Part shown: positions 1-64,000 of the stretch, in pieces | Numbering within the stretch: position 1 is the first letter of the stretch | Layout of the letters: each line of letters starts with the position of its first letter | NCBI RefSeq assembly: GCF_004519295.1 | Contig: NZ_SOZH01000009.1 | Location: 124,001 to 188,000, forward strand | Length of the DNA stretch: 64,000 bases | Source of the DNA: Cellulosimicrobium funkei | Lineage (GTDB): Bacteria; Actinomycetota; Actinomycetes; Actinomycetales; Cellulomonadaceae | Direction of reading: 5' to 3' | The notes under the pieces: model-generated | Told to the model about the DNA's origin: nothing | The model's database searches: none | What the model saw: only the letters and a program-made list of their open reading frames with translations | Translations under genes and position numbers: made by a program

Positions 1-1
1 G

Positions 2-943
2 CAGGCCGAGGTCGACCGCGTCGTCGAGGTCGCGATCGAGCACGCGCTCACCCGGCCGGACGAGTCCCTCGCGATCGTCACCGTCACGCCCCTGCACGCC
101 GACCGCATCCGCGACGCGCTCCTCGTCGAGGTCCGGCAGAACCCGGCGCTCGCCGGGTTCTTCTCCGGCGCCCGCGCGGAACCGGTCGTCGTCGCGGACG
201 TCTCCGGCGTCGCCGGGCTCGTGCGCGACACGATCGTGCTGTCCGTCGGCTTCGGGAAGACGCCGCACGGCCGCGTGCTGCACCGGTTCGGCATCCTCAA
301 CACCCCGGGCGCCGAGGCCATGCTGCTCGACGCCGTCGGGGCGACGCGCCGGCGTCTCCACGTCGTCTCGTGCTTCACGGCGGGCGACCTCGACCCCGAG
401 CGCCTGCGCGGCGCGGGCGCCCGGCTGCTCGCCGAGGTGCTCGACCTGGCCGAGCAGCGCAGCGGCGCCGCCGACCAGGTCACGCTGGGCAACGGCGTCG
501 ACCTCGGCGGCAGCCCCGACCGGCTCGTCCTGGACCTCGCCGAGCGGCTCTGGCGCGCGGGGCTCGTCGTCGAGACCGACTACGGCATCGGCGACGGCGA
601 CCGCATCCCGCTCGTCGTCGGCCACCCGGACCTGCCCGGCGAGCTCCTCGTCGCCGTGCTCACCGACGACGCGGCCTACGTCGCCGAGCGCAGCGTCCGC
701 GTGCGCGACCGGCAGGTCGCCGAGCGGCTCGAGCGGATCGGCTGGACGGTCGCGCAGGTCTGGTCCGCCGCCGCGTTCCTCGACCCCGCCAAGGAGGCCG
801 AGCGCATCCGGCGGGTCGTGCAGGCCGTGCGCGACGCGCGGCTCCCGGAGACGGGCGGCGTCGCGCAGACGGGCGGGGGCGACCGGATCGTCGTCGTGCC
901 GGTGATCGACGACGACGAGCAGCACGGCGACGAGGACCTGTAG
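2..943 (+). CDS. Superfamily 1 DNA helicase (DUF4011-type), C-terminal part, 5' truncated by the window edge
   Basis: The reading frame is open from base 2 and has no start inside the window, so about 313 C-terminal residues are seen of a protein that is usually well over 1,000 aa. The first part has late helicase motifs: SLAIVTVTPLHADRI, then RDTIVLSVGFG and a motif VI-like segment (VGATRRRLHVVSCF). The last 130 residues resemble the PD-(D/E)XK-like domain that ends this family (VDLGGSPDRLVLDLAERL; YVAERSVRVRDRQVAERLERIGW). These are ATP-dependent helicase-nuclease-like proteins, often suspected of roles in DNA repair or defence; the substrate is unknown. The 3' end reads directly into a small acidic protein gene. 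Confidence 0.8.
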   Translation, partial: QAEVDRVVEVAIEHALTRPDESLAIVTVTPLHADRIRDALLVEVRQNPALAGFFSGARAEPVVVADVSGVAGLVRDTIVLSVGFGKTPHGRVLHRFGILNTPGAEAMLLDAVGATRRRLHVVSCFTAGDLDPERLRGAGARLLAEVLDLAEQRSGAADQVTLGNGVDLGGSPDRLVLDLAERLWRAGLVVETDYGIGDGDRIPLVVGHPDLPGELLVAVLTDDAAYVAERSVRVRDRQVAERLERIGWTVAQVWSAAAFLDPAKEAERIRRVVQAVRDARLPETGGVAQTGGGDRIVVVPVIDDDEQHGDEDL

Positions 944-967
944 CCCGCCGGTGGGACCATGGGACGC

Positions 968-1270
968 GTGAGCACGACCGCCGACCCGAGCCCCGACCCG
1001 CGGCACCTGCCCGACGACGCGCGCGACCGTCCCGAGCCAGAGCCAGAGCCAGAGCCCGAGCCCGAGCCGGAGCCCGAGACCGACACCGGGCGCCGTCGGC
1101 GTCCCCGGCGGGCCGTGCGGCGGGGGACCGAGAGCACGGTGGTGCCCGGCACGAGCGCCGACGAGCGGGCCGAGGGCTGGGGCGACGAGTCAGCCCCCCG
1201 CCGCGGCGCGCCGGGCGAGAACGACGACCGCCTGCTGGGCGACGTGCCGCCCCACTACGGGCGCCACTGA
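968..1270 (+). CDS. Small acidic hypothetical protein with Glu-Pro repeat
   Basis: About 100 aa, no known enzyme domain. A Glu-Pro dipeptide run (about residues 24-37) is followed by a basic stretch (GRRRRPRRAVRR) and a conserved-looking tail (DERAEGWGD, then NDDRLLGDVPPHY). The tail resembles small proteins found beside this helicase type in other actinobacteria. I chose GTG at 968 because it gives a normal start just after the helicase gene; an in-frame ATG at 959 is possible. The EP run is coded by an imperfect hexanucleotide repeat (gagcca/gagccc) and may vary in length. A longer frame on the opposite strand (SGSGSG) is its shadow. Confidence 0.6.
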   Translation: MSTTADPSPDPRHLPDDARDRPEPEPEPEPEPEPEPETDTGRRRRPRRAVRRGTESTVVPGTSADERAEGWGDESAPRRGAPGENDDRLLGDVPPHYGRH

Positions 1271-1299
1271 CGGCTCGCCGGGCGACCGGCTGAGCGGCG

Positions 1300-1803
1300 T
1301 CAGAGGTGCTGCGGGGGCGTCGGCCCGCCGGGCGTCGGCCCTCCGGGCGCGGTCCCGCCGGGCGCCGTGCCGGGGCCGCTGCCGGCCTGGGCGGCGAGGA
1401 GGTCGCGGATCTCCTGGAGCACGCGCACGTCCTCGGCCGGTGCCTCGGGCTCGGGCTCCTCGTCCTTCTTGCGTCGCTCCGCGAGCTTGTTCATCGGCAG
1501 GACGATGACGAAGTAGAGGGCGACGGCGATGATGAGGAACTGGAGGATCGCGTTGAGGACTCCGCCGACGGAGATGACGGAGGGCGGGATGTCCTTCGCC
1601 TCGTTCCCCGCGCGCAGCGTGATGTCCCACAGGCCGGTGAGGTCGGGCTTGCCGAAGATCGCCCCGATGAGGGGGTTGATGAAGTCCTCGACGATCGCCG
1701 TGACGACCCCGGAGAACGCGGCCCCGATGACGACGCCGACCGCCAGGTCGATCGCGTTGCCGCGGAGCACGAACTCCTTGAACCCTTGGAACACGCCCTT
1801 CAT
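1300..1803 (-). CDS. mscL: Large-conductance mechanosensitive channel MscL
   Basis: 167 aa. The N terminus is typical of MscL: MKGVFQGFKEFVLRGNAIDL, then TM1 (about residues 18-38) with the pore-lining glycine/alanine pattern (AVGVVIGAAFSGVV). TM2 is at about residues 82-103 (LNAILQFLIIAVALYFVIVL). A cytoplasmic helix (VRVLQEIRDLLAAQ) follows. The protein forms a pentameric emergency valve that opens under hypo-osmotic membrane tension. It is somewhat longer than the usual 130-150 aa because of a Gly/Pro/Thr-rich C-terminal tail (repeats of PGGTAPGG type). ATG at 1803 was chosen over upstream in-frame ATGs because family homology begins there. Confidence 0.95.
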   Translation of the reverse strand: MKGVFQGFKEFVLRGNAIDLAVGVVIGAAFSGVVTAIVEDFINPLIGAIFGKPDLTGLWDITLRAGNEAKDIPPSVISVGGVLNAILQFLIIAVALYFVIVLPMNKLAERRKKDEEPEPEAPAEDVRVLQEIRDLLAAQAGSGPGTAPGGTAPGGPTPGGPTPPQHL

Positions 1804-1933
1804 GTGCTGCTTCCCTCTCCTGTCGACGGGCACGCGTGGCGGCGGCGCCACCACACGTGCACGCGCGATCCTGCCAACGGGCGCGGCGACCGGCAACGGC
1901 TTCGCCCGGCGGGTCGGCGGTCTCGTGGTGCCG

Positions 1934-2659
1934 TCACGGGACCAGGACGGCCGTGACCGGGGCGTGGCCGGCCCGCGCCGCCAGCCGGACGGCCTCCTCG
2001 GGGAGCACCGCGACGAGCGTCACGACGTCGGAGCCCGACCCGCCGCTGCCGAGCAGGCCGCCGCCGTCGTCGGGCTCGGGTGCCGGCACGACGACCGCGG
2101 CGCGGGCCAGGTACGGGTCGTCCGGGGGAGCGGACTCCGTCTCCGCGGGTTCCGTGGGTGCCGGGGCGAGCGCGGGGTCGCCCGCGGCCAGCAGGTCGAC
2201 GCGGTCGCCCGGCCCGAGGAGCGCGGCGACGCCCGGGTCGAGCCGGACGGGCGCGACCACGGTCCCGGCGGGCGCACCGGCGGCGAGCTCTCCTCCGGCG
2301 ACGAGGCCGTCCTGGAGGAGGGTGCCCTCCGGAAGGGCGACGGTCGCGCGGCGCCCGACGACGTCATCGGGCCGAGTCGGCGCCCCGGCGGGCAGGAGGG
2401 AGGCCGCGACGTGGTCCACCCGCACGTCGGGTGCCGCGAGCGTGGTGCCGGGCGGCACGGCGCGGGCCGTCACGACGGCGGGAGCCGTCGGCGGGGGCGG
2501 GGGCCGCAGCGCACCGACGACGACCGACGCCGCGAGCCCGCAGCACAGCGCCGCGACCACGAACCGGGACCGCCACCACAGGGTGTGCAGCAGCCGCCGC
2601 CGGGCGGCGGCGCGGCCGGGGTGGGCTGACGGGCCGGGCGGGCGGGAGGAGCGAGGCAT
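1934..2659 (-). CDS. SAF-domain membrane-anchored protein (CpaB/RcpC-like)
   Basis: 241 aa. A basic N terminus is followed by one membrane anchor (about residues 33-50, FVVAALCCGLAASVVVGAL). Then comes a SAF-type domain (about 60-120: VVTARAVPPGTTLAAPDVRV ... LPEGTLLQDGLV), the fold found in the Flp-pilus protein CpaB and in antifreeze/sialate synthase-like proteins. The rest is a CpaB-like extracytoplasmic region (VAPVRLDPGVAALLGPGDRVDLLAAGD). No pilus genes are nearby; single SAF genes at this position beside mscL and the FmdB gene are common in actinobacteria. Function is unassigned; a cell-envelope role is inferred from topology only. Confidence 0.75.
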   Translation of the reverse strand: MPRSSRPPGPSAHPGRAAARRRLLHTLWWRSRFVVAALCCGLAASVVVGALRPPPPPTAPAVVTARAVPPGTTLAAPDVRVDHVAASLLPAGAPTRPDDVVGRRATVALPEGTLLQDGLVAGGELAAGAPAGTVVAPVRLDPGVAALLGPGDRVDLLAAGDPALAPAPTEPAETESAPPDDPYLARAAVVVPAPEPDDGGGLLGSGGSGSDVVTLVAVLPEEAVRLAARAGHAPVTAVLVP

Positions 2660-2843
2660 GGCGCGACCGTAGCCGCGCGCGGCGAGCCGGTGGCCGCGGT
2701 GCGCGGCGGTCTGTGGACGACGCGGCGCGCGGCCCGCCCACCGTGAGCCGACCGGCCCGCTGTGGTCGGCCGCGCACCGGTGCGGCGCCGACGCCGGAGC
2801 TCGGGCGCGTCAGGGGCGAGCGACCCGGTGGCGCCGCGTCAGG

Positions 2844-3158
2844 TCAGGACGACGCGGCAGAGCTGCTCGACGCGCCGCCCGAGCCCGTGCCGCCCGACGA
2901 CGAGGGCGACCCCGCCGACGACGACGAGGACGACGACGCGCTGGACGTCGAGGCGGCGGGCGCCGTCGACGTCTTCCCGCCGGACCGCGAGTCCGTGCGG
3001 TAGAAGCCGGAGCCCTTGAACGTCACGCCCACGGAGGAGAACACCTTGCGCAGGCGGCCCGAGCACTCGGGGCACACCGTGAGGGCGTCGTCGCTGAACG
3101 ACTGGTGGATGTCGAAGGCGTGACCGCAGGCGGTGCAGCTGTAGGCGTAGGTGGGCAC
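2844..3158 (-). CDS. FmdB-family zinc-ribbon protein
   Basis: 104 aa. It starts with PTYAYSCTACGHAF and continues with CPECSG, giving the two CxxC pairs of the FmdB/CxxC_CxxC_SSSS zinc ribbon, and then VFSSVGVTFKGSGFYRTD. The C-terminal third is a low-complexity Ser/Ala/Gly tail, as the family name describes. The start is GTG at 3158 with a good GAGGAG ribosome-binding site just upstream; longer in-frame versions run into the control region of the next gene. Related proteins are described as putative regulators of amidase genes, but the molecular role is unknown. It is divergent from the acylase gene. Confidence 0.9.
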   Translation of the reverse strand: MPTYAYSCTACGHAFDIHQSFSDDALTVCPECSGRLRKVFSSVGVTFKGSGFYRTDSRSGGKTSTAPAASTSSASSSSSSSAGSPSSSGGTGSGGASSSSAASS

Positions 3159-3324
3159 GGGTTCTCCTCGTTCACGAGACGGCCGTCGAGGCGGCCACCG
3201 GCGGGTCGGGATCGGGACGGTCTCGGCCTGGTCGACGGTGTCAACACCGCCTGGCACTCGAAACTTCCGAGTGCTAATCATACGCGGACCGGCGCCCGGG
3301 CAGGGCCGGGGTAGTCTCGCATCC

Positions 3325-5991
3325 GTGTCTGCGCACGAACCCGCCGAGGCCCCCGCCGGTGACCCCGCCACCGGTGCCGACCCCGCGACCCCGGGCGAGG
3401 CCGCGGCCCCGCCGCGGCGCCGTCGCCGGTCCGTGCGCCGGCGCGTCCTGATCGGCGTGGCGGCGCTGCTCGTCGTCGCGCTCGTCGCGGGTGCCGCGTT
3501 CGTCGTGGTCACCGTCCGGCGCCCGCTCCCGCAGGCGTCCGGCGAGATCTCCGTGCCCGGCCTCGGCAGCGAGGTGACCGTGCTGCGCGACGCCCAGGGC
3601 GTGCCGCAGATCTACGCCGACACCCCCGAGGACCTCTTCCGCGCCCAGGGCTACGTCCAGGCGCAGGACCGCTTCTTCGAGATGGACTACCGCCGGCACG
3701 TCACGTCGGGGCGGCTCGCCGAGCTCGTCGGCGACAACCCGGACGCGATCGCCGCCGACACCGTGACGCGCACGTTCGGCTGGCGCCAGGTCGCGGAGGA
3801 GGAGTGGGACGTCGTCTCTCCCGAGACCAAGGCGTACCTCCAGGCGTACGCGGAGGGCGTCAACGCCTACCTGGAGGACCGCAGCCCGTCGGAGATCGCG
3901 CTCGAGTACACGGTGCTCGGGCTGCAGGTCGACGTCGCCGAGCCCGAGCCCTGGGACCCGGTCGACTCGCTCGCGTGGCTCAAGGCGATGGCCTGGGACC
4001 TGCGCGGCAACTACGACGACGAGCTCGACCGCGCGCTGGCCTACGGCACGCTCCAGGACACGGTACGCGTCGCGGAGCTGTTCCCTGCCTACCCGTCCGG
4101 GCTCAACGCGCCGATCCTCGACCCCGGCGAGCTCGAGAACCCGCAGGAGGTCGCGCTCGAGCTGGGCCCGCAGGCCCGCGCCGAGTACGGCTCGGACCAC
4201 CTCCAGGCCGCGCTCCAGGCAGCGGACCGCGCGCTCGGCGCCGTCCCCGTGCTCATCGGGCGCGGCGAGGGCACCGGCTCGAACTCGTGGGTCGTCTCCG
4301 GCGAGCACACGGCGTCGGGCAAGCCGATCCTCGCGAACGACCCGCACCTCGCCCTCGGGGCGCCCGGCATCTGGGCGCAGGTGGGGCTCCACTGCAACGA
4401 GGTCTCCCCGGCGTGCGGGTTCGACGTCGCGGGCTTCTCGTTCGCCGGCTTCCCCGGCGTGGTCATCGGGCACAACGCCCAGCTCGCCTGGGGCCTGACG
4501 AACATGGGCGCCGACGTCACCGACTTCTTCGTCGAGCGCGTGCGCGACGACACCTACCTGCGCGGCGACGAGTGGGTCCCGCTGGAGACCCGCACCGAGA
4601 CGCTGCGCGTCGCCGGGGGCGACGACATCGAGATCGAGGTCCGCTCGACGCTCCACGGGCCGATCGTCTCCGAGGCGATCCCGGCGACGGACGCGGCCGT
4701 CGACACGCCCGCGCTGGACACGCGGCTGGGGGAGTACGCCGTCGCGCTCCAGTGGACCGCGCTCGAGCCGGGCCGCACCGCCGACGCCGTCTTCGCGTTC
4801 AACCTCGCGCAGGACGCCGAGGATATGCAGGCGGCCGCCGCACTCTTCGAGGTGCCGGCCCAGAACATCGTCTTCGCGACCGCGGACGGCCACATCGGCT
4901 ACCAGGCGCCGGGGAAGATCCCCGTGCGCCAGGCGGTCCCCGACGCCGAGGTGCCCTCCGACGGCACGTGGCCGCGCGATGGGTCCGACGAGCGCTACGA
5001 CTGGCAGGGCTACGTCCCCAGCGAGCAGATGCCGCGCGTCGTGGACCCGGCCGAGGGCTTCATCGTCGCCGCCAACCAGGCCGTGCTGCCGGACGGCGTC
5101 GCGCCGTTCCTCACGACCGACTGGGACTACGGCTACCGTTCGCAGCGCATCCGCGAGCTCCTGGAGGCCGAGATCTCGGCCGGGCGCACCGTGGACGTCG
5201 ACACGATGAACGAGGTCCAGGTCGACGACCGCAGCCCGTACGCCGAGGTGCTCGTGCAGCCCCTGCTCGAGCAGGAGATCGACGACGACTTCGCGGCCGA
5301 GGGCCAGCAGCTCCTCGCGGACTGGGACTACCGGACCGACACCGACTCCGCCGCGGCGGCGTACTTCGCCGCCGTGTGGCGGAACCTGCTCCAGCTCACC
5401 TTCTGGGACGACCTGCCCGAGTCGGCGCGTCCGGGTGGCGGCAGCCGCTGGCTCGCCGTCGTGCAGAACCTCCTGGAGAACCCGACCGACCCGTTCTGGG
5501 ACGACCGCCAGACGGTCAGCGTGGTCGAGACGCGCGACGAGGTGCTCACGCAGGCGCTCGTCTCCGCGCGCCTCGACCTCACCGTCGAGCAGAGCAAGCA
5601 GCCGTCGGACTGGGCGTGGGGCAAGATCCACGTGCTCGCTCTCGAGCACCCCGTGCTGGGCGGCGAGTCGATCCCGGGGCCGGTGCGCGACTTCGTCAAC
5701 CCCACCCCGGTCGGCATGCCCGGTGGCTCGTCGATCGTCAACGCGACCGCGTGGGACGCCGCGTCCGGGTCGTTCGACGTGACGGCCGGGCCGTCGATGC
5801 GCATGGTCGTCGACCTCGGCGACCTCGACCGCTCGACGTGGGTGACCGTCACGGGCACCTCGGGGCACCCGGCGTCGAAGCACTACGCAGACCAGCTGAA
5901 GACCTGGGCCCGCGGCGAGACGTACGCGTGGCCGTTCTCCACGGAGGCGGTCGCCGAGGCGAGCAAGGACGAGCTCACCCTCGTGCCGTAG
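3325..5991 (+). CDS. Penicillin acylase family Ntn-hydrolase, exported
   Basis: 888 aa from GTG 3325. Basic N terminus, then a signal anchor at about residues 37-60 (VLIGVAALLVVALVAGAAF). The chain begins with the family's alpha part (RAQGYVQAQDRFFEMDYRR). The autocatalytic site is GTGSNSWVVSG; Ser319 would become the N-terminal nucleophile of the beta subunit. Asn/Asp-rich features of the beta chain follow (LANDPHLAL, GVVIGHNAQLAWGLTN). The family hydrolyses amide bonds in beta-lactams, acyl-homoserine lactones and related acylamides; substrate cannot be read from the sequence. It is a single gene, divergent from the FmdB gene and convergent with the 5-FCL gene. Confidence 0.9.
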   Translation: MSAHEPAEAPAGDPATGADPATPGEAAAPPRRRRRSVRRRVLIGVAALLVVALVAGAAFVVVTVRRPLPQASGEISVPGLGSEVTVLRDAQGVPQIYADTPEDLFRAQGYVQAQDRFFEMDYRRHVTSGRLAELVGDNPDAIAADTVTRTFGWRQVAEEEWDVVSPETKAYLQAYAEGVNAYLEDRSPSEIALEYTVLGLQVDVAEPEPWDPVDSLAWLKAMAWDLRGNYDDELDRALAYGTLQDTVRVAELFPAYPSGLNAPILDPGELENPQEVALELGPQARAEYGSDHLQAALQAADRALGAVPVLIGRGEGTGSNSWVVSGEHTASGKPILANDPHLALGAPGIWAQVGLHCNEVSPACGFDVAGFSFAGFPGVVIGHNAQLAWGLTNMGADVTDFFVERVRDDTYLRGDEWVPLETRTETLRVAGGDDIEIEVRSTLHGPIVSEAIPATDAAVDTPALDTRLGEYAVALQWTALEPGRTADAVFAFNLAQDAEDMQAAAALFEVPAQNIVFATADGHIGYQAPGKIPVRQAVPDAEVPSDGTWPRDGSDERYDWQGYVPSEQMPRVVDPAEGFIVAANQAVLPDGVAPFLTTDWDYGYRSQRIRELLEAEISAGRTVDVDTMNEVQVDDRSPYAEVLVQPLLEQEIDDDFAAEGQQLLADWDYRTDTDSAAAAYFAAVWRNLLQLTFWDDLPESARPGGGSRWLAVVQNLLENPTDPFWDDRQTVSVVETRDEVLTQALVSARLDLTVEQSKQPSDWAWGKIHVLALEHPVLGGESIPGPVRDFVNPTPVGMPGGSSIVNATAWDAASGSFDVTAGPSMRMVVDLGDLDRSTWVTVTGTSGHPASKHYADQLKTWARGETYAWPFSTEAVAEASKDELTLVP

Positions 5992-6063
5992 CGGAGCCGC
6001 AGGCGCGTCCGCCCCGTGCGCGGGCGCGGTGGCGGACGGCGCGGTGGCGGACGGCGCAGCCTG

Positions 6064-6696
6064 CTACGGCAGCCAGCGCCAGCCGAGGGGCGTCGCGACG
6101 GCGTCGACCGTGCGGTCGTGCGGCTCGACCGGCAGCGGTCGGTCGCTCGCGTCGTAGACCTCCTCCGGGAACACGACGGCCACGACCTTGGTGCCGGGAC
6201 GCACGTGCTCGAGCGCGCGGTCGTACCACCCGCCGCCCTGGCCGAGCCGGACGCCGCGCGAGTCGACGGCGAGCGCGGGCGCGACGACGACGTCGGCCTC
6301 GGCGATCGCCTCCGGACCCAGGGTCGGGGTGCCGGGCTCGGGCGGCCGCCCGGGCGCCCGGACCTGCAGGTCGGCGGGGCCGTCGTAGACGGCCCAGTCC
6401 CGCTGGAGCCCCGCGCCGAGCACGGGGAGCAGCAGGCGGACGCCGCGCGCGGCGAGGCGCTCGAGCATCGCCGACGTGCCGGGCTCGCCGGGGCGCGCGG
6501 CGTAGGTCGCGACGCACGTGGCGGCGGCGACCTCGGGGATGGTCTCGACGACGTCGGCGATGGCGGCGTCCGCTTCCTTGCGGAGCCGCTCGGACCGCGC
6601 CTGGCGATGCGTGCGGATGGCCTTGCGGAGGATCTCCTTCGCGTCCTCGGCTTCGATGCTTCCGTGCAGGGGGTATGGCTGGACCGGGCCACTCAT
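6064..6696 (-). CDS. 5-formyltetrahydrofolate cyclo-ligase
   Basis: 210 aa, normal length. An N-terminal helix (AKEILRKAIRTHRQARSER) is followed by alpha/beta core segments and the family signature GQGGGWYDRAL (about residues 151-161), which binds ATP phosphate and substrate. The enzyme converts 5-formyl-THF plus ATP to 5,10-methenyl-THF and returns stored folate to the one-carbon pool. ATG at 6696 was chosen; the frame is open far upstream but only as a shadow of the next gene. In many actinobacteria this gene sits directly beside galU; here the neighbour is the nucleotidyltransferase-mutase fusion. Confidence 0.92.
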   Translation of the reverse strand: MSGPVQPYPLHGSIEAEDAKEILRKAIRTHRQARSERLRKEADAAIADVVETIPEVAAATCVATYAARPGEPGTSAMLERLAARGVRLLLPVLGAGLQRDWAVYDGPADLQVRAPGRPPEPGTPTLGPEAIAEADVVVAPALAVDSRGVRLGQGGGWYDRALEHVRPGTKVVAVVFPEEVYDASDRPLPVEPHDRTVDAVATPLGWRWLP

Positions 6697-6773
6697 GTCC
6701 CTATTGTCACCCGGCGCGCGCGTCCGCGCCGACGCCGCGCGGGTGACCTTCGGCCCCGGAGTCCCGGAGCGGG

Positions 6774-6803
6774 TTCCGCGGACGCGTCCGTGGTGCCTAT
6801 GAT
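6774..6803 (+). promoter_or_regulatory. Candidate promoter of the nucleotidyltransferase-mutase/GH94 operon
   Basis: A TATGAT hexamer (6798-6803) lies 18 nt downstream of TTCCGC, in the 180-bp gap between the divergent 5-FCL gene and the start at 6877. TATGAT is a strong -10 match and stands out in this GC-rich DNA; the -35 is weak. It implies a leader of roughly 65 nt. Confidence 0.4.
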
Positions 6804-6876
6804 CGGAGGAAGCCAGTAGTTCGGACTCCTGACAAATGGGTCGCCGTCCGACAGAGGTGCCGACAGTGAGGACGCC

Positions 6877-9117
6877 ATGACCGCGACGACCGCGAACCCC
6901 ACCGAGACCGCCCCACGAGGGAGCGCCCACCCGAGGACCGGTCGTGCCGCCGTCGTGCTGGCCGCGGGCCACGACGACGCGTCGCGCGAGCTCCTGTCGC
7001 GGCCCTTGGGCGGCGCGACGGTCGTCGAGCTGGCGGTCGCGAACGTCCGCCGCGTCGTCGACGCGGGCCGCATCGTCGTGGTCGTGTCGCCCGACGACCC
7101 GACCGTGCGCGAGCTGCTCGGCGAGGACGTCGTCTACGTGGAGCAGGAGTCGCCGCTCGGCACGGGCGACGCGGTCCTCGCGGCGCGCGAGGCGATCGCG
7201 TCGGTGCTCGGGCCGGGCGTCGACGAGCCGGTCCTCGTCGCCTACGCGGACACGCCGCTGCTGCGCTCCGAGTCGCTCCTCGGGCTGCTGACGCGCCACA
7301 CCCTCACGGGCGCGGACCTGTCGCTGCTCTCCGCCGTCGTCGACGACCCGGACGGCTACGGGCGCGTGGTCCGCGCCGGGGGCGAGATCGCGGCGATCCT
7401 CGAGTCGTCCGAGGTCGCGGACGCCACGCCCGAGCCGGCCACCGAGATCAACGTGGGTGCGTACGTCGCGGCGCCCCGCCTGCTGTTCGGCGAGCTGGAG
7501 CGCATGGCGGCCGACGGCGAGCACCGGCTGACCGAGCTCGCGCGCCGCGTCATCGGGGCGGGCAAGCGCATCTCGTCGTACCGCATCGTCGACGTGGACG
7601 AGGTCCGCGGCATCAACACCCCGGACGAGCTCGCCCAGGCGGCGGACATCGTCCTCAAGCGCCTGTTCGTGCCGAAGAAGAACACGGACACGAAGATCGT
7701 GTTCGGCACCGGCGGCTGGCGCGCGGTCATCGGCGAGGGCTACACGCTCGCCAACGTGCGCCGGCTGTGCCAGGCCATCGCGAACGAGACGATCCGCCGC
7801 GGGCTGGACGGGAAGGGCGTCGTGATCGGCGGCGACCGCCGCTTCCTCTCGCGCGAGTCGGCCATCGCCGCGGCCGAGGTCTTCGCGGGCAACAACATCG
7901 CGGTGACCCTCCTGCCCGACGACGTGCCGACCCCGCTCGTGACCTTCGCCGCGCCCTACCTCGGGGCGGCCTACGGCATCATCGTCACCTCGAGCCACAA
8001 CCCGCCCGAGTGGAACGGCATGAAGGTGTTCCGCCAGGACGGCTCGCTCCCGCTCGACGACGAGACGGACCGCTACCAGGACGAGGCGAACGCGCTGTCG
8101 GTCGACGACGTCATCACGCTCGACATCGACGTGGCCCGCCGCACGGGCGTCGTCGTCGACCGGTCGCTCACGGACCCGTACGTCGACGCGATCGAGCGGA
8201 TCATCGACGTCGAGGCCGTGCGCGGCTCGGACCTGCAGGTCGTCGTGGACCCGATGTACGGCACGAGCCAGCTCACGCTCGGCACCATCCTGTCCGACAT
8301 GCGCGTGCGGTCGGAGTTCATCCACGCGGCGCACAACCCGCTGTTCGGCGGCGTCGCGCCGGCACCGGACCTCCAGCGCCTCAGCACGCTCGTGACGATG
8401 ATCCAGCAGGGCGGCGGCCGCTACGACCTCGGCATGGCGACGGACGGCGACTCGGACCGCATCGGGATCGTCGACGAGACGGGCGAGTACATCTCGACGA
8501 ACGACCTGCTCCTCCTCCTGTACTGGTACCTGCACGAGGTCCGCGGGGAGAAGGGCGGCGTGGTGCGCAACCTCGCGACGACGCACCTGCTCGACCGGCT
8601 CGCGGCGCACTTCGGCGAGGAGTCGCGCGAGGTCAAGGTCGGGTTCAAGCACGTCACCGCGGGCATGGCGGAGATCGGCGCCGTGCTCGGCGGCGAGTCG
8701 TCGGGTGGCCTGACGATCCGCGGGTGGATCCTCGGCAAGGACGGCATCTTCGCGTGCGCCCTCGTGGCCGAGATGCTGGCGCGCACGGGCAAGCGGATCT
8801 CCGAGCTGCGCGCGATGCTCTACGAGATCACCGGCCGCCTGTACACGCTCGAGGCGGGCGTGCCGGCCACCCCGGAGATGCGCGTCGAGGTGCCGCGCCG
8901 GCTCGAGGCGCAGCCCCTCACGCACGTCGGGCCGTACCCGGTCGTCTCGGTCTCCCACCTCGACGGCACCAAGATCCTCCTCGAGAACGACAACTGGGCG
9001 CTCCTGCGGTTCTCCGGGACCGAGCCCGTCCTGCGCATGTTCGTCGAGGCGGACACCCCCGAGAAGGCCGCCGAGCTCCTCGAGTGGCTGCAGGGGTTCG
9101 TCACCGCCGGCGTCTGA
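6877..9117 (+). CDS. Fusion of GlmU-like nucleotidyltransferase and phospho-sugar mutase (probable GlcNAc-1-P metabolism)
   Basis: 746 aa. Residues about 20-265 form a GlmU/NTP_transferase-type domain: VVLAAG, QESPLGTGDAVLAAREAI, YADTPLL, DPDGYGRVV and EINVGAYV all match GlmU. The glycine-rich loop and lysine (GxGTRMxSxxPK in GlmU) are replaced by GHDDASRELLSRPLGG, so activity of this half is uncertain. Residues about 270-746 form a complete alpha-D-phosphohexomutase: FGTGGWRAVIGE, phosphoserine loop TSSHNPPEWNG (Ser373), metal loop TDGDSDR (Asp523/525/527), sugar loop GGESSGGLTIRG, and a phosphate-binding tail (RFSGTEPVLR). The mutase half resembles the one in Vibrio chitin operons. With GH94 74 bp downstream, interconversion of GlcNAc-1-P and GlcNAc-6-P is inferred. 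Confidence 0.82.
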   Translation: MTATTANPTETAPRGSAHPRTGRAAVVLAAGHDDASRELLSRPLGGATVVELAVANVRRVVDAGRIVVVVSPDDPTVRELLGEDVVYVEQESPLGTGDAVLAAREAIASVLGPGVDEPVLVAYADTPLLRSESLLGLLTRHTLTGADLSLLSAVVDDPDGYGRVVRAGGEIAAILESSEVADATPEPATEINVGAYVAAPRLLFGELERMAADGEHRLTELARRVIGAGKRISSYRIVDVDEVRGINTPDELAQAADIVLKRLFVPKKNTDTKIVFGTGGWRAVIGEGYTLANVRRLCQAIANETIRRGLDGKGVVIGGDRRFLSRESAIAAAEVFAGNNIAVTLLPDDVPTPLVTFAAPYLGAAYGIIVTSSHNPPEWNGMKVFRQDGSLPLDDETDRYQDEANALSVDDVITLDIDVARRTGVVVDRSLTDPYVDAIERIIDVEAVRGSDLQVVVDPMYGTSQLTLGTILSDMRVRSEFIHAAHNPLFGGVAPAPDLQRLSTLVTMIQQGGGRYDLGMATDGDSDRIGIVDETGEYISTNDLLLLLYWYLHEVRGEKGGVVRNLATTHLLDRLAAHFGEESREVKVGFKHVTAGMAEIGAVLGGESSGGLTIRGWILGKDGIFACALVAEMLARTGKRISELRAMLYEITGRLYTLEAGVPATPEMRVEVPRRLEAQPLTHVGPYPVVSVSHLDGTKILLENDNWALLRFSGTEPVLRMFVEADTPEKAAELLEWLQGFVTAGV

Positions 9118-9190
9118 CGCCCGCGCCCCCACCCGGCACCCCGCCGCACCCAGCCCCCAGCCCCACCCCAGGACAGGAACCAGAGCAACG

Positions 9191-11647
9191 ATGCGCTACG
9201 GCCACTTCGACACCGCGCACGACGAGTACGTCGTCGAGCGCCCCGACGTCCCCGTCTCGTGGACGAACTACCTCGGCACCCGGGACATGTGCACGGTCCT
9301 GTCGCACCACGGCGGCGGGTACTCGTACTACAAGAGCTCGCAGTACGGGCGCATCTCGCGCTTCCGCCAGAACGGGGTGCCGCTCGACCGCCCCGGTCAC
9401 TACGTCTACCTGCGCGACGACGCGGACGGCGACTACTGGTCGGTGTCCTGGCAGCCGGTCGGCAAGCCGTTCGTCGGGCCGGACGAGGAGCTCGACCCGG
9501 CCGGCGGCGCGGGGCGCTGGACCACGCGCCACGGCCTGAGCTACACGACCTTCCGCTCCGAGTACAAGGGCATCGACGCGGAGCAGACGGTCTTCATCCC
9601 GCTCGACGACGACGTCGAGCTGTGGGACGTGCGCGTCACCAACACGACGGACGAGGTGCGCGAGCTCACCGTCGGGTCGTACGTGGAGTTCTCGTTCCAC
9701 ACGATCACGATCGACAACCAGAACCTGCAGATGTCGCTCTACGCGTCCGGCTCCTCGTACGAGGACGGGATCATCGAGTACGACTTCTACTACGAGCCCT
9801 GGACGTACCACTACTTCGCGTCGAGCGAGACGCCGTCGTCGTACGACTCGCTGCGCGACAGCTTCATCGGCCCGTACCGCACCGAGAGCAACCCGGTCGC
9901 GATCGAGCGGGGCGAGGGCTCGAACGCGAGCGCGACGACGCAGAACCACTGCGGCGCGCTGCTGCACAAGGTGACGCTCGCGCCGGGCGAGACCAAGCGC
10001 CTCGTCTTCATGCTCGGCTACGGCTCGCGCGACGCGGCCGGGCGCGCGATCCAGGCGAAGTACTCGGACGTCGCGGCCGTCGACCACGAGCGCGAGCGCC
10101 TGCGCGACTACTGGCGCGCCAAGCAGGACAAGCTGCGCATCCGCACGCCCCACGAGGGCATGAACACGATGATCAACGCGTGGACGCTGCTCCAGGCGGA
10201 GACGTGCGTCGTGTGGTCGCGGTTCGCGTCCTTCGTCGAGGTGGGCGGGCGCGCCGGGCTCGGCTACCGCGACACGGCGCAGGACGTCATGAGCGTCATC
10301 CACTCGAACCCGACGAAGACGCGGCAGCGCATCGTCGAGCTCCTGCGGGCCCAGACGGAGGCCGGCTACGGCCTGCACCTGTTCGACCCCAAGGCGTTCG
10401 ACCCCGACGCGGAGAAGCTGCCCGACGTCCCGTCGCCGACGATCGTCCCGACGGTCGACCCGAAGGACCTCATCCACGGCCTCGAGGACACGTGCTCCGA
10501 CGACCACCTGTGGCTCGTGGCGTCGGTCGTGGAGTACGTCAAGGAGACGGGCGACCGCGCGTTCCTCGACCTGGAGATCCCGTTCGCCGAGGGCACGCCC
10601 GCGACCGTCTACGACCACCTCGTCCGCGCGCTCGAGTTCTCCGCCGAGCAGGTGGGCCAGAACGGCGTCGCGCTCGGCCTGCGCGCCGACTGGAACGACT
10701 GCCTCAACCTCGGCGGCGGCGAGACGTCGCTCGTGACGTTCCTCCACGCGTGGGCGATCGGCGCGTTCCTCGAGGTCGCGGAGCCGCTCGCGGCAGCGGG
10801 CGACGAGCGCGCCGAGGCAGACGTCGTGCGGTTCACGGCGGAGCGCGAGCGCATCGCGAAGGTCGCGGACGCGCAGCTGTGGGACGGGCGCTGGTGGATC
10901 CGCGGCTACACGCGCGACGGCGTGAAGATCGGCTCGGCGCAGAACGACGAGGGCAAGATCTTCCTCGAGCACCAGGCCTGGCCCGTCATCGCGGGCATCA
11001 CGAGCCAGGAGCGCGGCGAGGCGTCGATGGACGCGGTGCGCGAGCTCCTGGGTTCCGAGTACGGCAACCACCTCAACTGGCCGGCGTTCACGAAGGTCGA
11101 CGACACGGTCGGCTTCGTGACGCGCGTGTACCCGGGCATCAAGGAGAACGCCGCGATCTTCTCCCACCCGAACGCGTGGCCGATCATCGCCGAGGCGATG
11201 CTGGGCCGCGGCGACGAGGCGGTGCAGTTCTACGACGCGATCCTGCCGTACCACCAGAACGACAACATCGAGGTCCGCGGGGCGGAGCCGTACGCGTACG
11301 TCCAGTTCCTCTACGGCCGCGACCACGAGTGGTTCGGCAAGGCGCAGAACCCGTGGCTCACCGGCACGGCCGGCTGGATGTACACCGCCGTGACGAAGTA
11401 CGTGCTCGGCGTCCGCCTCGCGCTCGACGGCCTGGTCGTCGACCCGTCGATCCCGAAGGACTGGGACGGGTTCGAGGTGCGTCGCGAGTGGCGCGGCGCC
11501 GTCTACGACATCGAGGTCCGCAACCCGGACCACGTGTCGAAGGGCGTGCGCTCGGTGACGGTCGACGGCGTCGAGCACGACCCGGCGACCCCGATCCCGG
11601 CGCTGCCCGCGGGCACGGAGGCGAAGGTCGTCGTCACGCTGGGCTGA
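9191..11647 (+). CDS. GH94 glycoside phosphorylase, chitobiose phosphorylase-like
   Basis: 818 aa, no signal peptide, so cytoplasmic. The N-terminal beta-sandwich starts MRYGHFDTAHDEYVVERPDV; the (alpha/alpha)6 barrel carries SRFASFVEVGGRAGLGYRDTA and the catalytic block GLRADWNDCLNLGGGE (about residues 496-511, with the general acid aspartate). From memory, this block, RPGHYVYLRDD and the ending NPDHVSKGV resemble Vibrio chitobiose phosphorylase more than cellobiose phosphorylase (which has MSRSASFFETGIGRGMGFRD). Expected reaction: (GlcNAc)2 + Pi to GlcNAc-1-P + GlcNAc. Cellobionate or other disaccharides remain possible. Cotranscribed with the mutase fusion. Confidence 0.82.
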   Translation: MRYGHFDTAHDEYVVERPDVPVSWTNYLGTRDMCTVLSHHGGGYSYYKSSQYGRISRFRQNGVPLDRPGHYVYLRDDADGDYWSVSWQPVGKPFVGPDEELDPAGGAGRWTTRHGLSYTTFRSEYKGIDAEQTVFIPLDDDVELWDVRVTNTTDEVRELTVGSYVEFSFHTITIDNQNLQMSLYASGSSYEDGIIEYDFYYEPWTYHYFASSETPSSYDSLRDSFIGPYRTESNPVAIERGEGSNASATTQNHCGALLHKVTLAPGETKRLVFMLGYGSRDAAGRAIQAKYSDVAAVDHERERLRDYWRAKQDKLRIRTPHEGMNTMINAWTLLQAETCVVWSRFASFVEVGGRAGLGYRDTAQDVMSVIHSNPTKTRQRIVELLRAQTEAGYGLHLFDPKAFDPDAEKLPDVPSPTIVPTVDPKDLIHGLEDTCSDDHLWLVASVVEYVKETGDRAFLDLEIPFAEGTPATVYDHLVRALEFSAEQVGQNGVALGLRADWNDCLNLGGGETSLVTFLHAWAIGAFLEVAEPLAAAGDERAEADVVRFTAERERIAKVADAQLWDGRWWIRGYTRDGVKIGSAQNDEGKIFLEHQAWPVIAGITSQERGEASMDAVRELLGSEYGNHLNWPAFTKVDDTVGFVTRVYPGIKENAAIFSHPNAWPIIAEAMLGRGDEAVQFYDAILPYHQNDNIEVRGAEPYAYVQFLYGRDHEWFGKAQNPWLTGTAGWMYTAVTKYVLGVRLALDGLVVDPSIPKDWDGFEVRREWRGAVYDIEVRNPDHVSKGVRSVTVDGVEHDPATPIPALPAGTEAKVVVTLG

Positions 11648-11686
11648 GGACGGGTCCGAGTGCGGGACTGAGCACGGGGACACCAT

Positions 11687-11726
11687 CGGGTGCCCGCGTC
11701 ACCGGTCGGTGGCGCGCGGGCGCCCG
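11687..11726 (+). terminator. Hairpin terminator after GH94
   Basis: CGGGTGCCCGCG pairs with CGCGGGCGCCCG (12 bp, one G-T pair) 40 nt after the GH94 stop. There is no T-run, as is usual in high-GC actinobacteria. Confidence 0.5.
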
Positions 11727-11814
11727 GTGGTGTCACCCTGTGCACCGAGGGCCGGGCGCACCGCCGGTCCTCGTCGCCAAGCCCACCGACAGGCCGAGGA
11801 CGGTACACCGCCGC

Positions 11815-12465
11815 ATGACCCACAAGATCGCGCGCGGCTGGACCGTCGCCAAGCCGTGGCCCGTGACGCTGCGGGACGACACCCTGGGCGGGTCCGTGGT
11901 CCTGCGTCCGCTGCGGCGCCGGGACGCGAACGCCTGGATGCGGCTGCGCGCGCGCAACGCGGACTGGCTGGAGCGGTGGGAGGGCACGTCGCCGCGCCCC
12001 GGCACACCGGGCGGGCCGCCCACGTTCGCGGAGTACGTCCGGGTCCTCTCGGCGCAGGCGCGCGCGGGGTCCTCCCTGCCGTTCGCCGTCGAGCTGGACG
12101 ACGAGCTCGTCGGCCAGCTCACCGTGTCGTCCATCACGTACGGCTCGCTGTGCGGCGCGAGCATCGGCTACTGGGTGAGCGAGCACGTCGCGGGCCGCGG
12201 CGTCATCCCGACCGCCGTCGCGATGGCCACGGACTACTGCTTCACGATCCTCGGGCTGCACCGGATCGAGATCAACATCCGCCCGGAGAACGGCCCGAGC
12301 CTGCGCGTCGTGGAGAAGCTGGGGCTGCGCGACGAGGGGGTCCGCGAGCGCTACCTGCACATCCAGGGGGAGTGGCGCGACCACCGGACGTTCGCCGTCA
12401 CGAGCGAGGAGGTCCCGGACGGCCTCCTCGCGCGCTGGCAGGCGACACGCCGCGAGAGCATCTGA
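11815..12465 (+). CDS. GNAT acetyltransferase, RimJ-like
   Basis: 216 aa. GNAT fold of the RimJ/RimL type: VVLRPLRRRDANAWMRLRARN near the N terminus, ELVGQLTVSSI (beta-4), acetyl-CoA loop YWVSEHVAGRGVIPTAVAMATDY, and the family motif LHRIEINIRPENGPSLRVVEKLGL with EGVRERYLHIQGEWRDH. The family acetylates N termini of ribosomal or other proteins. Its place immediately before the SepX/GlpR gene is conserved across actinobacteria (for example Rv0995 before Rv0996). ATG 11815 gives a normal N terminus; the ribosome-binding site is weak. Confidence 0.88.
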   Translation: MTHKIARGWTVAKPWPVTLRDDTLGGSVVLRPLRRRDANAWMRLRARNADWLERWEGTSPRPGTPGGPPTFAEYVRVLSAQARAGSSLPFAVELDDELVGQLTVSSITYGSLCGASIGYWVSEHVAGRGVIPTAVAMATDYCFTILGLHRIEINIRPENGPSLRVVEKLGLRDEGVRERYLHIQGEWRDHRTFAVTSEEVPDGLLARWQATRRESI

Positions 12466-12526
12466 GCCGCCCGACACGCCGGGGCGCGTGCGGAGCGTGA
12501 CCGCGGGCCTCGCCTACGGTCGTGAT

Positions 12527-13741
12527 GTGGAATCGGCCTCGGGGATCGTCGCGCTCGCGGTGTTCCTGCTGTGGGTCGGCTTCTACGTCCCGCACCGGGT
12601 GCGTCACCGGCAGCAGCTGCTGGACGCGCGCACGGACGACCGCTTCTCCGGCTCCCTGCGCGTCCTGGCCGTCGCCGGCCCGGGCGGCGGGGGGTTCGAC
12701 CGCTGGGACGCCCGGCTCGACGGCGTCACGACCGTCGCGGCGATCGCCTCCGGTCCCGCCGGAGCCGGAGGGCGCCCCCTGCTCGGGGCAGCCGGGACGC
12801 AGAGCCGGTCCGAGGGCCGGACGCACGACGAGGAGGGAACGCACGCCATGGGGAGCACCGTCAGCGCGTCACCCTCGCGCGGGGCACCGCCGCGCCGTCA
12901 GCCGGCCTCCGAGCAGTCCCGCCTCGAGCTCCTCGAGCGGCGCGCCGCCGCGGCGCGCCGTCGTCTCGCGCTCACGGTCGTGCTGCTCCTCGCGACCGTC
13001 GGGGTGTGGGTCGTCGTCGCGCTCGGGCTCGTCCCGTGGTGGGCGGGCGTGGTCCCGACGGCGTTCCTCGGCCTCGTGCTCGTGCTCGGCCGCCGTGCCG
13101 TGCTCGCCGCCCAGCGGTCCGACGCCGCGTGGCTGGCCGAGCGTCGTGCCGCGGCCCGCGCGGCGCGCGGCGCCGTGCTCGGCGCACCGCCCGCACCCCG
13201 GGGCGCGCGTCCGCGCGTCACCGGACGCGCCGTCCACGGGTCGCAGGTGAGCACACAGATGATCCCGCGCGTCACGCCGCAGGACCTCGCGCGGGCGAAC
13301 GCCGCGGCGTCGGCCGACGCCGGCGCGCCCGCCGCGTCGTCCTGCGAGCGGGTCACCGCGTCCGGCGCGACCGAGGGTCCCGCGTCCGAGGAGCCCGCCC
13401 CAGCGGCCGACGAGCCGGGCACCGCTGCCCAGACCGCCCCGACCGTCGAGGCCGTCGACGCGGAGCACGTCCCGACAGGCCGCGCGTGGGACCCCGTGCC
13501 GGTGCCCCCACCGACGTACACGATGAAGCCCACGGCGCCCCGCCGCGAGCCCGCCCCGCTCACGGACGACGACGTCGTCTCGCCCACGGTCTCGGTCCGC
13601 GTCGAGCCCGTGGTGGTGGCCGCCGACGCCCGGTCCGGCGCCCCGGCCCCGGCCGCGGGCGACGAGCGCAAGCCCTCCACGGAGACGCTCGGCCTCGACC
13701 TCAACGAGATCCTGGCGCGCCGTCGGGCGGCAGGACAGTAG
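12527..13741 (+). CDS. sepX: Divisome membrane protein SepX/GlpR-like
   Basis: 404 aa from GTG 12527. It has an N-terminal membrane segment (about residues 5-20, IVALAVFLLWVGFYVP) followed by RVRHRQQLLDARTDDRFSGSLRVLAV, a central hydrophobic pair at about 158-200 (LALTVVLLLATVGVWVVVAL ... VVPTAFLGLVLVLG), and a long Pro/Ala-rich cytoplasmic tail. It ends with a conserved-looking LDLNEILARRRAAGQ. This layout and the position after rimJ match SepX (Streptomyces) and GlpR (Corynebacterium), which bind divisome proteins; GlpR is the membrane receptor of the MoeA-like protein Glp. No glp/moeA gene is present in the window. Assignment rests on topology and synteny. Confidence 0.7.
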   Translation: MESASGIVALAVFLLWVGFYVPHRVRHRQQLLDARTDDRFSGSLRVLAVAGPGGGGFDRWDARLDGVTTVAAIASGPAGAGGRPLLGAAGTQSRSEGRTHDEEGTHAMGSTVSASPSRGAPPRRQPASEQSRLELLERRAAAARRRLALTVVLLLATVGVWVVVALGLVPWWAGVVPTAFLGLVLVLGRRAVLAAQRSDAAWLAERRAAARAARGAVLGAPPAPRGARPRVTGRAVHGSQVSTQMIPRVTPQDLARANAAASADAGAPAASSCERVTASGATEGPASEEPAPAADEPGTAAQTAPTVEAVDAEHVPTGRAWDPVPVPPPTYTMKPTAPRREPAPLTDDDVVSPTVSVRVEPVVVAADARSGAPAPAAGDERKPSTETLGLDLNEILARRRAAGQ

Positions 13742-13805
13742 ACCCCCTGGGGGCGGCCGGTTTGCGAGACCCCGCCCTCGGGGTGCTAATCTGTTCCTCG
13801 CTTGA

Positions 13806-13878
13806 GGGGCTATGGCGCAGTTGGTAGCGCGTCTCGTTCGCAATGAGAAGGTCGGGGGTTCGAATCCCCCTAGCTCCA
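13806..13878 (+). tRNA. tRNA-Ala (anticodon CGC)
   Basis: 73-nt cloverleaf. Acceptor GGGGCTA/TAGCTCC (one G-T pair), D arm GCGC-AGTTGGTA-GCGC, anticodon stem TCTCG/TGAGA with loop TTCGCAA, T arm GGGGG-TTCGAAT-CCCCC, discriminator A. CCA is not encoded. It reads the GCG alanine codon, very common here. Confidence 0.95.
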
Positions 13879-13883
13879 CCGGA

Positions 13884-13930
13884 GAGACCCTCGCCAGACC
13901 AGGTCGACGACCTGAGACGGCGAGGGTCTC
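13884..13930 (+). terminator. Strong hairpin terminator after tRNA-Ala
   Basis: A perfect 12-bp inverted repeat (GAGACCCTCGCC / GGCGAGGGTCTC) begins 6 nt after the tRNA. The loop holds a second small stem (AGGTC-gac-GACCT), so the RNA would fold as a branched hairpin. It is followed by GTCTTGTC. Confidence 0.75.
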
Positions 13931-14048
13931 GTCTTGTCCCGGGACTTTCCCGCGATGCCGGCGACCGTCCTTCCGCCCCGACGTCGAAGTCCTGGAGGCG
14001 GTGCCGAGCCTGCGCGCTCGGGCGGTGCGGCAGACCTATCCTGGCGAC

Positions 14049-14945
14049 GTGACCCTCACCGAGCTGGTCCCGGTCCCCGGCGGGACGTTCCGCATGGGCT
14101 CGGACCGGCACTACCCGGAGGAGGGTCCGGCCCACGAGCGGCAGGTCGAGCCCTTCCTCCTGGAGCGGCACGCGGTGACGAACGCGCAGTTCGCGGCGTT
14201 CGTCGCGGACACCGGCTACGTGACGGTCGCGGAGCGCCCGCTCGACCCGGCCGACTTCCCGGGTGCCGACCCGGCGGACCTGGTGCCCGGGGGGCTCGTG
14301 TTCACCCCGACGGCCGGACCGGTCGACCTGCGCGACTGGCGGCAGTGGTGGCGGTGGCAGCCCGGGGCGTCGTGGCACGCGCCGCAGGGGCCGGGCTCCG
14401 ACGTGGACGACCGGCCGGACCACCCGGTCGTGCTCGTCGCGTTCGAGGACGCCTCGGCCTACGCGGGGTGGGCGGGACGTCGTCTGCCCACCGAGGCCGA
14501 GTGGGAGCGCGCCGCACGGGGCGGTCTCCATGACGCGGAGTACGCGTGGGGCGACGAGCTCGCCCCGGGCGGGCGTCCGATGGCGAACACGTGGCAGGGC
14601 CGGTTCCCGTACCTCGACGAGGGGTGGGGCGGGACGTCGCCCGTCGGCTCGTACGACCCGAACGGGTACGGGCTCGTGGACCTCGTCGGGAACACGTGGG
14701 AGTGGACGGCGGACACGTTCACGCCGCGCCACGTCGTCCCGGGCACGCGCGGGCCGGACGCCGGTGGGCGACCGAACCTGCTGGCCCCCACGACGTCGCC
14801 GGAGGTCCTGCGCGTGACGAAAGGCGGCTCGTACCTGTGCGCGCCCGAGTACTGCCGCCGCTACCGACCCGCGGCCCGGTCCGCGCAGTCCGACGACAGC
14901 GCGACGACCCACCTCGGATTCCGCTGCGCCGCGGACGCCCTCTGA
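14049..14945 (+). CDS. Formylglycine-generating enzyme (sulfatase-modifying factor)
   Basis: 298 aa from GTG 14049; the frame upstream runs through the tRNA and is not coding. C-type-lectin-like FGE fold: LVPVPGGTFRMGSD at the N terminus, then RRLPTEAEWERAARGG, YGLVDLVGNTWEWTAD and the active-site block GGSYLCAPEYCRRYRPAARS. Both copper-binding cysteines of true FGE are present (Cys264 and Cys269), followed by HLGFRCAAD. The enzyme oxidises a cysteine in type I sulfatases to formylglycine, using O2. No sulfatase is in this window, so its client must be encoded elsewhere. It is transcribed toward the DUF4190 gene with a shared terminator. Confidence 0.92.
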   Translation: MTLTELVPVPGGTFRMGSDRHYPEEGPAHERQVEPFLLERHAVTNAQFAAFVADTGYVTVAERPLDPADFPGADPADLVPGGLVFTPTAGPVDLRDWRQWWRWQPGASWHAPQGPGSDVDDRPDHPVVLVAFEDASAYAGWAGRRLPTEAEWERAARGGLHDAEYAWGDELAPGGRPMANTWQGRFPYLDEGWGGTSPVGSYDPNGYGLVDLVGNTWEWTADTFTPRHVVPGTRGPDAGGRPNLLAPTTSPEVLRVTKGGSYLCAPEYCRRYRPAARSAQSDDSATTHLGFRCAADAL

Positions 14946-14980
14946 CCGCAGGTCGGCGCTCCGTCCCCGCCCGAACACGG

Positions 14981-15013
14981 CGAAGGCCCCCACCGAGCCG
15001 GTGAGGGCCTTCG
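14981..15013. terminator. Bidirectional terminator between FGE and DUF4190 genes
   Basis: GAAGGCCCCCACC and GGTGAGGGCCTTC form a 13-bp stem (one mismatch) with loop GAGCC. It lies between two converging genes. Confidence 0.75.
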
Positions 15014-15037
15014 CGGAGCGGCGTCGCCGCGGCGAGG

Positions 15038-15553
15038 TCAGGGGCAGGTGACGGGCTCGCCACGCACCTCGACGACCGTCCCCGACGGCACGCCGGAGCA
15101 CGCGTCGAGGACCTCCTGCGTCACGGCGCCGACGGTGCTGAAGAACACGATCGAGCCGATGATCGTCAGGACGAGCACGATCGCACCGACGATGATGCCG
15201 GCGAGCGCGAGGCCGTTCTTGTAGCCGGCCTTCTTGGACTTGTTGAAGGCCACGATGCTGAGGATCAGGCCGACGATCGAGAGGCAGCCGAGGAACGACA
15301 GCACGAGACCGACGATCCCCATCGTCTTGCCCGGGTCCTGGCCCGGGGCGGAGTACGACGGGGCGCCCGCCTGCGGTGCGCCGTACTGGGGCGCCTGCGG
15401 TGCGCCGTACTGCGGGGCCTGAGGGGCGCCGTACTGCGGGGCCTGCGGCGGCTGCTGCGGCTCGCCGGGCTGCGGCGCCCCGTAGGCGGGCGGGCCGGAC
15501 GGCGTCCCGCCGGGCTGCTGCGGGTTCTGGTCGGGCTGGTCGGGGGTCGACAT
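15038..15553 (-). CDS. DUF4190-type membrane protein with Pro/Gln-rich N terminus
   Basis: 171 aa. The first ~70 residues are a Pro/Gln/Ala-rich cytoplasmic region with three to four APQYGAPQ-type repeats. Then come two membrane segments (about residues 78-100, MGIVGLVLSFLGCLSIVGLI, and about 113-137, LALAGIIVGAIVLVLTIIGS) and a short outside tail with two cysteines (LDACSGVP ... EPVTCP) that could form a disulfide. This is the usual actinobacterial DUF4190 layout. Function unknown. Confidence 0.85.
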   Translation of the reverse strand: MSTPDQPDQNPQQPGGTPSGPPAYGAPQPGEPQQPPQAPQYGAPQAPQYGAPQAPQYGAPQAGAPSYSAPGQDPGKTMGIVGLVLSFLGCLSIVGLILSIVAFNKSKKAGYKNGLALAGIIVGAIVLVLTIIGSIVFFSTVGAVTQEVLDACSGVPSGTVVEVRGEPVTCP

Positions 15554-15750
15554 GCGATCTCCTCGGCGTTCGGTCAGGGCCCGTCCAGTATGCCGGTCGG
15601 GGGCGCCGCCCGCCCTGTGGTTCCGCGGCGCGCTCGGCGGGCGGCGCGGGTGGTGGGGGTCACGCGACCCCGCGGCGGGTCGGTCCGACCGTCACGAGTC
15701 CCTCACATCCCTCGGTCGGCGAGCCGCGCCAGGTGCGCGATGATGGGGGC

Positions 15751-17379
15751 GTGAACACTCGGAAGGTCCGATTCGTCCCTGTCGCCCTCCCCGTCGTCCT
15801 CTCGCTCGGTGCCGTCGTGGCGCTGGGCGGCTGCGCCGCGGAGACGGCGGAGGCCGACGGGCCGTCCGCGGGCGAGACCGGGCTCGTCGCCCGCGCCGCC
15901 GAGCCGAGCGACGGGGTGCTCGTGCTCGGCTCGACCGAGCCGGCGGAGCTCGCGCTGACGAGCAGCCAGGCGTTCTTCACCAACGCGCCGGTCGTCGTGC
16001 TCGCCGCGGCGGACGACGAGGCCGCGCGCGCGACCGCGGCCGCGGCCGCCGTCGAGCTGGCCGCGCCCGTGCTGCTCGTGGGTGGCGCCATCTCGGACGG
16101 CGGGCTGCGCACGGAGCTGAGCCGGCTCGGCGCGGTCGCCGTCGTCGAGGTGGGCGAGCCGGAGGCGCCCCCCGGCCAGGAGGGCGTGGGCGAGGAGCCC
16201 GCGCGCGCGACCCTGGGCGACGTCGACGGCGTCGAGCGCGTCCTGCTGGAGGTCGGGGCGCTCCTTCCCGACGGGACGCTCGACGAGCGCGACCTCGACG
16301 AGGTCCGCGCCGCGCTGCCCGATCGGGGCGAGCCGGAGACGCTGACCGAGGTCCTGGCCCTCACGGAGCCGGGCAGCCTCGCGGTGCCGGGCGGACCGCA
16401 GTCGGCCGCCATCGCGACCGCGCGCGCCGCGGGCGCCGTGCCCCTCGAGGTGCCGCAGGGCGACCCGCGGGCGTCCGCCGAGGTCGTCGACGCGATCTCG
16501 GCGGCGAAGGCGCTCGCCGTCGTCGGTATCGGCGCGAGCTTCGGCACGGCCGACGACCTCACGTGGCGGCTGCGGTCGGCCGAGGCGGGCGACCTGCTCC
16601 CCAGCGGTTCGCAGCTCGTCCTGGCCGACGGCGTCCGGTACGTCGCGGTGGAGGCCGACGCCGTGACGTCGGGCCTCGTCGCGGTGGGGGAGCGCTCGGC
16701 GACGGAGGCCGTCGAGCGTGCGCAGGAGGCGGCGGCGGCGTACGCCGAGGCCGCCCCGGACGACGTGGTGGTCCCGGTGCTCGAGGTGCCGGCCACGCGG
16801 GCGTCGTCGAACCCGGGCGCGGACCGCGACTACTCGACCGAGATCCCGGCCGAGGAGCTCGTCCCGCTCGTGGACACCGCGGCGGCCGCGGGGGTGCTCG
16901 TCGTGCTGCGCCTGGAGCCCGGCCGCGCGAGCTTCGACGAGCAGGTCGCCGAGTACGCGGACCTGCTCGCCCGCCCGACCGTGGGCGTCGCGCTCGCGGT
17001 CGACGCCCGTCGCGCGGGCGAGGAGTCGCGGGCCGGCACGGTGGGCGCGGCGGAGCTCAGCGCCGCGATCGGCGCCGTCGGCGAGGTCGTGCGCACGCAG
17101 GGCCTGCCGCAGAAGCTCGTCGTCGTGCAGCGGCCCGACGCCGAGGCGGTGCTCGACGCCGCCGCGCTCGACGTGGGTGCGGGCGAGGCGGCCGTCGTGC
17201 TGCAGTCGACGGCGCAGGCCGGGTTCGGCGCCCGCGCGCGCGAGTGGGGCACGCTGCTCGACGACGTCCCGGCGGGCGTGGTGGGAGGCTGGACCACGGG
17301 TTCGGCGGACCCGGCGGGGGACGTCGAGGGCGTGCTGTCGCTCGACCCGAGCCCGCGCTACGTGGCGGCGTCGCGCTGA
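15751..17379 (+). CDS. Lipoprotein with CW-binding-2-like N-domain and barrel-like C-domain (paralogue A)
   Basis: 542 aa from GTG 15751. Signal peptide with lipobox VALGGC, Cys28. Residues about 50-130 resemble the cell-wall-binding repeat 2 fold (SSQAFFTNAPVVVLAA ... LAAPVLLVGGAISDGGLRTELSRLGAVAVVEVG); a second such block follows around 205-270. The C-terminal half (VVPVLEVPATRASSNPGADRD ... VLVVLRLEPGRASFDEQVAEY ... VGVALAVDARR) aligns with the lipoprotein at 19067. The segment that reads LDPEWRL in that paralogue is AVDARRA here, so an acidic pair is lost. No assigned function. It lies directly upstream of the GH20 gene but that gene has its own promoter. Confidence 0.7.
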   Translation: MNTRKVRFVPVALPVVLSLGAVVALGGCAAETAEADGPSAGETGLVARAAEPSDGVLVLGSTEPAELALTSSQAFFTNAPVVVLAAADDEAARATAAAAAVELAAPVLLVGGAISDGGLRTELSRLGAVAVVEVGEPEAPPGQEGVGEEPARATLGDVDGVERVLLEVGALLPDGTLDERDLDEVRAALPDRGEPETLTEVLALTEPGSLAVPGGPQSAAIATARAAGAVPLEVPQGDPRASAEVVDAISAAKALAVVGIGASFGTADDLTWRLRSAEAGDLLPSGSQLVLADGVRYVAVEADAVTSGLVAVGERSATEAVERAQEAAAAYAEAAPDDVVVPVLEVPATRASSNPGADRDYSTEIPAEELVPLVDTAAAAGVLVVLRLEPGRASFDEQVAEYADLLARPTVGVALAVDARRAGEESRAGTVGAAELSAAIGAVGEVVRTQGLPQKLVVVQRPDAEAVLDAAALDVGAGEAAVVLQSTAQAGFGARAREWGTLLDDVPAGVVGGWTTGSADPAGDVEGVLSLDPSPRYVAASR

Positions 17380-17399
17380 CGATCCGCTCCTCTGGGCAC

Positions 17400-17429
17400 T
17401 TGGCCGGTCCCGCGCGAGCGGGTTAGGGT
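17400..17429 (+). promoter_or_regulatory. Promoter of the GH20 gene
   Basis: TTGGCC, an 18-nt spacer and TAGGGT (17424-17429) fit an actinobacterial housekeeping promoter. The predicted start of transcription is just upstream of the palindrome at 17447. Confidence 0.5.
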
Positions 17430-17446
17430 GTGTCGCTCGCAAAAGC

Positions 17447-17458
17447 CGAATCGATTCG
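17447..17458. promoter_or_regulatory. Palindromic operator candidate upstream of GH20
   Basis: CGAATCGATTCG is a perfect 12-bp palindrome with a central CG, the form expected for a LacI-family operator. It lies about 18 nt after the -10 and 27 nt before the start codon, a repressor position. Confidence 0.5.
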
Positions 17459-17484
17459 ACCAGACCCAGACGACGAGGTACCTG

Positions 17485-18972
17485 ATGGTCTCGATCATCC
17501 CCCAGCCCCTGCACGTCGAGCCCGGCGAGGGACACGTCCCCGTCCCCGCCCTGGAGGTCCACGCGGTCGGTCTCGACGGCGCCGCCCCCTGGCTCGCCGA
17601 CCTCGCCGCGAAGCTCCTCTCCGGCCTCGACGGCGTCACCGCGACGCACGACGACCCCGCCGCCGTCGCGGTGCCCGCCGCGGACGGGGAGCGCACGGCG
17701 CTCGTCCTGCGCGTCGACGAGGCGGCCGGGCCGGAGGGCTCCACGAGCCCCGAGCGCTACAGCCTCGTCGTCGACGCGGCCGGCGTCACCGCCACGGCGC
17801 CCGAGCCGGCCGGGCTGCTCCACGCGGTGCAGACGCTGCGCCAGCTCGTCGTCGCGTCGGGTGACGGGGCGCCCGCGCGAGTGCCGCACGTCGTCGTGCA
17901 CGACGCGCCGCGCTACCCCTGGCGCGGTCTCTCCGTGGACGTGGCGCGCACGTTCTTCGGGCTCGACGCGTTGCGGGCCGTGGTCGACGTCGCGGCGGCG
18001 TACAAGCTCAACGTGCTGCACCTGCACCTCACCGACGACCAGGGCTGGCGCATCGAGTCGCCGTCGCGGCCCGAGCTCGCCAAGCTCTCCTCGGGCGGCG
18101 ACACGTCCGGCGGGACGGGCGGCCACCTGTCCCTCGCCGACTTCCGCGCCCTGCAGGACCACGCGGCCGAGCGCTTCGTGCGCGTCGTGCCGGAGATCGA
18201 CGTGCCGGGCCACATCAACGCGGCGACCCATGTGTACGGCGACCTCATGCCCGACGGCGTCCCCACGGACGCCTACCACGGCATCGAGGTGGGCTTCTCG
18301 CGCCTGACGTTCGACCTCCCGGCCACCGAGCCCTTCCTGCGCGACGTCTTCACCGACCTCGCCCACGCGACCGACGGCGAGCACGTGCACCTCGGCGGAG
18401 ACGAGGTGCTGAAGATGGAGCCCGCCGAGTACGCGCGCTTCGTCGAGCTGTGCGAGCGGCTGATCCTCGAGGCGGGCAAGAAGCCGGTCGCGTGGCAGGA
18501 GGCGGCGAAGGCGCCCCTGCGCCCGGGCACCCTCGTGCAGTACTGGGACACCCACCCCATGGACCTCACGTACCTCGTCGACGCGGCCAGGGCGGGAGCG
18601 CGCGTCATCATGTCGCCCGCGAACCGCGTCTACCTCGACATGAAGTACACGGCCGACTTCCCGCTCGGGCAGGAGTGGGCGGGGCTCGTCGAGGTCCGCG
18701 ACGCGTACGACTGGGAGCCCGAGCAGGTGGTCCCCGGGCTCCCTGCCGACTCGATCGAGGGCGTGGAGGCCGCGGTCTGGACGGAGCGCATCCCCACGCT
18801 CGACGCGCTGTTCACGATGCTCCTGCCGCGCCTGAGCGCCGTCGCGGAGGTCGCCTGGACGGCCCCCGACCGCAAGGACTGGGACGACTACCGCCGACGC
18901 GTCGCCCGCGAGGCGCACGCGTGGCGCCGCTCGGGCACCCCCTTCCACCCCTCGGAGCAGGTCGACTGGTGA
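17485..18972 (+). CDS. GH20 beta-N-acetylhexosaminidase, cytoplasmic
   Basis: 495 aa from ATG 17485. An N-terminal GH20b domain (to about residue 140) is followed by the catalytic barrel: APRYPWRGLSVDVARTFF, YKLNVLHLHLTDDQGWRIE, RVVPEIDVPGHINAA and the catalytic pair in HLGGDEVLKM (Asp306-Glu307), where the Asp assists substrate 2-acetamido participation and Glu is the acid/base. Tryptophans of the substrate pocket follow (VQYWDTHP, EAAVWTER). It releases terminal GlcNAc/GalNAc. No signal peptide is present, so it acts on imported oligosaccharides, in line with the GH94/mutase pair 6 kb upstream. Confidence 0.93.
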   Translation: MVSIIPQPLHVEPGEGHVPVPALEVHAVGLDGAAPWLADLAAKLLSGLDGVTATHDDPAAVAVPAADGERTALVLRVDEAAGPEGSTSPERYSLVVDAAGVTATAPEPAGLLHAVQTLRQLVVASGDGAPARVPHVVVHDAPRYPWRGLSVDVARTFFGLDALRAVVDVAAAYKLNVLHLHLTDDQGWRIESPSRPELAKLSSGGDTSGGTGGHLSLADFRALQDHAAERFVRVVPEIDVPGHINAATHVYGDLMPDGVPTDAYHGIEVGFSRLTFDLPATEPFLRDVFTDLAHATDGEHVHLGGDEVLKMEPAEYARFVELCERLILEAGKKPVAWQEAAKAPLRPGTLVQYWDTHPMDLTYLVDAARAGARVIMSPANRVYLDMKYTADFPLGQEWAGLVEVRDAYDWEPEQVVPGLPADSIEGVEAAVWTERIPTLDALFTMLLPRLSAVAEVAWTAPDRKDWDDYRRRVAREAHAWRRSGTPFHPSEQVDW

Positions 18973-19056
18973 CGCGGGCGGGCGACGCCCGCGGGGTGGT
19001 GGACGTCACCGGGGAAAAGCCTTCCTGCGGTCGCGAGGCGGGCGACCGCTGACGGA

Positions 19057-19070
19057 CCATCGATCGATGG
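19057..19070. promoter_or_regulatory. 14-bp palindrome over the annotated start codon
   Basis: CCATCGATCGATGG is a perfect palindrome; its ATGG end includes the ATG at 19067. It could be an operator, or may show that the true start lies further downstream. Confidence 0.35.
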
Positions 19071-20749
19071 CCTTCGTGACCCTCTCCGCCGCCCGCCACG
19101 ACGACCCGTCCGGATCTCCCTCCCCGACCCCCCGCCCCGGCTCCCGCGCGCGCCGGAGCGGCCCGCGCCGTCGTGCGGCCGCGCTCGCCGCGACGCTGGC
19201 CCTGGCGACCGCGCTCGCCGCGTGCACGGGCGGCGACCCGGACCCCGCCGCGAGCAGCACGGGGCCCGCCGCAGGCGCCGAGGCTGAGGCCGACGGCGCC
19301 CGCGCCGCGACGCCCGAAGGCGTCCTCACCCTCGCCGACGAAGACCCCGCCGCGCTCGCGCTCGCGGCGAGCCGCACGTTCTTCGCGACCGCGCCGGTCG
19401 CGGTCGTCGTGCCGGACGACGCCGTCGAGGACGCGACCGCGGTCGGCGTCGCCGCGGCGCTCGCCGAGCGGGTCGTCGCGCCCGTCCTGGTCGCGGGGGA
19501 CGACGCGGCGCTCGCCGAGGAGCTGGCACGCCTCGACGCCGCCGAGGCGGTCGTCGTCGCGCCGGAGGGGACGAGCGTCCCCGGCCTCGACGACGTGACC
19601 ACGGTGCACGTCGACCCGGCGGCCGTCGCGCCCGACGGCGCCGTCGACGAGGAGTCGCTCGCGGGCGCCGCCGACCTCGCGGTCCAGGACCTCCCGGCGT
19701 CGGGCGACGCCCAGACGTCGACCGGCGTCCTCGCGCTGACGGACCCCGACGCCGGGGCCGCGGCCCGACCGGCGGCCGCGACGGCCCGCGCGTCCGGCGC
19801 GACGGTCGTCGACGCCCCCGGCGGCGACCCGCGCACCACGTCCGAGGCCGTCCAGGCGGTCGCGGGGGCCGGGGCGACGGCGACCGTCGGCCTCGGGGCG
19901 TCGTTCGGCAGCCCCGACGACCTCGGGTGGCGCGTCGAGGCGGCCGCGACGGGCACGGAGCTGCCCGGCGGCGGGCAGCTCGCCCTGCCCGGCAAGCGCT
20001 ACGTCGCGCTCTACGGGTCGCCGGGGGCGCCGGTGCTCGGCGTGCTCGGCGAGCAGGACGTCGCCGCGACGATCGCGCGCGCCCAGGAGCACGCGGCCTG
20101 GTACCAGGGCCTCACGGACGAGCCCGTGGTGCCGACGCTCGAGATCATCACGACGGTCGCGTCGGGGTCCGCGGGCTCCGACGGCAACTACTCGAACGAG
20201 CGTGCCGCCGACCTCGTGCGGCCCTACGTGGACGCCGCGCGCGAGGCGGGGGTGTACGTCGTGCTGGACTTCCAGCCGGGCCGCACGGACTTCCTCACGC
20301 AGGTGCGCGCGTACGAGGACCTCGTCGCGCAGCCGCACGTCGGCGTCGCGCTCGACCCGGAGTGGCGCCTCGGCCCCGACCAGGTGCACCTCGCCCAGAT
20401 CGGCTCCGTCGGGGTGGACGAGGTCAACGCCGTCGGCGACTACCTCGCGGGCCTCGTGCGCGAGCGCGACCTGCCGCAGAAGGTCTTCCTGCTGCACCAG
20501 TTCCGGACGTCGATGATCACCGACCGCGCCCGCCTCGACACCGCCCACCCCGAGCTCGCGACCGTCGTCCACGCCGACGGCCAGGGTGGCCAGGGCGCGA
20601 AGGCGGCCACGTGGTCCACGCTGCACCAGGACGCGCCGGCGGGGCTGTTCTGGGGCTGGAAGAACTTCTACGACGAGGACGCGCCCATGCTCACGCCCGA
20701 GCAGACCTGGGGCATCAGCCCGACCCCGGACTTCGTCAGCTACCAGTGA
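19067..20749 (+). CDS. Lipoprotein with CW-binding-2-like N-domain and barrel-like C-domain (paralogue B)
   Basis: 560 aa. A long basic leader precedes a lipoprotein signal (LAATLALATALAAC, Cys at about residue 54), so the real start may be later, for example GTG 19076. The N-domain repeats the pattern of paralogue A (AASRTFFATAPVAVVVPDD ... VVAPVLVAGDDAALAEELARLDAAEAVVV). The C-domain is better preserved: VVPTLEIITTVASGSAGSDG, VYVVLDFQPGRTDFLTQV, VGVALDPEWRL, LPQKVFLLHQF and GLFWGWKNFYDEDAP, looking like a TIM-barrel with conserved acidic and aromatic residues. It may be a surface glycan-binding or glycan-cleaving protein; no family name is certain. Confidence 0.7.
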   Translation: MAFVTLSAARHDDPSGSPSPTPRPGSRARRSGPRRRAAALAATLALATALAACTGGDPDPAASSTGPAAGAEAEADGARAATPEGVLTLADEDPAALALAASRTFFATAPVAVVVPDDAVEDATAVGVAAALAERVVAPVLVAGDDAALAEELARLDAAEAVVVAPEGTSVPGLDDVTTVHVDPAAVAPDGAVDEESLAGAADLAVQDLPASGDAQTSTGVLALTDPDAGAAARPAAATARASGATVVDAPGGDPRTTSEAVQAVAGAGATATVGLGASFGSPDDLGWRVEAAATGTELPGGGQLALPGKRYVALYGSPGAPVLGVLGEQDVAATIARAQEHAAWYQGLTDEPVVPTLEIITTVASGSAGSDGNYSNERAADLVRPYVDAAREAGVYVVLDFQPGRTDFLTQVRAYEDLVAQPHVGVALDPEWRLGPDQVHLAQIGSVGVDEVNAVGDYLAGLVRERDLPQKVFLLHQFRTSMITDRARLDTAHPELATVVHADGQGGQGAKAATWSTLHQDAPAGLFWGWKNFYDEDAPMLTPEQTWGISPTPDFVSYQ

Positions 20750-20800
20750 CGCCGGCCCGGCTCGCGCCGGGGCGCCCGGCCGGCGCTCCGGGTCAGCGCG

Positions 20801-22516
20801 TCAGATCCACGTGGGCAGCCACATGTGCATCCGCCAGAACCAGTACGGGACCTGCCACGCCGTCCAGATCGGGTAGAAGAACACGCTCACGGCGCCGATC
20901 GTCGTGAGCAGCACCGTGATCCCGACGCGCACCCGGGCCCGGGCGACCGCCCGGCCCTCCGTGCGCTCGAGCGCGAGCGTGATCGCGTAGACGAGGGTGA
21001 GCACGACCCACGGCAGGAACACGATCGAGTAGAACGTGAAGATCGTCCGCTCGGCGTAGAGGAACCACGGCGCCCACCCGGCGACGATCCCGCTGAGCAC
21101 GGCGAGCGCGCGCCAGTCCTTGAGCCGCACGAGCGCGTAGAGCGCGACGAGGATCGCGAGCGCCGCCGCCCACCACAGGACGGGGTTCCCGAGCGACGTG
21201 ATCGCCCGCGCGCACCGCTCGACCTCGCAGCCCGCCTCGCCGGCCTCGTACGAGCGCCAGTAGAACGACGTGGGCCGCCACTGGAGGATCCAGCCGAGCG
21301 GGTGCGCCTCGTACGTGTGCTCGGACGTGAGCCCCGTGTGGAAGTCCCACATCTTCAGGTGGTACTCCCACAGCGACCGCAGCGCCGGGGGCAGCCACTG
21401 GACGCCCTCGCCAGGGTGCTCGACGGCCCACTGGCGCATGTAGGCGCCGGGCGAGCGGAACCACGACGTCCACGTCGCGACGTAGGTGAGCGCGGCGGTG
21501 GGGAGCATGACGAGCGCGGCCGGGATCGCGTCGCGCACGAGCGCGTCCTCCCACCAGCGCCCGACGCCCGCGGTGCGCCGCGCCGTCGCGTCCCAGAGCA
21601 CGGAGACGACGGCGAGGACCGCGAGGAAGTACAGGCCGGACCACTTGACCCCGCACGCGAGCCCGAGCGCGACGGCCGCGGCGAAGCGCCACCACCGCCA
21701 CCCGAGGCCGGGGCCGTAGCGCCCGATGCGCCCGCCCGCGTCGAGGATCGCCCCGCAGCGCTCCGCGAGGCGTCGCCGGGCCTGCTCGCGGTCGAGCAGG
21801 AGGCACCCGAACGCGACGAGCACCCAGAGCATGAGCATGTTGTCGAGCAGGCCGGTGCGCGCGTGCACGATCGCCTCGCCGTCCACGGCCATGAGCGCGC
21901 CCGCGACGATCCCCATCGCCGTCGAGGCGAACAGCTGGCGCGCGATGCGCGCGACGAGCACGACCGCGATCACCCCGACGACGGCGGACGCGATCCGCCA
22001 CGACCACGGGTTCTCGGCCCCGCCGAGCGCCTTCATGCCGAGCGCGATCATCCACTTGCCCAGCGGCGGGTGGACCACGTAGTCGGCCGTGGGCAGGAAC
22101 GAGTTCACGTCCCCGGCCTCGAAGGCCGGGTTCGGCTCCTCGGGCCAGTCGGCCTCGTACCCGACCTGGAGCAGCGTCCACGCGTGCTTGACGTAGTACG
22201 TCTCGTCGAACACGAGCGTGCCGGGCCGGCCGAGGTTCCACAGCCGCAGCACGGCCGCGACGACGGCGACGATCGCGACGCCGAGCCACCCCCACAGCCG
22301 GTCGTGCGCGGTCGCGCCGAGCGCGAGGCGCCGCGGGCCGAGCAGCGCGAGGAGGAGCCGCTCGCGGTGGCTCGGCGCGGGGCCGTCGTCCGTCGTCACG
22401 TCCGTCGGCGGTGCGCCGTCGTCCGCCCTCACGTCCGTCGGCGGTGCGTCGGTGGCGTCGGCCGGGGGGCGGGGGCCGGGGGTCGCGTCGGCGGGCGGCT
22501 GGGACACGCTGGCCAT
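20801..22516 (-). CDS. pmt: Protein O-mannosyltransferase (GT39)
   Basis: 571 aa. A disordered N terminus contains duplicated PPTDV-DDG repeats. After TM1 the first outside loop has the essential acidic pair (LVFDETYYVKH, Asp104-Glu105) and VVHPPLGKWMIALGM. Some ten membrane segments follow with DGEAIVHARTGLLDNML. It transfers mannose from polyprenyl-phosphate-mannose to secreted proteins at the membrane. It is divergent from rsmI, with only 35 bp between the starts, the same arrangement as Rv1002c/Rv1003. The promoters must overlap the neighbouring coding ends. Confidence 0.93.
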   Translation of the reverse strand: MASVSQPPADATPGPRPPADATDAPPTDVRADDGAPPTDVTTDDGPAPSHRERLLLALLGPRRLALGATAHDRLWGWLGVAIVAVVAAVLRLWNLGRPGTLVFDETYYVKHAWTLLQVGYEADWPEEPNPAFEAGDVNSFLPTADYVVHPPLGKWMIALGMKALGGAENPWSWRIASAVVGVIAVVLVARIARQLFASTAMGIVAGALMAVDGEAIVHARTGLLDNMLMLWVLVAFGCLLLDREQARRRLAERCGAILDAGGRIGRYGPGLGWRWWRFAAAVALGLACGVKWSGLYFLAVLAVVSVLWDATARRTAGVGRWWEDALVRDAIPAALVMLPTAALTYVATWTSWFRSPGAYMRQWAVEHPGEGVQWLPPALRSLWEYHLKMWDFHTGLTSEHTYEAHPLGWILQWRPTSFYWRSYEAGEAGCEVERCARAITSLGNPVLWWAAALAILVALYALVRLKDWRALAVLSGIVAGWAPWFLYAERTIFTFYSIVFLPWVVLTLVYAITLALERTEGRAVARARVRVGITVLLTTIGAVSVFFYPIWTAWQVPYWFWRMHMWLPTWI

Positions 22517-22551
22517 CGTAGGGGCCGCGCACGTGTGGAACCCTGGGAGCC

Positions 22552-23442
22552 ATGTCCTCCTCGACCGACGGGCCCGGCCCCGACGCGCCCACGACCCGGC
22601 GGGAGGCCGGGCACCTCGTGCTCGGCGGCACGCCCATCGGGAACGCGGAGGACGCGAGCCCGCGCCTGCGCCGCCTGCTCGCGGAGGCCGACGTCGTCGC
22701 GGCGGAGGACACGCGGCGCCTGCACGCGCTCGCGGGCCGTCTCGGCGTCCAGGTCGGGGGGCGGGTCGTGAGCTTCCACGAGCACAACGAGGCGGAGCGC
22801 GCCGACGACCTGCTCGACGTCGTCGACGGCGGCGGCACGGTGCTGGTCGTGTCGGACGCGGGGATGCCCAGCGTGTCCGACCCGGGCTTCCGCGTCGTGG
22901 GCCGCGCGGTCGAGCGCGGCCTCCCGGTGACGACGGCGCCCGGGCCGAGCGCGGTGCTCACCGCTCTCGCGCTCTCGGGGCTCCCGACGGACCGGTTCTG
23001 CTTCGAGGGCTTCCTGCCCCGCAAGGCGGGGGACCGCTCGCGTGCGCTCGCGGCGCTCGTCGACGAGCCGCGCACGCTCGTGTTCTTCGAGGCACCGCAC
23101 CGCGTGGCCGAGACGCTCGCCGCGATGGCCGGCGCGTTCGGCCCGGACCGGCCGGCCGCCGTCGCGCGCGAGCTCACCAAGACCTACGAGGAGGTGCTGC
23201 GCGGCCCCCTCGCCGAGCTCGCGGAGCACGCCGCCGAGGAGCAGCTGCGCGGGGAGATCTGCGTCGTCGTCGGTGGCGCGCCGCCGCGCGGGCCCGTCCC
23301 GCTCGCCGAGCTCGTGCCCGCCGTCCTGGCGCGCGTCGACGGCGGGGAGCGGCTCAAGGACGTGGTCGCGGACGTCGCCCAGGGTGCCGGGGTGCCCAAG
23401 CGCGACCTGTACGCCGCCGCGCTCGACGCGCGCCGCGGGTGA
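22552..23442 (+). CDS. rsmI: 16S rRNA (cytidine-1402 2'-O)-methyltransferase RsmI
   Basis: 296 aa. Tetrapyrrole-methylase fold: LVLGGTPIGNAEDASPRL at the N terminus, VVAAEDTRRLHAL, VVSFHEHNE, VVSDAGMPSVSDPGFR, PGPSAVLTALALSGL, FCFEGFLPRKAGDR, FFEAPHRVAETL and VARELTKTYEEVLRGPL. All are standard RsmI motifs. It methylates the ribose of C1402 in the ribosomal decoding centre. The C-terminal helical domain (LKDVVADVAQGAGVPKRDLY) is present. It ends at a hairpin terminator. Confidence 0.96.
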   Translation: MSSSTDGPGPDAPTTRREAGHLVLGGTPIGNAEDASPRLRRLLAEADVVAAEDTRRLHALAGRLGVQVGGRVVSFHEHNEAERADDLLDVVDGGGTVLVVSDAGMPSVSDPGFRVVGRAVERGLPVTTAPGPSAVLTALALSGLPTDRFCFEGFLPRKAGDRSRALAALVDEPRTLVFFEAPHRVAETLAAMAGAFGPDRPAAVARELTKTYEEVLRGPLAELAEHAAEEQLRGEICVVVGGAPPRGPVPLAELVPAVLARVDGGERLKDVVADVAQGAGVPKRDLYAAALDARRG

Positions 23443-23443
23443 G

Positions 23444-23480
23444 CGCGGTCCGGGCGTCCCGCGGGGTCGCCCGGACCGCG
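23444..23480. terminator. Bidirectional terminator between rsmI and pncA
   Basis: A perfect 13-bp inverted repeat (CGCGGTCCGGGCG / CGCCCGGACCGCG) with an 11-nt loop lies between two converging genes. Confidence 0.65.
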
Positions 23481-23490
23481 ACCGCGGTGG

Positions 23491-24090
23491 TCAGCGCCCG
23501 ACGGCGTCGCTCGCCACGAGCGTGACGCCCGCCGCGGCGAGCTCCTCGCGCGCGGCGGCACCGAGCTCGGGCGTCACCGGCACGGTGAGGTCGGTGAGGA
23601 CCCGCGTCGCGAGGCCGAGCGCGTGCGCGTCGAGCGCGGTCGCGCGCACGCAGTGGGACTCGGCGATGCCGACGACGTCGACCGCCTCGATCCCGGCGTC
23701 GCGCAGCAGGTCCGCGAGCGGTCGGCCCGCGACGTCCACGCCCTCGAAGCCCGAGTAGGCGGCCTGGTACTCGCCCTTCTTCACCCCGGCGTCGGGCGCG
23801 AGGTCGGCGAGCGCCGGGTGCAGCTCGGCGTTGGGGGTGCCGGCGATCCCGTGCGGCGGCCACGTGTCGACGAAGTCCGGGTCGGGGCTCCAGTGCTGGC
23901 CCGGGTCCACGTGCCAGTCCTGGGTCGTCACGACGAGGTCGTACGCGTCGCGGTGGTCGCGCGCGTGCTCGGCGATGCGCTCGGCGACGGCGTTCCCGCC
24001 CTCGACGCCCAGCTCGCCGCCCTCGCAGAACGTGGGCTGGACGTCGACGACGATCAGCGCGCGGCGCGGCGCGGGGGTGCTCTCGGTCAT
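23491..24090 (-). CDS. pncA: Nicotinamidase (isochorismatase-like)
   Basis: 199 aa. The catalytic triad of PncA is visible: Asp16 (LIVVDVQPTF), Lys104/105 (GVKKGEYQAAYSGFEG) and Cys147 (GIAESHCVRATA). Metal ligands are in TTQDWHVDPGQHW (Asp58, His60, His66). The enzyme deamidates nicotinamide to nicotinic acid for NAD salvage. ATG 24090 was chosen; the longer frame extends into the MarR gene on the other strand. Close relatives can also hydrolyse pyrazinamide. Confidence 0.92.
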   Translation of the reverse strand: MTESTPAPRRALIVVDVQPTFCEGGELGVEGGNAVAERIAEHARDHRDAYDLVVTTQDWHVDPGQHWSPDPDFVDTWPPHGIAGTPNAELHPALADLAPDAGVKKGEYQAAYSGFEGVDVAGRPLADLLRDAGIEAVDVVGIAESHCVRATALDAHALGLATRVLTDLTVPVTPELGAAAREELAAAGVTLVASDAVGR

Positions 24091-24174
24091 GCGCCCACTC
24101 TGCCACCCCGGCGGGCACCGGGGGAGCGCGGGTGCGAGAGTGGGGCCCAGCCGTGATCCGACCGGGAGGCAGCG

Positions 24175-24639
24175 ATGACCGAGCACCAGGAACCGCCCAC
24201 GACGACCTCCGGCACGGACGCCGGACGACCCCTCGGGTACTGGCTCAAGCTCGTGGACCGGCTCATCGACGAGAACCTCGACGCCGTGTTCCAGCACTCG
24301 GGCCTCACGCGCCGGCACTGGCAGGTGCTCAACACCATCCGTGACGGCGTGAGCGAGGAGACGAGCGTCGACGGCGTGCTGTCACCCTTCACGGGTGCCG
24401 GGGCGGGCGGCGCGAGCGCCGTGACGGCGGAGATCGACGACCTCGTGCGCCGCGGCTGGGTCGCGCGCGGCGACCAGGGCCTGTCCGTGACGGTCGCGGG
24501 CAACCACGCGTACCACGACCTGCTCGACGCGGTGTCGGTCGCGCGCGAGCGCGTCGCGCAGGGCGTGAGCCGCGAGGAGTACGCGCGGACGGTCGCGACG
24601 CTCGAGCGCATGGCGCGCAACCTCGGCTGGTCCGGCTGA
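24175..24639 (+). CDS. MarR-like winged-helix regulator
   Basis: 154 aa. The core reads as a MarR-type winged helix: YWLKLVDRLIDENLDAVF (dimer helix), LTRRHWQVLNTI, ASAVTAEIDDLVRRGWVARGDQGLSVTVAGNHAY (recognition helix and wing). The segment between helix 2 and the recognition helix has an unusual Gly/Ala insert (SPFTGAGAGGAS). Ligand and targets are unknown. It is divergent from pncA (84 bp) and upstream of the aminotransferase; either may be regulated by it. Confidence 0.7.
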   Translation: MTEHQEPPTTTSGTDAGRPLGYWLKLVDRLIDENLDAVFQHSGLTRRHWQVLNTIRDGVSEETSVDGVLSPFTGAGAGGASAVTAEIDDLVRRGWVARGDQGLSVTVAGNHAYHDLLDAVSVARERVAQGVSREEYARTVATLERMARNLGWSG

Positions 24640-24765
24640 CCCGCGGGCGGCGGGCCGACCGCGAGACGCGGTGTCACGTCGTCGGGCGGCAGGCGTACCC
24701 TGCGAGACCCGCGACCCGTGCGCACCCCCGCGCCCGGGAGCGCCGCACAGAGCTGGAGCACTGCG

Positions 24766-25950
24766 ATGGAGTTCCGCCGGATCCCCGGTCTGCCGCCCTA
24801 CGTCTTCACGATCATCGACGGGCTCAAGATCGAGGCACGCCGAGCGGGGCGCGACGTCGTGGACCTCGGGTTCGGCAACCCGGACCTGCCGAGCCCGCAG
24901 GTCGCCGTCGACAAGCTCGCCGAGGCCGCGCAGAACTCGCGCAACCACCGCTACTCCGCGTCGCGCGGCATCCCGAAGCTCCGCGAGGCCGTCGCCGGGC
25001 TGTACCAGCGCCGGTTCGGCGTGAGCCTCGACCCGGACACCGAGATCATCTCGACCATCGGCGCCAAGGAGGGCTTCAGCCACCTCATGTGGGTCCTGCT
25101 GCAGCCGGGCGACGTCGCGCTCGTCCCCACCCCGAGCTACCCGATCCACATCTGGGGGCCCTACTTCGCGGGCGCCGACGCGCGCCAGGTCCCCATCGGC
25201 GACGGGACCGACGCCGCCGGGTACATCGACCGCATCATCGAGGCGTGGGAGCTCGGCTGGCCCAAGCCGCGCGTCGTCGTGCTGTCGTTCCCGCACAACC
25301 CGACGACGACCGTGGCGACCAAGGAGGACCTCCAGCGTCTCGTCGACTGGGCGCGGGACAAGGACGTCGTGCTCGTGCACGACCTCGCGTACGCCGACAT
25401 GACGTTCGACGGGTTCGAGCCGCCGTCGATCATGGAGTGCGAGGGCGCGCGCGAGGTGGCGGTCGAGCTGTACTCGATGACGAAGTCGTTCTCCATGGCG
25501 GGCTGGCGCGTCGCGTTCCTCGTGGGGCGCCGCGACGTCGTCGGGGCGCTCGCGAAGCTCAAGAGCTACCTCGACTACGGCACGTTCCAGCCCATCCAGA
25601 TCGCCGCGACCGTCACGCTCAACGAGGCGACGGAGTTTCCTCAGGAGATCTCGGCCGTCTACGAGTCTCGTCGCGACGCCCTGTACGACGGCCTGCAGCG
25701 CATCGGCTGGGACATCCACAAGCCCGGCGGGACGATGTTCGCGTGGGCCCGCATCCCCGAGCCGTACCGCGACATGGGCTCGATCGAGTTCGCGACGCAC
25801 CTCGTCGAGGAGTGCGACGTCGCGGTGTCCCCGGGCGTCGGGTTCGGCCCCGGCGGCGACGAGTTCGTGCGGTTCGCGCTCATCGAGAACGAGCACCGCA
25901 TCGGTCAGGCCGTCCGGGGCCTGCGCCGCGGGCTCACCCGGCTGGGCTAG
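24766..25950 (+). CDS. alaC: Aminotransferase class I/II, AlaC-like (glutamate-pyruvate)
   Basis: 394 aa. The match to E. coli AlaC as I recall it runs along the whole chain: LPPYVFTIIDGLKIEARRAG, FGNPDLPSP, YSASRGIPKLREAV, PTPSYPIHIWGPYFAGA, FPHNPTTT, VVLVHDLAYADMTFDG and YSMTKSFSMAGWRV with the PLP lysine at residue 240. The C-terminal arginine that binds the substrate carboxylate is in FVRFALIENEHRI. It converts pyruvate plus glutamate to alanine. ATG 24766 is the first homologous residue. Its last 17 bases overlap the end of the convergent SDR gene. Confidence 0.85.
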   Translation: MEFRRIPGLPPYVFTIIDGLKIEARRAGRDVVDLGFGNPDLPSPQVAVDKLAEAAQNSRNHRYSASRGIPKLREAVAGLYQRRFGVSLDPDTEIISTIGAKEGFSHLMWVLLQPGDVALVPTPSYPIHIWGPYFAGADARQVPIGDGTDAAGYIDRIIEAWELGWPKPRVVVLSFPHNPTTTVATKEDLQRLVDWARDKDVVLVHDLAYADMTFDGFEPPSIMECEGAREVAVELYSMTKSFSMAGWRVAFLVGRRDVVGALAKLKSYLDYGTFQPIQIAATVTLNEATEFPQEISAVYESRRDALYDGLQRIGWDIHKPGGTMFAWARIPEPYRDMGSIEFATHLVEECDVAVSPGVGFGPGGDEFVRFALIENEHRIGQAVRGLRRGLTRLG

Positions 25951-26743
25951 GGACCGTCCCCGTCCACACGTCGTCGCCGCGCAGCACGGCGTCGGCGCCG
26001 CCGTCGTCGTAGATCGTCTGCCCGGTGACGTGCGTGTTCGCGGCGTCGGTCAGCCACAGCAGGAGCGACGCGACCGACTCGGGCGACTGGTGCCCGTTGA
26101 GGGGCATCGGCACCGCGGCGTCGACCATCGCGACCGACTCCGGGGTCGACAGGAGCTGGGTCGTCATGGGCGTGAGCACCGTCCCGGGCGCGACGGCGTT
26201 GAGCGGGATGCCCCGCCCGGCCCATGCCGCCGTCACGCACTCGCGGCGCACCCACCGCGACAGCGCGCGCTTGGACGACGGGTAGGCGAGGTACCCGACC
26301 TGCGGGCCCTGCTCGGCGAGCGTGCCGGCGACGCGCAGAGCCTCGTCCTCGTCGTCCGCGAGGCACGCGTCCACGATCGCCTCGGAGACGGGCTGGAGCG
26401 TCGCCATCGACGACACGACGGCGACGCGCGGCGCCTGCGAGCGCTCGAGCGCGGGCAGGAGGCCCGTGAGGAACCGGGTGACGCCGAAGAAGTTCACCGC
26501 GACGGTCGTCGGGACGGGCGCGGAGATCCCGGCGCACGCGACGACGGCGTCGACCGTGCCGTCCGTCGCGGCGAGCACCTCCTCGACCGCACGCTCGCGA
26601 CCCTCGTCGGTGCTGAGGTCCGCCTGGACCTCGGCGTCGCGCAGGTCCACGCCGACGACCCGGTCGCCCCGCTCGCGCAGCAACCCGGCCACGCAGGCCC
26701 CCACGCCCGATGCCGATCCCGTCACCACGTACGTCCGCGACAT
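25934..26743 (-). CDS. Short-chain dehydrogenase/reductase
   Basis: 269 aa. Rossmann motif TGSASGVG (about residues 8-15), an acidic residue after beta-2 (VVGVDLRDAE, favouring NAD), a shortened NAG motif region (ACAGIS), catalytic Ser (AVVSSMATL) and YPSSK active site (about residues 161-165). C-terminal VTGQTIYDDGGADAVL is typical of alcohol/steroid-type SDRs. Substrate unknown. It shares 17 bp with the end of the aminotransferase on the other strand. Its promoter lies in the 177-bp divergent gap before the sugar dehydrogenase gene. Confidence 0.88.
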   Translation of the reverse strand: MSRTYVVTGSASGVGACVAGLLRERGDRVVGVDLRDAEVQADLSTDEGRERAVEEVLAATDGTVDAVVACAGISAPVPTTVAVNFFGVTRFLTGLLPALERSQAPRVAVVSSMATLQPVSEAIVDACLADDEDEALRVAGTLAEQGPQVGYLAYPSSKRALSRWVRRECVTAAWAGRGIPLNAVAPGTVLTPMTTQLLSTPESVAMVDAAVPMPLNGHQSPESVASLLLWLTDAANTHVTGQTIYDDGGADAVLRGDDVWTGTVPSPAG

Positions 26744-26920
26744 GTGCACACGCCTCCTCGCCCACGTCCCCGGACCTCGGGGACACCTCCAGCATGCCTC
26801 GCCGTCCCGGCCCGGGTGGCCGCCGAAGGACCGGCGGCGCGGGCCGAAGGTCCGTCGTCCCCGCCCGGCCCCACCCGGCCCCACCCGGCGCGACCCGCCG
26901 CTCCGGGTGACGATGGGCAG

Positions 26921-28213
26921 GTGCGACGCCACCACGGAACCCGGGCCGCCCGGCGAGGTCCCGCCGTGCCCGCGCGGGCCGGCGGGCCCGCGCTCGCCGT
27001 CGGGCTCGCCGTCGTGCTCGGCGCGTGCTCGGGCGAGGCGCCGGACGACGCGCCCGCCCCCGCGCCGTCGGTCACGACCGCCACGTCCGCGCCGGCCGAC
27101 CCCGGCACGCCCGGCGCGTCGGGCTCGTCGCAGGCACCGGCCGCCGACGGCCTGCTCGTCGTGCCGGAGGTGCGCGTCGACGTGGCGGAGGTCGCGACCG
27201 GGCTCCCGGCGCCGTGGGGGCTCGCGGCGCTCGCGGACGGCACGCTGCTCGTCTCGCTGCGCGACGAGCGCCGGCTGGTCGTCGTCGACCCGGCGACGGG
27301 CGCCGTCGAGCCGGTGACCGGGCCGGGAGCGGACGACCTGCGCGACGGCACGGTCGCGCGCGGCGAGTCGGGGCTCCTCGGCGTCGCGGTGGGCCCGGCG
27401 GGCGGCGCCGCGGCGGGGGAGGTGTTCGTGTACCGGACCGCGCCGGACGGCAACGAGGTGCTGCGGGGGACGCTCGCGGGGCGCGAGCTCTCCGCCCTGA
27501 CGCCGGTCGTCGAGGGCGTCCCTGCGGCCTCCACGCACGACGGCGGACGGCTCGCGTTCGGGCCCGACGGCCACCTCTACGTCACGACGGGGGACGCGCA
27601 GCAGCGCGGTGCGGCGCAGGACCCGGGTGCGCTCGCGGGCAAGATCCTGCGTGTCACGGTGGACGGCGACCCCGCGCCGGGCAACCCGGACCCGGCCTCG
27701 CCGGTGTGGAGCCTCGGGCACCGCAACGTCCAGGGGGTCGCGTGGGACGCGACGGGCCGGATGCTCGCGTCCGAGTTCGGCCAGGACACGTTCGACGAGC
27801 TCAACGTCGTCGTGCCCGGCGGGAACTACGGCTGGCCCGACGTCGAGGGCACGGGCGGGGCGGCCGCCGGGTTCGTCGACCCGGTGGCGACGTGGCCGAC
27901 GTCGGACGCCTCGCCCAGCGGGATCGCCGTGACCCGTGAGGGCGCGTACCTCGCGGGGCTGCGCGGGGAGCGGCTGTGGCGCGTGCCGTTCGCCTCGCCC
28001 GACGGCGGCACCGACGCCGCGGCGTTCGGCGCGCCGCACGCGGTGCTGACGGACCGGGGGCGGCTGCGGGCGGTCCTCGTCGACCCGGCGACGCCGCCCG
28101 GCGACGACGGGAGCGCGGTGCTCTACGTGCTGACGAGCAACACCGACGGTCGGGGCGAGCCGCGCGACGGCGACGACCGGCTGCTCCGGGTCGCGGTGAC
28201 GCCGGCGGGGTGA
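26921..28213 (+). CDS. PQQ-dependent sugar dehydrogenase (GSDH/sorbosone dehydrogenase type) lipoprotein
   Basis: 430 aa from GTG 26921. Lipoprotein signal ending VVLGAC (Cys36), then a Pro/Ala/Ser-rich linker and a six-bladed beta-propeller: EVATGLPAPWGLAALADGTLLVS, GESGLLGVAVGP, STHDGGRLAFGPDGHLYVTTGD, GKILRVTVDG, WSLGHRNVQGVAWD, GNYGWPDVEG and ASPSGIAV. The key His and Arg in THDGGRL/GHRNVQG are kept. Membrane-anchored outside the cell, it would oxidise sugars with PQQ and pass electrons to the respiratory chain. No PQQ synthesis genes are nearby. Confidence 0.88.
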   Translation: MRRHHGTRAARRGPAVPARAGGPALAVGLAVVLGACSGEAPDDAPAPAPSVTTATSAPADPGTPGASGSSQAPAADGLLVVPEVRVDVAEVATGLPAPWGLAALADGTLLVSLRDERRLVVVDPATGAVEPVTGPGADDLRDGTVARGESGLLGVAVGPAGGAAAGEVFVYRTAPDGNEVLRGTLAGRELSALTPVVEGVPAASTHDGGRLAFGPDGHLYVTTGDAQQRGAAQDPGALAGKILRVTVDGDPAPGNPDPASPVWSLGHRNVQGVAWDATGRMLASEFGQDTFDELNVVVPGGNYGWPDVEGTGGAAAGFVDPVATWPTSDASPSGIAVTREGAYLAGLRGERLWRVPFASPDGGTDAAAFGAPHAVLTDRGRLRAVLVDPATPPGDDGSAVLYVLTSNTDGRGEPRDGDDRLLRVAVTPAG

Positions 28214-28258
28214 GCGCCCGGGAGTGTGCGCGCCGGACGCGCGAGCTGACCAGGCGGT

Positions 28259-28287
28259 TTGGTGTGCGATAACGAATCGGTTACGGT
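28259..28287 (+). promoter_or_regulatory. Promoter and direct-repeat box of the first DUF348/G5 wall enzyme
   Basis: TTGGTG-N17-TACGGT. The spacer holds GATAAC-N5-GGTTAC (28268-28284), a direct repeat with an 11-bp step. The same arrangement recurs at 32769 and 35675. The repeat resembles MtrA boxes known at rpf genes. A ~200-nt leader follows. Confidence 0.6.
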
Positions 28288-28494
28288 CGAGTGTCTCGCG
28301 TAGCCGCTCACCGGGGACAGGTGTAATGGCCGGCCGTGGGACGCGGCCTCTCCCGGGCGCCCAGGGCGCCGAGGGCCGCAGGACGCCGGATCGGCTGGTC
28401 GAACCGGGTGCGCCCGCCACGCTGCGGAGCACCCCGCGGGCGCGTGCGCGCCGTCGACCCCCGTGCCCGGGAGCCCCCGACGACTTGGACCACT

Positions 28495-29790
28495 GTGCAC
28501 AACCCCTTCCGTTCCCGCGCGCCCGAGACGGCCGACGTCACGGCGCACACCCCCCAGACCACGGCCGAGGCGGTGCCGACCGCCGAGAGCCCCGAGAGCC
28601 CCGAGAACGCCACCCGTCGGTCCGCCCGCGCGGCCCGGACCCTGCGCTCCACACGCCGACGCCGCTGGTCGATCGTCACGGCGGCCACCGCCGTCGCGCT
28701 CGTCGGCTCCGGTGCCGTCGCCTACGGCGAGGCCAGCAAGACCGTGACGATCGACGTCGACGGCGAGACGACCACCGTCAGCACGCTCGCCGGCTCCGTC
28801 GGTGGCGCGCTCGACGCCGCGGGCGTCGAGGTCGGCGCGCGCGACCAGGTCGCTCCCGACCCCGGCTCCGCGCTCAGCGACGGCGACGACGTCGTGGTGC
28901 GCCTCGGCAAGAAGGTCACCGTCCAGACCGACGGCGCGCAGTCCGACGTCTGGCTCACCGCGCTCGACGCCGACGAGGCGCTCGACACCCTCGCCGAGCG
29001 CGGCGGCGACGTCCGCCTCGTCGCGTCGCGGTCCGGCGAGCGCGCGTCGCTCGGCCTGCGCCTCGACGCCGACGGTCCGGTGAACGTGGTGGCCGACGGG
29101 CAGACGAAGGTCGCGCCCGACGGCAGCATCGGCGTCCCCGCGATCCTCGACCAGCAGGGCATCGAGCTCGGCGACCTGGACCGCGTGAGCGTCCAGCGCG
29201 TCGAGGCGCCCGAGCCGGGTGCGCCGGCGGTGTCGCTCGTCGTGCAGCGTGTCGTCGTCGAGCAGCAGCAGACCACGACCCCCGTGCCGCACGGGACCGT
29301 GCAGCAGCCCGACGACGCCAAGTACACGGACGAGTCGGCCGTCACCCAGGCGGGTGCCGACGGCGTCACCACGACGACGTTCGAGGTCACGCTCGTGGAC
29401 GGCGTCGAGGAGTCGCGCGAGCAGCTCTCGCAGGAGGTGACGACCGCTCCCGTGGACGAGGTCGTCACGACCGGCACGAAGGAGCGCCCGAAGGACCCGC
29501 GCACGATCGGGCAGGCCATGGCCGCCGAGCGTGGCTGGACCGGCTCGCAGTGGACGTGCCTCGAGAAGCTGTGGACCAAGGAGTCCAACTGGAACCCGAC
29601 GGCGGACAACCCGACGTCGAGCGCCTACGGCATCCCGCAGTCGCTGCCCGGCTCGAAGATGGCGAGCAAGGGCGCCGACTGGGCGACCAACCCCGCGACC
29701 CAGATCGCCTGGGGCCTCGACTACATCGCCGGCTCCTACGGCTCGCCGTGCGGCGCGTGGTCGCACTCGCAGGCCGTCAACTGGTACTGA
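28495..29790 (+). CDS. DUF348/G5 cell-wall protein with lysozyme-like C-terminal domain (paralogue 1)
   Basis: 431 aa from GTG 28495. Cytoplasmic leader, membrane anchor at about residues 58-79 ([21 protein letters not shown]), then ubiquitin-like DUF348 repeats ([53 protein letters not shown]), a G5 domain (about 245-330, ending [11 protein letters not shown]) and a C-terminal transglycosylase-like domain: [35 protein letters not shown] and [16 protein letters not shown]. Glu in KLWTKESNW is the likely catalytic acid. It should bind and cut peptidoglycan outside the membrane. It ends before a long palindrome and metG. Confidence 0.85.
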
Positions 29791-29805
29791 GCACGCGCCT
29801 TCCCT

Positions 29806-29868
29806 CCGCCGAGCACGGGGTTGCCGACGTCCTGGAGCTGAGAACGTCGGCAACCCCGTGCTCGGCGG
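29806..29868. repeat. 25-bp perfect palindromic element, intergenic copy
   Basis: Two perfectly complementary 25-nt arms (29806-29830 and 29844-29868) flank a 13-nt loop, between the wall-enzyme stop and metG. The outer arm core GCCGAGCACGGGGTTG is almost identical to the element inside tatD. It could also act as a terminator for the upstream gene. Confidence 0.85.
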
Positions 29869-29932
29869 CGCTCGTCCCCCGGCGGTGGACGCCGCCGCGA
29901 GGCGCGGCGCTGCCCGACTAGGATCGGGCACC

Positions 29933-31726
29933 ATGACCCACATCCTCTCGGCCGTGGCGTGGCCGTATGCCAACGGGCCGCGCCACATCGGCCACGTCGC
30001 AGGTTTCGGTGTCCCGTCGGACGTCTTCAGCCGGCACATGCGGATGGCGGGTCACGACGTCCTCATGGTCTCGGGCACCGACGAGCACGGCACGCCGATC
30101 CTCGTCCAGGCCGACAAGGAGGGCGTGAGCCCGCAGGAGCTCGCGGACCGGTACAACCGGGTCATCGTCGAGGACCTGCACCAGCTCGGCCTGTCGTACG
30201 ACCTGTTCACGCGGACCACGACGCGCAACCACTACGCCGTCGTGCAGGAGATGTTCCGCACGGTCCACAAGAACGGGTACATGGTCGAGCAGACGACCAT
30301 GGGCGCGATCTCGCCGTCGACGGGCCGCACGCTGCCCGACCGCTACATCGAGGGCACGTGCCCCATCTGCGGCTACGACGGCGCGCGCGGCGACCAGTGC
30401 GACAACTGCGGCAACCAGCTCGACGCGATCGACCTGATCAACCCGCACAGCCGCATCAACGGCGAGACGCCGAAGTTCGTCGAGTCGAACCACTTCTTCC
30501 TCGACCTGCCCGCGTTCGTCGACGCGCTGGGGGACTGGCTGCGCACGCGCACCGCGTGGCGCCCGAACGTCCTGAAGTTCTCGCTCAACCTGCTCGACGA
30601 CGTGCGCCCGCGCGCCATGACGCGCGACATCGACTGGGGCATCCCGGTCCCGCTCCCCGGGTGGGAGGAGAACTCGAGCAAGCGCCTGTACGTGTGGTTC
30701 GACGCGGTGATCGGGTACCTCTCGGCGTCGATCGAGTGGGCGCGGCGCAGTGGCGACCCGGACGCGTGGCGCGCGTACTGGAACGACCCGGAGGCGCGGT
30801 CGTACTACTTCATGGGCAAGGACAACATCACGTTCCACTCCCAGATCTGGCCGGCCGAGCTGCTCGGCTACGACGGCCGGGGGAGCAAGGGCGGGGCGCC
30901 GGGGGCCTACGGGAACCTCCAGCTCCCGACGGAGGTCGTGTCGAGCGAGTTCCTCAACGTCGAGGGCCAGAAGTTCTCGTCGTCGCGCGGCGTCGTCATC
31001 TACGTGCGCGACATGCTGGCCCGCTACCAGCCGGACGCGTTCCGGTACTACGTGGCGTCGGCCGGGCCGGAGACGCAGGACGTCGACTTCACGTGGGCCG
31101 ACTTCCAGCGCCGCACGAACGACGAGCTCGTGGCCGGCTGGGGCAACCTCGTGAACCGCACGGCGAACCTCGTGCACAAGAACTTCGGGGCGATCCCGGA
31201 GCCGGGGCAGCGCCAGCCGATCGACGAGGGCGTCCTCGCGACGACGACGACCGCGTTCGGGCGCGTGGGCGAGCTCATCGCGACGCACCGTCAGCGCGCG
31301 GCTGTCGCCGAGGCCATGAAGACGGTCGGCGAGGTGAACAAGTACGTGTCGGACACCGAGCCGTGGAAGCTCAAGACCGACCCGGACCGGCTCGCGACCG
31401 TGCTGCACACCGTGACCCAGGCCGTGAGCGACCTCAACACGATCCTGTCCCCGTTCCTGCCGCACTCGGCGCAGCAGGTGCACGAGGCGTTCGGCGGCAC
31501 GGGCACGTTCGCCGCCCAGCCGCGCATCGACGAGGTGACCGACCTCGACGACGACTCGCGCCACTACCCGGTCATCACGGGCGACTACCGCGCCGAGGGC
31601 CTGGCGACGTGGGAGCCGAAGGCCGTCGTGCCCGGCACCCCGGTCGGCAAGCCGATGCCGGTGTTCACCAAGCTCGACGACTCGATCGTCGAGGAGGAGC
31701 TCGACCGCCTGCGCGAGAACGCCTGA
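29933..31726 (+). CDS. metG: Methionyl-tRNA synthetase
   Basis: 597 aa. HIGH motif in [15 protein letters not shown] (residues 18-21), the CP1 insert with a single CxxC...CxxC zinc knuckle ([18 protein letters not shown]), and the KMSKS-loop variant KFSSS (residues 347-351). Then NWGNLVNRT-type anticodon-binding helices ([18 protein letters not shown]). It charges tRNA-Met. Length fits the shorter, dimerisation-domain-free MetG of actinobacteria. It is followed after 2 nt by tatD, so the two genes are cotranscribed. Confidence 0.97.
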
Positions 31727-31728
31727 CG

Positions 31729-32715
31729 GTGGCCAAGCAGCGCGAGCGCGGCTGGCCGCCGGACCCGGAGCCGCTGCCGGTCCCGGTGGTGGACAACCAC
31801 ACGCACCTCGACTCGATCGCCCACGTCCTCCCCGAGGGCACCCCTGCCCCGACCGTCGCGGACCACCTGGCCCGGGCGGCGGCCGTCGGCGTGGACCGGC
31901 TCGTGCAGGTCGGCTGCGACCTGCCGGCGGCGCGGTGGACCGACGCCCTCCTGAGGGAACCGGCGTCTGCCGAGCATGGGGTTGCTGCCCGCCCGGCGGC
32001 CGTGACGGGCGACAACCCCATGCTCGGCCCCGGGGTGGGGAAGGTGCTCGGGGCCGTGGCGATCCATCCGAACGAGGCCGTGCTGCACGGTGGGGTGCGG
32101 GAGGTCGGCCCGGACGGGCTCGAGCCCGACCCGCGGCCGCACCACGACGTGCCGCTCGACGACGCGGTCGCGGAGATCGCGGCGATCGCGCGCGCGAACG
32201 ACCGCGTGCGCGCGATCGGCGAGACCGGGATGGACCTGTTCCGGACCGGTGCCCGGGGCGAGGCCGTCCAGCGCGAGGCGTTCCGCGCGCACGTCGCGCT
32301 CGCGAAGGAGCTCGGCCTCGCGCTCCAGATCCACGACCGCGACGCCCACGCGCAGGTGCTCGACGTCCTCGCGCGCGACGGCGCCCCCGAGCGGACGGTC
32401 TTCCACTGCTACTCGGGCGACGCCGCGATGGCCCGGTTCTGCGCCGAGCAGGGCTGGTACCTGTCCTTCGCGGGCCCGGTGACGTTCCGCGCGAACGACG
32501 AGCTGCGGGCCGCGCTGCGCGCCGTCCCGCTCGGGCAGGTCCTCGTCGAGACGGACGCGCCGTACCTCACGCCGCACCCGTACCGCGGGCGGCCCAACGC
32601 GCCGTACGTCCTGCCGACGACGGTCCGTACGGTCGCGGAGGTCGTGGACCGACCGCTCGCGGACGTGTGCGAGCGCCTGGCCGCGACCTCCGTCGCGGTC
32701 TACGGCTCCTGGTGA
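31729..32715 (+). CDS. tatD: TatD-family metal-dependent hydrolase carrying an inserted palindromic element
   Basis: 328 aa from GTG 31729, 2 nt after the metG stop. Metal ligands: VVDNHTHLDS (HxH), IGETGMDLF (Glu), QIHDRDAH (His), HCYSGD (His) and ETDAPYLTPHPYRG (Asp). The family has 3'-5' exonuclease/AP-endonuclease activity. Residues 81-100 (AEHGVAARPAAVTGDNPMLG) are encoded by a 60-bp palindrome and interrupt the segment between the first metal site and AVAIHPNEA; related TatD proteins are expected to be shorter there. The reading frame is intact, so the protein is probably still made. Confidence 0.93.
   Translation: MAKQRERGWPPDPEPLPVPVVDNHTHLDSIAHVLPEGTPAPTVADHLARAAAVGVDRLVQVGCDLPAARWTDALLREPASAEHGVAARPAAVTGDNPMLGPGVGKVLGAVAIHPNEAVLHGGVREVGPDGLEPDPRPHHDVPLDDAVAEIAAIARANDRVRAIGETGMDLFRTGARGEAVQREAFRAHVALAKELGLALQIHDRDAHAQVLDVLARDGAPERTVFHCYSGDAAMARFCAEQGWYLSFAGPVTFRANDELRAALRAVPLGQVLVETDAPYLTPHPYRGRPNAPYVLPTTVRTVAEVVDRPLADVCERLAATSVAVYGSW
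31969..32028. repeat. 60-bp palindromic element inserted in frame inside tatD
   Basis: Arms 31969-31991 and 32006-32028 are complementary over 23 nt with two mismatches; the loop is 14 nt. Length is exactly 20 codons and the first base is a codon start. Arm core GCCGAGCATGGGGTTG differs by one base from the intergenic copy at 29806. Confidence 0.85.
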
Positions 32716-32768
32716 CGACGAGGCGTCCGGGCGGGCGCACCGCGTCCGGTGCGCGAGGGCTGCGAGGT

Positions 32769-32797
32769 TTCGCCCCAGGTCACGTTTCGGCTACGGT
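32769..32797 (+). promoter_or_regulatory. Promoter and direct-repeat box of the second DUF348/G5 wall enzyme
   Basis: TTCGCC-N17-TACGGT with GGTCAC-N5-GGCTAC (32778-32794) in the spacer, the same geometry as at 28259 and 35675. The leader here is short, about 90 nt. Confidence 0.5.
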
Positions 32798-32892
32798 CGG
32801 GTCCGTGCGTCGCGCGCCCCGCGCCGACGACGTCCCGCACCTCGCCCCCGGCGCTCGCCGGCGGGCGTCCTCCCGCAGAAGGGACCGCCCGC

Positions 32893-34059
32893 GTGCTCGC
32901 ACCTGACGGAACCGGCCGGCGGCGCGTGCAGCGCCTCGCGGCCCAGGGCCTCGTCGTCGCGAGCCTCGTCGGGGTCACCGGCGCGTTCGCCACGCTCCAC
33001 AAGGACGTCACGCTCGACGTGGACGGCGAGCTGCACCAGGTCTCCGCGTACGGGCGCACGGTCGCCGCGGTGCTCGACTACCAGGGCGTCGCGGTCGGCG
33101 AGCAGGACCTCGTCGAGCCCGCGCTCGCCGACCCGGCGCGCGACGGCGGCACGATCGTCGTGCGCACGAGCCACGACGTCACGGTCGAGATCGACGGCCA
33201 GGTGCAGACGATCCCGACGACGGCCCGCACCGTGGGCGAGCTGCTCACCTACCTCGGCCCGCGCGCCGAGGGCGCCGTGACCGAGGTGTCGCGCACGCAG
33301 GCCCTCGGGCGCGAGCCGATCCGGGTCTCCACGCTCAAGACGGTCCACGTCGCGGTGGACGGCGCCGTCATGCCCATCACGACGGCCGAGCCCACGGTGC
33401 GCGGGGTCCTCGCGACCGCGGGCATCGTGCTGGCCGAGGGCGACGGCACGTCCGCGCCGCTCGACGCCGCGGCGGTGGACGGGATGCTCGTGCTCGTGAG
33501 CCGCGCGGCGGCCACGGCGGACACGGTCACGGAGGTCCTGCCGTTCGAGACGGAGGAGCGCGAGGACCCGACGCTCCCGCAGGGGCACCGCGTCGTCGTG
33601 CAGTCCGGTCGCGTCGGCGAGGCGGTCACGACCTACTCGGTGCAGACGCTCGGCGGGGCCGAGGTGTCGCGCACGGTCCTCACGCGCACGGTCACGACGG
33701 AGCCGCGGAACGAGGTCATCAAGGTCGGGACGATGGACGTCTCGGTCTCGGTGGACCCGGGCTCGGCGCGCGCCGTCGGCCGCTCCCTCGCCGCGCAGCG
33801 CGGCTGGGGCGACGACCAGTTCGTGTGCCTCGACAAGCTCTGGACCAAGGAGAGCAACTGGCGCGTCGACGCGGACAACCCGAGCTCGAGCGCGTACGGG
33901 ATCCCGCAGGCGCTCCCCGGCTCCAAGATGGCGAGCGCGGGCTCCGACTGGCGCACCAACCCGGCGACGCAGATCACGTGGGGCCTCGGGTACATCGAGG
34001 GCCGCTACGGCACGCCGTGCTCCGCGTGGTCCCACTCCGTCGCCAAGGGCTGGTACTGA
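32893..34059 (+). CDS. DUF348/G5 cell-wall protein with lysozyme-like C-terminal domain (paralogue 2)
   Basis: 388 aa from GTG 32893, with AGAAGGGA upstream. A short basic N terminus (GRRRVQRLAAQG) precedes a membrane anchor (LVVASLVGVTGAFATL). Then DUF348 repeats (HKDVTLDVDGELHQVSAYG; HDVTVEIDGQVQTIPTTA; KTVHVAVDGAVMPITTAE), a G5 domain (about 230-295) and the same C-terminal lysozyme-like domain as paralogue 1: [49 protein letters not shown]. It lies between tatD and the VOC gene, a spot where only one such gene (rpfB) is usual. Confidence 0.85.
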   Translation: MLAPDGTGRRRVQRLAAQGLVVASLVGVTGAFATLHKDVTLDVDGELHQVSAYGRTVAAVLDYQGVAVGEQDLVEPALADPARDGGTIVVRTSHDVTVEIDGQVQTIPTTARTVGELLTYLGPRAEGAVTEVSRTQALGREPIRVSTLKTVHVAVDGAVMPITTAEPTVRGVLATAGIVLAEGDGTSAPLDAAAVDGMLVLVSRAAATADTVTEVLPFETEEREDPTLPQGHRVVVQSGRVGEAVTTYSVQTLGGAEVSRTVLTRTVTTEPRNEVIKVGTMDVSVSVDPGSARAVGRSLAAQRGWGDDQFVCLDKLWTKESNWRVDADNPSSSAYGIPQALPGSKMASAGSDWRTNPATQITWGLGYIEGRYGTPCSAWSHSVAKGWY

Positions 34060-34078
34060 CCGCTCCGCAGTCGCGCCG

Positions 34079-34477
34079 CTACCGCCCGAGCATCTCGAGG
34101 TAGTGCGGGTTCTGCATGATCCCGAGGACGTTGCCGAACGGGTCCACGACCGAGGCGGTGACGAAGCCCTCGCCCTGCCCGCGCTCGACGACGCCCTCGT
34201 ACTCCGTCGCGCCCAGGGCGAGGAGGCGGGCGAACGCGGCCCGCACGTCGTCGACGTGCCAGTTCACGATCGCGCCGCCCGGCGTGCCCGGCTGAGGGCG
34301 CGGCGACCACGACCGGGCGATGATGCCCAGCTCGTCCTGCCGGTCGCCGACGCGGAACTCCACGTACCCGCCCGGCACCACGTAGTAGGGCTCGGTCCCG
34401 AGCACCTCCGCGTACCACGCGGCCGCGGCCTCGAGGTCGTCGGCCCACAGGTTGAGCGTCGCCATCCCACGCAGCAT
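34079..34477 (-). CDS. VOC-family (glyoxalase/bleomycin resistance-like) protein
   Basis: 132 aa. Two beta-alpha-beta-beta-beta halves: MATLNLWADDLEAAAAWYAEVLG and VNWHVDDVRAAFARLLALGATEYEG, ending VVDPFGNVLGIMQNPHY with the usual family glutamate replaced by Asn/Gly context, so metal chemistry is uncertain. ATG 34477 has a good GGAGGAG site. Divergent from the WYL regulator; the palindrome between them may control both. Specific substrate unknown. Confidence 0.85.
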   Translation of the reverse strand: MLRGMATLNLWADDLEAAAAWYAEVLGTEPYYVVPGGYVEFRVGDRQDELGIIARSWSPRPQPGTPGGAIVNWHVDDVRAAFARLLALGATEYEGVVERGQGEGFVTASVVDPFGNVLGIMQNPHYLEMLGR

Positions 34478-34562
34478 CGTCGTCTCCTCCGTCGTCGGGC
34501 GGTGCCCGGTCCCGTCCTCCCGTCGCCCCCGGCGGGGCCGACACGTCGACCGTAGACCCCGC

Positions 34563-34583
34563 TGCGGAACGTGCGGTTCCGCA
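34563..34583. promoter_or_regulatory. Palindromic operator candidate between VOC and WYL genes
   Basis: TGCGGAAC-N5-GTTCCGCA, perfect 8-bp arms, 20 bp before the WYL start and 85 bp before the VOC start. Confidence 0.5.
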
Positions 34584-34603
34584 TCGTGCGGCACGATGGG
34601 GAC

Positions 34604-35593
34604 GTGCTCGACACCTCGGTCCGGCTCCTGCGCCTCCTGGCGCTCCTGCCGGCGCGCGCGTCCTGGTCCGGGCCCGAGCTCGCCGACCGCCTGGGCGTGA
34701 CGACCCGCACGGTGCGCAACGACGTCGAGCGCCTGCGCCTGCTCGGCTACGAGGTGCGGTCGTCCCCGGGAGCCGCGGGCGGGTACCGGCTGGGCTCGGG
34801 GGCGGCGCTGCCGCCGTTGCTGCTGGACGACGAGGAGGCGACCGTCGTGGCGGTCGCGCTGCGCGCCGCGGCCACCGGGTCGATCGCCGGGGTCGAGGAG
34901 GTCGCGGCGCGCGCGCTCGTCAAGCTCGACACGGTCCTGCCCGCCCGCCTGCGCGTCCGGGCGGACGCCCTGCGCGCCGCCGTCGCGAGCGCACCCGGCG
35001 GTGGTCCCGCCGTCGGGGCGCAGGTGCTGGCCGACGTCGCGGCGGCGGTCGCCGCACGCACGGGGCTGCGCCTCGACTACCGCGCGCACGACGGCACGAC
35101 GACGTCCCGCGCCGTCGAGCCCCACCGCCTCGTCCACGTGGGGCGCCGCTGGTACCTGCTCGCGTTCGACCTCGACCGGGACGACTGGCGCACCTTCCGC
35201 GTGGACCGGCTGACGCTGCGCACGCCCGGCGGCCCGCGGTTCGTCCCGCGCCCCGTGCCGGGCGGCGACGCCGTCGCGCACGTCGTGCGGGGCGTCGGCT
35301 CCGCCGCGTGGGCGCGTCCCGTGCGGGTGCGGCTGCACGCCCCGGCGGGCGTCGTGGCGGAGCGGCTCTCCCCGGTCGCGGGCGCCCTCGCAGACGACGG
35401 CCCCGACGCGTGCGTGCTCGAGACCGGGGGCACGTCGCTCGCCCAGGTCGCGGGGTTCCTGCTGAGCCTGGACGTGGACGTCACCGTGCTGGACCCGCCC
35501 GAGCTCGCGACGGTCCTGGCGCGGCTCGGGGCGCGCGGCGCGCGCGCCGGGCGCGCGCACGGGCACGAGCACGGGGAGGGGGAGGGCGCGTGA
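34604..35593 (+). CDS. WYL-domain transcriptional regulator
   Basis: 329 aa from GTG 34604. N-terminal HTH (LLRLLALLPARASWSGPELADRLGVTTRTVRNDVERLRLLGYEV), then a linker (GYRLGSGAALPPLLLDDEEATVVAVALR), the WYL domain around residues 150-210 (RLVHVGRRWYLLAFDLDRDDWRTFRVDRL) and a C-terminal WCX region. The W-Y-L residues are in RRWYLLAF. It ends with a His/Glu-rich tail (HGHEHGEGEG). Probably controls itself and the divergent VOC gene through the palindrome at 34563; WYL domains sense nucleic acids or small ligands. Confidence 0.9.
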   Translation: MLDTSVRLLRLLALLPARASWSGPELADRLGVTTRTVRNDVERLRLLGYEVRSSPGAAGGYRLGSGAALPPLLLDDEEATVVAVALRAAATGSIAGVEEVAARALVKLDTVLPARLRVRADALRAAVASAPGGGPAVGAQVLADVAAAVAARTGLRLDYRAHDGTTTSRAVEPHRLVHVGRRWYLLAFDLDRDDWRTFRVDRLTLRTPGGPRFVPRPVPGGDAVAHVVRGVGSAAWARPVRVRLHAPAGVVAERLSPVAGALADDGPDACVLETGGTSLAQVAGFLLSLDVDVTVLDPPELATVLARLGARGARAGRAHGHEHGEGEGA

Positions 35594-35674
35594 GGCGGCG
35601 TGCGGAACTCGTGGAGAGCGCACGACATTCACGCCGAAATCCGGACAGAACTCGCCAGCGTATCCCCCCAGGGG

Positions 35675-35703
35675 TTGGACTTCGATAACAGATCGGTTAC
35701 GGT
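35675..35703 (+). promoter_or_regulatory. Promoter and direct-repeat box of rpfB
   Basis: TTGGAC-N17-TACGGT with GATAAC-N5-GGTTAC (35684-35700) in the spacer; nearly identical to the site at 28259. Confidence 0.62.
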
Positions 35704-35964
35704 CGATCGTCGCTCGCGCGTGAACGGCGTGCTCCGACGGTCCACCCGGACCGGCAGGACGTGCCCGGACCGACGCGAGCGGTGCGCCGTCGACGGGCCC
35801 TGGGGAAGGGGTGCCGAGGGTGGCGCCGGCAGCCGGATCGGCCGCTCGAGACCCGTGGTCGCACGTGTGCGCCCGCCGCGGAGGACGTCAGTCCGCCGTG
35901 GGCCACGGGTGGTGCCACGCGCCGTCGAGCCTCCGTGCCCGGGACGCACGACGACTGGACCCGA
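35704..35964 (+). other. Long untranslated leader of rpfB
   Basis: About 250 nt between promoter and GTG 35965 with no credible gene. Segments near its middle (GCCGGATCGG) and end (CGCCGTCGA, CCGTGCCCGGGA, CGACGACT-GGACC) recur in order in the leader of paralogue 1 (28290-28494), so the leaders share ancestry and may hold a common RNA control element. I could not match it to a known riboswitch. Confidence 0.5.
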
Positions 35965-37392
35965 GTGAAGAACCCCTTCCACCGGACCGCTGACGCGGCC
36001 GGCGCCCCCGAGGGCGCCGACATCACCCCCGACACCACCGAGACCCTCGCGGAGAGCCCTCAGAGCCCCGCGACCACCACCGCGCACCGTCGCCGCCGCT
36101 GGCCGCTCGTCGCCGGCGCGACCACCGTCGTGCTCCTCGCGACCGGTGCCGTCGCCTACGGCCAGGCGCGCAAGACCGTCGAGCTCGACGTCGACGGCCA
36201 GATCACCACCGTCACGACCTTCGCCGGCTCGGTCGAGGGCCTGCTCGCCGAGCAGGACGTCGCCGTGGGCGACCGCGACCTCGTCGTTCCCGACGTCGAC
36301 TCCGCCCTGCGCGGCGGCGGCGACGTCGTCGTGCGCTACGGGCGCGAGGTGCCCGTGCAGGTCGACGGCTCCCAGTCCTCCGTGTGGCTCACGTCGCTCG
36401 ACGCGGACGAGGCCCTCACGACCCTCGCCTCGCGCGGCAGCGACGTGCGCCTCGTGGCGTCGCGCTCCGGCGAGCGCGCCTCCCTCCCGATCCGCCTCGA
36501 CGCGGACGGCCCCGTGAACGTCGTCGTCGACGGCGAGACCAAGGTCGCCCCCGACGGCAGCATCGGCATCGACGCGATCCTCGACCAGCAGGGCGTCCAG
36601 CTCGGCGAGCTCGACCGCGTCCACGTCGAGAAGACCGAGCAGGTCGAGGCGGCCCAGGCCGCCGCGGCCCCGGCCGAGGAGGCGCCCGCCGCCGACGCGG
36701 CCGCCACCGAGGAGCCGGCCGCCGTCGCGACGTCCGAGGACACCGAGGCCGCGGCGGACGCCGCGCCCGTCTCGCTCGTCGTGCAGCGCGTCAAGGTCGA
36801 GGAGGTGGCCACCGACGCGGCCGTCCCGTTCGAGACGGTCACCGAGGAGGACGCCGACCGCTTCAAGGACCTCGACCCGGTCGTCAAGCAGGAGGGCGCC
36901 GAGGGCATCCACACGACGGTGCACCGCGTCACGACGGTCGACGGCGTGGAGGAGTCCCGCGAGCTCGTCTCCGAGGGCGTCACGACGCCGCCGGTGAACA
37001 AGATCCTCGTGCAGGGCACCAAGGAGCGCCCCAAGCCGGAGCCCAAGCCGGCGGCGCCGCAGCGCTCGTCGTCCTCGTCGTCGGGCGGCGGCTCCTCGTC
37101 GGGCGGTTCGTCCGCCCCGGCGCCCGCCCCGGCCGCCGACCTCGGGTCGGCCCCGGCAGGGGTCTGGTCCGCGCTCGCGCAGTGCGAGTCCGGCGGCAAC
37201 CCCGCGACGAACACCGGTAACGGCTACTACGGCCTCTACCAGTTCTCGCTCCCCACGTGGCGGGCGATGGGCGGCTCCGGCCTCCCGTCGGAGGCCTCGG
37301 CGGCCGAGCAGACGCAGCGTGCCCAGGCGCTCCAGGCCCGTTCGGGCTGGGGCCAGTGGCCCGCGTGCGCGCGCAAGCTCGGGCTCCTCTGA
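35965..37392 (+). CDS. rpfB: Resuscitation-promoting factor RpfB-like (DUF348-G5-Rpf)
   Basis: 475 aa from GTG 35965. Membrane anchor at about residues 47-66 (WPLVAGATTVVLLATGAVAYG), DUF348 repeats (RKTVELDVDGQITTVTTFAG; REVPVQVDGSQSSVWLT; VNVVVDGETKVAPDG), an acidic Ala/Glu linker (about 230-268), a G5 domain (about 270-350, ending GTKERPKPEPK), a Ser/Gly/Pro linker and a C-terminal Rpf domain: GVWSALAQCESGGNP with catalytic Glu408, then GYYGLYQFSLPTWRAMGG and WGQWPACARKLGLL. It cleaves peptidoglycan glycan strands and promotes regrowth of dormant cells. Placement before rsmA and ispE is the conserved rpfB position. Confidence 0.92.
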   Translation: MKNPFHRTADAAGAPEGADITPDTTETLAESPQSPATTTAHRRRRWPLVAGATTVVLLATGAVAYGQARKTVELDVDGQITTVTTFAGSVEGLLAEQDVAVGDRDLVVPDVDSALRGGGDVVVRYGREVPVQVDGSQSSVWLTSLDADEALTTLASRGSDVRLVASRSGERASLPIRLDADGPVNVVVDGETKVAPDGSIGIDAILDQQGVQLGELDRVHVEKTEQVEAAQAAAAPAEEAPAADAAATEEPAAVATSEDTEAAADAAPVSLVVQRVKVEEVATDAAVPFETVTEEDADRFKDLDPVVKQEGAEGIHTTVHRVTTVDGVEESRELVSEGVTTPPVNKILVQGTKERPKPEPKPAAPQRSSSSSSGGGSSSGGSSAPAPAPAADLGSAPAGVWSALAQCESGGNPATNTGNGYYGLYQFSLPTWRAMGGSGLPSEASAAEQTQRAQALQARSGWGQWPACARKLGLL

Positions 37393-37437
37393 GCCTGTAC
37401 GGCACGCACCCGGCCGCCTGAGGGCGGACCGGTGGAC

Positions 37438-37480
37438 GACGACGAAGGGCGGGGCGCACGGCGTCCCGCCCTTCGTCGTC
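37438..37480 (+). terminator. Hairpin terminator after rpfB
   Basis: A perfect 16-bp inverted repeat (GACGACGAAGGGCGGG / CCCGCCCTTCGTCGTC) with an 11-nt loop, 46 nt after the stop. Confidence 0.65.
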
Positions 37481-37524
37481 CCCGGCGAGGGCCCGTCGGC
37501 GCCGGGTCGGTAGGCTTGCGTCCC

Positions 37525-38466
37525 ATGAGCGATACCCGAGGCGCCCTGCTGGGTCCGGCCGAGATCCGTGACCTGGCGGGGCGTCTCGGCGTCCGCCCCA
37601 CCAAGACCCTCGGCCAGAACTTCGTGCACGACGGCGGCACCGTCCGCAAGATCGTGCGCGCGGCGGACGTCCGCCCCGGCGAGCGCGTCGTCGAGGTCGG
37701 GCCCGGGCTCGGCTCGCTGACCCTCGGGCTGCTCGAGGCGGGCGCGAGCGTCGTCGCGGTCGAGATTGACCCCGTCCTCGCGCGGCAGCTCCCGGACACG
37801 GTCGCGACGCACGTGCCCGACGTCGGCGACCGGCTCGAGGTCGTGGGCGCCGACGCGCTCGAGGTCACGTCGCTGCCCGGCGAGCCGCCCACCGCGCTCG
37901 TCGCGAACCTCCCGTACAACGTCGCGGTGCCCGTGCTGCTCACGTTCCTCGAGCGCTTCGACTCGCTCGAGCGCGTGCTCGTCATGGTGCAGGCGGAGGT
38001 CGCGGACCGGCTCGCCGCGCCCCCCGGGTCGCGCACGTACGGCGTGCCGTCGGTCAAGGCCGCCTGGTACGCCGACGCGCGGCGCGCGGGCACGATCGGG
38101 CGCTCCGTGTTCTGGCCCGTCCCCAACGTCGACTCGGCCCTCGTCGCGCTCGACCGCCGCGAGCCGCCTGCCACCGCCGCGACCCGCGAGCAGGTCTTCG
38201 CCGTCGTGGACGCCGCGTTCGCGCAGCGCCGCAAGATGCTGCGCTCGGCGCTGTCCGGTCTGGCGGGCTCGGCGAGCGTCGCGGCCGAGGTGCTGGAGGC
38301 CGCGGACGTCGACCCGCAGGCGCGCGGCGAGGTGCTCGACGTCGCGGCCTTCGCGCGCGTCGCCGAGCAGCTCGTCCGCCGCGTCGGCCTCGCCGACCGT
38401 CCGGCGCGCGGCGCCGCCCCCGCCGCGGAGCGACCCACCGGCCGACCTGGCACAGTGGACGCGTGA
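37525..38466 (+). CDS. rsmA: 16S rRNA (adenine-1518/1519 N6)-dimethyltransferase RsmA (KsgA)
   Basis: 313 aa. [20 protein letters not shown] at the N terminus, SAM-binding [12 protein letters not shown] (about residues 56-67), [10 protein letters not shown], the NLPY catalytic motif ([15 protein letters not shown]), VQAEVADRL and [14 protein letters not shown]-terminal [12 protein letters not shown] is also standard. It dimethylates two adenines at the 3' end of 16S rRNA. A longer upstream frame is non-homologous. Its stop overlaps the ispE GTG by 4 nt (GTGA), so the genes are translationally coupled. Confidence 0.96.
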
Positions 38467-39413
38467 CACCCCCGCGCCCGCCGAGCATCTCCCTCGCGCC
38501 GCCCCCGTCCGTCCGCGTGCGCGCGCCCGGCAAGGTCAACCTCTCGCTGCGCGTCGGGGCGGTGCAGGACGACGGCTACCACCCGCTCGTGACGATCTTC
38601 CAGGCCGTCGGGCTCAGCGAGGACGTCGTCGCGCACCAGGTGCCGCCGGGCTCCGGGGTCTCGCTCAGCGTCTCGGGCCTCCAGGCGGACGCCGTGCCGA
38701 CCGACGAGACGAACCTCGCGTGGCGCGCCGCCGTCGCGCTCGCGGAGCACGTGGGGCTCGACCCGGACGTGCGGCTGGAGATCCACAAGGAGGTCCCCGT
38801 CGCGGGCGGCATGGCCGGCGGGTCGGCCGACGCCGCCGCCGCGCTCGTCGCGTGCGACGCGCTGTGGGACGCGGGCGTGCCGCGCGCCGAGCTCGTCCGC
38901 CTCGCCGCGGGGCTCGGGGCCGACGTCGCGTTCGGGCTCGTCGGGCACACCGCCGTCGGGACGGGGCGCGGCGACGTGCTCACCCCCGCGATGACGCGCG
39001 GGGAGTTCCACTGGGTGTTCGCGGTCCAGGCCGAGGGCCTGTCGACCGCGCAGGTCTACCGCACCTTCGACGAGACCGTGGGCGGGCCCGCCGAGCTGGA
39101 CCTCGCGGAGGACACCGCGCTCATGCAGGCCCTGCGCGCGGGCGACGCCGTCGGGCTCGGGCAGGTGCTGCGCAACGACCTCCAGGGCCCGGCGCTCGCG
39201 CTGCGGCCCGAGCTCCAGCGGACGATCGACGTCGCGACGGAGGCCGGCGCGCTCGGCGCGATCGTGTCCGGCTCCGGCCCGACCGTCGCCGCGCTGGCCC
39301 GCAGCCGCCAGCACGCGCTCGCGATCGCGGCCTCGTGGACGGCGAACGACGCGTGCGACACCGTGTGGTGCACCACGGCCCCCGCGGCGGGCGCGCGCGT
39401 CGTCGCGCACTGA
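38463..39413 (+). CDS. ispE: 4-diphosphocytidyl-2-C-methyl-D-erythritol kinase IspE
   Basis: 316 aa from GTG 38463. GHMP kinase fold: [31 protein letters not shown] (substrate loop with Lys), [17 protein letters not shown] (ATP loop), [20 protein letters not shown] and the C-terminal [13 protein letters not shown]. It phosphorylates CDP-methylerythritol in the MEP isoprenoid pathway. Coupled to rsmA, as in most actinobacteria. The glycine-rich loop has the form GGMAGGSAD. Confidence 0.95.
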
Positions 39414-39468
39414 CCACCCGGCCGGCAGCGGGCGCGCCCCCGAGGGGCGTGCGCGTAGGCTCGCCGAC

Positions 39469-39882
39469 ATGGTGGGGGAACGGCTCGGACTGCTCAGCCT
39501 GCGGCTCGACGCCGCGTACTGCCTCGTGCTCGGCGTCGTGGTCGCCGCCCTCGCGCCGTCGTGGGCACCCGCGCTGCGGGTGCCGGTACCGGTCCTCGCG
39601 GGGCTCGGGGTGGCGGTCGTGGTGTGGGCGGGTGCCGTCGTCTGGATGACCGCGCGGCTGCCGCTGCGCGCCGCCCTGCGGACGGTCATGGTCGCGAACG
39701 TCGTGGCCGCCGCTGCCGTCGCCGCGTTCTCGGCGACGACGGCGGGCGTCCTCGTGCTGCTCGCGGTCCTCGCGGTCGCGGCGGACGTCGGGCTGTTCGC
39801 CGGCTCCCAGGCGGTCGCGCTGCGCCGGTTGCGCGCCGCGCCGGGCGGCGCGACCTCGCGGTCGCGCGGCCCGGCGGTCTAG
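39469..39882 (+). CDS. Small membrane protein, four predicted helices
   Basis: 137 aa, no recognised family. Four hydrophobic segments: about residues 16-33, 39-60, 70-92 and 93-112 (GVLVLLAVLAVAADVGLFAG). The tail RRLRAAPGG is basic, so the C terminus is likely cytoplasmic. It follows ispE by 55 nt and may be its last operon member. The last codons lie in a threefold 24-bp repeat shared with the end of the convergent esterase gene. Confidence 0.65.
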   Translation: MVGERLGLLSLRLDAAYCLVLGVVVAALAPSWAPALRVPVPVLAGLGVAVVVWAGAVVWMTARLPLRAALRTVMVANVVAAAAVAAFSATTAGVLVLLAVLAVAADVGLFAGSQAVALRRLRAAPGGATSRSRGPAV

Positions 39883-39943
39883 CGTCGAGCAGCCAGGCGG
39901 TCTAGCGGTCGAGCAGCCAGGCGGTCTAGCGGTCGCGCAGCCA
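39873..39943. repeat. Threefold 23-24 bp tandem repeat across two convergent gene ends
   Basis: Copies at 39873-39895, 39896-39919 and 39920-39943 share GGCGGTCTAGCG and GAGCAGCCA (copy 1 lacks one G, copy 3 has GCGCAGCCA). Copy 1 contains the stop of the membrane protein, copy 3 the stop of the esterase gene. Confidence 0.8.
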
Positions 39944-40948
39944 GGCGAGCTGACGGGCGAAGCGGTAGCCCTGGCCGCCCTCGTGCTCGTTGTAGCGGTA
40001 GACGTCGATCGCGCGCTCGGCGCCGGGCGCCGCCCCGGCGGCCGCGCCCCAGCCGTTGTACGCCGCGTAGACGGTGGACGGCGGGCAGACCTGGTCCATG
40101 AGCGCGACGGAGAACAGCGCCGGCGCGGTGGCGCGACGGCCGAGCACCGCCCCGTCGAGGTAGGACAGCGTGCGGAACACGGTCTCCTCCGCGTCGCGGT
40201 GGACGGCGAGGTAGCGCGTGAGCTCGCGGTACGGGTCGCGGTCCGTGATCTCGACGGCGCGGCGGTAGTGGCACAGGAACGGGACGTCGGGGAGGGCCGC
40301 GACGAGCCCGTCGGCGAGGCCCGCGACGGCGATGGCGATGCCGCCGCCCTGGCTCACGCCGTGCACGGCGACGCGCTCGGGGTCGACGCCGGGCACCGAG
40401 CGCACGGCGTCGACCGCGCGCACGCCGTCGGTGAAGACGCGGCGGTAGTAGTGGTCGTGCGGGTCCTCGATGCCGCGCGTGAGGACGCCCGGGACGGCGG
40501 GCCCCGACCCGGCCGGGTCGGGCGTGCCGCCGCCGCTGCCCCACTGGCTGCCCTGCCCGCGCGTGTCGACGACGAGGTGCGCGTACCCGGCGTTCGCCCA
40601 TGCGAGGTGCTCGTGGGGCAGCCCGCGACCGCCGCCGTAGCCGAGGAACTCGACGACCGCGGGCAGCGGGGCGCCGTCGCCGGCCGTGGCGGCACGGGCA
40701 GCCTCGGCGGGCCGCACGAGCCACGCCTTGACGGGCTGGCCGGCGAACCCGGGGAACGTCACGTCGTCGACCACGACCAGGTCGAGGCCGGTCTCCACGC
40801 GCTCCAGCCGCACCGACCGAGCCAGGTCCCCGCCCGCCTTGCGCGACTCCGCGAGGGTCCGCGCCCAGAAGGCGTCCAGGTCGGCAGGCTCGTCGAGCGC
40901 GGGGGCGTAGGTCTCGAGCTCGGCGAGGGGCAGGTCGAAGAGCGGCAC
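39926..40948 (-). CDS. CE7 acetyl-esterase (acetylxylan esterase/cephalosporin-C deacetylase type)
   Basis: 340 aa, GTG 40948 with a GGAGGAT site. CE7 signatures: VVEFLGYGGGRGLPHEHLAWANAGYAHLVVDTRGQGSQWG (RGQ motif), HGVSQGGGIAIAVAGL (GxSxG nucleophile Ser), LMDQVCPPSTVYAAYN (Asp) and NEHEGGQGY (His). It removes acetyl groups from short xylo-oligosaccharides or related acetylated sugars and lacks a signal peptide, so it works on imported sugars. It is divergent from the secreted glycosidase and shares a control region with a LacI-type site. A candidate -10 on the minus strand is TAGAGT at 41010-41005. Confidence 0.92.
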   Translation of the reverse strand: MPLFDLPLAELETYAPALDEPADLDAFWARTLAESRKAGGDLARSVRLERVETGLDLVVVDDVTFPGFAGQPVKAWLVRPAEAARAATAGDGAPLPAVVEFLGYGGGRGLPHEHLAWANAGYAHLVVDTRGQGSQWGSGGGTPDPAGSGPAVPGVLTRGIEDPHDHYYRRVFTDGVRAVDAVRSVPGVDPERVAVHGVSQGGGIAIAVAGLADGLVAALPDVPFLCHYRRAVEITDRDPYRELTRYLAVHRDAEETVFRTLSYLDGAVLGRRATAPALFSVALMDQVCPPSTVYAAYNGWGAAAGAAPGAERAIDVYRYNEHEGGQGYRFARQLAWLRDR

Positions 40949-41040
40949 GGGGCGATCCTCCGGTCAATACGTCTGATGTCCGACGTTCAGGTGCGGTCGG
41001 GACGACTCTAGCGTCGCGGCCCGGCGCACCGTGAGCACGC

Positions 41041-41058
41041 TAATAATGCGCATCATCC
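41041..41058. promoter_or_regulatory. LacI-type operator candidate, site 1 (CE7/glycosidase divergent region)
   Basis: TAATAATGCGCATCATCC: near-palindrome centred on ATGCGCAT. It sits 2 nt before a TTGACC -35 (41061-41066) with GACACT at 41086-41091 for the glycosidase, and upstream of the CE7 promoter. The same core occurs at 43304 and 43359. Confidence 0.6.
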
Positions 41059-41164
41059 CTTTGACCTGCCCCGCGCCCCTCCGGCGACACTGCCACCAGC
41101 CCACGTCTCCACGTGGCGCCCGGCGGCGACGACGCCGCCGGCGAGGAACCGACGGAGGTCCCCT

Positions 41165-43198
41165 GTGAGAACCCGAGCAGCAGCACCACGCCGCAGACCG
41201 CGCGCCGTGGCGACGGCGGTCGCCACCCTGACGGCGGTCCTCGCCGCCGGGGCGGTCGTCCCCGCGACGGCCCTCGCCGCGGGACCGCCGCCCGCGGCCA
41301 CGGCCGCCACCACGACCGGGGTGACGACCGGAGCGACGACCGACGGACCGTCCGCGTCCGACCTGCCCGTGTTCGAGTACCGCGGCGTGGTCACCGACAA
41401 GGAGTCGATGATCTACAACCCGACGGACGAGTTCATCTTCCCGAGCGTCTTCCACGCGGGCGCGTACCTCGACGACCCGCTGGGGGAGTGGTACCTCTAC
41501 TACGCCCCGCACGACTCCCCGGGCGGCATCTCGGTCATGTACGCCGACTCGCTCGAGGGCCCGTGGACGGAGTACGCGCACAACCCGATCGTCGCGGACG
41601 AGTGGCTGCCGTTCTACGAGCGCGTCTCGCACGTCTCGTCGCCCGACGTCCTGTGGGACGACGCGACGGACCAGGTGCTCCTGTACTTCCACGGCGAGAA
41701 CTCCACGACGCGCTGGGCGACGTCGCCCGACGGGCTCGCGTTCGACGACTCGGGCGTCGCCCTGACGAACGCCGACGGCGGCGCGGGGACCACGGAGACG
41801 TCGTACGCGCGCGTCGTCGAGCACCCGGACCCGTCGTCCGGCTACCGGTTCGCCATGACGTACATGCAGAACCGGACCGACAACATCCGGCGGATCAAGC
41901 TGGCCGAGTCGGTCGACGGCAAGACCTGGGTCGTGCGGCCGGACCCGCTCGTCGTGCCCGACGCCGCGACCGGCACCAACGTGTCCGGCGGCAACCTGTG
42001 GGAGTGGGACGGTCAGCTGTACGTGATCTACCACGGCTCCACGGGCATCACGTTCGCCCGCACGCTCGACCCGACGATGACGCAGGTCGGCCCGCGGTGG
42101 GAGCTGCACCGCGCGAGCGGAGTGGGCGACGACACGGGCCGGGTCGCAGCCCCGGAGATCGTCACCGACGGCGACGAGACGTACCTCTTCTACGAGTCCG
42201 GCGACCGCCTGGGCGCGACGATCGCGTGGGCGCAGCGCGACCCCGACGCCGTGCGGCCCCCCGAGCCGGGCCAGGACCCCGACCCGCTGCGCGAGCGGTG
42301 CAGCGGCGCGGCGTCCGACGAGTTCGACGGCACGACGCTCGACCCGGCGCGCTGGACCGTGGTCCGGCCGGGGACGGCCCGGCACGAGCTCGTGGACGGC
42401 GCGCTGCGCGTCCCGGCGTACCCGACCGGCGTCGCGGGCGCCGCGCTGCCGCTCCAGGCCGTGCCCGCCGGGCCGTGGGAGGTCACGACGGCCGTCTCCG
42501 TGTCCCCGACGGAGCGGTTCCAGCAGGGCGGCCTCCTGCTGTACCGCGACGACGCGAACTACGCGAAGCTCGACCTGGTGCACGGGTCGCTCGGCCCGCG
42601 GGTCGAGTTCATCTGGCGCCAGAACGGCACGGACCGCAACACCGGCTTCGACTCGGTCGTCCCGCCGGCGGGCCTCGGCGACACCTTCTGGCTGCGCCTG
42701 ACGAGCGACGGGACCGCCGTGCAGGCGTCGGTGTCGGTCGACGGCGTCGAGTTCGCGCCGTGGGGTCGCACGGTGGACGTGGCGGCGCTCCGGGCGACGG
42801 GCGTCGGTCCGTTCGCGATGCGCGGCTCGGCGACGCCGCCGGAGATCGTCGCGTCGTTCGACTGGTTCCGCTGGACGCCGACCGCCCAGGAGGCGGCGGC
42901 GTGCGACGACGACGAGCCCGTCGTCGAGGTCGAGGCCGTCACGCGGTGCCTCGCGGGCCGCGCGTACGTGGCCGTGACGGCGCGCCCCGCGGGCGACGAC
43001 GCGACGACGGTCCGGCTCGCGACGCCGTTCGGCGAGCGCACCGTGGCCGACGTCGCGCCCGGGCGCAGCGCGTACCAGTCGTTCGCGACGCGGGCCACGA
43101 CGGTCGCGGCGGGGGTGGCGACGGTCGAGGTCGTCGGGACGGACGGCGTCGGGCAGGGGACGACGACCGCGCCGTACGGCGCGCTGACCTGCGGGTAG
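41165..43198 (+). CDS. Secreted beta-propeller glycoside hydrolase (GH43-like) with C-terminal lectin-like domain
   Basis: 677 aa from GTG 41165 with GGAGG upstream. Sec signal (about residues 12-40, ending ALAAG). Residues about 68-375 form a five-bladed propeller of the GH43/GH117-like kind: NPTDEFIFPSVFHAGAYLDDPLGEWYLYYAPHD, SSPDVLWDDATDQVLLYFHGEN, TSYARVVEHPDPSSGYRFAMTYMQ, NLWEWDGQLYVIYHG and APEIVTDGDETYLFYES. Residues about 395-580 look like the DUF1349/concanavalin module that follows GH43 enzymes (DEFDGTTLDPARWTVVRPG). A short C-terminal Ig-like piece follows. Exact specificity cannot be called; the CE7 neighbour suggests an acetylated plant glycan. Confidence 0.8.
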   Translation: MRTRAAAPRRRPRAVATAVATLTAVLAAGAVVPATALAAGPPPAATAATTTGVTTGATTDGPSASDLPVFEYRGVVTDKESMIYNPTDEFIFPSVFHAGAYLDDPLGEWYLYYAPHDSPGGISVMYADSLEGPWTEYAHNPIVADEWLPFYERVSHVSSPDVLWDDATDQVLLYFHGENSTTRWATSPDGLAFDDSGVALTNADGGAGTTETSYARVVEHPDPSSGYRFAMTYMQNRTDNIRRIKLAESVDGKTWVVRPDPLVVPDAATGTNVSGGNLWEWDGQLYVIYHGSTGITFARTLDPTMTQVGPRWELHRASGVGDDTGRVAAPEIVTDGDETYLFYESGDRLGATIAWAQRDPDAVRPPEPGQDPDPLRERCSGAASDEFDGTTLDPARWTVVRPGTARHELVDGALRVPAYPTGVAGAALPLQAVPAGPWEVTTAVSVSPTERFQQGGLLLYRDDANYAKLDLVHGSLGPRVEFIWRQNGTDRNTGFDSVVPPAGLGDTFWLRLTSDGTAVQASVSVDGVEFAPWGRTVDVAALRATGVGPFAMRGSATPPEIVASFDWFRWTPTAQEAAACDDDEPVVEVEAVTRCLAGRAYVAVTARPAGDDATTVRLATPFGERTVADVAPGRSAYQSFATRATTVAAGVATVEVVGTDGVGQGTTTAPYGALTCG

Positions 43199-43219
43199 CG
43201 CGCCGCGCGAGCAGGGGGG

Positions 43220-43263
43220 CGACGGGCCCGGGGACGCACCACGGTGCGGCCCCGGGCCCGTCG
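43220..43263 (+). terminator. Hairpin terminator after the glycosidase
   Basis: CGACGGGCCCGGGG pairs perfectly with CCCCGGGCCCGTCG (14 bp); the loop contains a further CGCACC/GGTGCG stem. Confidence 0.65.
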
Positions 43264-43303
43264 TGCGTCCCGCGCCGCACGCCCGGCCACGGCGACGACC
43301 GGG

Positions 43304-43320
43304 GCATTATGCGGATCACC
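43304..43320. promoter_or_regulatory. LacI-type operator candidate, site 2
   Basis: GCATTATGCGGATCACC carries the ATTATGCGNAT core of sites 1 and 3 and lies 127 bp before the LacI start. Confidence 0.4.
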
Positions 43321-43358
43321 CGGCGCCCGCCCACCCGCGGAGCCGCGCGGGTCCCGGC

Positions 43359-43375
43359 GTAATAATGCGTATTAC
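43359..43375. promoter_or_regulatory. LacI-type operator candidate, site 3, with promoter of the lacI operon
   Basis: GTAATAATGCGTATTAC is a near-perfect palindrome. It is followed after 4 nt by TTGACC (43380-43385), an 18-nt spacer and GAGACT (43404-43409). Same operator-promoter geometry as site 1. Confidence 0.62.
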
Positions 43376-43446
43376 CTCGTTGACCGGCCGGGCCCGGCCT
43401 GGCGAGACTCCTTCCACGTCATCGACGACGTGATCGAGGAGGATCC

Positions 43447-44535
43447 ATGCCGAGGCACCGCATCACCCAGGCCGACGTCGCCGCCATGGCGGGCGTCAGC
43501 CAGGCGACGGTCTCGTTCGTGCTGAACGACTCCACGCCCGCGGGGGTGCGGATCAGCGAGGAGACGCGCCAGCGCGTGCTCGACGCGATCCGGATCACGG
43601 GCTACTCGGCGAACCCCGTCGCGCAGCGTCTCGCGGGCGGGCGCAACCAGATCCTCGGCGTCTTCACCTACGAGGCGACGTTCCCGCGCTCCGGTCGCGA
43701 CTTCTACGGGCCGTTCCTCGTCGGGATCGAGCACGCGGCCGAGAAGCTCGGCATCGACATCCTGCTGTTCACGAGCGCGCGCGTCGTCGACGGGCGCCGC
43801 CGCCTCACGCGCGACGGCTGGCAGCGCCTCGGGATCGCCGACGGCTGCCTGCTGCTCGGCCAGCACGAGGACCGCGGCGAGCTCCAGCACCTGCTCGACA
43901 CGAACTACCCCTTCGTCTTCATCGGCAAGCGCGGCAGCGACGGCGGACGCCTGCCCTACGTCGGCGCCGACTACGTCGCGGCGACCGCGCGCCAGGTCGA
44001 GCGGCTCGTCGAGCTCGGCCACGAGCGCATCGGGTACGTCGGGCCCCGCGGCACCGACCAGCCGACGCTCGACCGCGTCGACGCCTATCGCGCCACGATG
44101 AAGGCGCACGGCCTGACCGTCCGGTTCGTCGAGCTGGACGACGTGCCCGCGACGGCGGCCGAGATCGTCGACCAGCGGCTCACCGCCGTCGTCGTGGCAC
44201 CCGAGAACTCCCCGGAGGAGCTCGTCGACGAGCTCGAGGACCGGGGCGTGCGCGTGCCGGCGGACGTCTCCGTGCTCCTGCTCGGCCAGCCGCACCACGG
44301 GCGCCCGGGCGGGCGCCGCTGGTCGGGCTTCTCCATCCCGCGCGAGGAGATGGGCGCGCGCGCCCTCGTGCTGCTGTCCCGCCTCGTCGCGGCCGAGTCC
44401 GGCTCGGGCCGCTCGGACCGCCGGGCGTCGCGCGCCGTCGCCGTCCCGGAGGACGAGCTCCACCAGCTCCTCGAGTGCGTGGACGTCGACGGCGAGACCG
44501 TCGCCGCGCCGTCGGGCGTCGTCGCGCCCGCCTGA
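43447..44535 (+). CDS. LacI-family transcriptional regulator
   Basis: 362 aa with a strong GAGGAGG site. LacI HTH at residues 6-30 (ITQADVAAMAGVSQATVSFVLN), hinge helix (SANPVAQRLAGGRNQILGVF) and a periplasmic-binding-protein-like sensor domain (FYGPFLVGIEHAAEKLGIDILLF; YVGADYVAATARQVERLVELGHERIGYVG). C-terminal WSGFSIPREEMGARAL. It is the first gene of the operon with the oxidoreductase and ABC transporter, and very likely binds the palindromes upstream of itself and of the glycosidase. The effector is probably an imported oligosaccharide. Confidence 0.93.
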   Translation: MPRHRITQADVAAMAGVSQATVSFVLNDSTPAGVRISEETRQRVLDAIRITGYSANPVAQRLAGGRNQILGVFTYEATFPRSGRDFYGPFLVGIEHAAEKLGIDILLFTSARVVDGRRRLTRDGWQRLGIADGCLLLGQHEDRGELQHLLDTNYPFVFIGKRGSDGGRLPYVGADYVAATARQVERLVELGHERIGYVGPRGTDQPTLDRVDAYRATMKAHGLTVRFVELDDVPATAAEIVDQRLTAVVVAPENSPEELVDELEDRGVRVPADVSVLLLGQPHHGRPGGRRWSGFSIPREEMGARALVLLSRLVAAESGSGRSDRRASRAVAVPEDELHQLLECVDVDGETVAAPSGVVAPA

Positions 44536-44583
44536 CCGACCTCAGACCGCACCACCGAGCACCAGAGAAACGGAAACCCCAGC

Positions 44584-46215
44584 GTGACCCATGCAGACCT
44601 CCAGGCAGACGTCCTCGTCGTCGGCGGCGGGCTCGGCGGCGTGGCCGCCGCGCTCGCGGCGGCGGAGCGCGGCGCCCGCGTCGTCCTCACCGAGGAGCAC
44701 CCGTGGATCGGCGGCCAGCTCACGTCCCAGGCGGTACCGCCGGACGAGAGCCCGTGGGTCGAGCGGTTCGGCGTGACCGCGCGCTACCGCGCGCTGCGCG
44801 ACGGCATCCGCGACGTCTACCGCCGCTCGTACCCGCTCACCGACGCCGCGCGCACGTGGGACGCCCTCAACCCCGGCGCGGGCTGGGTCTCCAAGCTGTG
44901 CCACGAGCCGCGCGTCGCGGTGGGCGTGCTCGAGGAGATGCTCGCCCCGTGGCGGTCCGCGGGCCGCATCCGCCTGCTCGAGCGCGTGCGCCCGACGGCG
45001 GCCACCACCGACGGCGACCGCGTCACCTCCGTGACGCTCACCCCGGTCACCGCCGACGCCGCGGGCGCGGCCGTGACGGTGCACGCGGCGTTCGTCGTCG
45101 ACGCGACCGAGACGGGCGAGCTCCTGCCGCTGACGGGCACCGAGTACGTCACCGGGTTCGAGTCGAACCGCGAGACCGGGGAACCGAGCGCGCCGGACGA
45201 GGCGCAGCCCGACAACGTGCAGGCCCTCAGCGTGTGCTTCGCCGTCGAGCACGTGGACGGCGACCACACGATCGACCGCCCCGAGCGCTACGACTTCTGG
45301 AGCACGTACACCCCCGGCCCGTGGAACGGGCGCCGGATGCTGTCGTGGGAGGCGCCCAACCCGCGCACGCTCGCGATGGACGTGCGGTCGTTCACCCCGA
45401 ACCCGGGCGACGACCCGCGCGCCGTCGACGCCGACCAGTCGAAGAACCCCGGCGACGGCAACCTCTGGACGTTCCGGCGCATCGCGGCCCGCGACCTCTT
45501 CGCGCCGGGCCACTACGCGAGCGACCTGTGCCTCGTGAACTGGCCGAGCATCGACTACTTCCTGGCGCCCGTGCTCGACGTGCCGCGCGACGTGGAGGAG
45601 GCCCGGATCGCCGACGCCCGGCAGCTCAGCCTCTCGATGCTCTACTGGATGCAGACCGAGGCGCCCCGCGCCGACGGCGGGACCGGCTTCCCGGGCCTGC
45701 GCCTGCGGCCCGACGTCATGGGCTCGGCCGACGGCCTCGCCCAGGCGGCCTACCACCGCGAGTCCCGCCGCCTGCGCGCCGTGACGACGGTGACGGAGAA
45801 CGACGTCTCGTACGCCGTGCGCGGCGACCGCGGCGCGACGCGCTACGACGACTCGGTCGGCGTCGGCATGTACCGGATCGACCTGCACCCCTCGACGGGC
45901 GGCGACACGTACATCGACGTGGCGTCGACGCCGTTCGAGATCCCGCTCGGGGCCCTGCTGCCGCAGCGCGTGACCAACCTGCTCGCCGCCAACAAGAACA
46001 TCGGCACGACGCACATCACCAACGGCTGCTACCGCCTGCACCCGGTCGAGTGGAACGTCGGCGAGGCCGCCGGCCACCTCGCGGCCCACTGCCTCGCGAC
46101 CGGCCGCACGCCGCACGCCGTCCAGTCGAAGGCCGACCTCCTCGCCGACTACCAGGACGAGCTCGTCCGGGCGGGCGTCGAGCTGCGCTGGCCCGCCGAG
46201 GCCCACCCCTACTGA
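44584..46215 (+). CDS. FAD-dependent oxidoreductase (FAD_oxidored family) in a sugar locus
   Basis: 543 aa from GTG 44584, 48 nt after lacI. FAD-binding DVLVVGGGLGGVAAALAAAERGARVVLTEE (dinucleotide fold), then WIGGQLTSQAVPPDE, typical of the PF12831 group, and a C-terminal FAD segment (LLPQRVTNLLAANKNIGTTHITNGCYRLHPVEWNVGEAAG). AFVVDATETGELL is also diagnostic. The family is often found beside glycosidases and sugar transporters, but substrates are largely unproven. No signal peptide, so it would act on sugars after import. Alternative: redox tailoring of a sugar acid or glycoside. Confidence 0.85.
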   Translation: MTHADLQADVLVVGGGLGGVAAALAAAERGARVVLTEEHPWIGGQLTSQAVPPDESPWVERFGVTARYRALRDGIRDVYRRSYPLTDAARTWDALNPGAGWVSKLCHEPRVAVGVLEEMLAPWRSAGRIRLLERVRPTAATTDGDRVTSVTLTPVTADAAGAAVTVHAAFVVDATETGELLPLTGTEYVTGFESNRETGEPSAPDEAQPDNVQALSVCFAVEHVDGDHTIDRPERYDFWSTYTPGPWNGRRMLSWEAPNPRTLAMDVRSFTPNPGDDPRAVDADQSKNPGDGNLWTFRRIAARDLFAPGHYASDLCLVNWPSIDYFLAPVLDVPRDVEEARIADARQLSLSMLYWMQTEAPRADGGTGFPGLRLRPDVMGSADGLAQAAYHRESRRLRAVTTVTENDVSYAVRGDRGATRYDDSVGVGMYRIDLHPSTGGDTYIDVASTPFEIPLGALLPQRVTNLLAANKNIGTTHITNGCYRLHPVEWNVGEAAGHLAAHCLATGRTPHAVQSKADLLADYQDELVRAGVELRWPAEAHPY

Positions 46216-46269
46216 CCCGGGCTCCCCGCGCCCGGCACCCCCGCCCACCCTCAGTCCGAAGGAGAACTG

Positions 46270-47613
46270 ATGAACCCCCTCACCCCACGGTCGGCCCCTC
46301 GGTCCGCCCCGCGCCGCCGCCTCGTCGGCGCACCCCTGGCCGCCGGCGGCGTCGCGCTCGCCCTCGTCCTCACCGCGTGCTCCGGCGGCGGCGACGACGT
46401 CGCGGGCGAGCCGAGCACCCCGAGCGAGCCGGTCGAGCTGCGCATGACCGTCTGGACGGCCGACGAGACGCAGCTCGCGCAGTTCCAGGAGATCGCCGAC
46501 GCGTACGTCGCGGAGAACCCCGACCTCGTGTCCGGCGTGACGTTCGAGACCATCCCGTTCGAGGACTACACGACGTCCCTCACGACGCAGCTCGCGGGCG
46601 GCAACGCGCCGGACCTCGCGTGGATCCTCGAGAGCTACGCGCCCGAGTTCGTGGCGAGCGGCGCGCTCGTCGACGTCGGCCCGAAGCTGCAGGAGACCGA
46701 GGGGTACGCGTACGACGACCTGCTCGACTCGTCGCTCGCGCTGTGGGAGAAGGACGGCGGCCTCTACGCCTACCCGTTCTCCAACTCGCCGTTCGCGCTG
46801 TTCGTCAACACCGACCAGGTCGCCGCGGCGGGCCAGCCGAACCCGGCCGACCTCGTCGCGTCGGGCGACTGGACCTACGACCAGGTCCGCGAGATCGCGG
46901 CGGCGGCCGCCGCGACGTCGGGCAAGCAGGGCCTCGTGGTGCGCGACTTCGACTACAAGGTCTGGGAGAACCTGTCGACGATCTGGGACGGCTGGGACGC
47001 GACGCCGTGGAGCGAGGACGGCACGCAGTGCACGTTCACCGACCCCGAGATGGTCGACGCGCTCACGTGGATCCACGACGCGACGTTCGTCGACAAGGCG
47101 CTGCCCGGTCCCGGCACGACGGCCGACTTCTTCGCGGGCGACTCCGCCATGACGATCACGCAGATCAGCCGCGCGTCGTCGCTCGACGACTCGTTCGGGT
47201 GGGACGTCGTGCCGCTCCCGGCGGGCCCGGCGGGCCAGCAGAACGTCATCGGCCAGGCCGGCATCGGCGTCTTCGCGGCCGGGGAGCACCCCGACGTCGC
47301 GGCCGACTTCCTCGCGTGGTTCACCAACCCGGAGAACGCCGAGACGCTCGCCGCGTACTTCCCGCCGCCGCGCGAGTCGCTGCTCACCGCCGAGACGCTC
47401 GGGGCCGCCAACCCGAAGCTCAGCGAGGAGCAGCTCCAGGCGGTCGTCGTCGACGGCATCCAGGGCGCCGTGACGAAGCCGTCGCACCAGAACTTCGCCA
47501 AGCTGCAGGACACGGTGCGCGCCCAGCTCGACGCGCTGTGGACCGCCGACGCGGACGTCGAGGGCGTCCTCGCCGACACGTGCGCGGCGATCCAGCCCCT
47601 GCTCGGGGACTGA
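46270..47613 (+). CDS. Sugar ABC transporter, substrate-binding lipoprotein
   Basis: 447 aa with a strong GAAGGAG site. Lipobox LVLTAC, Cys37. Extracellular solute-binding family 1: LRMTVWTADETQLAQFQEIADAY, FETIPFEDYTTSLTTQLAGGNAPDLAWI, YAYPFSNSPFALFVNTDQVAAAG and FAGDSAMTITQISRASSLDD. A pair of cysteines (CTFTD; CAAIQ) may form a disulfide. It captures the oligosaccharide released by the secreted glycosidase (inferred from context) and hands it to the two permeases that follow. Confidence 0.93.
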   Translation: MNPLTPRSAPRSAPRRRLVGAPLAAGGVALALVLTACSGGGDDVAGEPSTPSEPVELRMTVWTADETQLAQFQEIADAYVAENPDLVSGVTFETIPFEDYTTSLTTQLAGGNAPDLAWILESYAPEFVASGALVDVGPKLQETEGYAYDDLLDSSLALWEKDGGLYAYPFSNSPFALFVNTDQVAAAGQPNPADLVASGDWTYDQVREIAAAAAATSGKQGLVVRDFDYKVWENLSTIWDGWDATPWSEDGTQCTFTDPEMVDALTWIHDATFVDKALPGPGTTADFFAGDSAMTITQISRASSLDDSFGWDVVPLPAGPAGQQNVIGQAGIGVFAAGEHPDVAADFLAWFTNPENAETLAAYFPPPRESLLTAETLGAANPKLSEEQLQAVVVDGIQGAVTKPSHQNFAKLQDTVRAQLDALWTADADVEGVLADTCAAIQPLLGD

Positions 47614-47615
47614 GC

Positions 47616-48503
47616 GTGGCGTCCTCCGCACTCGCACGACGGGACGCGGCCGTGGGCTACACCATGGTCGCGCCCGCCGTGCTCGGCGCGCTCGCGTTCG
47701 TCGTCGCGCCGCTGGTCGCCGTCGTCTGGTACTCGCTGCACGAGTGGAACGTCCTCGCGAACACGTTCACGTTCGCGGGCGGGGACAACTACGAGCGGAT
47801 GCTCGCCGACCCCGGGCTGCGGGACTCGCTCCTCGCGAGCCTGTGGTTCTCCGTCGGGCTCGTCGTGCTCAACATCTCGCTCGCGCTCGTCCTCGCGGTG
47901 CTGCTCAACCAGCGGCTCCCCGGCACGACGACGTTCCGCACGTTCTTCTTCTCGCCCGTCGTCGTGTCCCTCGTGGCGTGGACGATCGTGTGGAGCTTCC
48001 TGCTCCAGGCGGACGGCGGCATCAACGGGTTCCTGTCGCTGCTCGGCGTCGACGGCCCGAACTGGCTGCGCGGGGAGACGACGGCGATGCTCTCGGTGAT
48101 CGTCGTGCAGGTCTTCAAGAACGTGGGCCTCAACATGATCCTGTTCCTCGCGGCCCTGCAGGGGGTGCCCGAGGAGATCCAGGAGGCCGCGCGCATCGAC
48201 GGCGCGGGCGCGTGGCGCCGGTTCCGGTCGATCACGCTCCCGCTCATCAGCCCGACCGTCCTGCTGGTCTCGATCCTCACGATCGTGGGCTCGCTCGAGG
48301 TGTTCGCGCAGATCGCCGTGCTCACGGGCGGGGGGCCGGGGAACTCGACCACCGTGCTCGTCTACTACCTGTACCAGCAGGCGTTCCGGTTCAACGACTT
48401 CGGCTACGCGAGCGCGATCTCCGTCCTGCTGTTCGTCATCGTCCTCGTCCTGACACTCGTGCAGTGGCAGACGCGCAAGAGGTGGGTCTTCCATGAAGTC
48501 TGA
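47616..48503 (+). CDS. Sugar ABC transporter permease (MalF-like)
   Basis: 295 aa from GTG 47616, 2 nt after the binding-protein stop. Six membrane segments; the EAA loop that docks the ATPase is EEIQEAARIDGAGAWRRFRSITLPLI. NGFLSLLGVDGPNWL and GGPGNSTTVLVYYLYQQAF are typical of MalF/UgpA-type permeases. It overlaps the next permease gene by 11 nt. The frame is open far upstream, but that is a shadow of the oxidoreductase gene. Confidence 0.93.
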   Translation: MASSALARRDAAVGYTMVAPAVLGALAFVVAPLVAVVWYSLHEWNVLANTFTFAGGDNYERMLADPGLRDSLLASLWFSVGLVVLNISLALVLAVLLNQRLPGTTTFRTFFFSPVVVSLVAWTIVWSFLLQADGGINGFLSLLGVDGPNWLRGETTAMLSVIVVQVFKNVGLNMILFLAALQGVPEEIQEAARIDGAGAWRRFRSITLPLISPTVLLVSILTIVGSLEVFAQIAVLTGGGPGNSTTVLVYYLYQQAFRFNDFGYASAISVLLFVIVLVLTLVQWQTRKRWVFHEV

Positions 48504-49467
48504 CGTGATGCCCGGCCCGGCCACGCTCCCGGGCGCGGACGACGGCCCGGCCCGGCCCGCGGCGTCGGGCACGGGCGGCGCCGACGGCGCGGCGACCCGC
48601 GGCGGGCGGCCCGCGCGCCGCACGGGGAGCGCGCGCACGCGCCGCCGCTGGGGGCGCGCGGCGCTCGTGGCGCTCCTCGTGGTGCTCAGCGTGCCGTTCG
48701 TCTTCCCGACGTGGTGGATGGCGACGTCGAGCCTCAAGCCGATGAGCGAGATCCTGCGGGCCGTGCCGACGCTCTGGCCCCAGGACCCGTCGTTCGCGGC
48801 CTACGGCGAGGTGTTCCGGCTGCAGCCGTTCGCGCAGCAGTACTGGAACAGCCTCTACATCGCCGTGGTCGTGACGGTCGGGACGATCCTCGTGGCCTCG
48901 ATGGCCGGGTACGCGTTCGCGCGCATCCGGTTCCCCGGGGCGAACGCGCTGTTCCTGCTCGTGCTCGTCGGGCTGCTCGTGCCGTCGGAGGTGACGATCG
49001 TCCCGCTGTTCCGGATGGTCAACTCGCTCGGGCTCATCGACACGCACTGGCCGCTCGTGGTCATCCCGATCCTCGGGGCGCCGAGCGTCCTCGCGACGTT
49101 CATCATGCGCCAGTTCTTCCTCGGGCTCCCCGGCGAGCTCGAGGAGGCGGGGCGCATGGACGGCCTCGGGCGGTGGGGGATCTTCTGGCGGATCGCGTTC
49201 CCGCTGTCGCGCTCGGCGATCTCGGCCGTCGCGATCTTCACGTTCCTCAAGTCGTGGAACCTGTACCTCGAGCCGATCGTGTACCTGTCCAGCAAGGACC
49301 GGTTCACGCTCCCGCAGGCGCTCACGCAGTACGTCGACGCCTACGGCGGCCCGATGTGGAACGTCCAGCTCGCCGCGACGACGCTCACGGTGCTGCCGGT
49401 CCTCGCGGTGTTCCTCGTCGCGCAGAAGCAGTTCGTCCAGGGCCTGGCGCACACGGGACTGAAGTAG
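48493..49467 (+). CDS. Sugar ABC transporter permease (MalG-like)
   Basis: 324 aa. A disordered N terminus of about 50 residues (Gly/Ala/Arg-rich) precedes six membrane segments: FVFPTWWMATSSLKPMSEIL, YWNSLYIAVVVTVGTILVASMAGYAFARIRFPG, VPSEVTIVPLFRMVNSLGLIDTHWPL, EAA loop ELEEAGRMDGLGRWGIFWRIAFPL. No ATPase gene follows, so a shared MsiK/MsmX-type ATPase encoded elsewhere is expected, as is usual in actinobacteria. Last gene of the operon; it converges with the WXG gene after 13 nt. Confidence 0.93.
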   Translation: MKSDVMPGPATLPGADDGPARPAASGTGGADGAATRGGRPARRTGSARTRRRWGRAALVALLVVLSVPFVFPTWWMATSSLKPMSEILRAVPTLWPQDPSFAAYGEVFRLQPFAQQYWNSLYIAVVVTVGTILVASMAGYAFARIRFPGANALFLLVLVGLLVPSEVTIVPLFRMVNSLGLIDTHWPLVVIPILGAPSVLATFIMRQFFLGLPGELEEAGRMDGLGRWGIFWRIAFPLSRSAISAVAIFTFLKSWNLYLEPIVYLSSKDRFTLPQALTQYVDAYGGPMWNVQLAATTLTVLPVLAVFLVAQKQFVQGLAHTGLK

Positions 49468-49480
49468 GAGAGGCCGCCGA

Positions 49481-50656
49481 TCAGCCCTGCTCGGGGTACT
49501 CGGTGCGGGTGCGCGACCCTCCGACCGAGACGCTCCCGCCGCCGACCACGGGCAGCGGCGTCCCGGCGGAGAACCCGGCACCCTGCTCCTTCACGACCGT
49601 CCCGCCGGGGGGCGTCGTGATGAGCGAGCTCGGCGGGTTGGGCACGACGTTGCCGCTCGCGTCGTACGTGATCGCGTACACGCCGGGCCCGCCGAGGTCC
49701 GTGCTGCCCGGGACGATCCCCGTGCCCTCGATGCCTGCGCCGGCGTCGCCGCGGACGTAGACCGTCGTGGTGCCCGTGTTGTTGTCCACTCGGGTGCCGA
49801 CCAGGCCCTCGACCTCGACCTCGGCCCTGCCTCCGGCGAGCGGGACGACCGCACCCCCGGCGGACCCGGTCGCGTAGGCGCCCGCCTCGACGATCGTGGC
49901 GTCGGGCCTCGGCGGCACGTACGACCCGAGCTCCGGCCCCATGTAGTGCATCGTCTGGCGCTGCTGGTAAGCGAGGAAGGCGTCGACCTCCTCCTGGCTC
50001 GCGAAGGTGTACTCGCTCCCGACGTTCAGCACCGCCCCGCCCGAGGCGCCCGCCTGCGCGCCGAGGTTGACGCCGTGCTCGTTCACGTGCCCCTCGACGT
50101 AGGGGGTCGGGGTGCCCTCTCCGACCCCCAGGCTGCCCCCGGCGAGCTGGGTGACCCGGAACGTCCCGTCGGAGAGCTCGTCGATGCGGTACTCGAACCC
50201 GGCGCTCCCTTCCCCCGGGCCGGCCCCGATGCCCTGCTCGTACGTCACGTGCTCCGTCGCGACGATCGTCGGCGGCTCCTGCTGCTCGGTCATCGGCGGC
50301 AGGTCGGGCAGGGTGCGATCGCCCGGCAGACCAGGGATCCCGCCGCCACCGCCGCCGCCGCCAGCACCGCCGCCACTGCTCCCGCCGCCGTCGACGGCGC
50401 TCGCGCTGTCCTGTTGCTCGGCCTGCACGCGGAGCTTCTGCGCGCCGTCGTCGAGCAGGGTCGACGCCGCTCGCAGCGCCGCCTGCATCTCGCCGTGCCA
50501 CCGTGCCCGCAGCGCCTCGGCGTCCGGACCTGCCCACGGGGTCGACGTGACGGCGGCGCGCAGCGCCGAGGTCGTCGCCTCGAGCTTCGCGGACTCGCCC
50601 TGGAACGTGTCGGCGAGCCCGCGCAGCGCGGCGACGTCGGCACCGTAGAAGGACAT
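49481..50656 (-). CDS. WXG100-type protein with long C-terminal domain (possible type VII secretion substrate)
   Basis: 391 aa. Residues 1-80 form a WXG100-like helical hairpin (ADVAALRGLADTFQGESAKLEATTSALR ... STPWAGPDAEALRARWHGEM; W41-A-G43). A Gly/Ser linker (about 88-106) leads to a region of unknown fold with regular beta-like segments (VTYEQGIGAGPGEGSAGFEYRIDEL; VNLGAQAGASGGAVLNVGSEYTFASQEEVDAFLAYQ; GAYATGSAGGAVVPLAGGRAEVEVEGLVG) and an end GSRTRTEYPEQG. No toxin motif or ESX genes are seen nearby. It may be a secreted effector or surface protein; the C terminus may be shortened. Confidence 0.7.
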   Translation of the reverse strand: MSFYGADVAALRGLADTFQGESAKLEATTSALRAAVTSTPWAGPDAEALRARWHGEMQAALRAASTLLDDGAQKLRVQAEQQDSASAVDGGGSSGGGAGGGGGGGGIPGLPGDRTLPDLPPMTEQQEPPTIVATEHVTYEQGIGAGPGEGSAGFEYRIDELSDGTFRVTQLAGGSLGVGEGTPTPYVEGHVNEHGVNLGAQAGASGGAVLNVGSEYTFASQEEVDAFLAYQQRQTMHYMGPELGSYVPPRPDATIVEAGAYATGSAGGAVVPLAGGRAEVEVEGLVGTRVDNNTGTTTVYVRGDAGAGIEGTGIVPGSTDLGGPGVYAITYDASGNVVPNPPSSLITTPPGGTVVKEQGAGFSAGTPLPVVGGGSVSVGGSRTRTEYPEQG

Positions 50657-50817
50657 GGTGAACCTCTGCTGGCAGGGGGACGGTTGTCACGGTCACCCTT
50701 CGTCATGGCGCGGCCCGGCGCAAGGGGGAGGAGTCCCCATCGGGCCGAGACGCGCGGTCGGGCTGAGCGCCCGGCGCCCTGCACGAGGACGCCGCCGAGG
50801 TCGCTACGCTCGACGGT

Positions 50818-52671
50818 GTGGCTCATCTCCTCGGCGCCGACGGCATCTCGCTGACCGTCGGCACCCGCACCCTGCTCGACGACGTCTCGCTCGGCCTCGA
50901 CGACGGCGACCGCGTCGGCATCGTCGGCCCCAACGGGGCCGGCAAGACGACGCTCCTGCGCCTCCTCGCGGGCACGCAGCAGCCCGACGGCGGCCGTGTC
51001 ACCCGCGTGGGCGGCCTGCGGGTGGGCCTGCTCGACCAGCGCGACGACGTGGGCACCGGCGCGACGATCCGCGACCTCGTGCACGGCGACGCCGCGACCC
51101 ACGCCTGGGCGTCGGACGCGAGCATCCGCACCGTCCACGCGGGGCTGCTGGGCGACCTCGACCTCGACGCCCCGGCGGACACGCTGTCCGGCGGGCAGCG
51201 TCGCCGCGTCGCGCTCGCGGCGCTCCTCGTCGCCGACCACGACGTGCTGTTCCTCGACGAGCCCACGAACCACCTCGACGTCGAGGGCGTCGCGTGGCTC
51301 GCCGCGCACCTGGGCGACCGCTTCGCCCGCCCGGGCGCGAAGGGCGCCCTCGTGGTCGTCACGCACGACCGCTGGTTCCTCGATGCCGTGTGCTCGCGCA
51401 TGTGGGAGGTGCGCGGCGACGGCTCGGGCCAGGTCGAGGGCTACGAGGGCGGGTACGCCGCGTACGTGCTCGCGCGCGCCGAGCGCCAGCGCACCGCGGC
51501 CGTCGCGGCGGAGAAGCGCGACAACCTGCTGCGCAAGGAGCTCGCGTGGCTCCGGCGGGGCGCGCCCGCGCGCACGTCCAAGCCCAAGTTCCGGCTCGAC
51601 GCCGCCGCCGCGCTCATCGCCGACGTCCCGCCGCCGCGCGACACGCTCGAGCTCACGCGCACCGCGACGAAGCGCCTCGGCAAGGACGTGCTCGACCTCG
51701 AGGACGTGACGGTCGCGGTGCCGCGTCAGGACGGCCAGGGCGAGCGCGTGCTGCTCGACGACGTCACGTGGCGCCTGGGGCCCGGCGACCGGTACGGGGT
51801 CGTCGGGGTCAACGGTGCCGGCAAGACGACGCTCCTCGCGCTCCTCGCCGGGCGGCGCGAGCCCGACTCCGGGCGGGTCAAGCGCGGCAAGACCGTCCAC
51901 GTCGCGGAGCTGTCGCAGGACGTCGGCGAGCTCGACGACATCGCCGGCGCGCGCGTGATCCAGGTGATCGAGGACGAGAAGCGCTCGGTCGTCGTCGACG
52001 GCAAGGAGCTCTCCGCGTCCCAGCTCGTCGAGCGGCTCGGCTTCACGCGCGAGCGGTCGCAGACGCTCGTGCGCGACCTCTCGGGCGGCGAGCGGCGGCG
52101 CCTGCAGCTCCTGCGCCTGCTCGTCGCCGAGCCCAACGTGCTTCTGCTCGACGAGCCGACGAACGACCTCGACACCGACACGCTCGCCGCGCTCGAGGAC
52201 CTGCTCGACGGCTGGCCCGGCACGCTCATCGTCGTCTCGCACGACCGCTACCTGCTGGAGCGCGTCGCGGACCGCCAGGTCGCGCTGCTCGGCGACGGCC
52301 AGGTGCGCGACCTGCCGGGCGGCGTCGAGCAGTACCTCGAGCTGCGGCGCGCGGCGCTCGCGGGCGCGGGCGCGGCGTCGACCGGGTTCGCGCCCACGGG
52401 CGGCGCCGACGCGACACCGGACGCGGGGCCGGCCGTGGCGGCCCCGGGCCCGAGCGCGGCCGAGGTGCGGGCGGCGAAGAAGGAGATCAACCGCATCGAG
52501 CGGCGCCTGAGCAAGATCGCGGAGGCCGAGGGCCGGCTGCACGAGAAGATCGCGGCGAACGCGACCGACTTCGCGGCGGTCGCGGAGCTCGACGCCGAGC
52601 TGCGCACCCTCGCGGCGGAGAAGGACGAGCTCGAGGCGGCGTGGCTCGAGGCGGCCGAGGTCGCCGGGTGA
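50818..52671 (+). CDS. ABC-F family ATPase
   Basis: 617 aa from GTG 50818. Two ABC domains without membrane segments: Walker A GPNGAGKTT (37-45) and GVNGAGKTT, signatures LSGGQRRRVALAALL and LSGGERRRLQLLRLL, Walker B VLFLDEPTNHLD and VLLLDEPTNDLD. Between them is the linker (ABC_tran_Xtn, RNLLRKELAWLRRGAPARTSKPKF), and a C-terminal coiled coil (IERRLSKIAEAEGRLHEKIA). It resembles the Uup/EttA group acting on ribosomes. It has no clear resistance-type extension. A 4-nt overlap couples it to the next small gene. Confidence 0.92.
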   Translation: MAHLLGADGISLTVGTRTLLDDVSLGLDDGDRVGIVGPNGAGKTTLLRLLAGTQQPDGGRVTRVGGLRVGLLDQRDDVGTGATIRDLVHGDAATHAWASDASIRTVHAGLLGDLDLDAPADTLSGGQRRRVALAALLVADHDVLFLDEPTNHLDVEGVAWLAAHLGDRFARPGAKGALVVVTHDRWFLDAVCSRMWEVRGDGSGQVEGYEGGYAAYVLARAERQRTAAVAAEKRDNLLRKELAWLRRGAPARTSKPKFRLDAAAALIADVPPPRDTLELTRTATKRLGKDVLDLEDVTVAVPRQDGQGERVLLDDVTWRLGPGDRYGVVGVNGAGKTTLLALLAGRREPDSGRVKRGKTVHVAELSQDVGELDDIAGARVIQVIEDEKRSVVVDGKELSASQLVERLGFTRERSQTLVRDLSGGERRRLQLLRLLVAEPNVLLLDEPTNDLDTDTLAALEDLLDGWPGTLIVVSHDRYLLERVADRQVALLGDGQVRDLPGGVEQYLELRRAALAGAGAASTGFAPTGGADATPDAGPAVAAPGPSAAEVRAAKKEINRIERRLSKIAEAEGRLHEKIAANATDFAAVAELDAELRTLAAEKDELEAAWLEAAEVAG

Positions 52672-52994
52672 CGGCCGACCGGATGCGCGTCGCGGTGTCC
52701 GCGCGCGGCGTCGAGGTCGACGACGGGCAGGGCGGCGTCCTCGCGCCGTGGGCGGACGTGCGCCGCGTCACCGCGTTCGCGCTCGGTGCCCCGGGCGGCA
52801 CCGCCCGGTACGTGTCGTTCGACCTCGTGAACGGGCACAGCGTCGAGGTGGACGACGCCGCCCCGGAGTGGGACGACGTGCTCGCCGCCCTGCCCGGGCG
52901 GGTCGAGCTCGCGGTCGACGACCCGCTCGTCGCGCTCGGCGCGCTCGCGCCGGGCGAGCGGCTCGTCCTCGCGGGACCCGTGCGGACTCGCTGA
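52668..52994 (+). CDS. Small conserved hypothetical protein coupled to the ABC-F gene
   Basis: 108 aa. GTG 52668 overlaps the ABC-F stop (GTGA), which favours it over ATG 52683. The sequence alternates beta strands (VAVSARGVEVDDGQGGVLAPWADVRRVTAF; TARYVSFDLVNGHSVEVDDAAPEWDDVLAAL), suggesting a small beta-sheet, PH-like domain. No family recognised. Coupling suggests it works with, or at the same level as, the ABC-F protein. Confidence 0.65.
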   Translation: MTADRMRVAVSARGVEVDDGQGGVLAPWADVRRVTAFALGAPGGTARYVSFDLVNGHSVEVDDAAPEWDDVLAALPGRVELAVDDPLVALGALAPGERLVLAGPVRTR

Positions 52995-53062
52995 CCGCGC
53001 GGGGACCCGGGTCCGGACTCCCGGGCGCGGCGCCGGGGCCCAGCCGGGCGCGGGTGTGCGGC

Positions 53063-53548
53063 TCAGCGCCGCAGGAAGCCCATGCGGTCGTCGGGGTCGA
53101 CGCGCTCGAGGATGGCGCCCGCGATGGCGTCCAGCTGCTCGACCTGCTCGTCGGTGAGCGCGTCGATCACGTGGTCGCGCACCGTCCCGACGTGCCCGGG
53201 CGCGGTCGCGACGACCTTCTCCCAGCCGGCGTCGGTGAGGTGCGCGTTCGTCGCGCGGCGGTCCTCGGGGCACGGCACGCGCTCGACGAGGCCACGCTTC
53301 TCGAGGCGTGCGACGACGTGGGAGAGCCGGGGGAGCGTGGCGTTGGTGGCGCCCGCGAGGTCGGTCATGCGCAGCGTGCGCCGCGGCGCCTCGGAGAGCA
53401 TCGCGAGCACGTAGTACTCGAAGTGGCTGAGGTCGGCGTCGCGCCGGAGCTGGGAGTCGAGGACGCCCGGCAGCAGCTCCACGACCGCCACGAGCCGCTT
53501 CCACGCGTCGAGCTGCTGGTCGTCGAGCCAGCGGGGTTCCGTCGTCAT
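53063..53548 (-). CDS. MarR-family transcriptional regulator
   Basis: 161 aa. MarR fold: LSHFEYYVLAMLSEAPRRTLRMTDLAGATNATLPRLSHVVARLEKRGLVERVPCPEDRRATNAHLTDAGWEKV, with the wing motif PEDRRATNAHLT and one cysteine in the wing. Divergent from the dinucleotide-binding reductase gene; two AGTTG-N6-CAACT sites lie between. This pairing suggests control of the reductase in response to an oxidant or drug. Confidence 0.92.
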   Translation of the reverse strand: MTTEPRWLDDQQLDAWKRLVAVVELLPGVLDSQLRRDADLSHFEYYVLAMLSEAPRRTLRMTDLAGATNATLPRLSHVVARLEKRGLVERVPCPEDRRATNAHLTDAGWEKVVATAPGHVGTVRDHVIDALTDEQVEQLDAIAGAILERVDPDDRMGFLRR

Positions 53549-53577
53549 CGTGCCTCCTCCGGTGCGGCGATCCGCAT

Positions 53578-53629
53578 AGTTGACGGTACAACTTTAGCGG
53601 CGTACGGTGTTAGTTGTAGCAACAACTAA
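53578..53629. promoter_or_regulatory. Two MarR operator candidates
   Basis: AGTTG-N6-CAACT occurs twice (53578-53593 and 53612-53627), the second extended to TTAGTTGT-N4-ACAACTAA. The sites are 34 bp apart, about three helical turns, in the divergent region. Confidence 0.7.
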
Positions 53630-53667
53630 TAGCCGACCGTCGGGCCGGCGGAGGAAGGGAAGCCACC

Positions 53668-54270
53668 ATGAGCAGCATCACCATCATCGGCGCCGGGAAC
53701 ATGGGCTCGGCCATCGCCGGTCTCGCGCTCGCCGCGGGCAGCCAGGTGCAGGTCCTGACCCGTGAGGCCACCGAGGTCGACCCGCGCGTCACGGCGGGCA
53801 CCGTCGGCGACGAGATCACCGGCGACGTCGTCGTGCTCGCGCTCCCGTACGGGGCGCTCGACGACGTCCTCGGCGCCTACGAGGGCCGCCTCGACGGCAA
53901 GGTCCTCGTCGACATCACCAACCCGCTCGACTTCGCGACGTTCGACTCCCTCGTCGTGCCCGACGGCTCGTCGGCCGCGGCGCAGATCCAGGAGCGCGTC
54001 CCGGGCGCGCGCGTCCTCAAGGCGTTCAACACGAACTTCGCGGCGACGCTCGCCACCGGCCAGGTCGGGCCGCTCGTGACGACGGTCCTCGTCGCGGGCG
54101 ACGACGCCGACGCGAAGGCCGCCCTCGCGGGCGCCGTGTCCGGGGTCCGCGTCGTCGACGCCGGCTCGCTGAAGCGCGCGCACGAGCTCGAGGCTCTCGG
54201 TTTCCTGCAGCTCACGCTCGCGGCGGGGGAGAAGACCTCCTGGACGACGGGCTTCGCGCTCGCCGAGTGA
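53668..54270 (+). CDS. NAD(P)-binding reductase of the NADPH-dependent F420 reductase-like family
   Basis: 200 aa. N-terminal Rossmann fold IIGAGNMGSAIAGLALAAG (about residues 6-24), VVVLALPYGALDDVL, LVDITNPLDFATF, GARVLKAFNTNFAATLA and an end domain (LKRAHELEALGFLQLTLA). The family (F420_oxidored, PF03807) includes NADPH:F420 oxidoreductases and small quinone/dinucleotide-related proteins; the shorter length favours the general stress-related subgroup. Expression is probably governed by the divergent MarR protein. Confidence 0.85.
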   Translation: MSSITIIGAGNMGSAIAGLALAAGSQVQVLTREATEVDPRVTAGTVGDEITGDVVVLALPYGALDDVLGAYEGRLDGKVLVDITNPLDFATFDSLVVPDGSSAAAQIQERVPGARVLKAFNTNFAATLATGQVGPLVTTVLVAGDDADAKAALAGAVSGVRVVDAGSLKRAHELEALGFLQLTLAAGEKTSWTTGFALAE

Positions 54271-54281
54271 CCCCGCCCGCT

Positions 54282-54335
54282 CACGCACGACGGCGGCCGG
54301 CCACCCCTGGGGGTGGCCGGCCGCCGTCGTGCGTG
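54282..54335. terminator. 26-bp perfect hairpin between convergent genes
   Basis: Perfectly complementary 26-nt arms (54282-54307, 54310-54335) with only 2 nt between. Serves both the reductase and TetR genes as a terminator. Confidence 0.75.
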
Positions 54336-54340
54336 GTGCG

Positions 54341-55357
54341 TCAGCCGCGCGCCTTCTCGACGGCCGCGCGGGCCGCCTCGTGCTCCGCCTTCTGGGCGTC
54401 CCGCAGGGCCTTCTCCAGCTCGCGCACCTTCTTCTGCGCCTCGCGCACGCGCCGCTCCGCGTCGCGCCGCCGGAGCGTCGCCTTCTTGACCCGCGCGTCC
54501 TTGACGTGCACCGCGACCTCGACGGGCGCGACGGCGTCCCGCGGGTCCGTCGCCGGTGCGGGTTCCGTGACCGTGGTGGGCTGCCGCCCGGGCGCGCGGC
54601 CCGCGCCGGGCGCCCCGGCGGCCCGCGCGTCGACGTAGACGGCGATCCCGTCGAGCACCCGCTCCAGGCCCCACGCGGTGTCGTCGATCTCGCCCTCGCC
54701 CGCGTACGTGCCGGCCTCGACGAGCGGGCGCAGGTAGGGGAACCGCACCTCGTCCACGAGCCCGCGCAGCGCGTCGGCCCACGCGCCGCCCTGGACCGCC
54801 TCGTCGCCCCCGGCCGCCGCGACGGCGCGCGCGAGGTCGGTCTGCAGCCGCGCCGCGTTCCGGGCGTACCCGCTGACGAGGAGGATGACGGACATCTTCT
54901 CCTCGTCGTCGAGCGGCGTGGACCGCAGCGCGCGCAGCCCGGCGTCCGCGCCGCGCAGGTTGTTCGGCGTGAGCGGCGCGCCGGTCACGGGGATGTCGAG
55001 GAACCACGGGTGCGACGCGAACACCGCCATCGTGAACTGCGCCCACTCGCGCAGCTCGGTGCGCCAGTCGGCGGGCTCGTGCGCGGGCGGGTACTCGACG
55101 TCGAGCGCGGCCTCCTGCATGAGGAGCAGCAGGTCGTCCTTGCTCGTGACGTACCGGTAGAGCGACATCGTCGTGAAGCCGAGGCTCTGCGCGACCTTCG
55201 CCATGGACACGGCCCCGAGCCCGTCGGCGTCGGCGAGCTCGATGGCCGCGTCGACGATCCGCTCGATGCTCAGCTCGCGCTTGGGCGCGCGCTCGGGGCG
55301 TTCGGCCACGCCCCACGCGAGCGCGAGCCGGGGCGGGAGGTCGGGTGCGTCCGTCAT
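54341..55357 (-). CDS. TetR-family regulator with C-terminal coiled-coil extension
   Basis: 338 aa, longer than the usual ~200-250. TetR HTH at about residues 30-75 (SIERIVDAAIELADADGLGAVSMAKVAQSLGFTTMSLYRYVTSKDDLL), a TetR_C_1-like ligand domain (FASHPWFLDIPVTGAPLTPNNLRG) and, after a Pro/Ala linker near 260, a charged heptad-like helix (ERRVREAQKKVRELEKALRDAQKAEHEAARAAVEKARG). The extra helix may add an oligomerisation contact. The Drr-type exporter genes lie directly upstream on the same strand and are likely targets. Confidence 0.9.
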   Translation of the reverse strand: MTDAPDLPPRLALAWGVAERPERAPKRELSIERIVDAAIELADADGLGAVSMAKVAQSLGFTTMSLYRYVTSKDDLLLLMQEAALDVEYPPAHEPADWRTELREWAQFTMAVFASHPWFLDIPVTGAPLTPNNLRGADAGLRALRSTPLDDEEKMSVILLVSGYARNAARLQTDLARAVAAAGGDEAVQGGAWADALRGLVDEVRFPYLRPLVEAGTYAGEGEIDDTAWGLERVLDGIAVYVDARAAGAPGAGRAPGRQPTTVTEPAPATDPRDAVAPVEVAVHVKDARVKKATLRRRDAERRVREAQKKVRELEKALRDAQKAEHEAARAAVEKARG

Positions 55358-55424
55358 GGCTTCATCCTCCCCGACGGTGCCCGGACGTGGTCGCAGCCCT
55401 GCCGAGCAGGCCCTCCCGGTGGCG

Positions 55425-55480
55425 CGAGCAGGTGGTCGTGGTGCGTCCTGTCGACCGGACGCACCAGGACCACCTGCTCG
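55425..55480. repeat. 24-bp palindromic element in the TetR/ABC gap
   Basis: Arms 55425-55448 and 55457-55480 pair over 24 nt with one mismatch, loop 8 nt. The outer end (GCCGAGCA on one strand) matches the outer end of the elements at 29806 and 31969, but the inner arm sequence differs. Confidence 0.7.
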
Positions 55481-55531
55481 GCCGCGCGGGGGTGGGGGCG
55501 GGGGTGGGTGGGAGAGAGGGGCGGAGGGGGG

Positions 55532-56353
55532 TCAGCAGGCGGTCCGCCGGCGGTAGAGCAGGGAGCCGGCGGTGCAGCTCGCGACGAGGAAGCCGGCGAG
55601 CCACGCGACGGCCGTGAGGGCCGTCGACGCGTCGGGCGCGCCCGCGAGCAGCCCGCGGAACGTCTCGATGACCGGCGTGAACGGCTGGTTCTCGGCGAAC
55701 CCGTGCAGCCACGACGGCATGGTGTCGATCGGGACGAACCCCGAGCTGAGGTAGGGCACGAACAGGAAGAGGAAGTTCACGGACTGCGACGCCTCGACGC
55801 TCAGCACGAGGCCGAGCGCCACGCTCAGCCACGTGAACGTCAGCACGGCGAGGACCCCGAACGCGACGAGCCCCGCCCAGTCGGCCGGCCCGGCGTCGGG
55901 CCGGAAGCCGAGCGCGAGCGCGACACCGACGACCACGACGGCGGACGCGAGGTTGCGCACGACGCTCGCCACGACGTGCCCCCACAGCGCGGACGGCCCG
56001 AAGATCGGCAGGGTCTTGAACCGGTCGATCGTGCCGGACGTCATGTCCTGCGCGACGCCGACCGCGGCCGTCGCGGAGCCGAACCCCAGGCACATCACGA
56101 GCACGCCGGGCACGACGTAGTCGATGTAGTCGTCCCCGCCGATCGCCCCGCCGAAGATGACGACGAAGACGAGCATGATCATCACCGGCAGCGCGAAGGC
56201 CGTGACGAGCCCGTCGACGCTGCGCAGCTGGCGGCGGGTCTCGCGGCCGACCATCGTGCGGACGTCGCGCGCCGCGGTGGCCGGGGTCTGCCGCGCGCGC
56301 GGCCGCGTGGTGCGGGACGGCCGGGGCAGCGTGGTCGTGGGTGCGGCGCTCAT
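55532..56353 (-). CDS. ABC-2 type exporter permease (DrrB-like)
   Basis: 273 aa. N-terminal basic cytoplasmic region, then six membrane segments: VDGLVTAFALPVMIMLVFVVIFGGAI, YVVPGVLVMCLGFGSATAAVGVAQDMTSGTIDRFKTLPI (the classic ABC-2 membrane motif), SAVVVVGVALALGF, VLAVLTFTWLSVALGLVLSV, FLFVPYLSSGFVPIDTMPSWL. It pairs with the ATPase encoded just upstream (4-nt overlap). Such pairs export drugs or lipids; the natural substrate is unknown. Confidence 0.93.
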   Translation of the reverse strand: MSAAPTTTLPRPSRTTRPRARQTPATAARDVRTMVGRETRRQLRSVDGLVTAFALPVMIMLVFVVIFGGAIGGDDYIDYVVPGVLVMCLGFGSATAAVGVAQDMTSGTIDRFKTLPIFGPSALWGHVVASVVRNLASAVVVVGVALALGFRPDAGPADWAGLVAFGVLAVLTFTWLSVALGLVLSVEASQSVNFLFLFVPYLSSGFVPIDTMPSWLHGFAENQPFTPVIETFRGLLAGAPDASTALTAVAWLAGFLVASCTAGSLLYRRRTAC

Positions 56354-57297
56354 CGGGCGCCCTCCTTCCGGGTCAGGGCGAGGAACACGTCGTCGAGCGT
56401 GGGCCGCACGACGCTGACCCCCACGACCGCGAGCGCGTGGGCGTCGGCGGCCGCGAGCACGTCGCGGATGGTGCGGACGGGGTCGTCGCTCGGTGCGGTG
56501 AGCGAGAGGTCCTTCGCGTCGGCCGTGGGGCGGGCCAGGCCGATCGAGGGCGCGAGCCCGACGGCGGCGGCCAGGCTCTCCCGGTCGTCGAACGCCACGC
56601 GCACGTGGTCGCCCGCGACGAGCGCCTTGAGCTCGGCGGCCGTGCCCCGCGCCGCGACGCGGCCGTCGTGCAGGACGGCGATCGTGTCGGCCAGGCGGTC
56701 GGCCTCCTCCAGGTACTGGGTCGTCAGCAGGACGGTCGTCCCGTCGGCGGCGAGGCCCCGCACGACCTCCCAGAGCTGCGCGCGCGACGCCGGGTCGAGG
56801 CCCGTCGTCGGCTCGTCGAGCACGAGCACCGACGGGTCGGCCACGAGGCTGATCGCGAGGTCGAGGCGGCGGCGCATGCCGCCCGAGTAGGTCCCGACCC
56901 GCCGGTCCGCGGCGTCGGTGAGGTCGAAGCGCTCGAGCAGCGCGGCGGCGCGCGGGCGCACCGCCCGGCGGGGGAGGTGCGCGAGCTCGCCCATCATCAC
57001 GAGGTTCTCGCGGCCCGTCTGGAACTCGTCCACCGACGCGTACTGGCCCGTGAGCGCGATGGTCTCGCGCACCCGGGCGGCGTCGTGCACGACGTCGGCG
57101 CCCGCGACGCGGGCCGTGCCGCGGTCGGGCCGGACGAGGGTCGTGAGGATGTTGACGGTCGTCGTCTTGCCCGCGCCGTTGGGCCCCAGCAGCGCGAAGA
57201 TCTCGCCGCGGCGCACGGTCAGGTCGACGCCGCGCAGCACGGCGTGGTCGCCGTAGGACTTCTCCAACCCCTGCGCGGCGATCATCGGTCCGGTCAT
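56350..57297 (-). CDS. ABC exporter ATPase (DrrA-like)
   Basis: 315 aa from ATG 57297 with a GAGAAGGAG site. Walker A LLGPNGAGKTTTVNIL, Q-loop QYASVDEFQTGRENL, signature YSGGMRRRLDLAISL, Walker B VLVLDEPTTGLDP, H-loop region replaced by LLTTQYLEEADRL (Gln at the switch position, as in DrrA), and the DrrA C-terminal domain (VVRPTLDDVFLALT). Daunorubicin-resistance type. Coupled to the permease by ATGA overlap. Controlled most likely through the repeats at 57325-57377. Confidence 0.93.
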   Translation of the reverse strand: MTGPMIAAQGLEKSYGDHAVLRGVDLTVRRGEIFALLGPNGAGKTTTVNILTTLVRPDRGTARVAGADVVHDAARVRETIALTGQYASVDEFQTGRENLVMMGELAHLPRRAVRPRAAALLERFDLTDAADRRVGTYSGGMRRRLDLAISLVADPSVLVLDEPTTGLDPASRAQLWEVVRGLAADGTTVLLTTQYLEEADRLADTIAVLHDGRVAARGTAAELKALVAGDHVRVAFDDRESLAAAVGLAPSIGLARPTADAKDLSLTAPSDDPVRTIRDVLAAADAHALAVVGVSVVRPTLDDVFLALTRKEGAR

Positions 57298-57324
57298 CGC
57301 CTTCTCCTTCTCCGTCGGCCGTTC

Positions 57325-57377
57325 GTGTGCGGCGCACACTGTTTGTGTGCGCCGTAAACTGTGTGTACACCATAAAC
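57325..57377. promoter_or_regulatory. Cluster of repeat operators upstream of the Drr-type exporter
   Basis: GTGTGC-N3-GCACAC palindrome (57325-57339), then a direct repeat TGTGTGCGCCGTAAAC (57344-57359) and TGTGTACACCATAAAC (57362-57377), 13 of 16 identical, 18 bp apart. The second copy holds the palindrome GTGTACAC. Probable TetR binding region. Confidence 0.6.
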
Positions 57378-57436
57378 ACCGGCGCGAGTGGGGGTCAAGG
57401 GTCGAGGAGGCGCTTCGGGGGAGAGGGGCCTCGCGC

Positions 57437-58765
57437 TCAGCCCGCGCGACGACGGGGAGCGCCGGTGAGGACCAGCCCGATCCCGGTCATCACCACGAGC
57501 GCACCCAGCACGACGGCGACCGGCACCGTCCACGTCCCCGTCGCCGTCTGCAGCGCCCCGGCCGCGGTGGGCGCGACGGCGGCCAGGCAGTACCCGACGG
57601 ACTGCACCGTCGCCGACGCCTGCCGGCCGCGCCGGACCGTCGGGTACCGCTGGGCGACGAGCGTGAAGATCACGACGAAGTTCGCCGCCTGGGCGACGCC
57701 CGCGGCGGACGCCCACACCGCCCAGAGCCCCGGCGCGACGAGCAGCCCCACGGGCAGCGTCAGCCACAGCACCGCGATCCCGACGAACGTCTGCCGCAGG
57801 CTGAGGCGGCGCGCGGCGAGCGGCACCGCGAGACCGCCGACGATCGCGAAGCCCTGGAACAGCGACGCCGCGCCGCCCGACGCCGAGCGCGGGATGCCCG
57901 CGAGGTCCTCGAGGATCAGCGGCAGCCACGCCGTGAGCGCGTAGAAGCTCGACGACTGGAGCGCGAACATCGCGCACAGCCACCACGTGAACGGCGTCGC
58001 GAGCACGTGGCGCTCGCGGGCCGTCGTCGGGTCGGTGCCCGTGACGCCCTCCGCCGCAGCCGCCGCCAGCGCGTCCGCCTCGGCCGCATCCCCGGCCGCC
58101 CCGGCCTTCGTCTCCGATGCCGCCGGGCCGGGCACGGTCTCCGCCGACACGCCCCGGGGCTCGCGCGCCTCGCGCGGCACCGCGCGCAGCCACCACACGA
58201 GCGCGACGACCGCGAGCACCGACCACGACGCGAGCGCCCAGCGCCAGCCGACGGCGTCCGCGAGCGGGGCGGTGAGCGCCGTCGTCGCGACGGTCCCGAC
58301 GTTGATCGCCGCCGTGTACAGGCCCGTCACCGTCGCGACGTGGCCGGGGAAGTCGCGCTGGGCGATCATCGGCACCGCGAGGTTCGCCGTCGTGATGCCG
58401 AGCCCGAGGAGCACCGTGCCCGCGAACGTCCCGGCCGCGCCGAGCGCCGCGAGGTCCGCCGAGCGCAGGACCGTCCCCGCGACGATCAGCGCGAGCGCGA
58501 CGGCGATCGCCGTCCGCAGCGACGACCGCCCGAGCAGGCCCGCGACGGCGGGCGTCGCGAGCGCGAAGCACAGCACCGGGATGCCGGTGAGCAGGCCCGC
58601 CGCGGCGGCGGTGAGGTCGAGGTCGGCCGCGACGTCCGCGACGACGGGCGGGAGCGCCGTGAGCGGTGCCCGCAGGTTGACGGCCACGAGCAGCACGGCG
58701 ACCAGCAGGACCCCGTCGATCCCGCCGCGGAACGTGCTCGGGCGGGGCGGCCGTGACGACGGCAT
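57437..58765 (-). CDS. MFS transporter, CynX/NimT type
   Basis: 442 aa, about 12 membrane segments. VLLVAVLLVAVNLRAPLTALPPVVADVAADLDLTAAAAGLLTGIPVLCFALATPAVAGLLGR is characteristic of the CynX/NimT family (N-R-A-P in TM1), which includes cyanate and 2-nitroimidazole carriers. FTWWLCAMFALQSSSFYALTAWLPLIL begins the second half, after a long Ala/Glu-rich central loop. It lies 63 nt downstream of the MarR gene in the same direction, forming a MarR/efflux pair. Confidence 0.9.
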   Translation of the reverse strand: MPSSRPPRPSTFRGGIDGVLLVAVLLVAVNLRAPLTALPPVVADVAADLDLTAAAAGLLTGIPVLCFALATPAVAGLLGRSSLRTAIAVALALIVAGTVLRSADLAALGAAGTFAGTVLLGLGITTANLAVPMIAQRDFPGHVATVTGLYTAAINVGTVATTALTAPLADAVGWRWALASWSVLAVVALVWWLRAVPREAREPRGVSAETVPGPAASETKAGAAGDAAEADALAAAAAEGVTGTDPTTARERHVLATPFTWWLCAMFALQSSSFYALTAWLPLILEDLAGIPRSASGGAASLFQGFAIVGGLAVPLAARRLSLRQTFVGIAVLWLTLPVGLLVAPGLWAVWASAAGVAQAANFVVIFTLVAQRYPTVRRGRQASATVQSVGYCLAAVAPTAAGALQTATGTWTVPVAVVLGALVVMTGIGLVLTGAPRRRAG

Positions 58766-58828
58766 CGGGCGGGGACCTCCGGGTGCGGGCGCGTGCGGCG
58801 ACGCCCGCCCGGTCGTCCGGGCCGTCGG

Positions 58829-59329
58829 TCAGTCGTCGAACTGTCCTCCGACTGTACGCAGGAGCGCCGCGAGCGCAGGTCGCTCGCCCGGCTCGAGCGC
58901 GTCGAGGATGCGGGCCTCGACGGCGAGGAGGTCGGTCATCGCCGTGTCCACGCGCTCCAGGCCCTCGGGCGTGAGCTCGACGAGCACGCCGCGCCGGTCG
59001 TCGGGCGAGCGGCGGCGCACGACCAGCCCGCGCTCCTCGAGCCGGTCGATGCGGTTCGTCATGGTCCCGCTCGTCACGAGCGTCTGGGTGACGAGCGCCC
59101 CGGGGGAGAGGCGGTACGGCTCGCCGGCGCGGCGCAGCGCGGACAGGACGTCGAACTCCCACGTCTCCAGGTGCCCGCGCGCGAACGCCGTGCGCCGCGC
59201 CCGGTCCAGGTGCCGGGCGAGCCGGTCGACCCGGGAGAACACGGTGAGCGGCTCGACGTCGAGGTCCGGCCGCTCGCGCTGCCACGCCGCGACGATGCGG
59301 TCGACCTCGTCCTCGTGCTGCTGGTCCAT
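58829..59329 (-). CDS. MarR-family transcriptional regulator controlling the MFS gene
   Basis: 166 aa from ATG 59329. MarR core: RHLDRARRTAFARGHLETWEFDVLSALRRAGEPYRLSPGALVTQTLVTSGTMTNRIDRLEERGLVVRRRSPDDRRGVLVELTPEGLERV, with the DDRRGVLVELT wing and SGTMTNRIDRLE recognition helix. A 17-bp palindrome (59357) lies 28 bp upstream. The frame is open far upstream because the 21-bp repeats keep all frames free of stops; that region is not coding. Acts with the MFS gene as a ligand-inducible efflux operon. Confidence 0.92.
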   Translation of the reverse strand: MDQQHEDEVDRIVAAWQRERPDLDVEPLTVFSRVDRLARHLDRARRTAFARGHLETWEFDVLSALRRAGEPYRLSPGALVTQTLVTSGTMTNRIDRLEERGLVVRRRSPDDRRGVLVELTPEGLERVDTAMTDLLAVEARILDALEPGERPALAALLRTVGGQFDD

Positions 59330-59356
59330 GACGCGAGGGTACTCGACGTGTCTCGA

Positions 59357-59373
59357 CGTCAAGACTCTTGACG
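59357..59373. promoter_or_regulatory. MarR operator palindrome
   Basis: CGTCAAGA-C-TCTTGACG, a perfect 17-bp inverted repeat of the TCAAGA/TCTTGA class bound by many MarR proteins, 28 bp before the marR start. Confidence 0.65.
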
Positions 59374-59414
59374 GCTCGCCGGTCGTCGCGGCGCGTCGCA
59401 AGACCCGCCGCCGC

Positions 59415-59540
59415 GAGGTAGAGCCCTGGCCCCGCGAGGTAGAGCCGCTGTCCGCCGAGGTAGAGCCGTGGTCCCGCGAGGTAGAGCCGTGGTCCCGCGA
59501 GGTAGAGCCGCTGTCCGCCGAGGTAGAGGCGTGGTCGCGC
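59415..59540. repeat. 21-bp tandem repeat array, forward block (6 units)
   Basis: GAGGTAGAG begins at 59415, 59436, 59457, 59478, 59499 and 59520, an exact 21-bp step. Unit core is GAGGTAGAGCC followed by a variable G/C segment of two types (GTGGTCCCGC or GCTGTCCGCC; first copy CTGGCCCCGC). No gene is supported here. Part of the 407-bp gap between marR and the exporter genes. Confidence 0.9.
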
Positions 59541-59622
59541 GGGCCGTGCCTGGGCGCGCACCTACCAGGGCGACACGAGCACGGGGTGGGGCGACCCACC
59601 GTCGTCGACCACCGGACCTGGC

Positions 59623-59715
59623 CTCGACCTCGCCGAACCCGGGCTCTACCTCGCCGAACCGAAGGTCTACCTCGGCGGACCAGGCCTCTACCTCGACGAA
59701 CCGCGCCTCTACCTC
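59623..59715. repeat. 21-bp tandem repeat array, inverted block (5 units)
   Basis: CTCTACCTC (the reverse complement of the first array's core) begins at 59644, 59686 and 59707, with variants GTCTACCTC at 59665 and CTCGACCTC at 59623. The 21-bp step is kept exactly. Individual units match reverse-complemented units of the first block at about 17 of 21 positions. The array ends about 20 bp from the exporter permease stop. Confidence 0.88.
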
Positions 59716-59736
59716 GGCGGGCGGGGCGGCCCCCCG

Positions 59737-60941
59737 TCAGGACGTGCGCAGCGCGTCCGTGAGCTTGACGCGGGCGCCGGTGCGCAGGACGGCGTTGGAG
59801 TAGATCTTCGCCGCGAGCCACACGAGGAGGGGGATGACCGCCACGGAGAGGCCCAGCGCGACGAGGGCCTCCCACGTCTCGGCGCTGCCGAGCGCGATGC
59901 GGACCGGCATGAGCAGCGGCGAGCACAGCGGCACGTACGACAGCCAGACGACGAGCGGGTTGTCCGGCGCCCACGGCGCGACGGAGACGCCCACGATGTA
60001 CGGCACGATCATGAGGAACGTGACGGGCGTGGTCACCGCGCCGACGTCCTCCTGGCGCGACACCAGCGCGCCGAGGCCGGCCATGAGCAGCGCGTAGCTG
60101 ACGAAGCCGACGACGAACCACACGAGCGCCCAGGCGGCTGCGGTCCCGAGGTCGATCGTCGAGGTGTCGACGAGGCCGAGGCCGAGCGCGGTCCCGACGC
60201 CCGCGAGCACGACGAGCGCGACCTGCCCCAGCCCGACGAGGCCGATGCCGAGGACCTTGCCGGCCATGAGCTGCCACGGGCGCACGGTCGAGAGCAGGAG
60301 CTCGACGACGCGGCTCGTCTTCTCCTCGACGACGCCCTGCGCGATGAGCTGGCCGCTGATCATGATGGCCATGAAGAGCAGGATGCCGGTGACCAGGCCG
60401 GTGACGTAGCGCGCCGGGTCGAACTCGCTCGGCTCGCCGATGGTGCGCACGTCCGGCGCGGCGGTCGCGACGTCGCCCGCGACCTGGGCGGGGTCGCCCC
60501 CGAGGCTCGCGACGGCGTCGGACAGCGCGGTCTGCTGGGCGAGCGTGGTGAAGACGGCCGTGAGGCCCGACGACAGCTCGGTGTCGACGACGACCGTGGG
60601 GGAGCCGACGCTCCCGGTGACGAGCGCGTCGAGGTCGCCGTCGCGCACCTGGGCCTCGCCCGCGGCGTCGTCCGCGACGTCGACGGTCTCGACGTCGGTC
60701 CCGAGCGTGCTCCCCGTGGTCTCGATCGCCTCGGCGAGCGCCGCGGTCTGCGGCGTGACCCCCACGCGCTCGGCGCTCGGGCCCGACCCGTTCGCGAGGT
60801 TGAGCACGACCCCGCCGAGCACGACGGCGCCGACGAGGATCACGGTCAGCCACACGAACGACTTGGAGCGCAGCCGCGTCATGATCTCGCGGCCCGCGAC
60901 GAGGCGGATCGCGCCCCAGGACGTCAACGAGGTCCCCGTGC

Positions 60942-60945
<4 letters not shown>
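59737..60945 (-). CDS. ABC exporter permease, NatB/ABC-2 type
   Basis: 402 aa. TM1 (FVWLTVILVGAVVLGGVVLNL) is followed by a large extracytoplasmic domain (about residues 50-165) and five further membrane segments: VTGLVTGILLFMAIMISGQLIAQGVVEEKTSRVVELLLSTVRPWQLMAGKVLGIG (NatB motif), LVVLAGVGTALGL, AWALVWFVVGFVSYALLMAGLGALVS, PVTFLMIVPYIVGV. NatB-type permeases export sodium or antibiotics. It overlaps the ATPase gene by 4 nt. Substrate unknown. Confidence 0.92.
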
Positions 60946-61904
<959 letters not shown>

Positions 61905-62008
61905 GCGTTCCACACAACCACGCGCGAGCGCGCGCGGCACGGGACAGATGTCACGTCCTGGCCGTGCGGGAGCAGGGGGTGCGCCCCTGCCGAGGTCGGG
62001 CCCGCCGG

Positions 62009-62692
62009 TCAGCCGAGGTGCTCGTCGCGCACCGTGGGCAGCGTCCGCGCGGCCCGCACGGCGAGGCGCAGCATCGTCCCGGTCGCCTCGTCGACGGCTG
62101 CGGCGTCGTCGCGCCGGACGGCGTCGAGCGAGACCCAGAGCAGCTCGCGGGCGAGCGCGGCGTCCTGCTCGTCGAGCCGACCGGACACCGACTCGACGGC
62201 GCTCATCGCGACGAGCACGCGCATCACGGCCGACGTCGGGGGCGCGACGCGCACGCGCCGGATCTCCACGGCCCGGCGCAGCGCGCGACGCTCGACCCGC
62301 GTGAGGCGCGGGCCCGTCACGTGCAGGAGCACGACGGTGAGGAGCGCGGCCACGAGCCCGAGGACGGCGGCGAGGAGCAGGGTCTCGGGCGCCGCCAGGT
62401 GCCGCCCGGCGACCAGGGCGGCGAGCGCGGTCGTCACGCCCGCGACGAGACCGACCCGCACCACGTCGACCGACGCACGCCACTCCGCGTGCCGGCGCAC
62501 CCGGTCGAGCTCGTAGGGCGTGAGGCCCGGGACCAGCACGTCGGTGCGCTGGACGACGCGCGCGGGCGCGCCCGGGACGTCGCCCTGCAGACACCGTGCG
62601 GTCGTCCAGGTCACGTACCCCCAGACCGTGGGACGGATCTCGTCCCGTGGGTCGCCGTACTCCTGGTCGGCCGACCGGTCGTGCCCGTGCAT
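62009..62692 (-). CDS. Membrane protein of unknown function, two predicted helices
   Basis: 227 aa, family not recognised. Hydrophilic N-terminal part (EIRPTVWGYVTWTTARCLQGD), two adjacent membrane segments at about 79-97 and 104-124 (VGLVAGVTTALAALVAG; LLLAAVLGLVAALLTVVLLHV), then a helical cytoplasmic domain rich in Arg/Ala (RRALRRAVEIRRVRV ... LDEQDAALARELLWVSLDAVRRDDAAAVDEATGTMLRLAVRAART). The start is uncertain. It is an isolated gene between the exporter and the TetR gene. Confidence 0.6.
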   Translation of the reverse strand: MHGHDRSADQEYGDPRDEIRPTVWGYVTWTTARCLQGDVPGAPARVVQRTDVLVPGLTPYELDRVRRHAEWRASVDVVRVGLVAGVTTALAALVAGRHLAAPETLLLAAVLGLVAALLTVVLLHVTGPRLTRVERRALRRAVEIRRVRVAPPTSAVMRVLVAMSAVESVSGRLDEQDAALARELLWVSLDAVRRDDAAAVDEATGTMLRLAVRAARTLPTVRDEHLG

Positions 62693-62780
62693 CCGCTGCC
62701 CCGCTTCGTCGTTCTGCTCTGCCGCCAGAGAGACGGGCTGACCCCGCTGTCATGACGCGGGTTCGGGGAGCGGATCTGCG

Positions 62781-63416
62781 TCAGGACCTCGTGGTGATGA
62801 GGTGCGGCCGCTTCTCCATGTCCGCGAGGCCGTTCCAGGCGAGGTTGACGAGGTGCGCCGCGACCTCCGTCTTCTTGGGGGAGCGCGCGTCGAGCCAGTA
62901 CTGACCGGTGAGGGCGACCATGCCGACGAGCATCTGCGCGTAGATGGGCGCGACCTTCGGGTCGAGGCCGCGCGTGCGGAACTGGTGCGCCAGGAGGTGC
63001 TCGACCTGCGTCGCGACGTCGCCGATGAGGCTCGAGAAGGTGCCCGTGGCCTGCGCGACGGGGGAGTCGCGCACGAGGATCCGGAAGCCGTCCTCCGACG
63101 CCTCGATGTAGGACAGGAGGGCGAGCGCGGTGCGCTCCAGCAGCACCTTCGGGTGACCGCCCTCGTCGAGCGCGCCCGACAGCGCCGCGGTGAGCGCCTG
63201 CACCTCGCGGTCCACGACGACCGCGTAGATGCCCTCCTTGCCGCCGAAGTGCTCGTACACGACGGGCTTGGACACCTCGGCGCGCGCGGCGATCTCCTCG
63301 ACGCTCGTCCCCTCGAACCCCTTCTCGGCGAACAGCTTGCGGCTGACGGCGAGCAGCTGCTCGCGCCGCTGGCTCGCGGTCATGCGGGATCGGGGGGTGC
63401 GCCTGGAGTCTGCCAC
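62781..63416 (-). CDS. TetR-family regulator next to glmU
   Basis: 211 aa from GTG 63416 (MADSRRTPRSRMTASQ); ATG 63383 would remove 11 residues. HTH: RREQLLAVSRKLFAEKGFEGTSVEEIAARAEVSKPVVYEHFGGKEGIYAVVVDREV. C-terminal domain VLLERTALALLSYIEASEDGFRILVRDSPV and YWLDARSPKKTEVAAHLVNLAWNGLADMEKRP. A TetR gene divergent from glmU is conserved in actinobacteria (Rv1019 beside Rv1018c); the RTPRSRMT lead-in is typical of that group, which supports the longer start. Confidence 0.9.
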   Translation of the reverse strand: MADSRRTPRSRMTASQRREQLLAVSRKLFAEKGFEGTSVEEIAARAEVSKPVVYEHFGGKEGIYAVVVDREVQALTAALSGALDEGGHPKVLLERTALALLSYIEASEDGFRILVRDSPVAQATGTFSSLIGDVATQVEHLLAHQFRTRGLDPKVAPIYAQMLVGMVALTGQYWLDARSPKKTEVAAHLVNLAWNGLADMEKRPHLITTRS

Positions 63417-63695
63417 GGGTCCATCATGCCGTGCGGGCGGTCGCCGCAGCCGGAGGGTCCGCGCCCGCCGGCGCGGGCGTCGTCGGGCGGGCGCGCGCGG
63501 GTGTGGTGCGGGCCACGCCCCGCGTCCGGTGCGGATGGGGCGAGACGGGCACGCGCGGCGTCGGGCACGGGGACCGACCTGGCAGACTGTTCCCGGACCC
63601 GGCCCGCCCGCCGCGGCCCGGGTCGAACCGGGGGCGCGGCGACGGGCAGGTGACGTGCACGTGCCGAGCACGTGAGACGGCGTCGCCGGGTCCGG

Positions 63696-63767
63696 TCCGC
63701 CTTGGTGTAATCGGCAGCACAAGGGTTTTTGGTGCCCTTGGTCCAGGTTCGAGTCCTGGGGGCGGAG
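63696..63767 (+). tRNA. tRNA-Gln (anticodon UUG)
   Basis: 72-nt cloverleaf. Acceptor TCCGCCT/GGGCGGA (one T-G pair), anticodon stem AGGGT/GCCCT with loop TTTTGGT giving anticodon TTG, T arm CCAGG-TTCGAGT-CCTGG, discriminator G, no encoded CCA. Located 30 nt before glmU, a common actinobacterial position. Confidence 0.93.
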
Positions 63768-63797
63768 CTCGTGCCACCGATCCCGAGGGGAACACCC

Positions 63798-64000
63798 ATG
63801 GAAGCTCAGCAGGGCACCGACACCACCGTCGCCCCCGCTGCCGTGATCGTCCTCGCCGCAGGCGAGGGCACGCGGATGAAGTCGTCCACCCCCAAGATGC
63901 TGCACACGCTCGCGGGCCGCAGCCTGCTCGGGCACGTGCTCGTCGCGGCGCGCTCGCTCGACCCGGCCCTGCTCGCCGTCGTCGTGCGGCACGAGCGCGA
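63798..64000 (+). CDS. glmU: GlmU (GlcNAc-1-P uridylyltransferase/glucosamine-1-P acetyltransferase), 3' truncated by the window edge
   Basis: Only the first 67 residues are present. They contain the complete pyrophosphorylase loop: [25 protein letters not shown], then [21 protein letters not shown]. The intact [12 protein letters not shown] motif, with catalytic Arg and Lys, contrasts with the degenerate loop of the nucleotidyltransferase domain at 6877. It makes UDP-GlcNAc for peptidoglycan. ATG 63798 follows a GAGGGGA site. Confidence 0.93.

Follow-up and report, generated by a model that had tools for sequence, protein, structure and literature searches.

The stretch of Cellulosimicrobium funkei DNA analyzed here (64,000 nt; referred to as the window) carries, on the plus strand, a gene encoding a TatD-type DNase (tatD; 31729..32715), as indicated by a match to Pfam PF01026 (E = 1.1e-56) and by the fold match of its predicted model to known TatD structures. 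Gene prediction placed two plus-strand genes ahead of tatD, i.e., 29933..31726, which we take to be metG, and 28495..29790, which presumably encodes an Rpf-like protein. A second gene that we take to be Rpf-like is located at 32926-34059, so that two such genes lie on either side of metG-tatD.

Within tatD, a 60-bp palindromic element (AEHGVAARPAAVTGDNPMLG) occupies positions 31969..32028 of the plus strand. Its two 23-nt arms (31969-31991 and 32006-32028) are complementary at 21 of 23 positions (91%) and enclose a loop of 14 nt; as tatD starts with GTG at 31729 and ends at 32715, the element represents exactly codons 81-100. The first-pass annotation had described a 60-bp palindrome with arms and loop of these lengths, inserted exactly in frame in tatD, and both the coordinates and the arm complementarity agree with this description. 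The predicted RNA fold of the element has an energy of -49.3 kcal/mol (z = -7.2 as compared to 200 shuffles). In an AlphaFold model of the protein (21 sequences as input; mean pLDDT 86.4; residue n of the model equals codon n+1), residues 77-85 and 87-101 had pLDDT values below 50 and were flanked by a helix (64-75) and a strand (105-109), while the model was otherwise mostly confident. The insert is thus most likely a disordered surface loop, as judged from this model, and we assume, from TIM-barrel folds in general, that it faces away from the active site.

A similar palindrome with 28-nt arms is located at 29806..29868, 2.1 kb upstream of the tatD element, in the gap between the Rpf-like gene (17 nt past its stop) and metG. 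The first-pass annotation had claimed that the core of the tatD element differs from this palindrome by one base; a single C/T difference was indeed found in the 16-nt outer arm, and the opposite arm carries the compensating change. A third copy, additional to the two noted earlier, was found at 55423..55482, between two minus-strand genes and 49 nt past the stop of the gene at 55532-56353. With the family model described below, the three copies scored 72.8 bits (tatD), 74.1 bits (29806..29868) and 47.7 bits (55423..55482); the first two were among the 16 copies used to build the model, and the third was not. Overall, the window had four separate sites with hairpins of at least 21 of 23 pairs and a loop of 0-60 nt, i.e., the three family copies and 54282-54335, which is of other sequence. 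Among 40 Markov-1 shuffled windows, 39 had no such hairpin and one had a single hairpin. The hairpin at 54282-54335 is intergenic, has 26-nt arms that are 100% complementary, is unlike the family and lies where two convergent genes end.

A search for known RNA families in the window and in three loci from congeners (L056, L057 and L062) matched only two tRNAs. In congeners, the gap between the first Rpf-like gene and metG holds a second element with a conserved core, GGGTCGTGG...GCGGATGGTAGACCC (L056 11874-11887, L057 7018-7031, L062 11786-11799, L063, L064), which had no Rfam match in L056, L057 or L062; by eye, its arms of approx. 20 nt differ between species and are apparently complementary to each other.

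The first-pass annotation had proposed a genome-wide search for the arm core as inverted pairs and a list of copies inside genes, and this search revealed a dispersed family. In the genome that carries the window (G000, 4.38 Mb; referred to as the own genome), the core GAGCAYGGGGTTG, allowing for one mismatch or less, had 44 + 58 matches as compared to 4 + 11 matches for the reversed pattern. A covariance model (R1), built from an alignment of 16 copies picked because both arms were visible, yielded 144 matches in this genome (both strands counted; 150 candidates scored); when the 180 kb of contig C12 were searched fully with R1, 11 places were found, every one of which was already in the genome-wide list. 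R1 matches were present in all 17 genomes of the genus (30 to at least 93 each, both strands counted). Outside the genus, at least one match was obtained for 32 of 42 genomes from the family and order, mostly few and weak; 16 to 57 matches were found in G018, G039, G040 and G050. Copies are typically 59 or 60 nt long; their outer arm (16 nt) is conserved and their inner stems vary. The closest pair of copies in the own genome is 93% identical, i.e., near-identical copies are absent. A second core, GAACCCGGGGTTGTCG (one mismatch or less), was not found in the own genome and had 41, 27, 19, 15 and 12 matches in G003, G006, G001, G005 and G004, respectively, and 0-8 elsewhere, while the reversed control had no match in any of the 17 genus genomes. 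The family is therefore abundant in particular lineages. Three loci (L005, L014 and L018, approx. 1450-1590) contained composite copies, in which an additional half arm is located at a distance of approx. 22 nt from the main palindrome, on its outer side; these are somewhat reminiscent of REP dimers.

The placement of copies relative to genes was assessed with a codon-usage gene predictor for 69 fetched places, leaving out about ten weaker R1 places. Among these, 36 were in tandem gaps, 22 in convergent gaps, 2 in divergent gaps, 2 at edges and 7 in coding sequence. One of the latter, at 40370-40426 of the window (30.9 bits), sits in an ordinary coding stretch and was rejected as a chance match. 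Of the remaining 68 copies, 6 were located in genes, while 85% of the 244 kb examined is coding; most of the family thus stays out of coding sequence. The numbers of the 60 intergenic copies in tandem, convergent and divergent gaps (36, 22 and 2) differed significantly from those expected by gap length (29.0, 13.6 and 17.4, respectively; P = 3.4e-5, chi-square test); 5 of these 60 copies partially overlapped a predicted gene. Of the 36 copies in tandem gaps, 33 were closer to the upstream stop than to the next start, the median distances being 21 and 92 nt, respectively. A T was present at the first position outside the stems in 2 of 134 outward flanks, and G was the commonest base at all 12 positions; a canonical intrinsic terminator is thus not supported.

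Copies behind stops, as long GC-rich hairpins, probably act on the 3' end of the transcript, where they would stop or protect transcripts; between convergent genes, they would do so in either direction. One could hypothesize that the copies are ordinary terminators that came to look alike by convergence and that the palindrome in tatD is a coding coincidence; the 3'-end placement would fit this explanation, as would the other, unrelated hairpins that occupy the gap ahead of metG in several other species. We consider it very unlikely, as the outer arm and the length of 59-60 nt are common to tens of copies, a comparable hairpin occurred in only 1 of 40 shuffled windows, the T-run is absent and in-frame copies are found in several unrelated genes.

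In the own genome, the host genes of the six copies encode TatD, an S9 peptidase, a biotin carboxylase, CofC, a fumarate-reductase-like flavoprotein and one protein without a confident name. The inserts in the S9 peptidase and in a linker of the biotin carboxylase read AEHAVGDRPDENPVADPVLG and VEQAVAARPEGGTGHDRLLG, respectively; the flavoprotein copy (L012) is at the C-terminal end of a protein for which NCBIfam ranks such models first, below their cut-offs. The copies in CofC and in the protein without a confident name are in other reading frames. For the second subfamily, we sampled 20 stretches from G003 that had been picked for it and obtained 24 matches, with three stretches lacking any; one match (L297 107-158) was false and was dropped, leaving 23 copies, of which 7 are in genes. 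Two of these are in an E2 acyltransferase, one is in a large protein without an NCBIfam name and four are in the tails of an exporter-like membrane protein, an enoyl-CoA-hydratase-like protein, LutB and an NtrR-like regulator (LutB alone passes the NCBIfam cut-off). Combined, 10 of the 13 in-gene copies share one frame (P = 0.0016 if the copies were independent, which they are not fully). The earlier suggestion that the family tolerates coding regions is thus borne out by further in-frame copies in unrelated genes of both genomes.

Comparison of TatD among the 17 genus genomes found a full 60-nt insert, always in one frame, in nine (five like that of the own genome and four of a second type), a short stretch, AEHGV or AEQGV, in three, and no element in five, where the loop has 5-18 residues; the short pieces can be read as relics. 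The first-pass annotation had asked whether the 20 residues are missing from relatives; they are absent from these five congeners and from all 7 outgroup sequences, but not from the nine carriers. In a tree of TatD from 14 genus members and 7 others, two congeners without the insert fall outside the carriers, as do the outgroups, and the two insert types interleave. As the 7 outgroup sequences lack it, the insert was probably gained within the genus, with repeated loss as an alternative left by the weakly supported base of the tree (0.29 and 0.82).

The other in-gene sites also differ among species. The CofC insert is present in 10 of the 17 genomes and absent from 7, including the sister genome G010. 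In the biotin carboxylase, an insert occurs at one linker site in 14 of the 16 genomes with a match, including G010, with several different arm sequences. The S9 peptidase insert is common to the own genome and G010, absent from G013 and diverged or worn elsewhere. In the E2 acyltransferase, AEPGV-like inserts were recognized by eye in 10 of the 13 genomes whose linker could be read and are absent from the own genome, G010 and G009; palindromy was checked in G003 alone, G002 fell outside the coverage and the frame was lost in G014. Near its N-terminus, TatD of G016 (L036 1407-1529) contains a palindromic insertion that is unlike the family in sequence, adds 57 bp (19 codons) in frame and is absent in the close relative G011; a core search of the available loci gave no second copy. 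The carboxylase of G008 (L215 1400-1560) has tandem repeats of a unit of approx. 20 residues, HDGAHTPRLLTSAVGSPAD, directly ahead of the palindromic linker insert.

To assess the pairing of arms inside genes, we compared inserts at a given site across species. The 8 distinct full TatD inserts are each exactly 60 nt, with 82.6% of stem cells paired and a covariation of 0.197 as compared to 0.102 in shuffled data (reached by 0 of 500 shuffles). Twelve carboxylase inserts (G010 left out) showed 87.3% pairing and a covariation of 0.339 as compared to 0.196 (0 of 500). Two of five measures, i.e., double-change pairs and further pair types, were not above the shuffles (212 and 167 of 500; 83 and 149 of 500), and relatedness, as well as the independent arrival of different subfamily members, can inflate the covariation signal. 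The first-pass annotation had taken orthologues with the same 20 residues and free codon drift as an argument against an inserted element; half of this was found, i.e., nine of 17 genomes carry the insert, but the arms have largely kept their complementarity despite sequence change. Such persistence would mean that arms correct each other or that whole inserts are replaced. It also bears on the idea that TatD simply has a length-variable loop under selection at the protein level, with palindromy being incidental. A loop ranging from 5 to 44 residues across the genus is what this idea has in its favor; with all 8 distinct full inserts being 60 nt, with pairing and covariation kept, and with a similar peptide pattern again in the carboxylase, it is hardly credible.

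Comparisons between the own genome and G010 further suggest how inserts change. At 13 comparable sites, the inserts were 90-98% identical at 7, which is ordinary inheritance, and 65-88% identical (gaps allowed) at 6; at two of these six, one of the flanks is less conserved as well (86 and 89%). The tatD site is the clear case of an insert far more diverged than its flanks, which are 99.3 and 98.1% identical as compared to 65% for the insert. Moreover, the carboxylase insert of the own genome is 88% identical to another own copy as compared to 80% to its G010 counterpart. As the carboxylase insert is nearer to an own copy and the tatD insert far more diverged than its flanks, these data suggest occasional replacement of inserts between copies or alleles, for which they make a modest case. 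A more far-reaching possibility, which we regard as doubtful, is that the inserts are swappable coding palindromes, i.e., 60-bp cassettes that, at fixed in-frame sites of several housekeeping genes, would be overwritten time and again by other family members or alleles in copy-to-copy conversion, with arms matched by hairpin-templated correction, such that a 20-residue module would be exchanged among unrelated proteins.

The differences in occupancy among species show gain, loss or both. One possible explanation is an actively mobile MITE- or REPIN-like element that relies on a transposase acting in trans and whose in-frame insertions survive selection. Such an element could account for the lineage-specific abundance (GAACCCGGGGTTGTCG matches 0 in the own genome vs. 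41 in G003 and 27 in G006), for the differences in occupancy at TatD, CofC, the S9 peptidase and E2, and for the CofC site that is occupied in the own genome and empty in G010. However, Y1_Tnp/RAYT, the sole transposase type searched for, was found in 0 of 17 genus genomes, while the same search was positive in 5 of 14 control genomes. Target-site duplications (k = 2-6, 8 and 9) were not above those in shuffled flanks of 67 copies, and the same flanks, C-rich on the left and G-rich on the right, had no conserved end tag or unpaired tetranucleotide. Plasmids, phages and viral contigs gave no match (one query each), and near-identical own copies are absent. A comparison with G010 was possible for 14 own sites, 13 of which carry a copy in G010 as well (10 on C12, the gap ahead of metG, tatD and the carboxylase), CofC being the empty one; this comparison leaves out own C12:35984, which lies beyond the G010 pieces, and G010 C69:25067, which could not be assigned to an own position. 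We therefore find recent transposition in this species unsupported and consider an actively mobile element improbable. Of the first-pass suggestion of a mobile or spreading palindromic family, the dispersed family stands, while present mobility is doubtful in view of the sites shared with G010, the lack of RAYT and of target duplications, and the 93% identity of the closest own copies.

Overall, we consider it likely that the TatD copy belongs to an old family of 59-60 bp repeats found throughout the genus, which are mostly 3'-end hairpins, with a minority tolerated in frame. These few in-gene copies would sit in a flexible loop, an interdomain linker or a C-terminal tail, where approx. 20 extra residues would be translated and tolerated. 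The TatD insert was probably gained inside the genus and may then have been exchanged, worn down or lost by species, while its arms may have been kept complementary by arm-to-arm (hairpin-templated) correction, by replacement with other copies or alleles, or by both.

Several known systems resemble the family in part. The TRITs of mycobacteria are repeated terminator-like hairpins that have their sequence in common and directly follow genes on the 3' side; the Cellulosimicrobium hairpins differ in having no T-run and in having in-frame copies within genes. The RPEs of Rickettsia are described as dispersed palindromes of about 150 bp, in frame in unrelated genes and with a recurring peptide (passages of PMC10969869), and RPE-4 and RPE-6 have been equated with short CGTC repeats (PMC3733652, in part). 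By description, the family reported here is likewise multi-copy and in frame inside unrelated ORFs, with a recurring peptide, but its copies are mostly intergenic; given the two lengths described for RPEs, its 59-60 bp may or may not set it apart. REPs of the GTAG and CGTC super-families are many short palindromes near 3' ends, in convergent and unidirectional gaps, with a minority within ORFs (PMC3733652, in part). The Cellulosimicrobium copies also lie 3' of genes and are rare in divergent gaps, but they have no end tag, no RAYT gene and a longer stem. Putative REPs predicted by RepRanger are, as here, palindromes without T-rich tails, and the tabulated genomes include three Actinomycetota with large predicted numbers (tables of PMC12306157); these are per-genome palindrome predictions, and the available text of PMC12306157 does not describe in-frame copies or Cellulosimicrobium. 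In the open-access literature, descriptions of the family, or of palindromic repeats lying in frame in Cellulosimicrobium genes, were not found, and in the available text of a C. cellulans genome paper (PMC8325422) "palindromic" appears in a CRISPR reference only. The best reading, by description, is that the family works like RPEs and is placed like REPs, and thus represents protein-coding palindromic repeats in an actinobacterial genus.

Coding palindromes are best known from Rickettsia, an obligate intracellular organism that is hard to work with. As Cellulosimicrobium is free-living, has tens of copies in each genome and many sequenced species, and shows presence, absence and exchange of copies at fixed sites, the entry of repeats into genes, the persistence of their palindromy and their effects on proteins would be directly testable. 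The family would add in-frame palindromic repeats in a phylum that neither the main text of the REP survey nor its passages naming phyla mention (PMC3733652), next to the REPs predicted in three other Actinomycetota (PMC12306157, tables), and it bears on how repeats reshape proteins.
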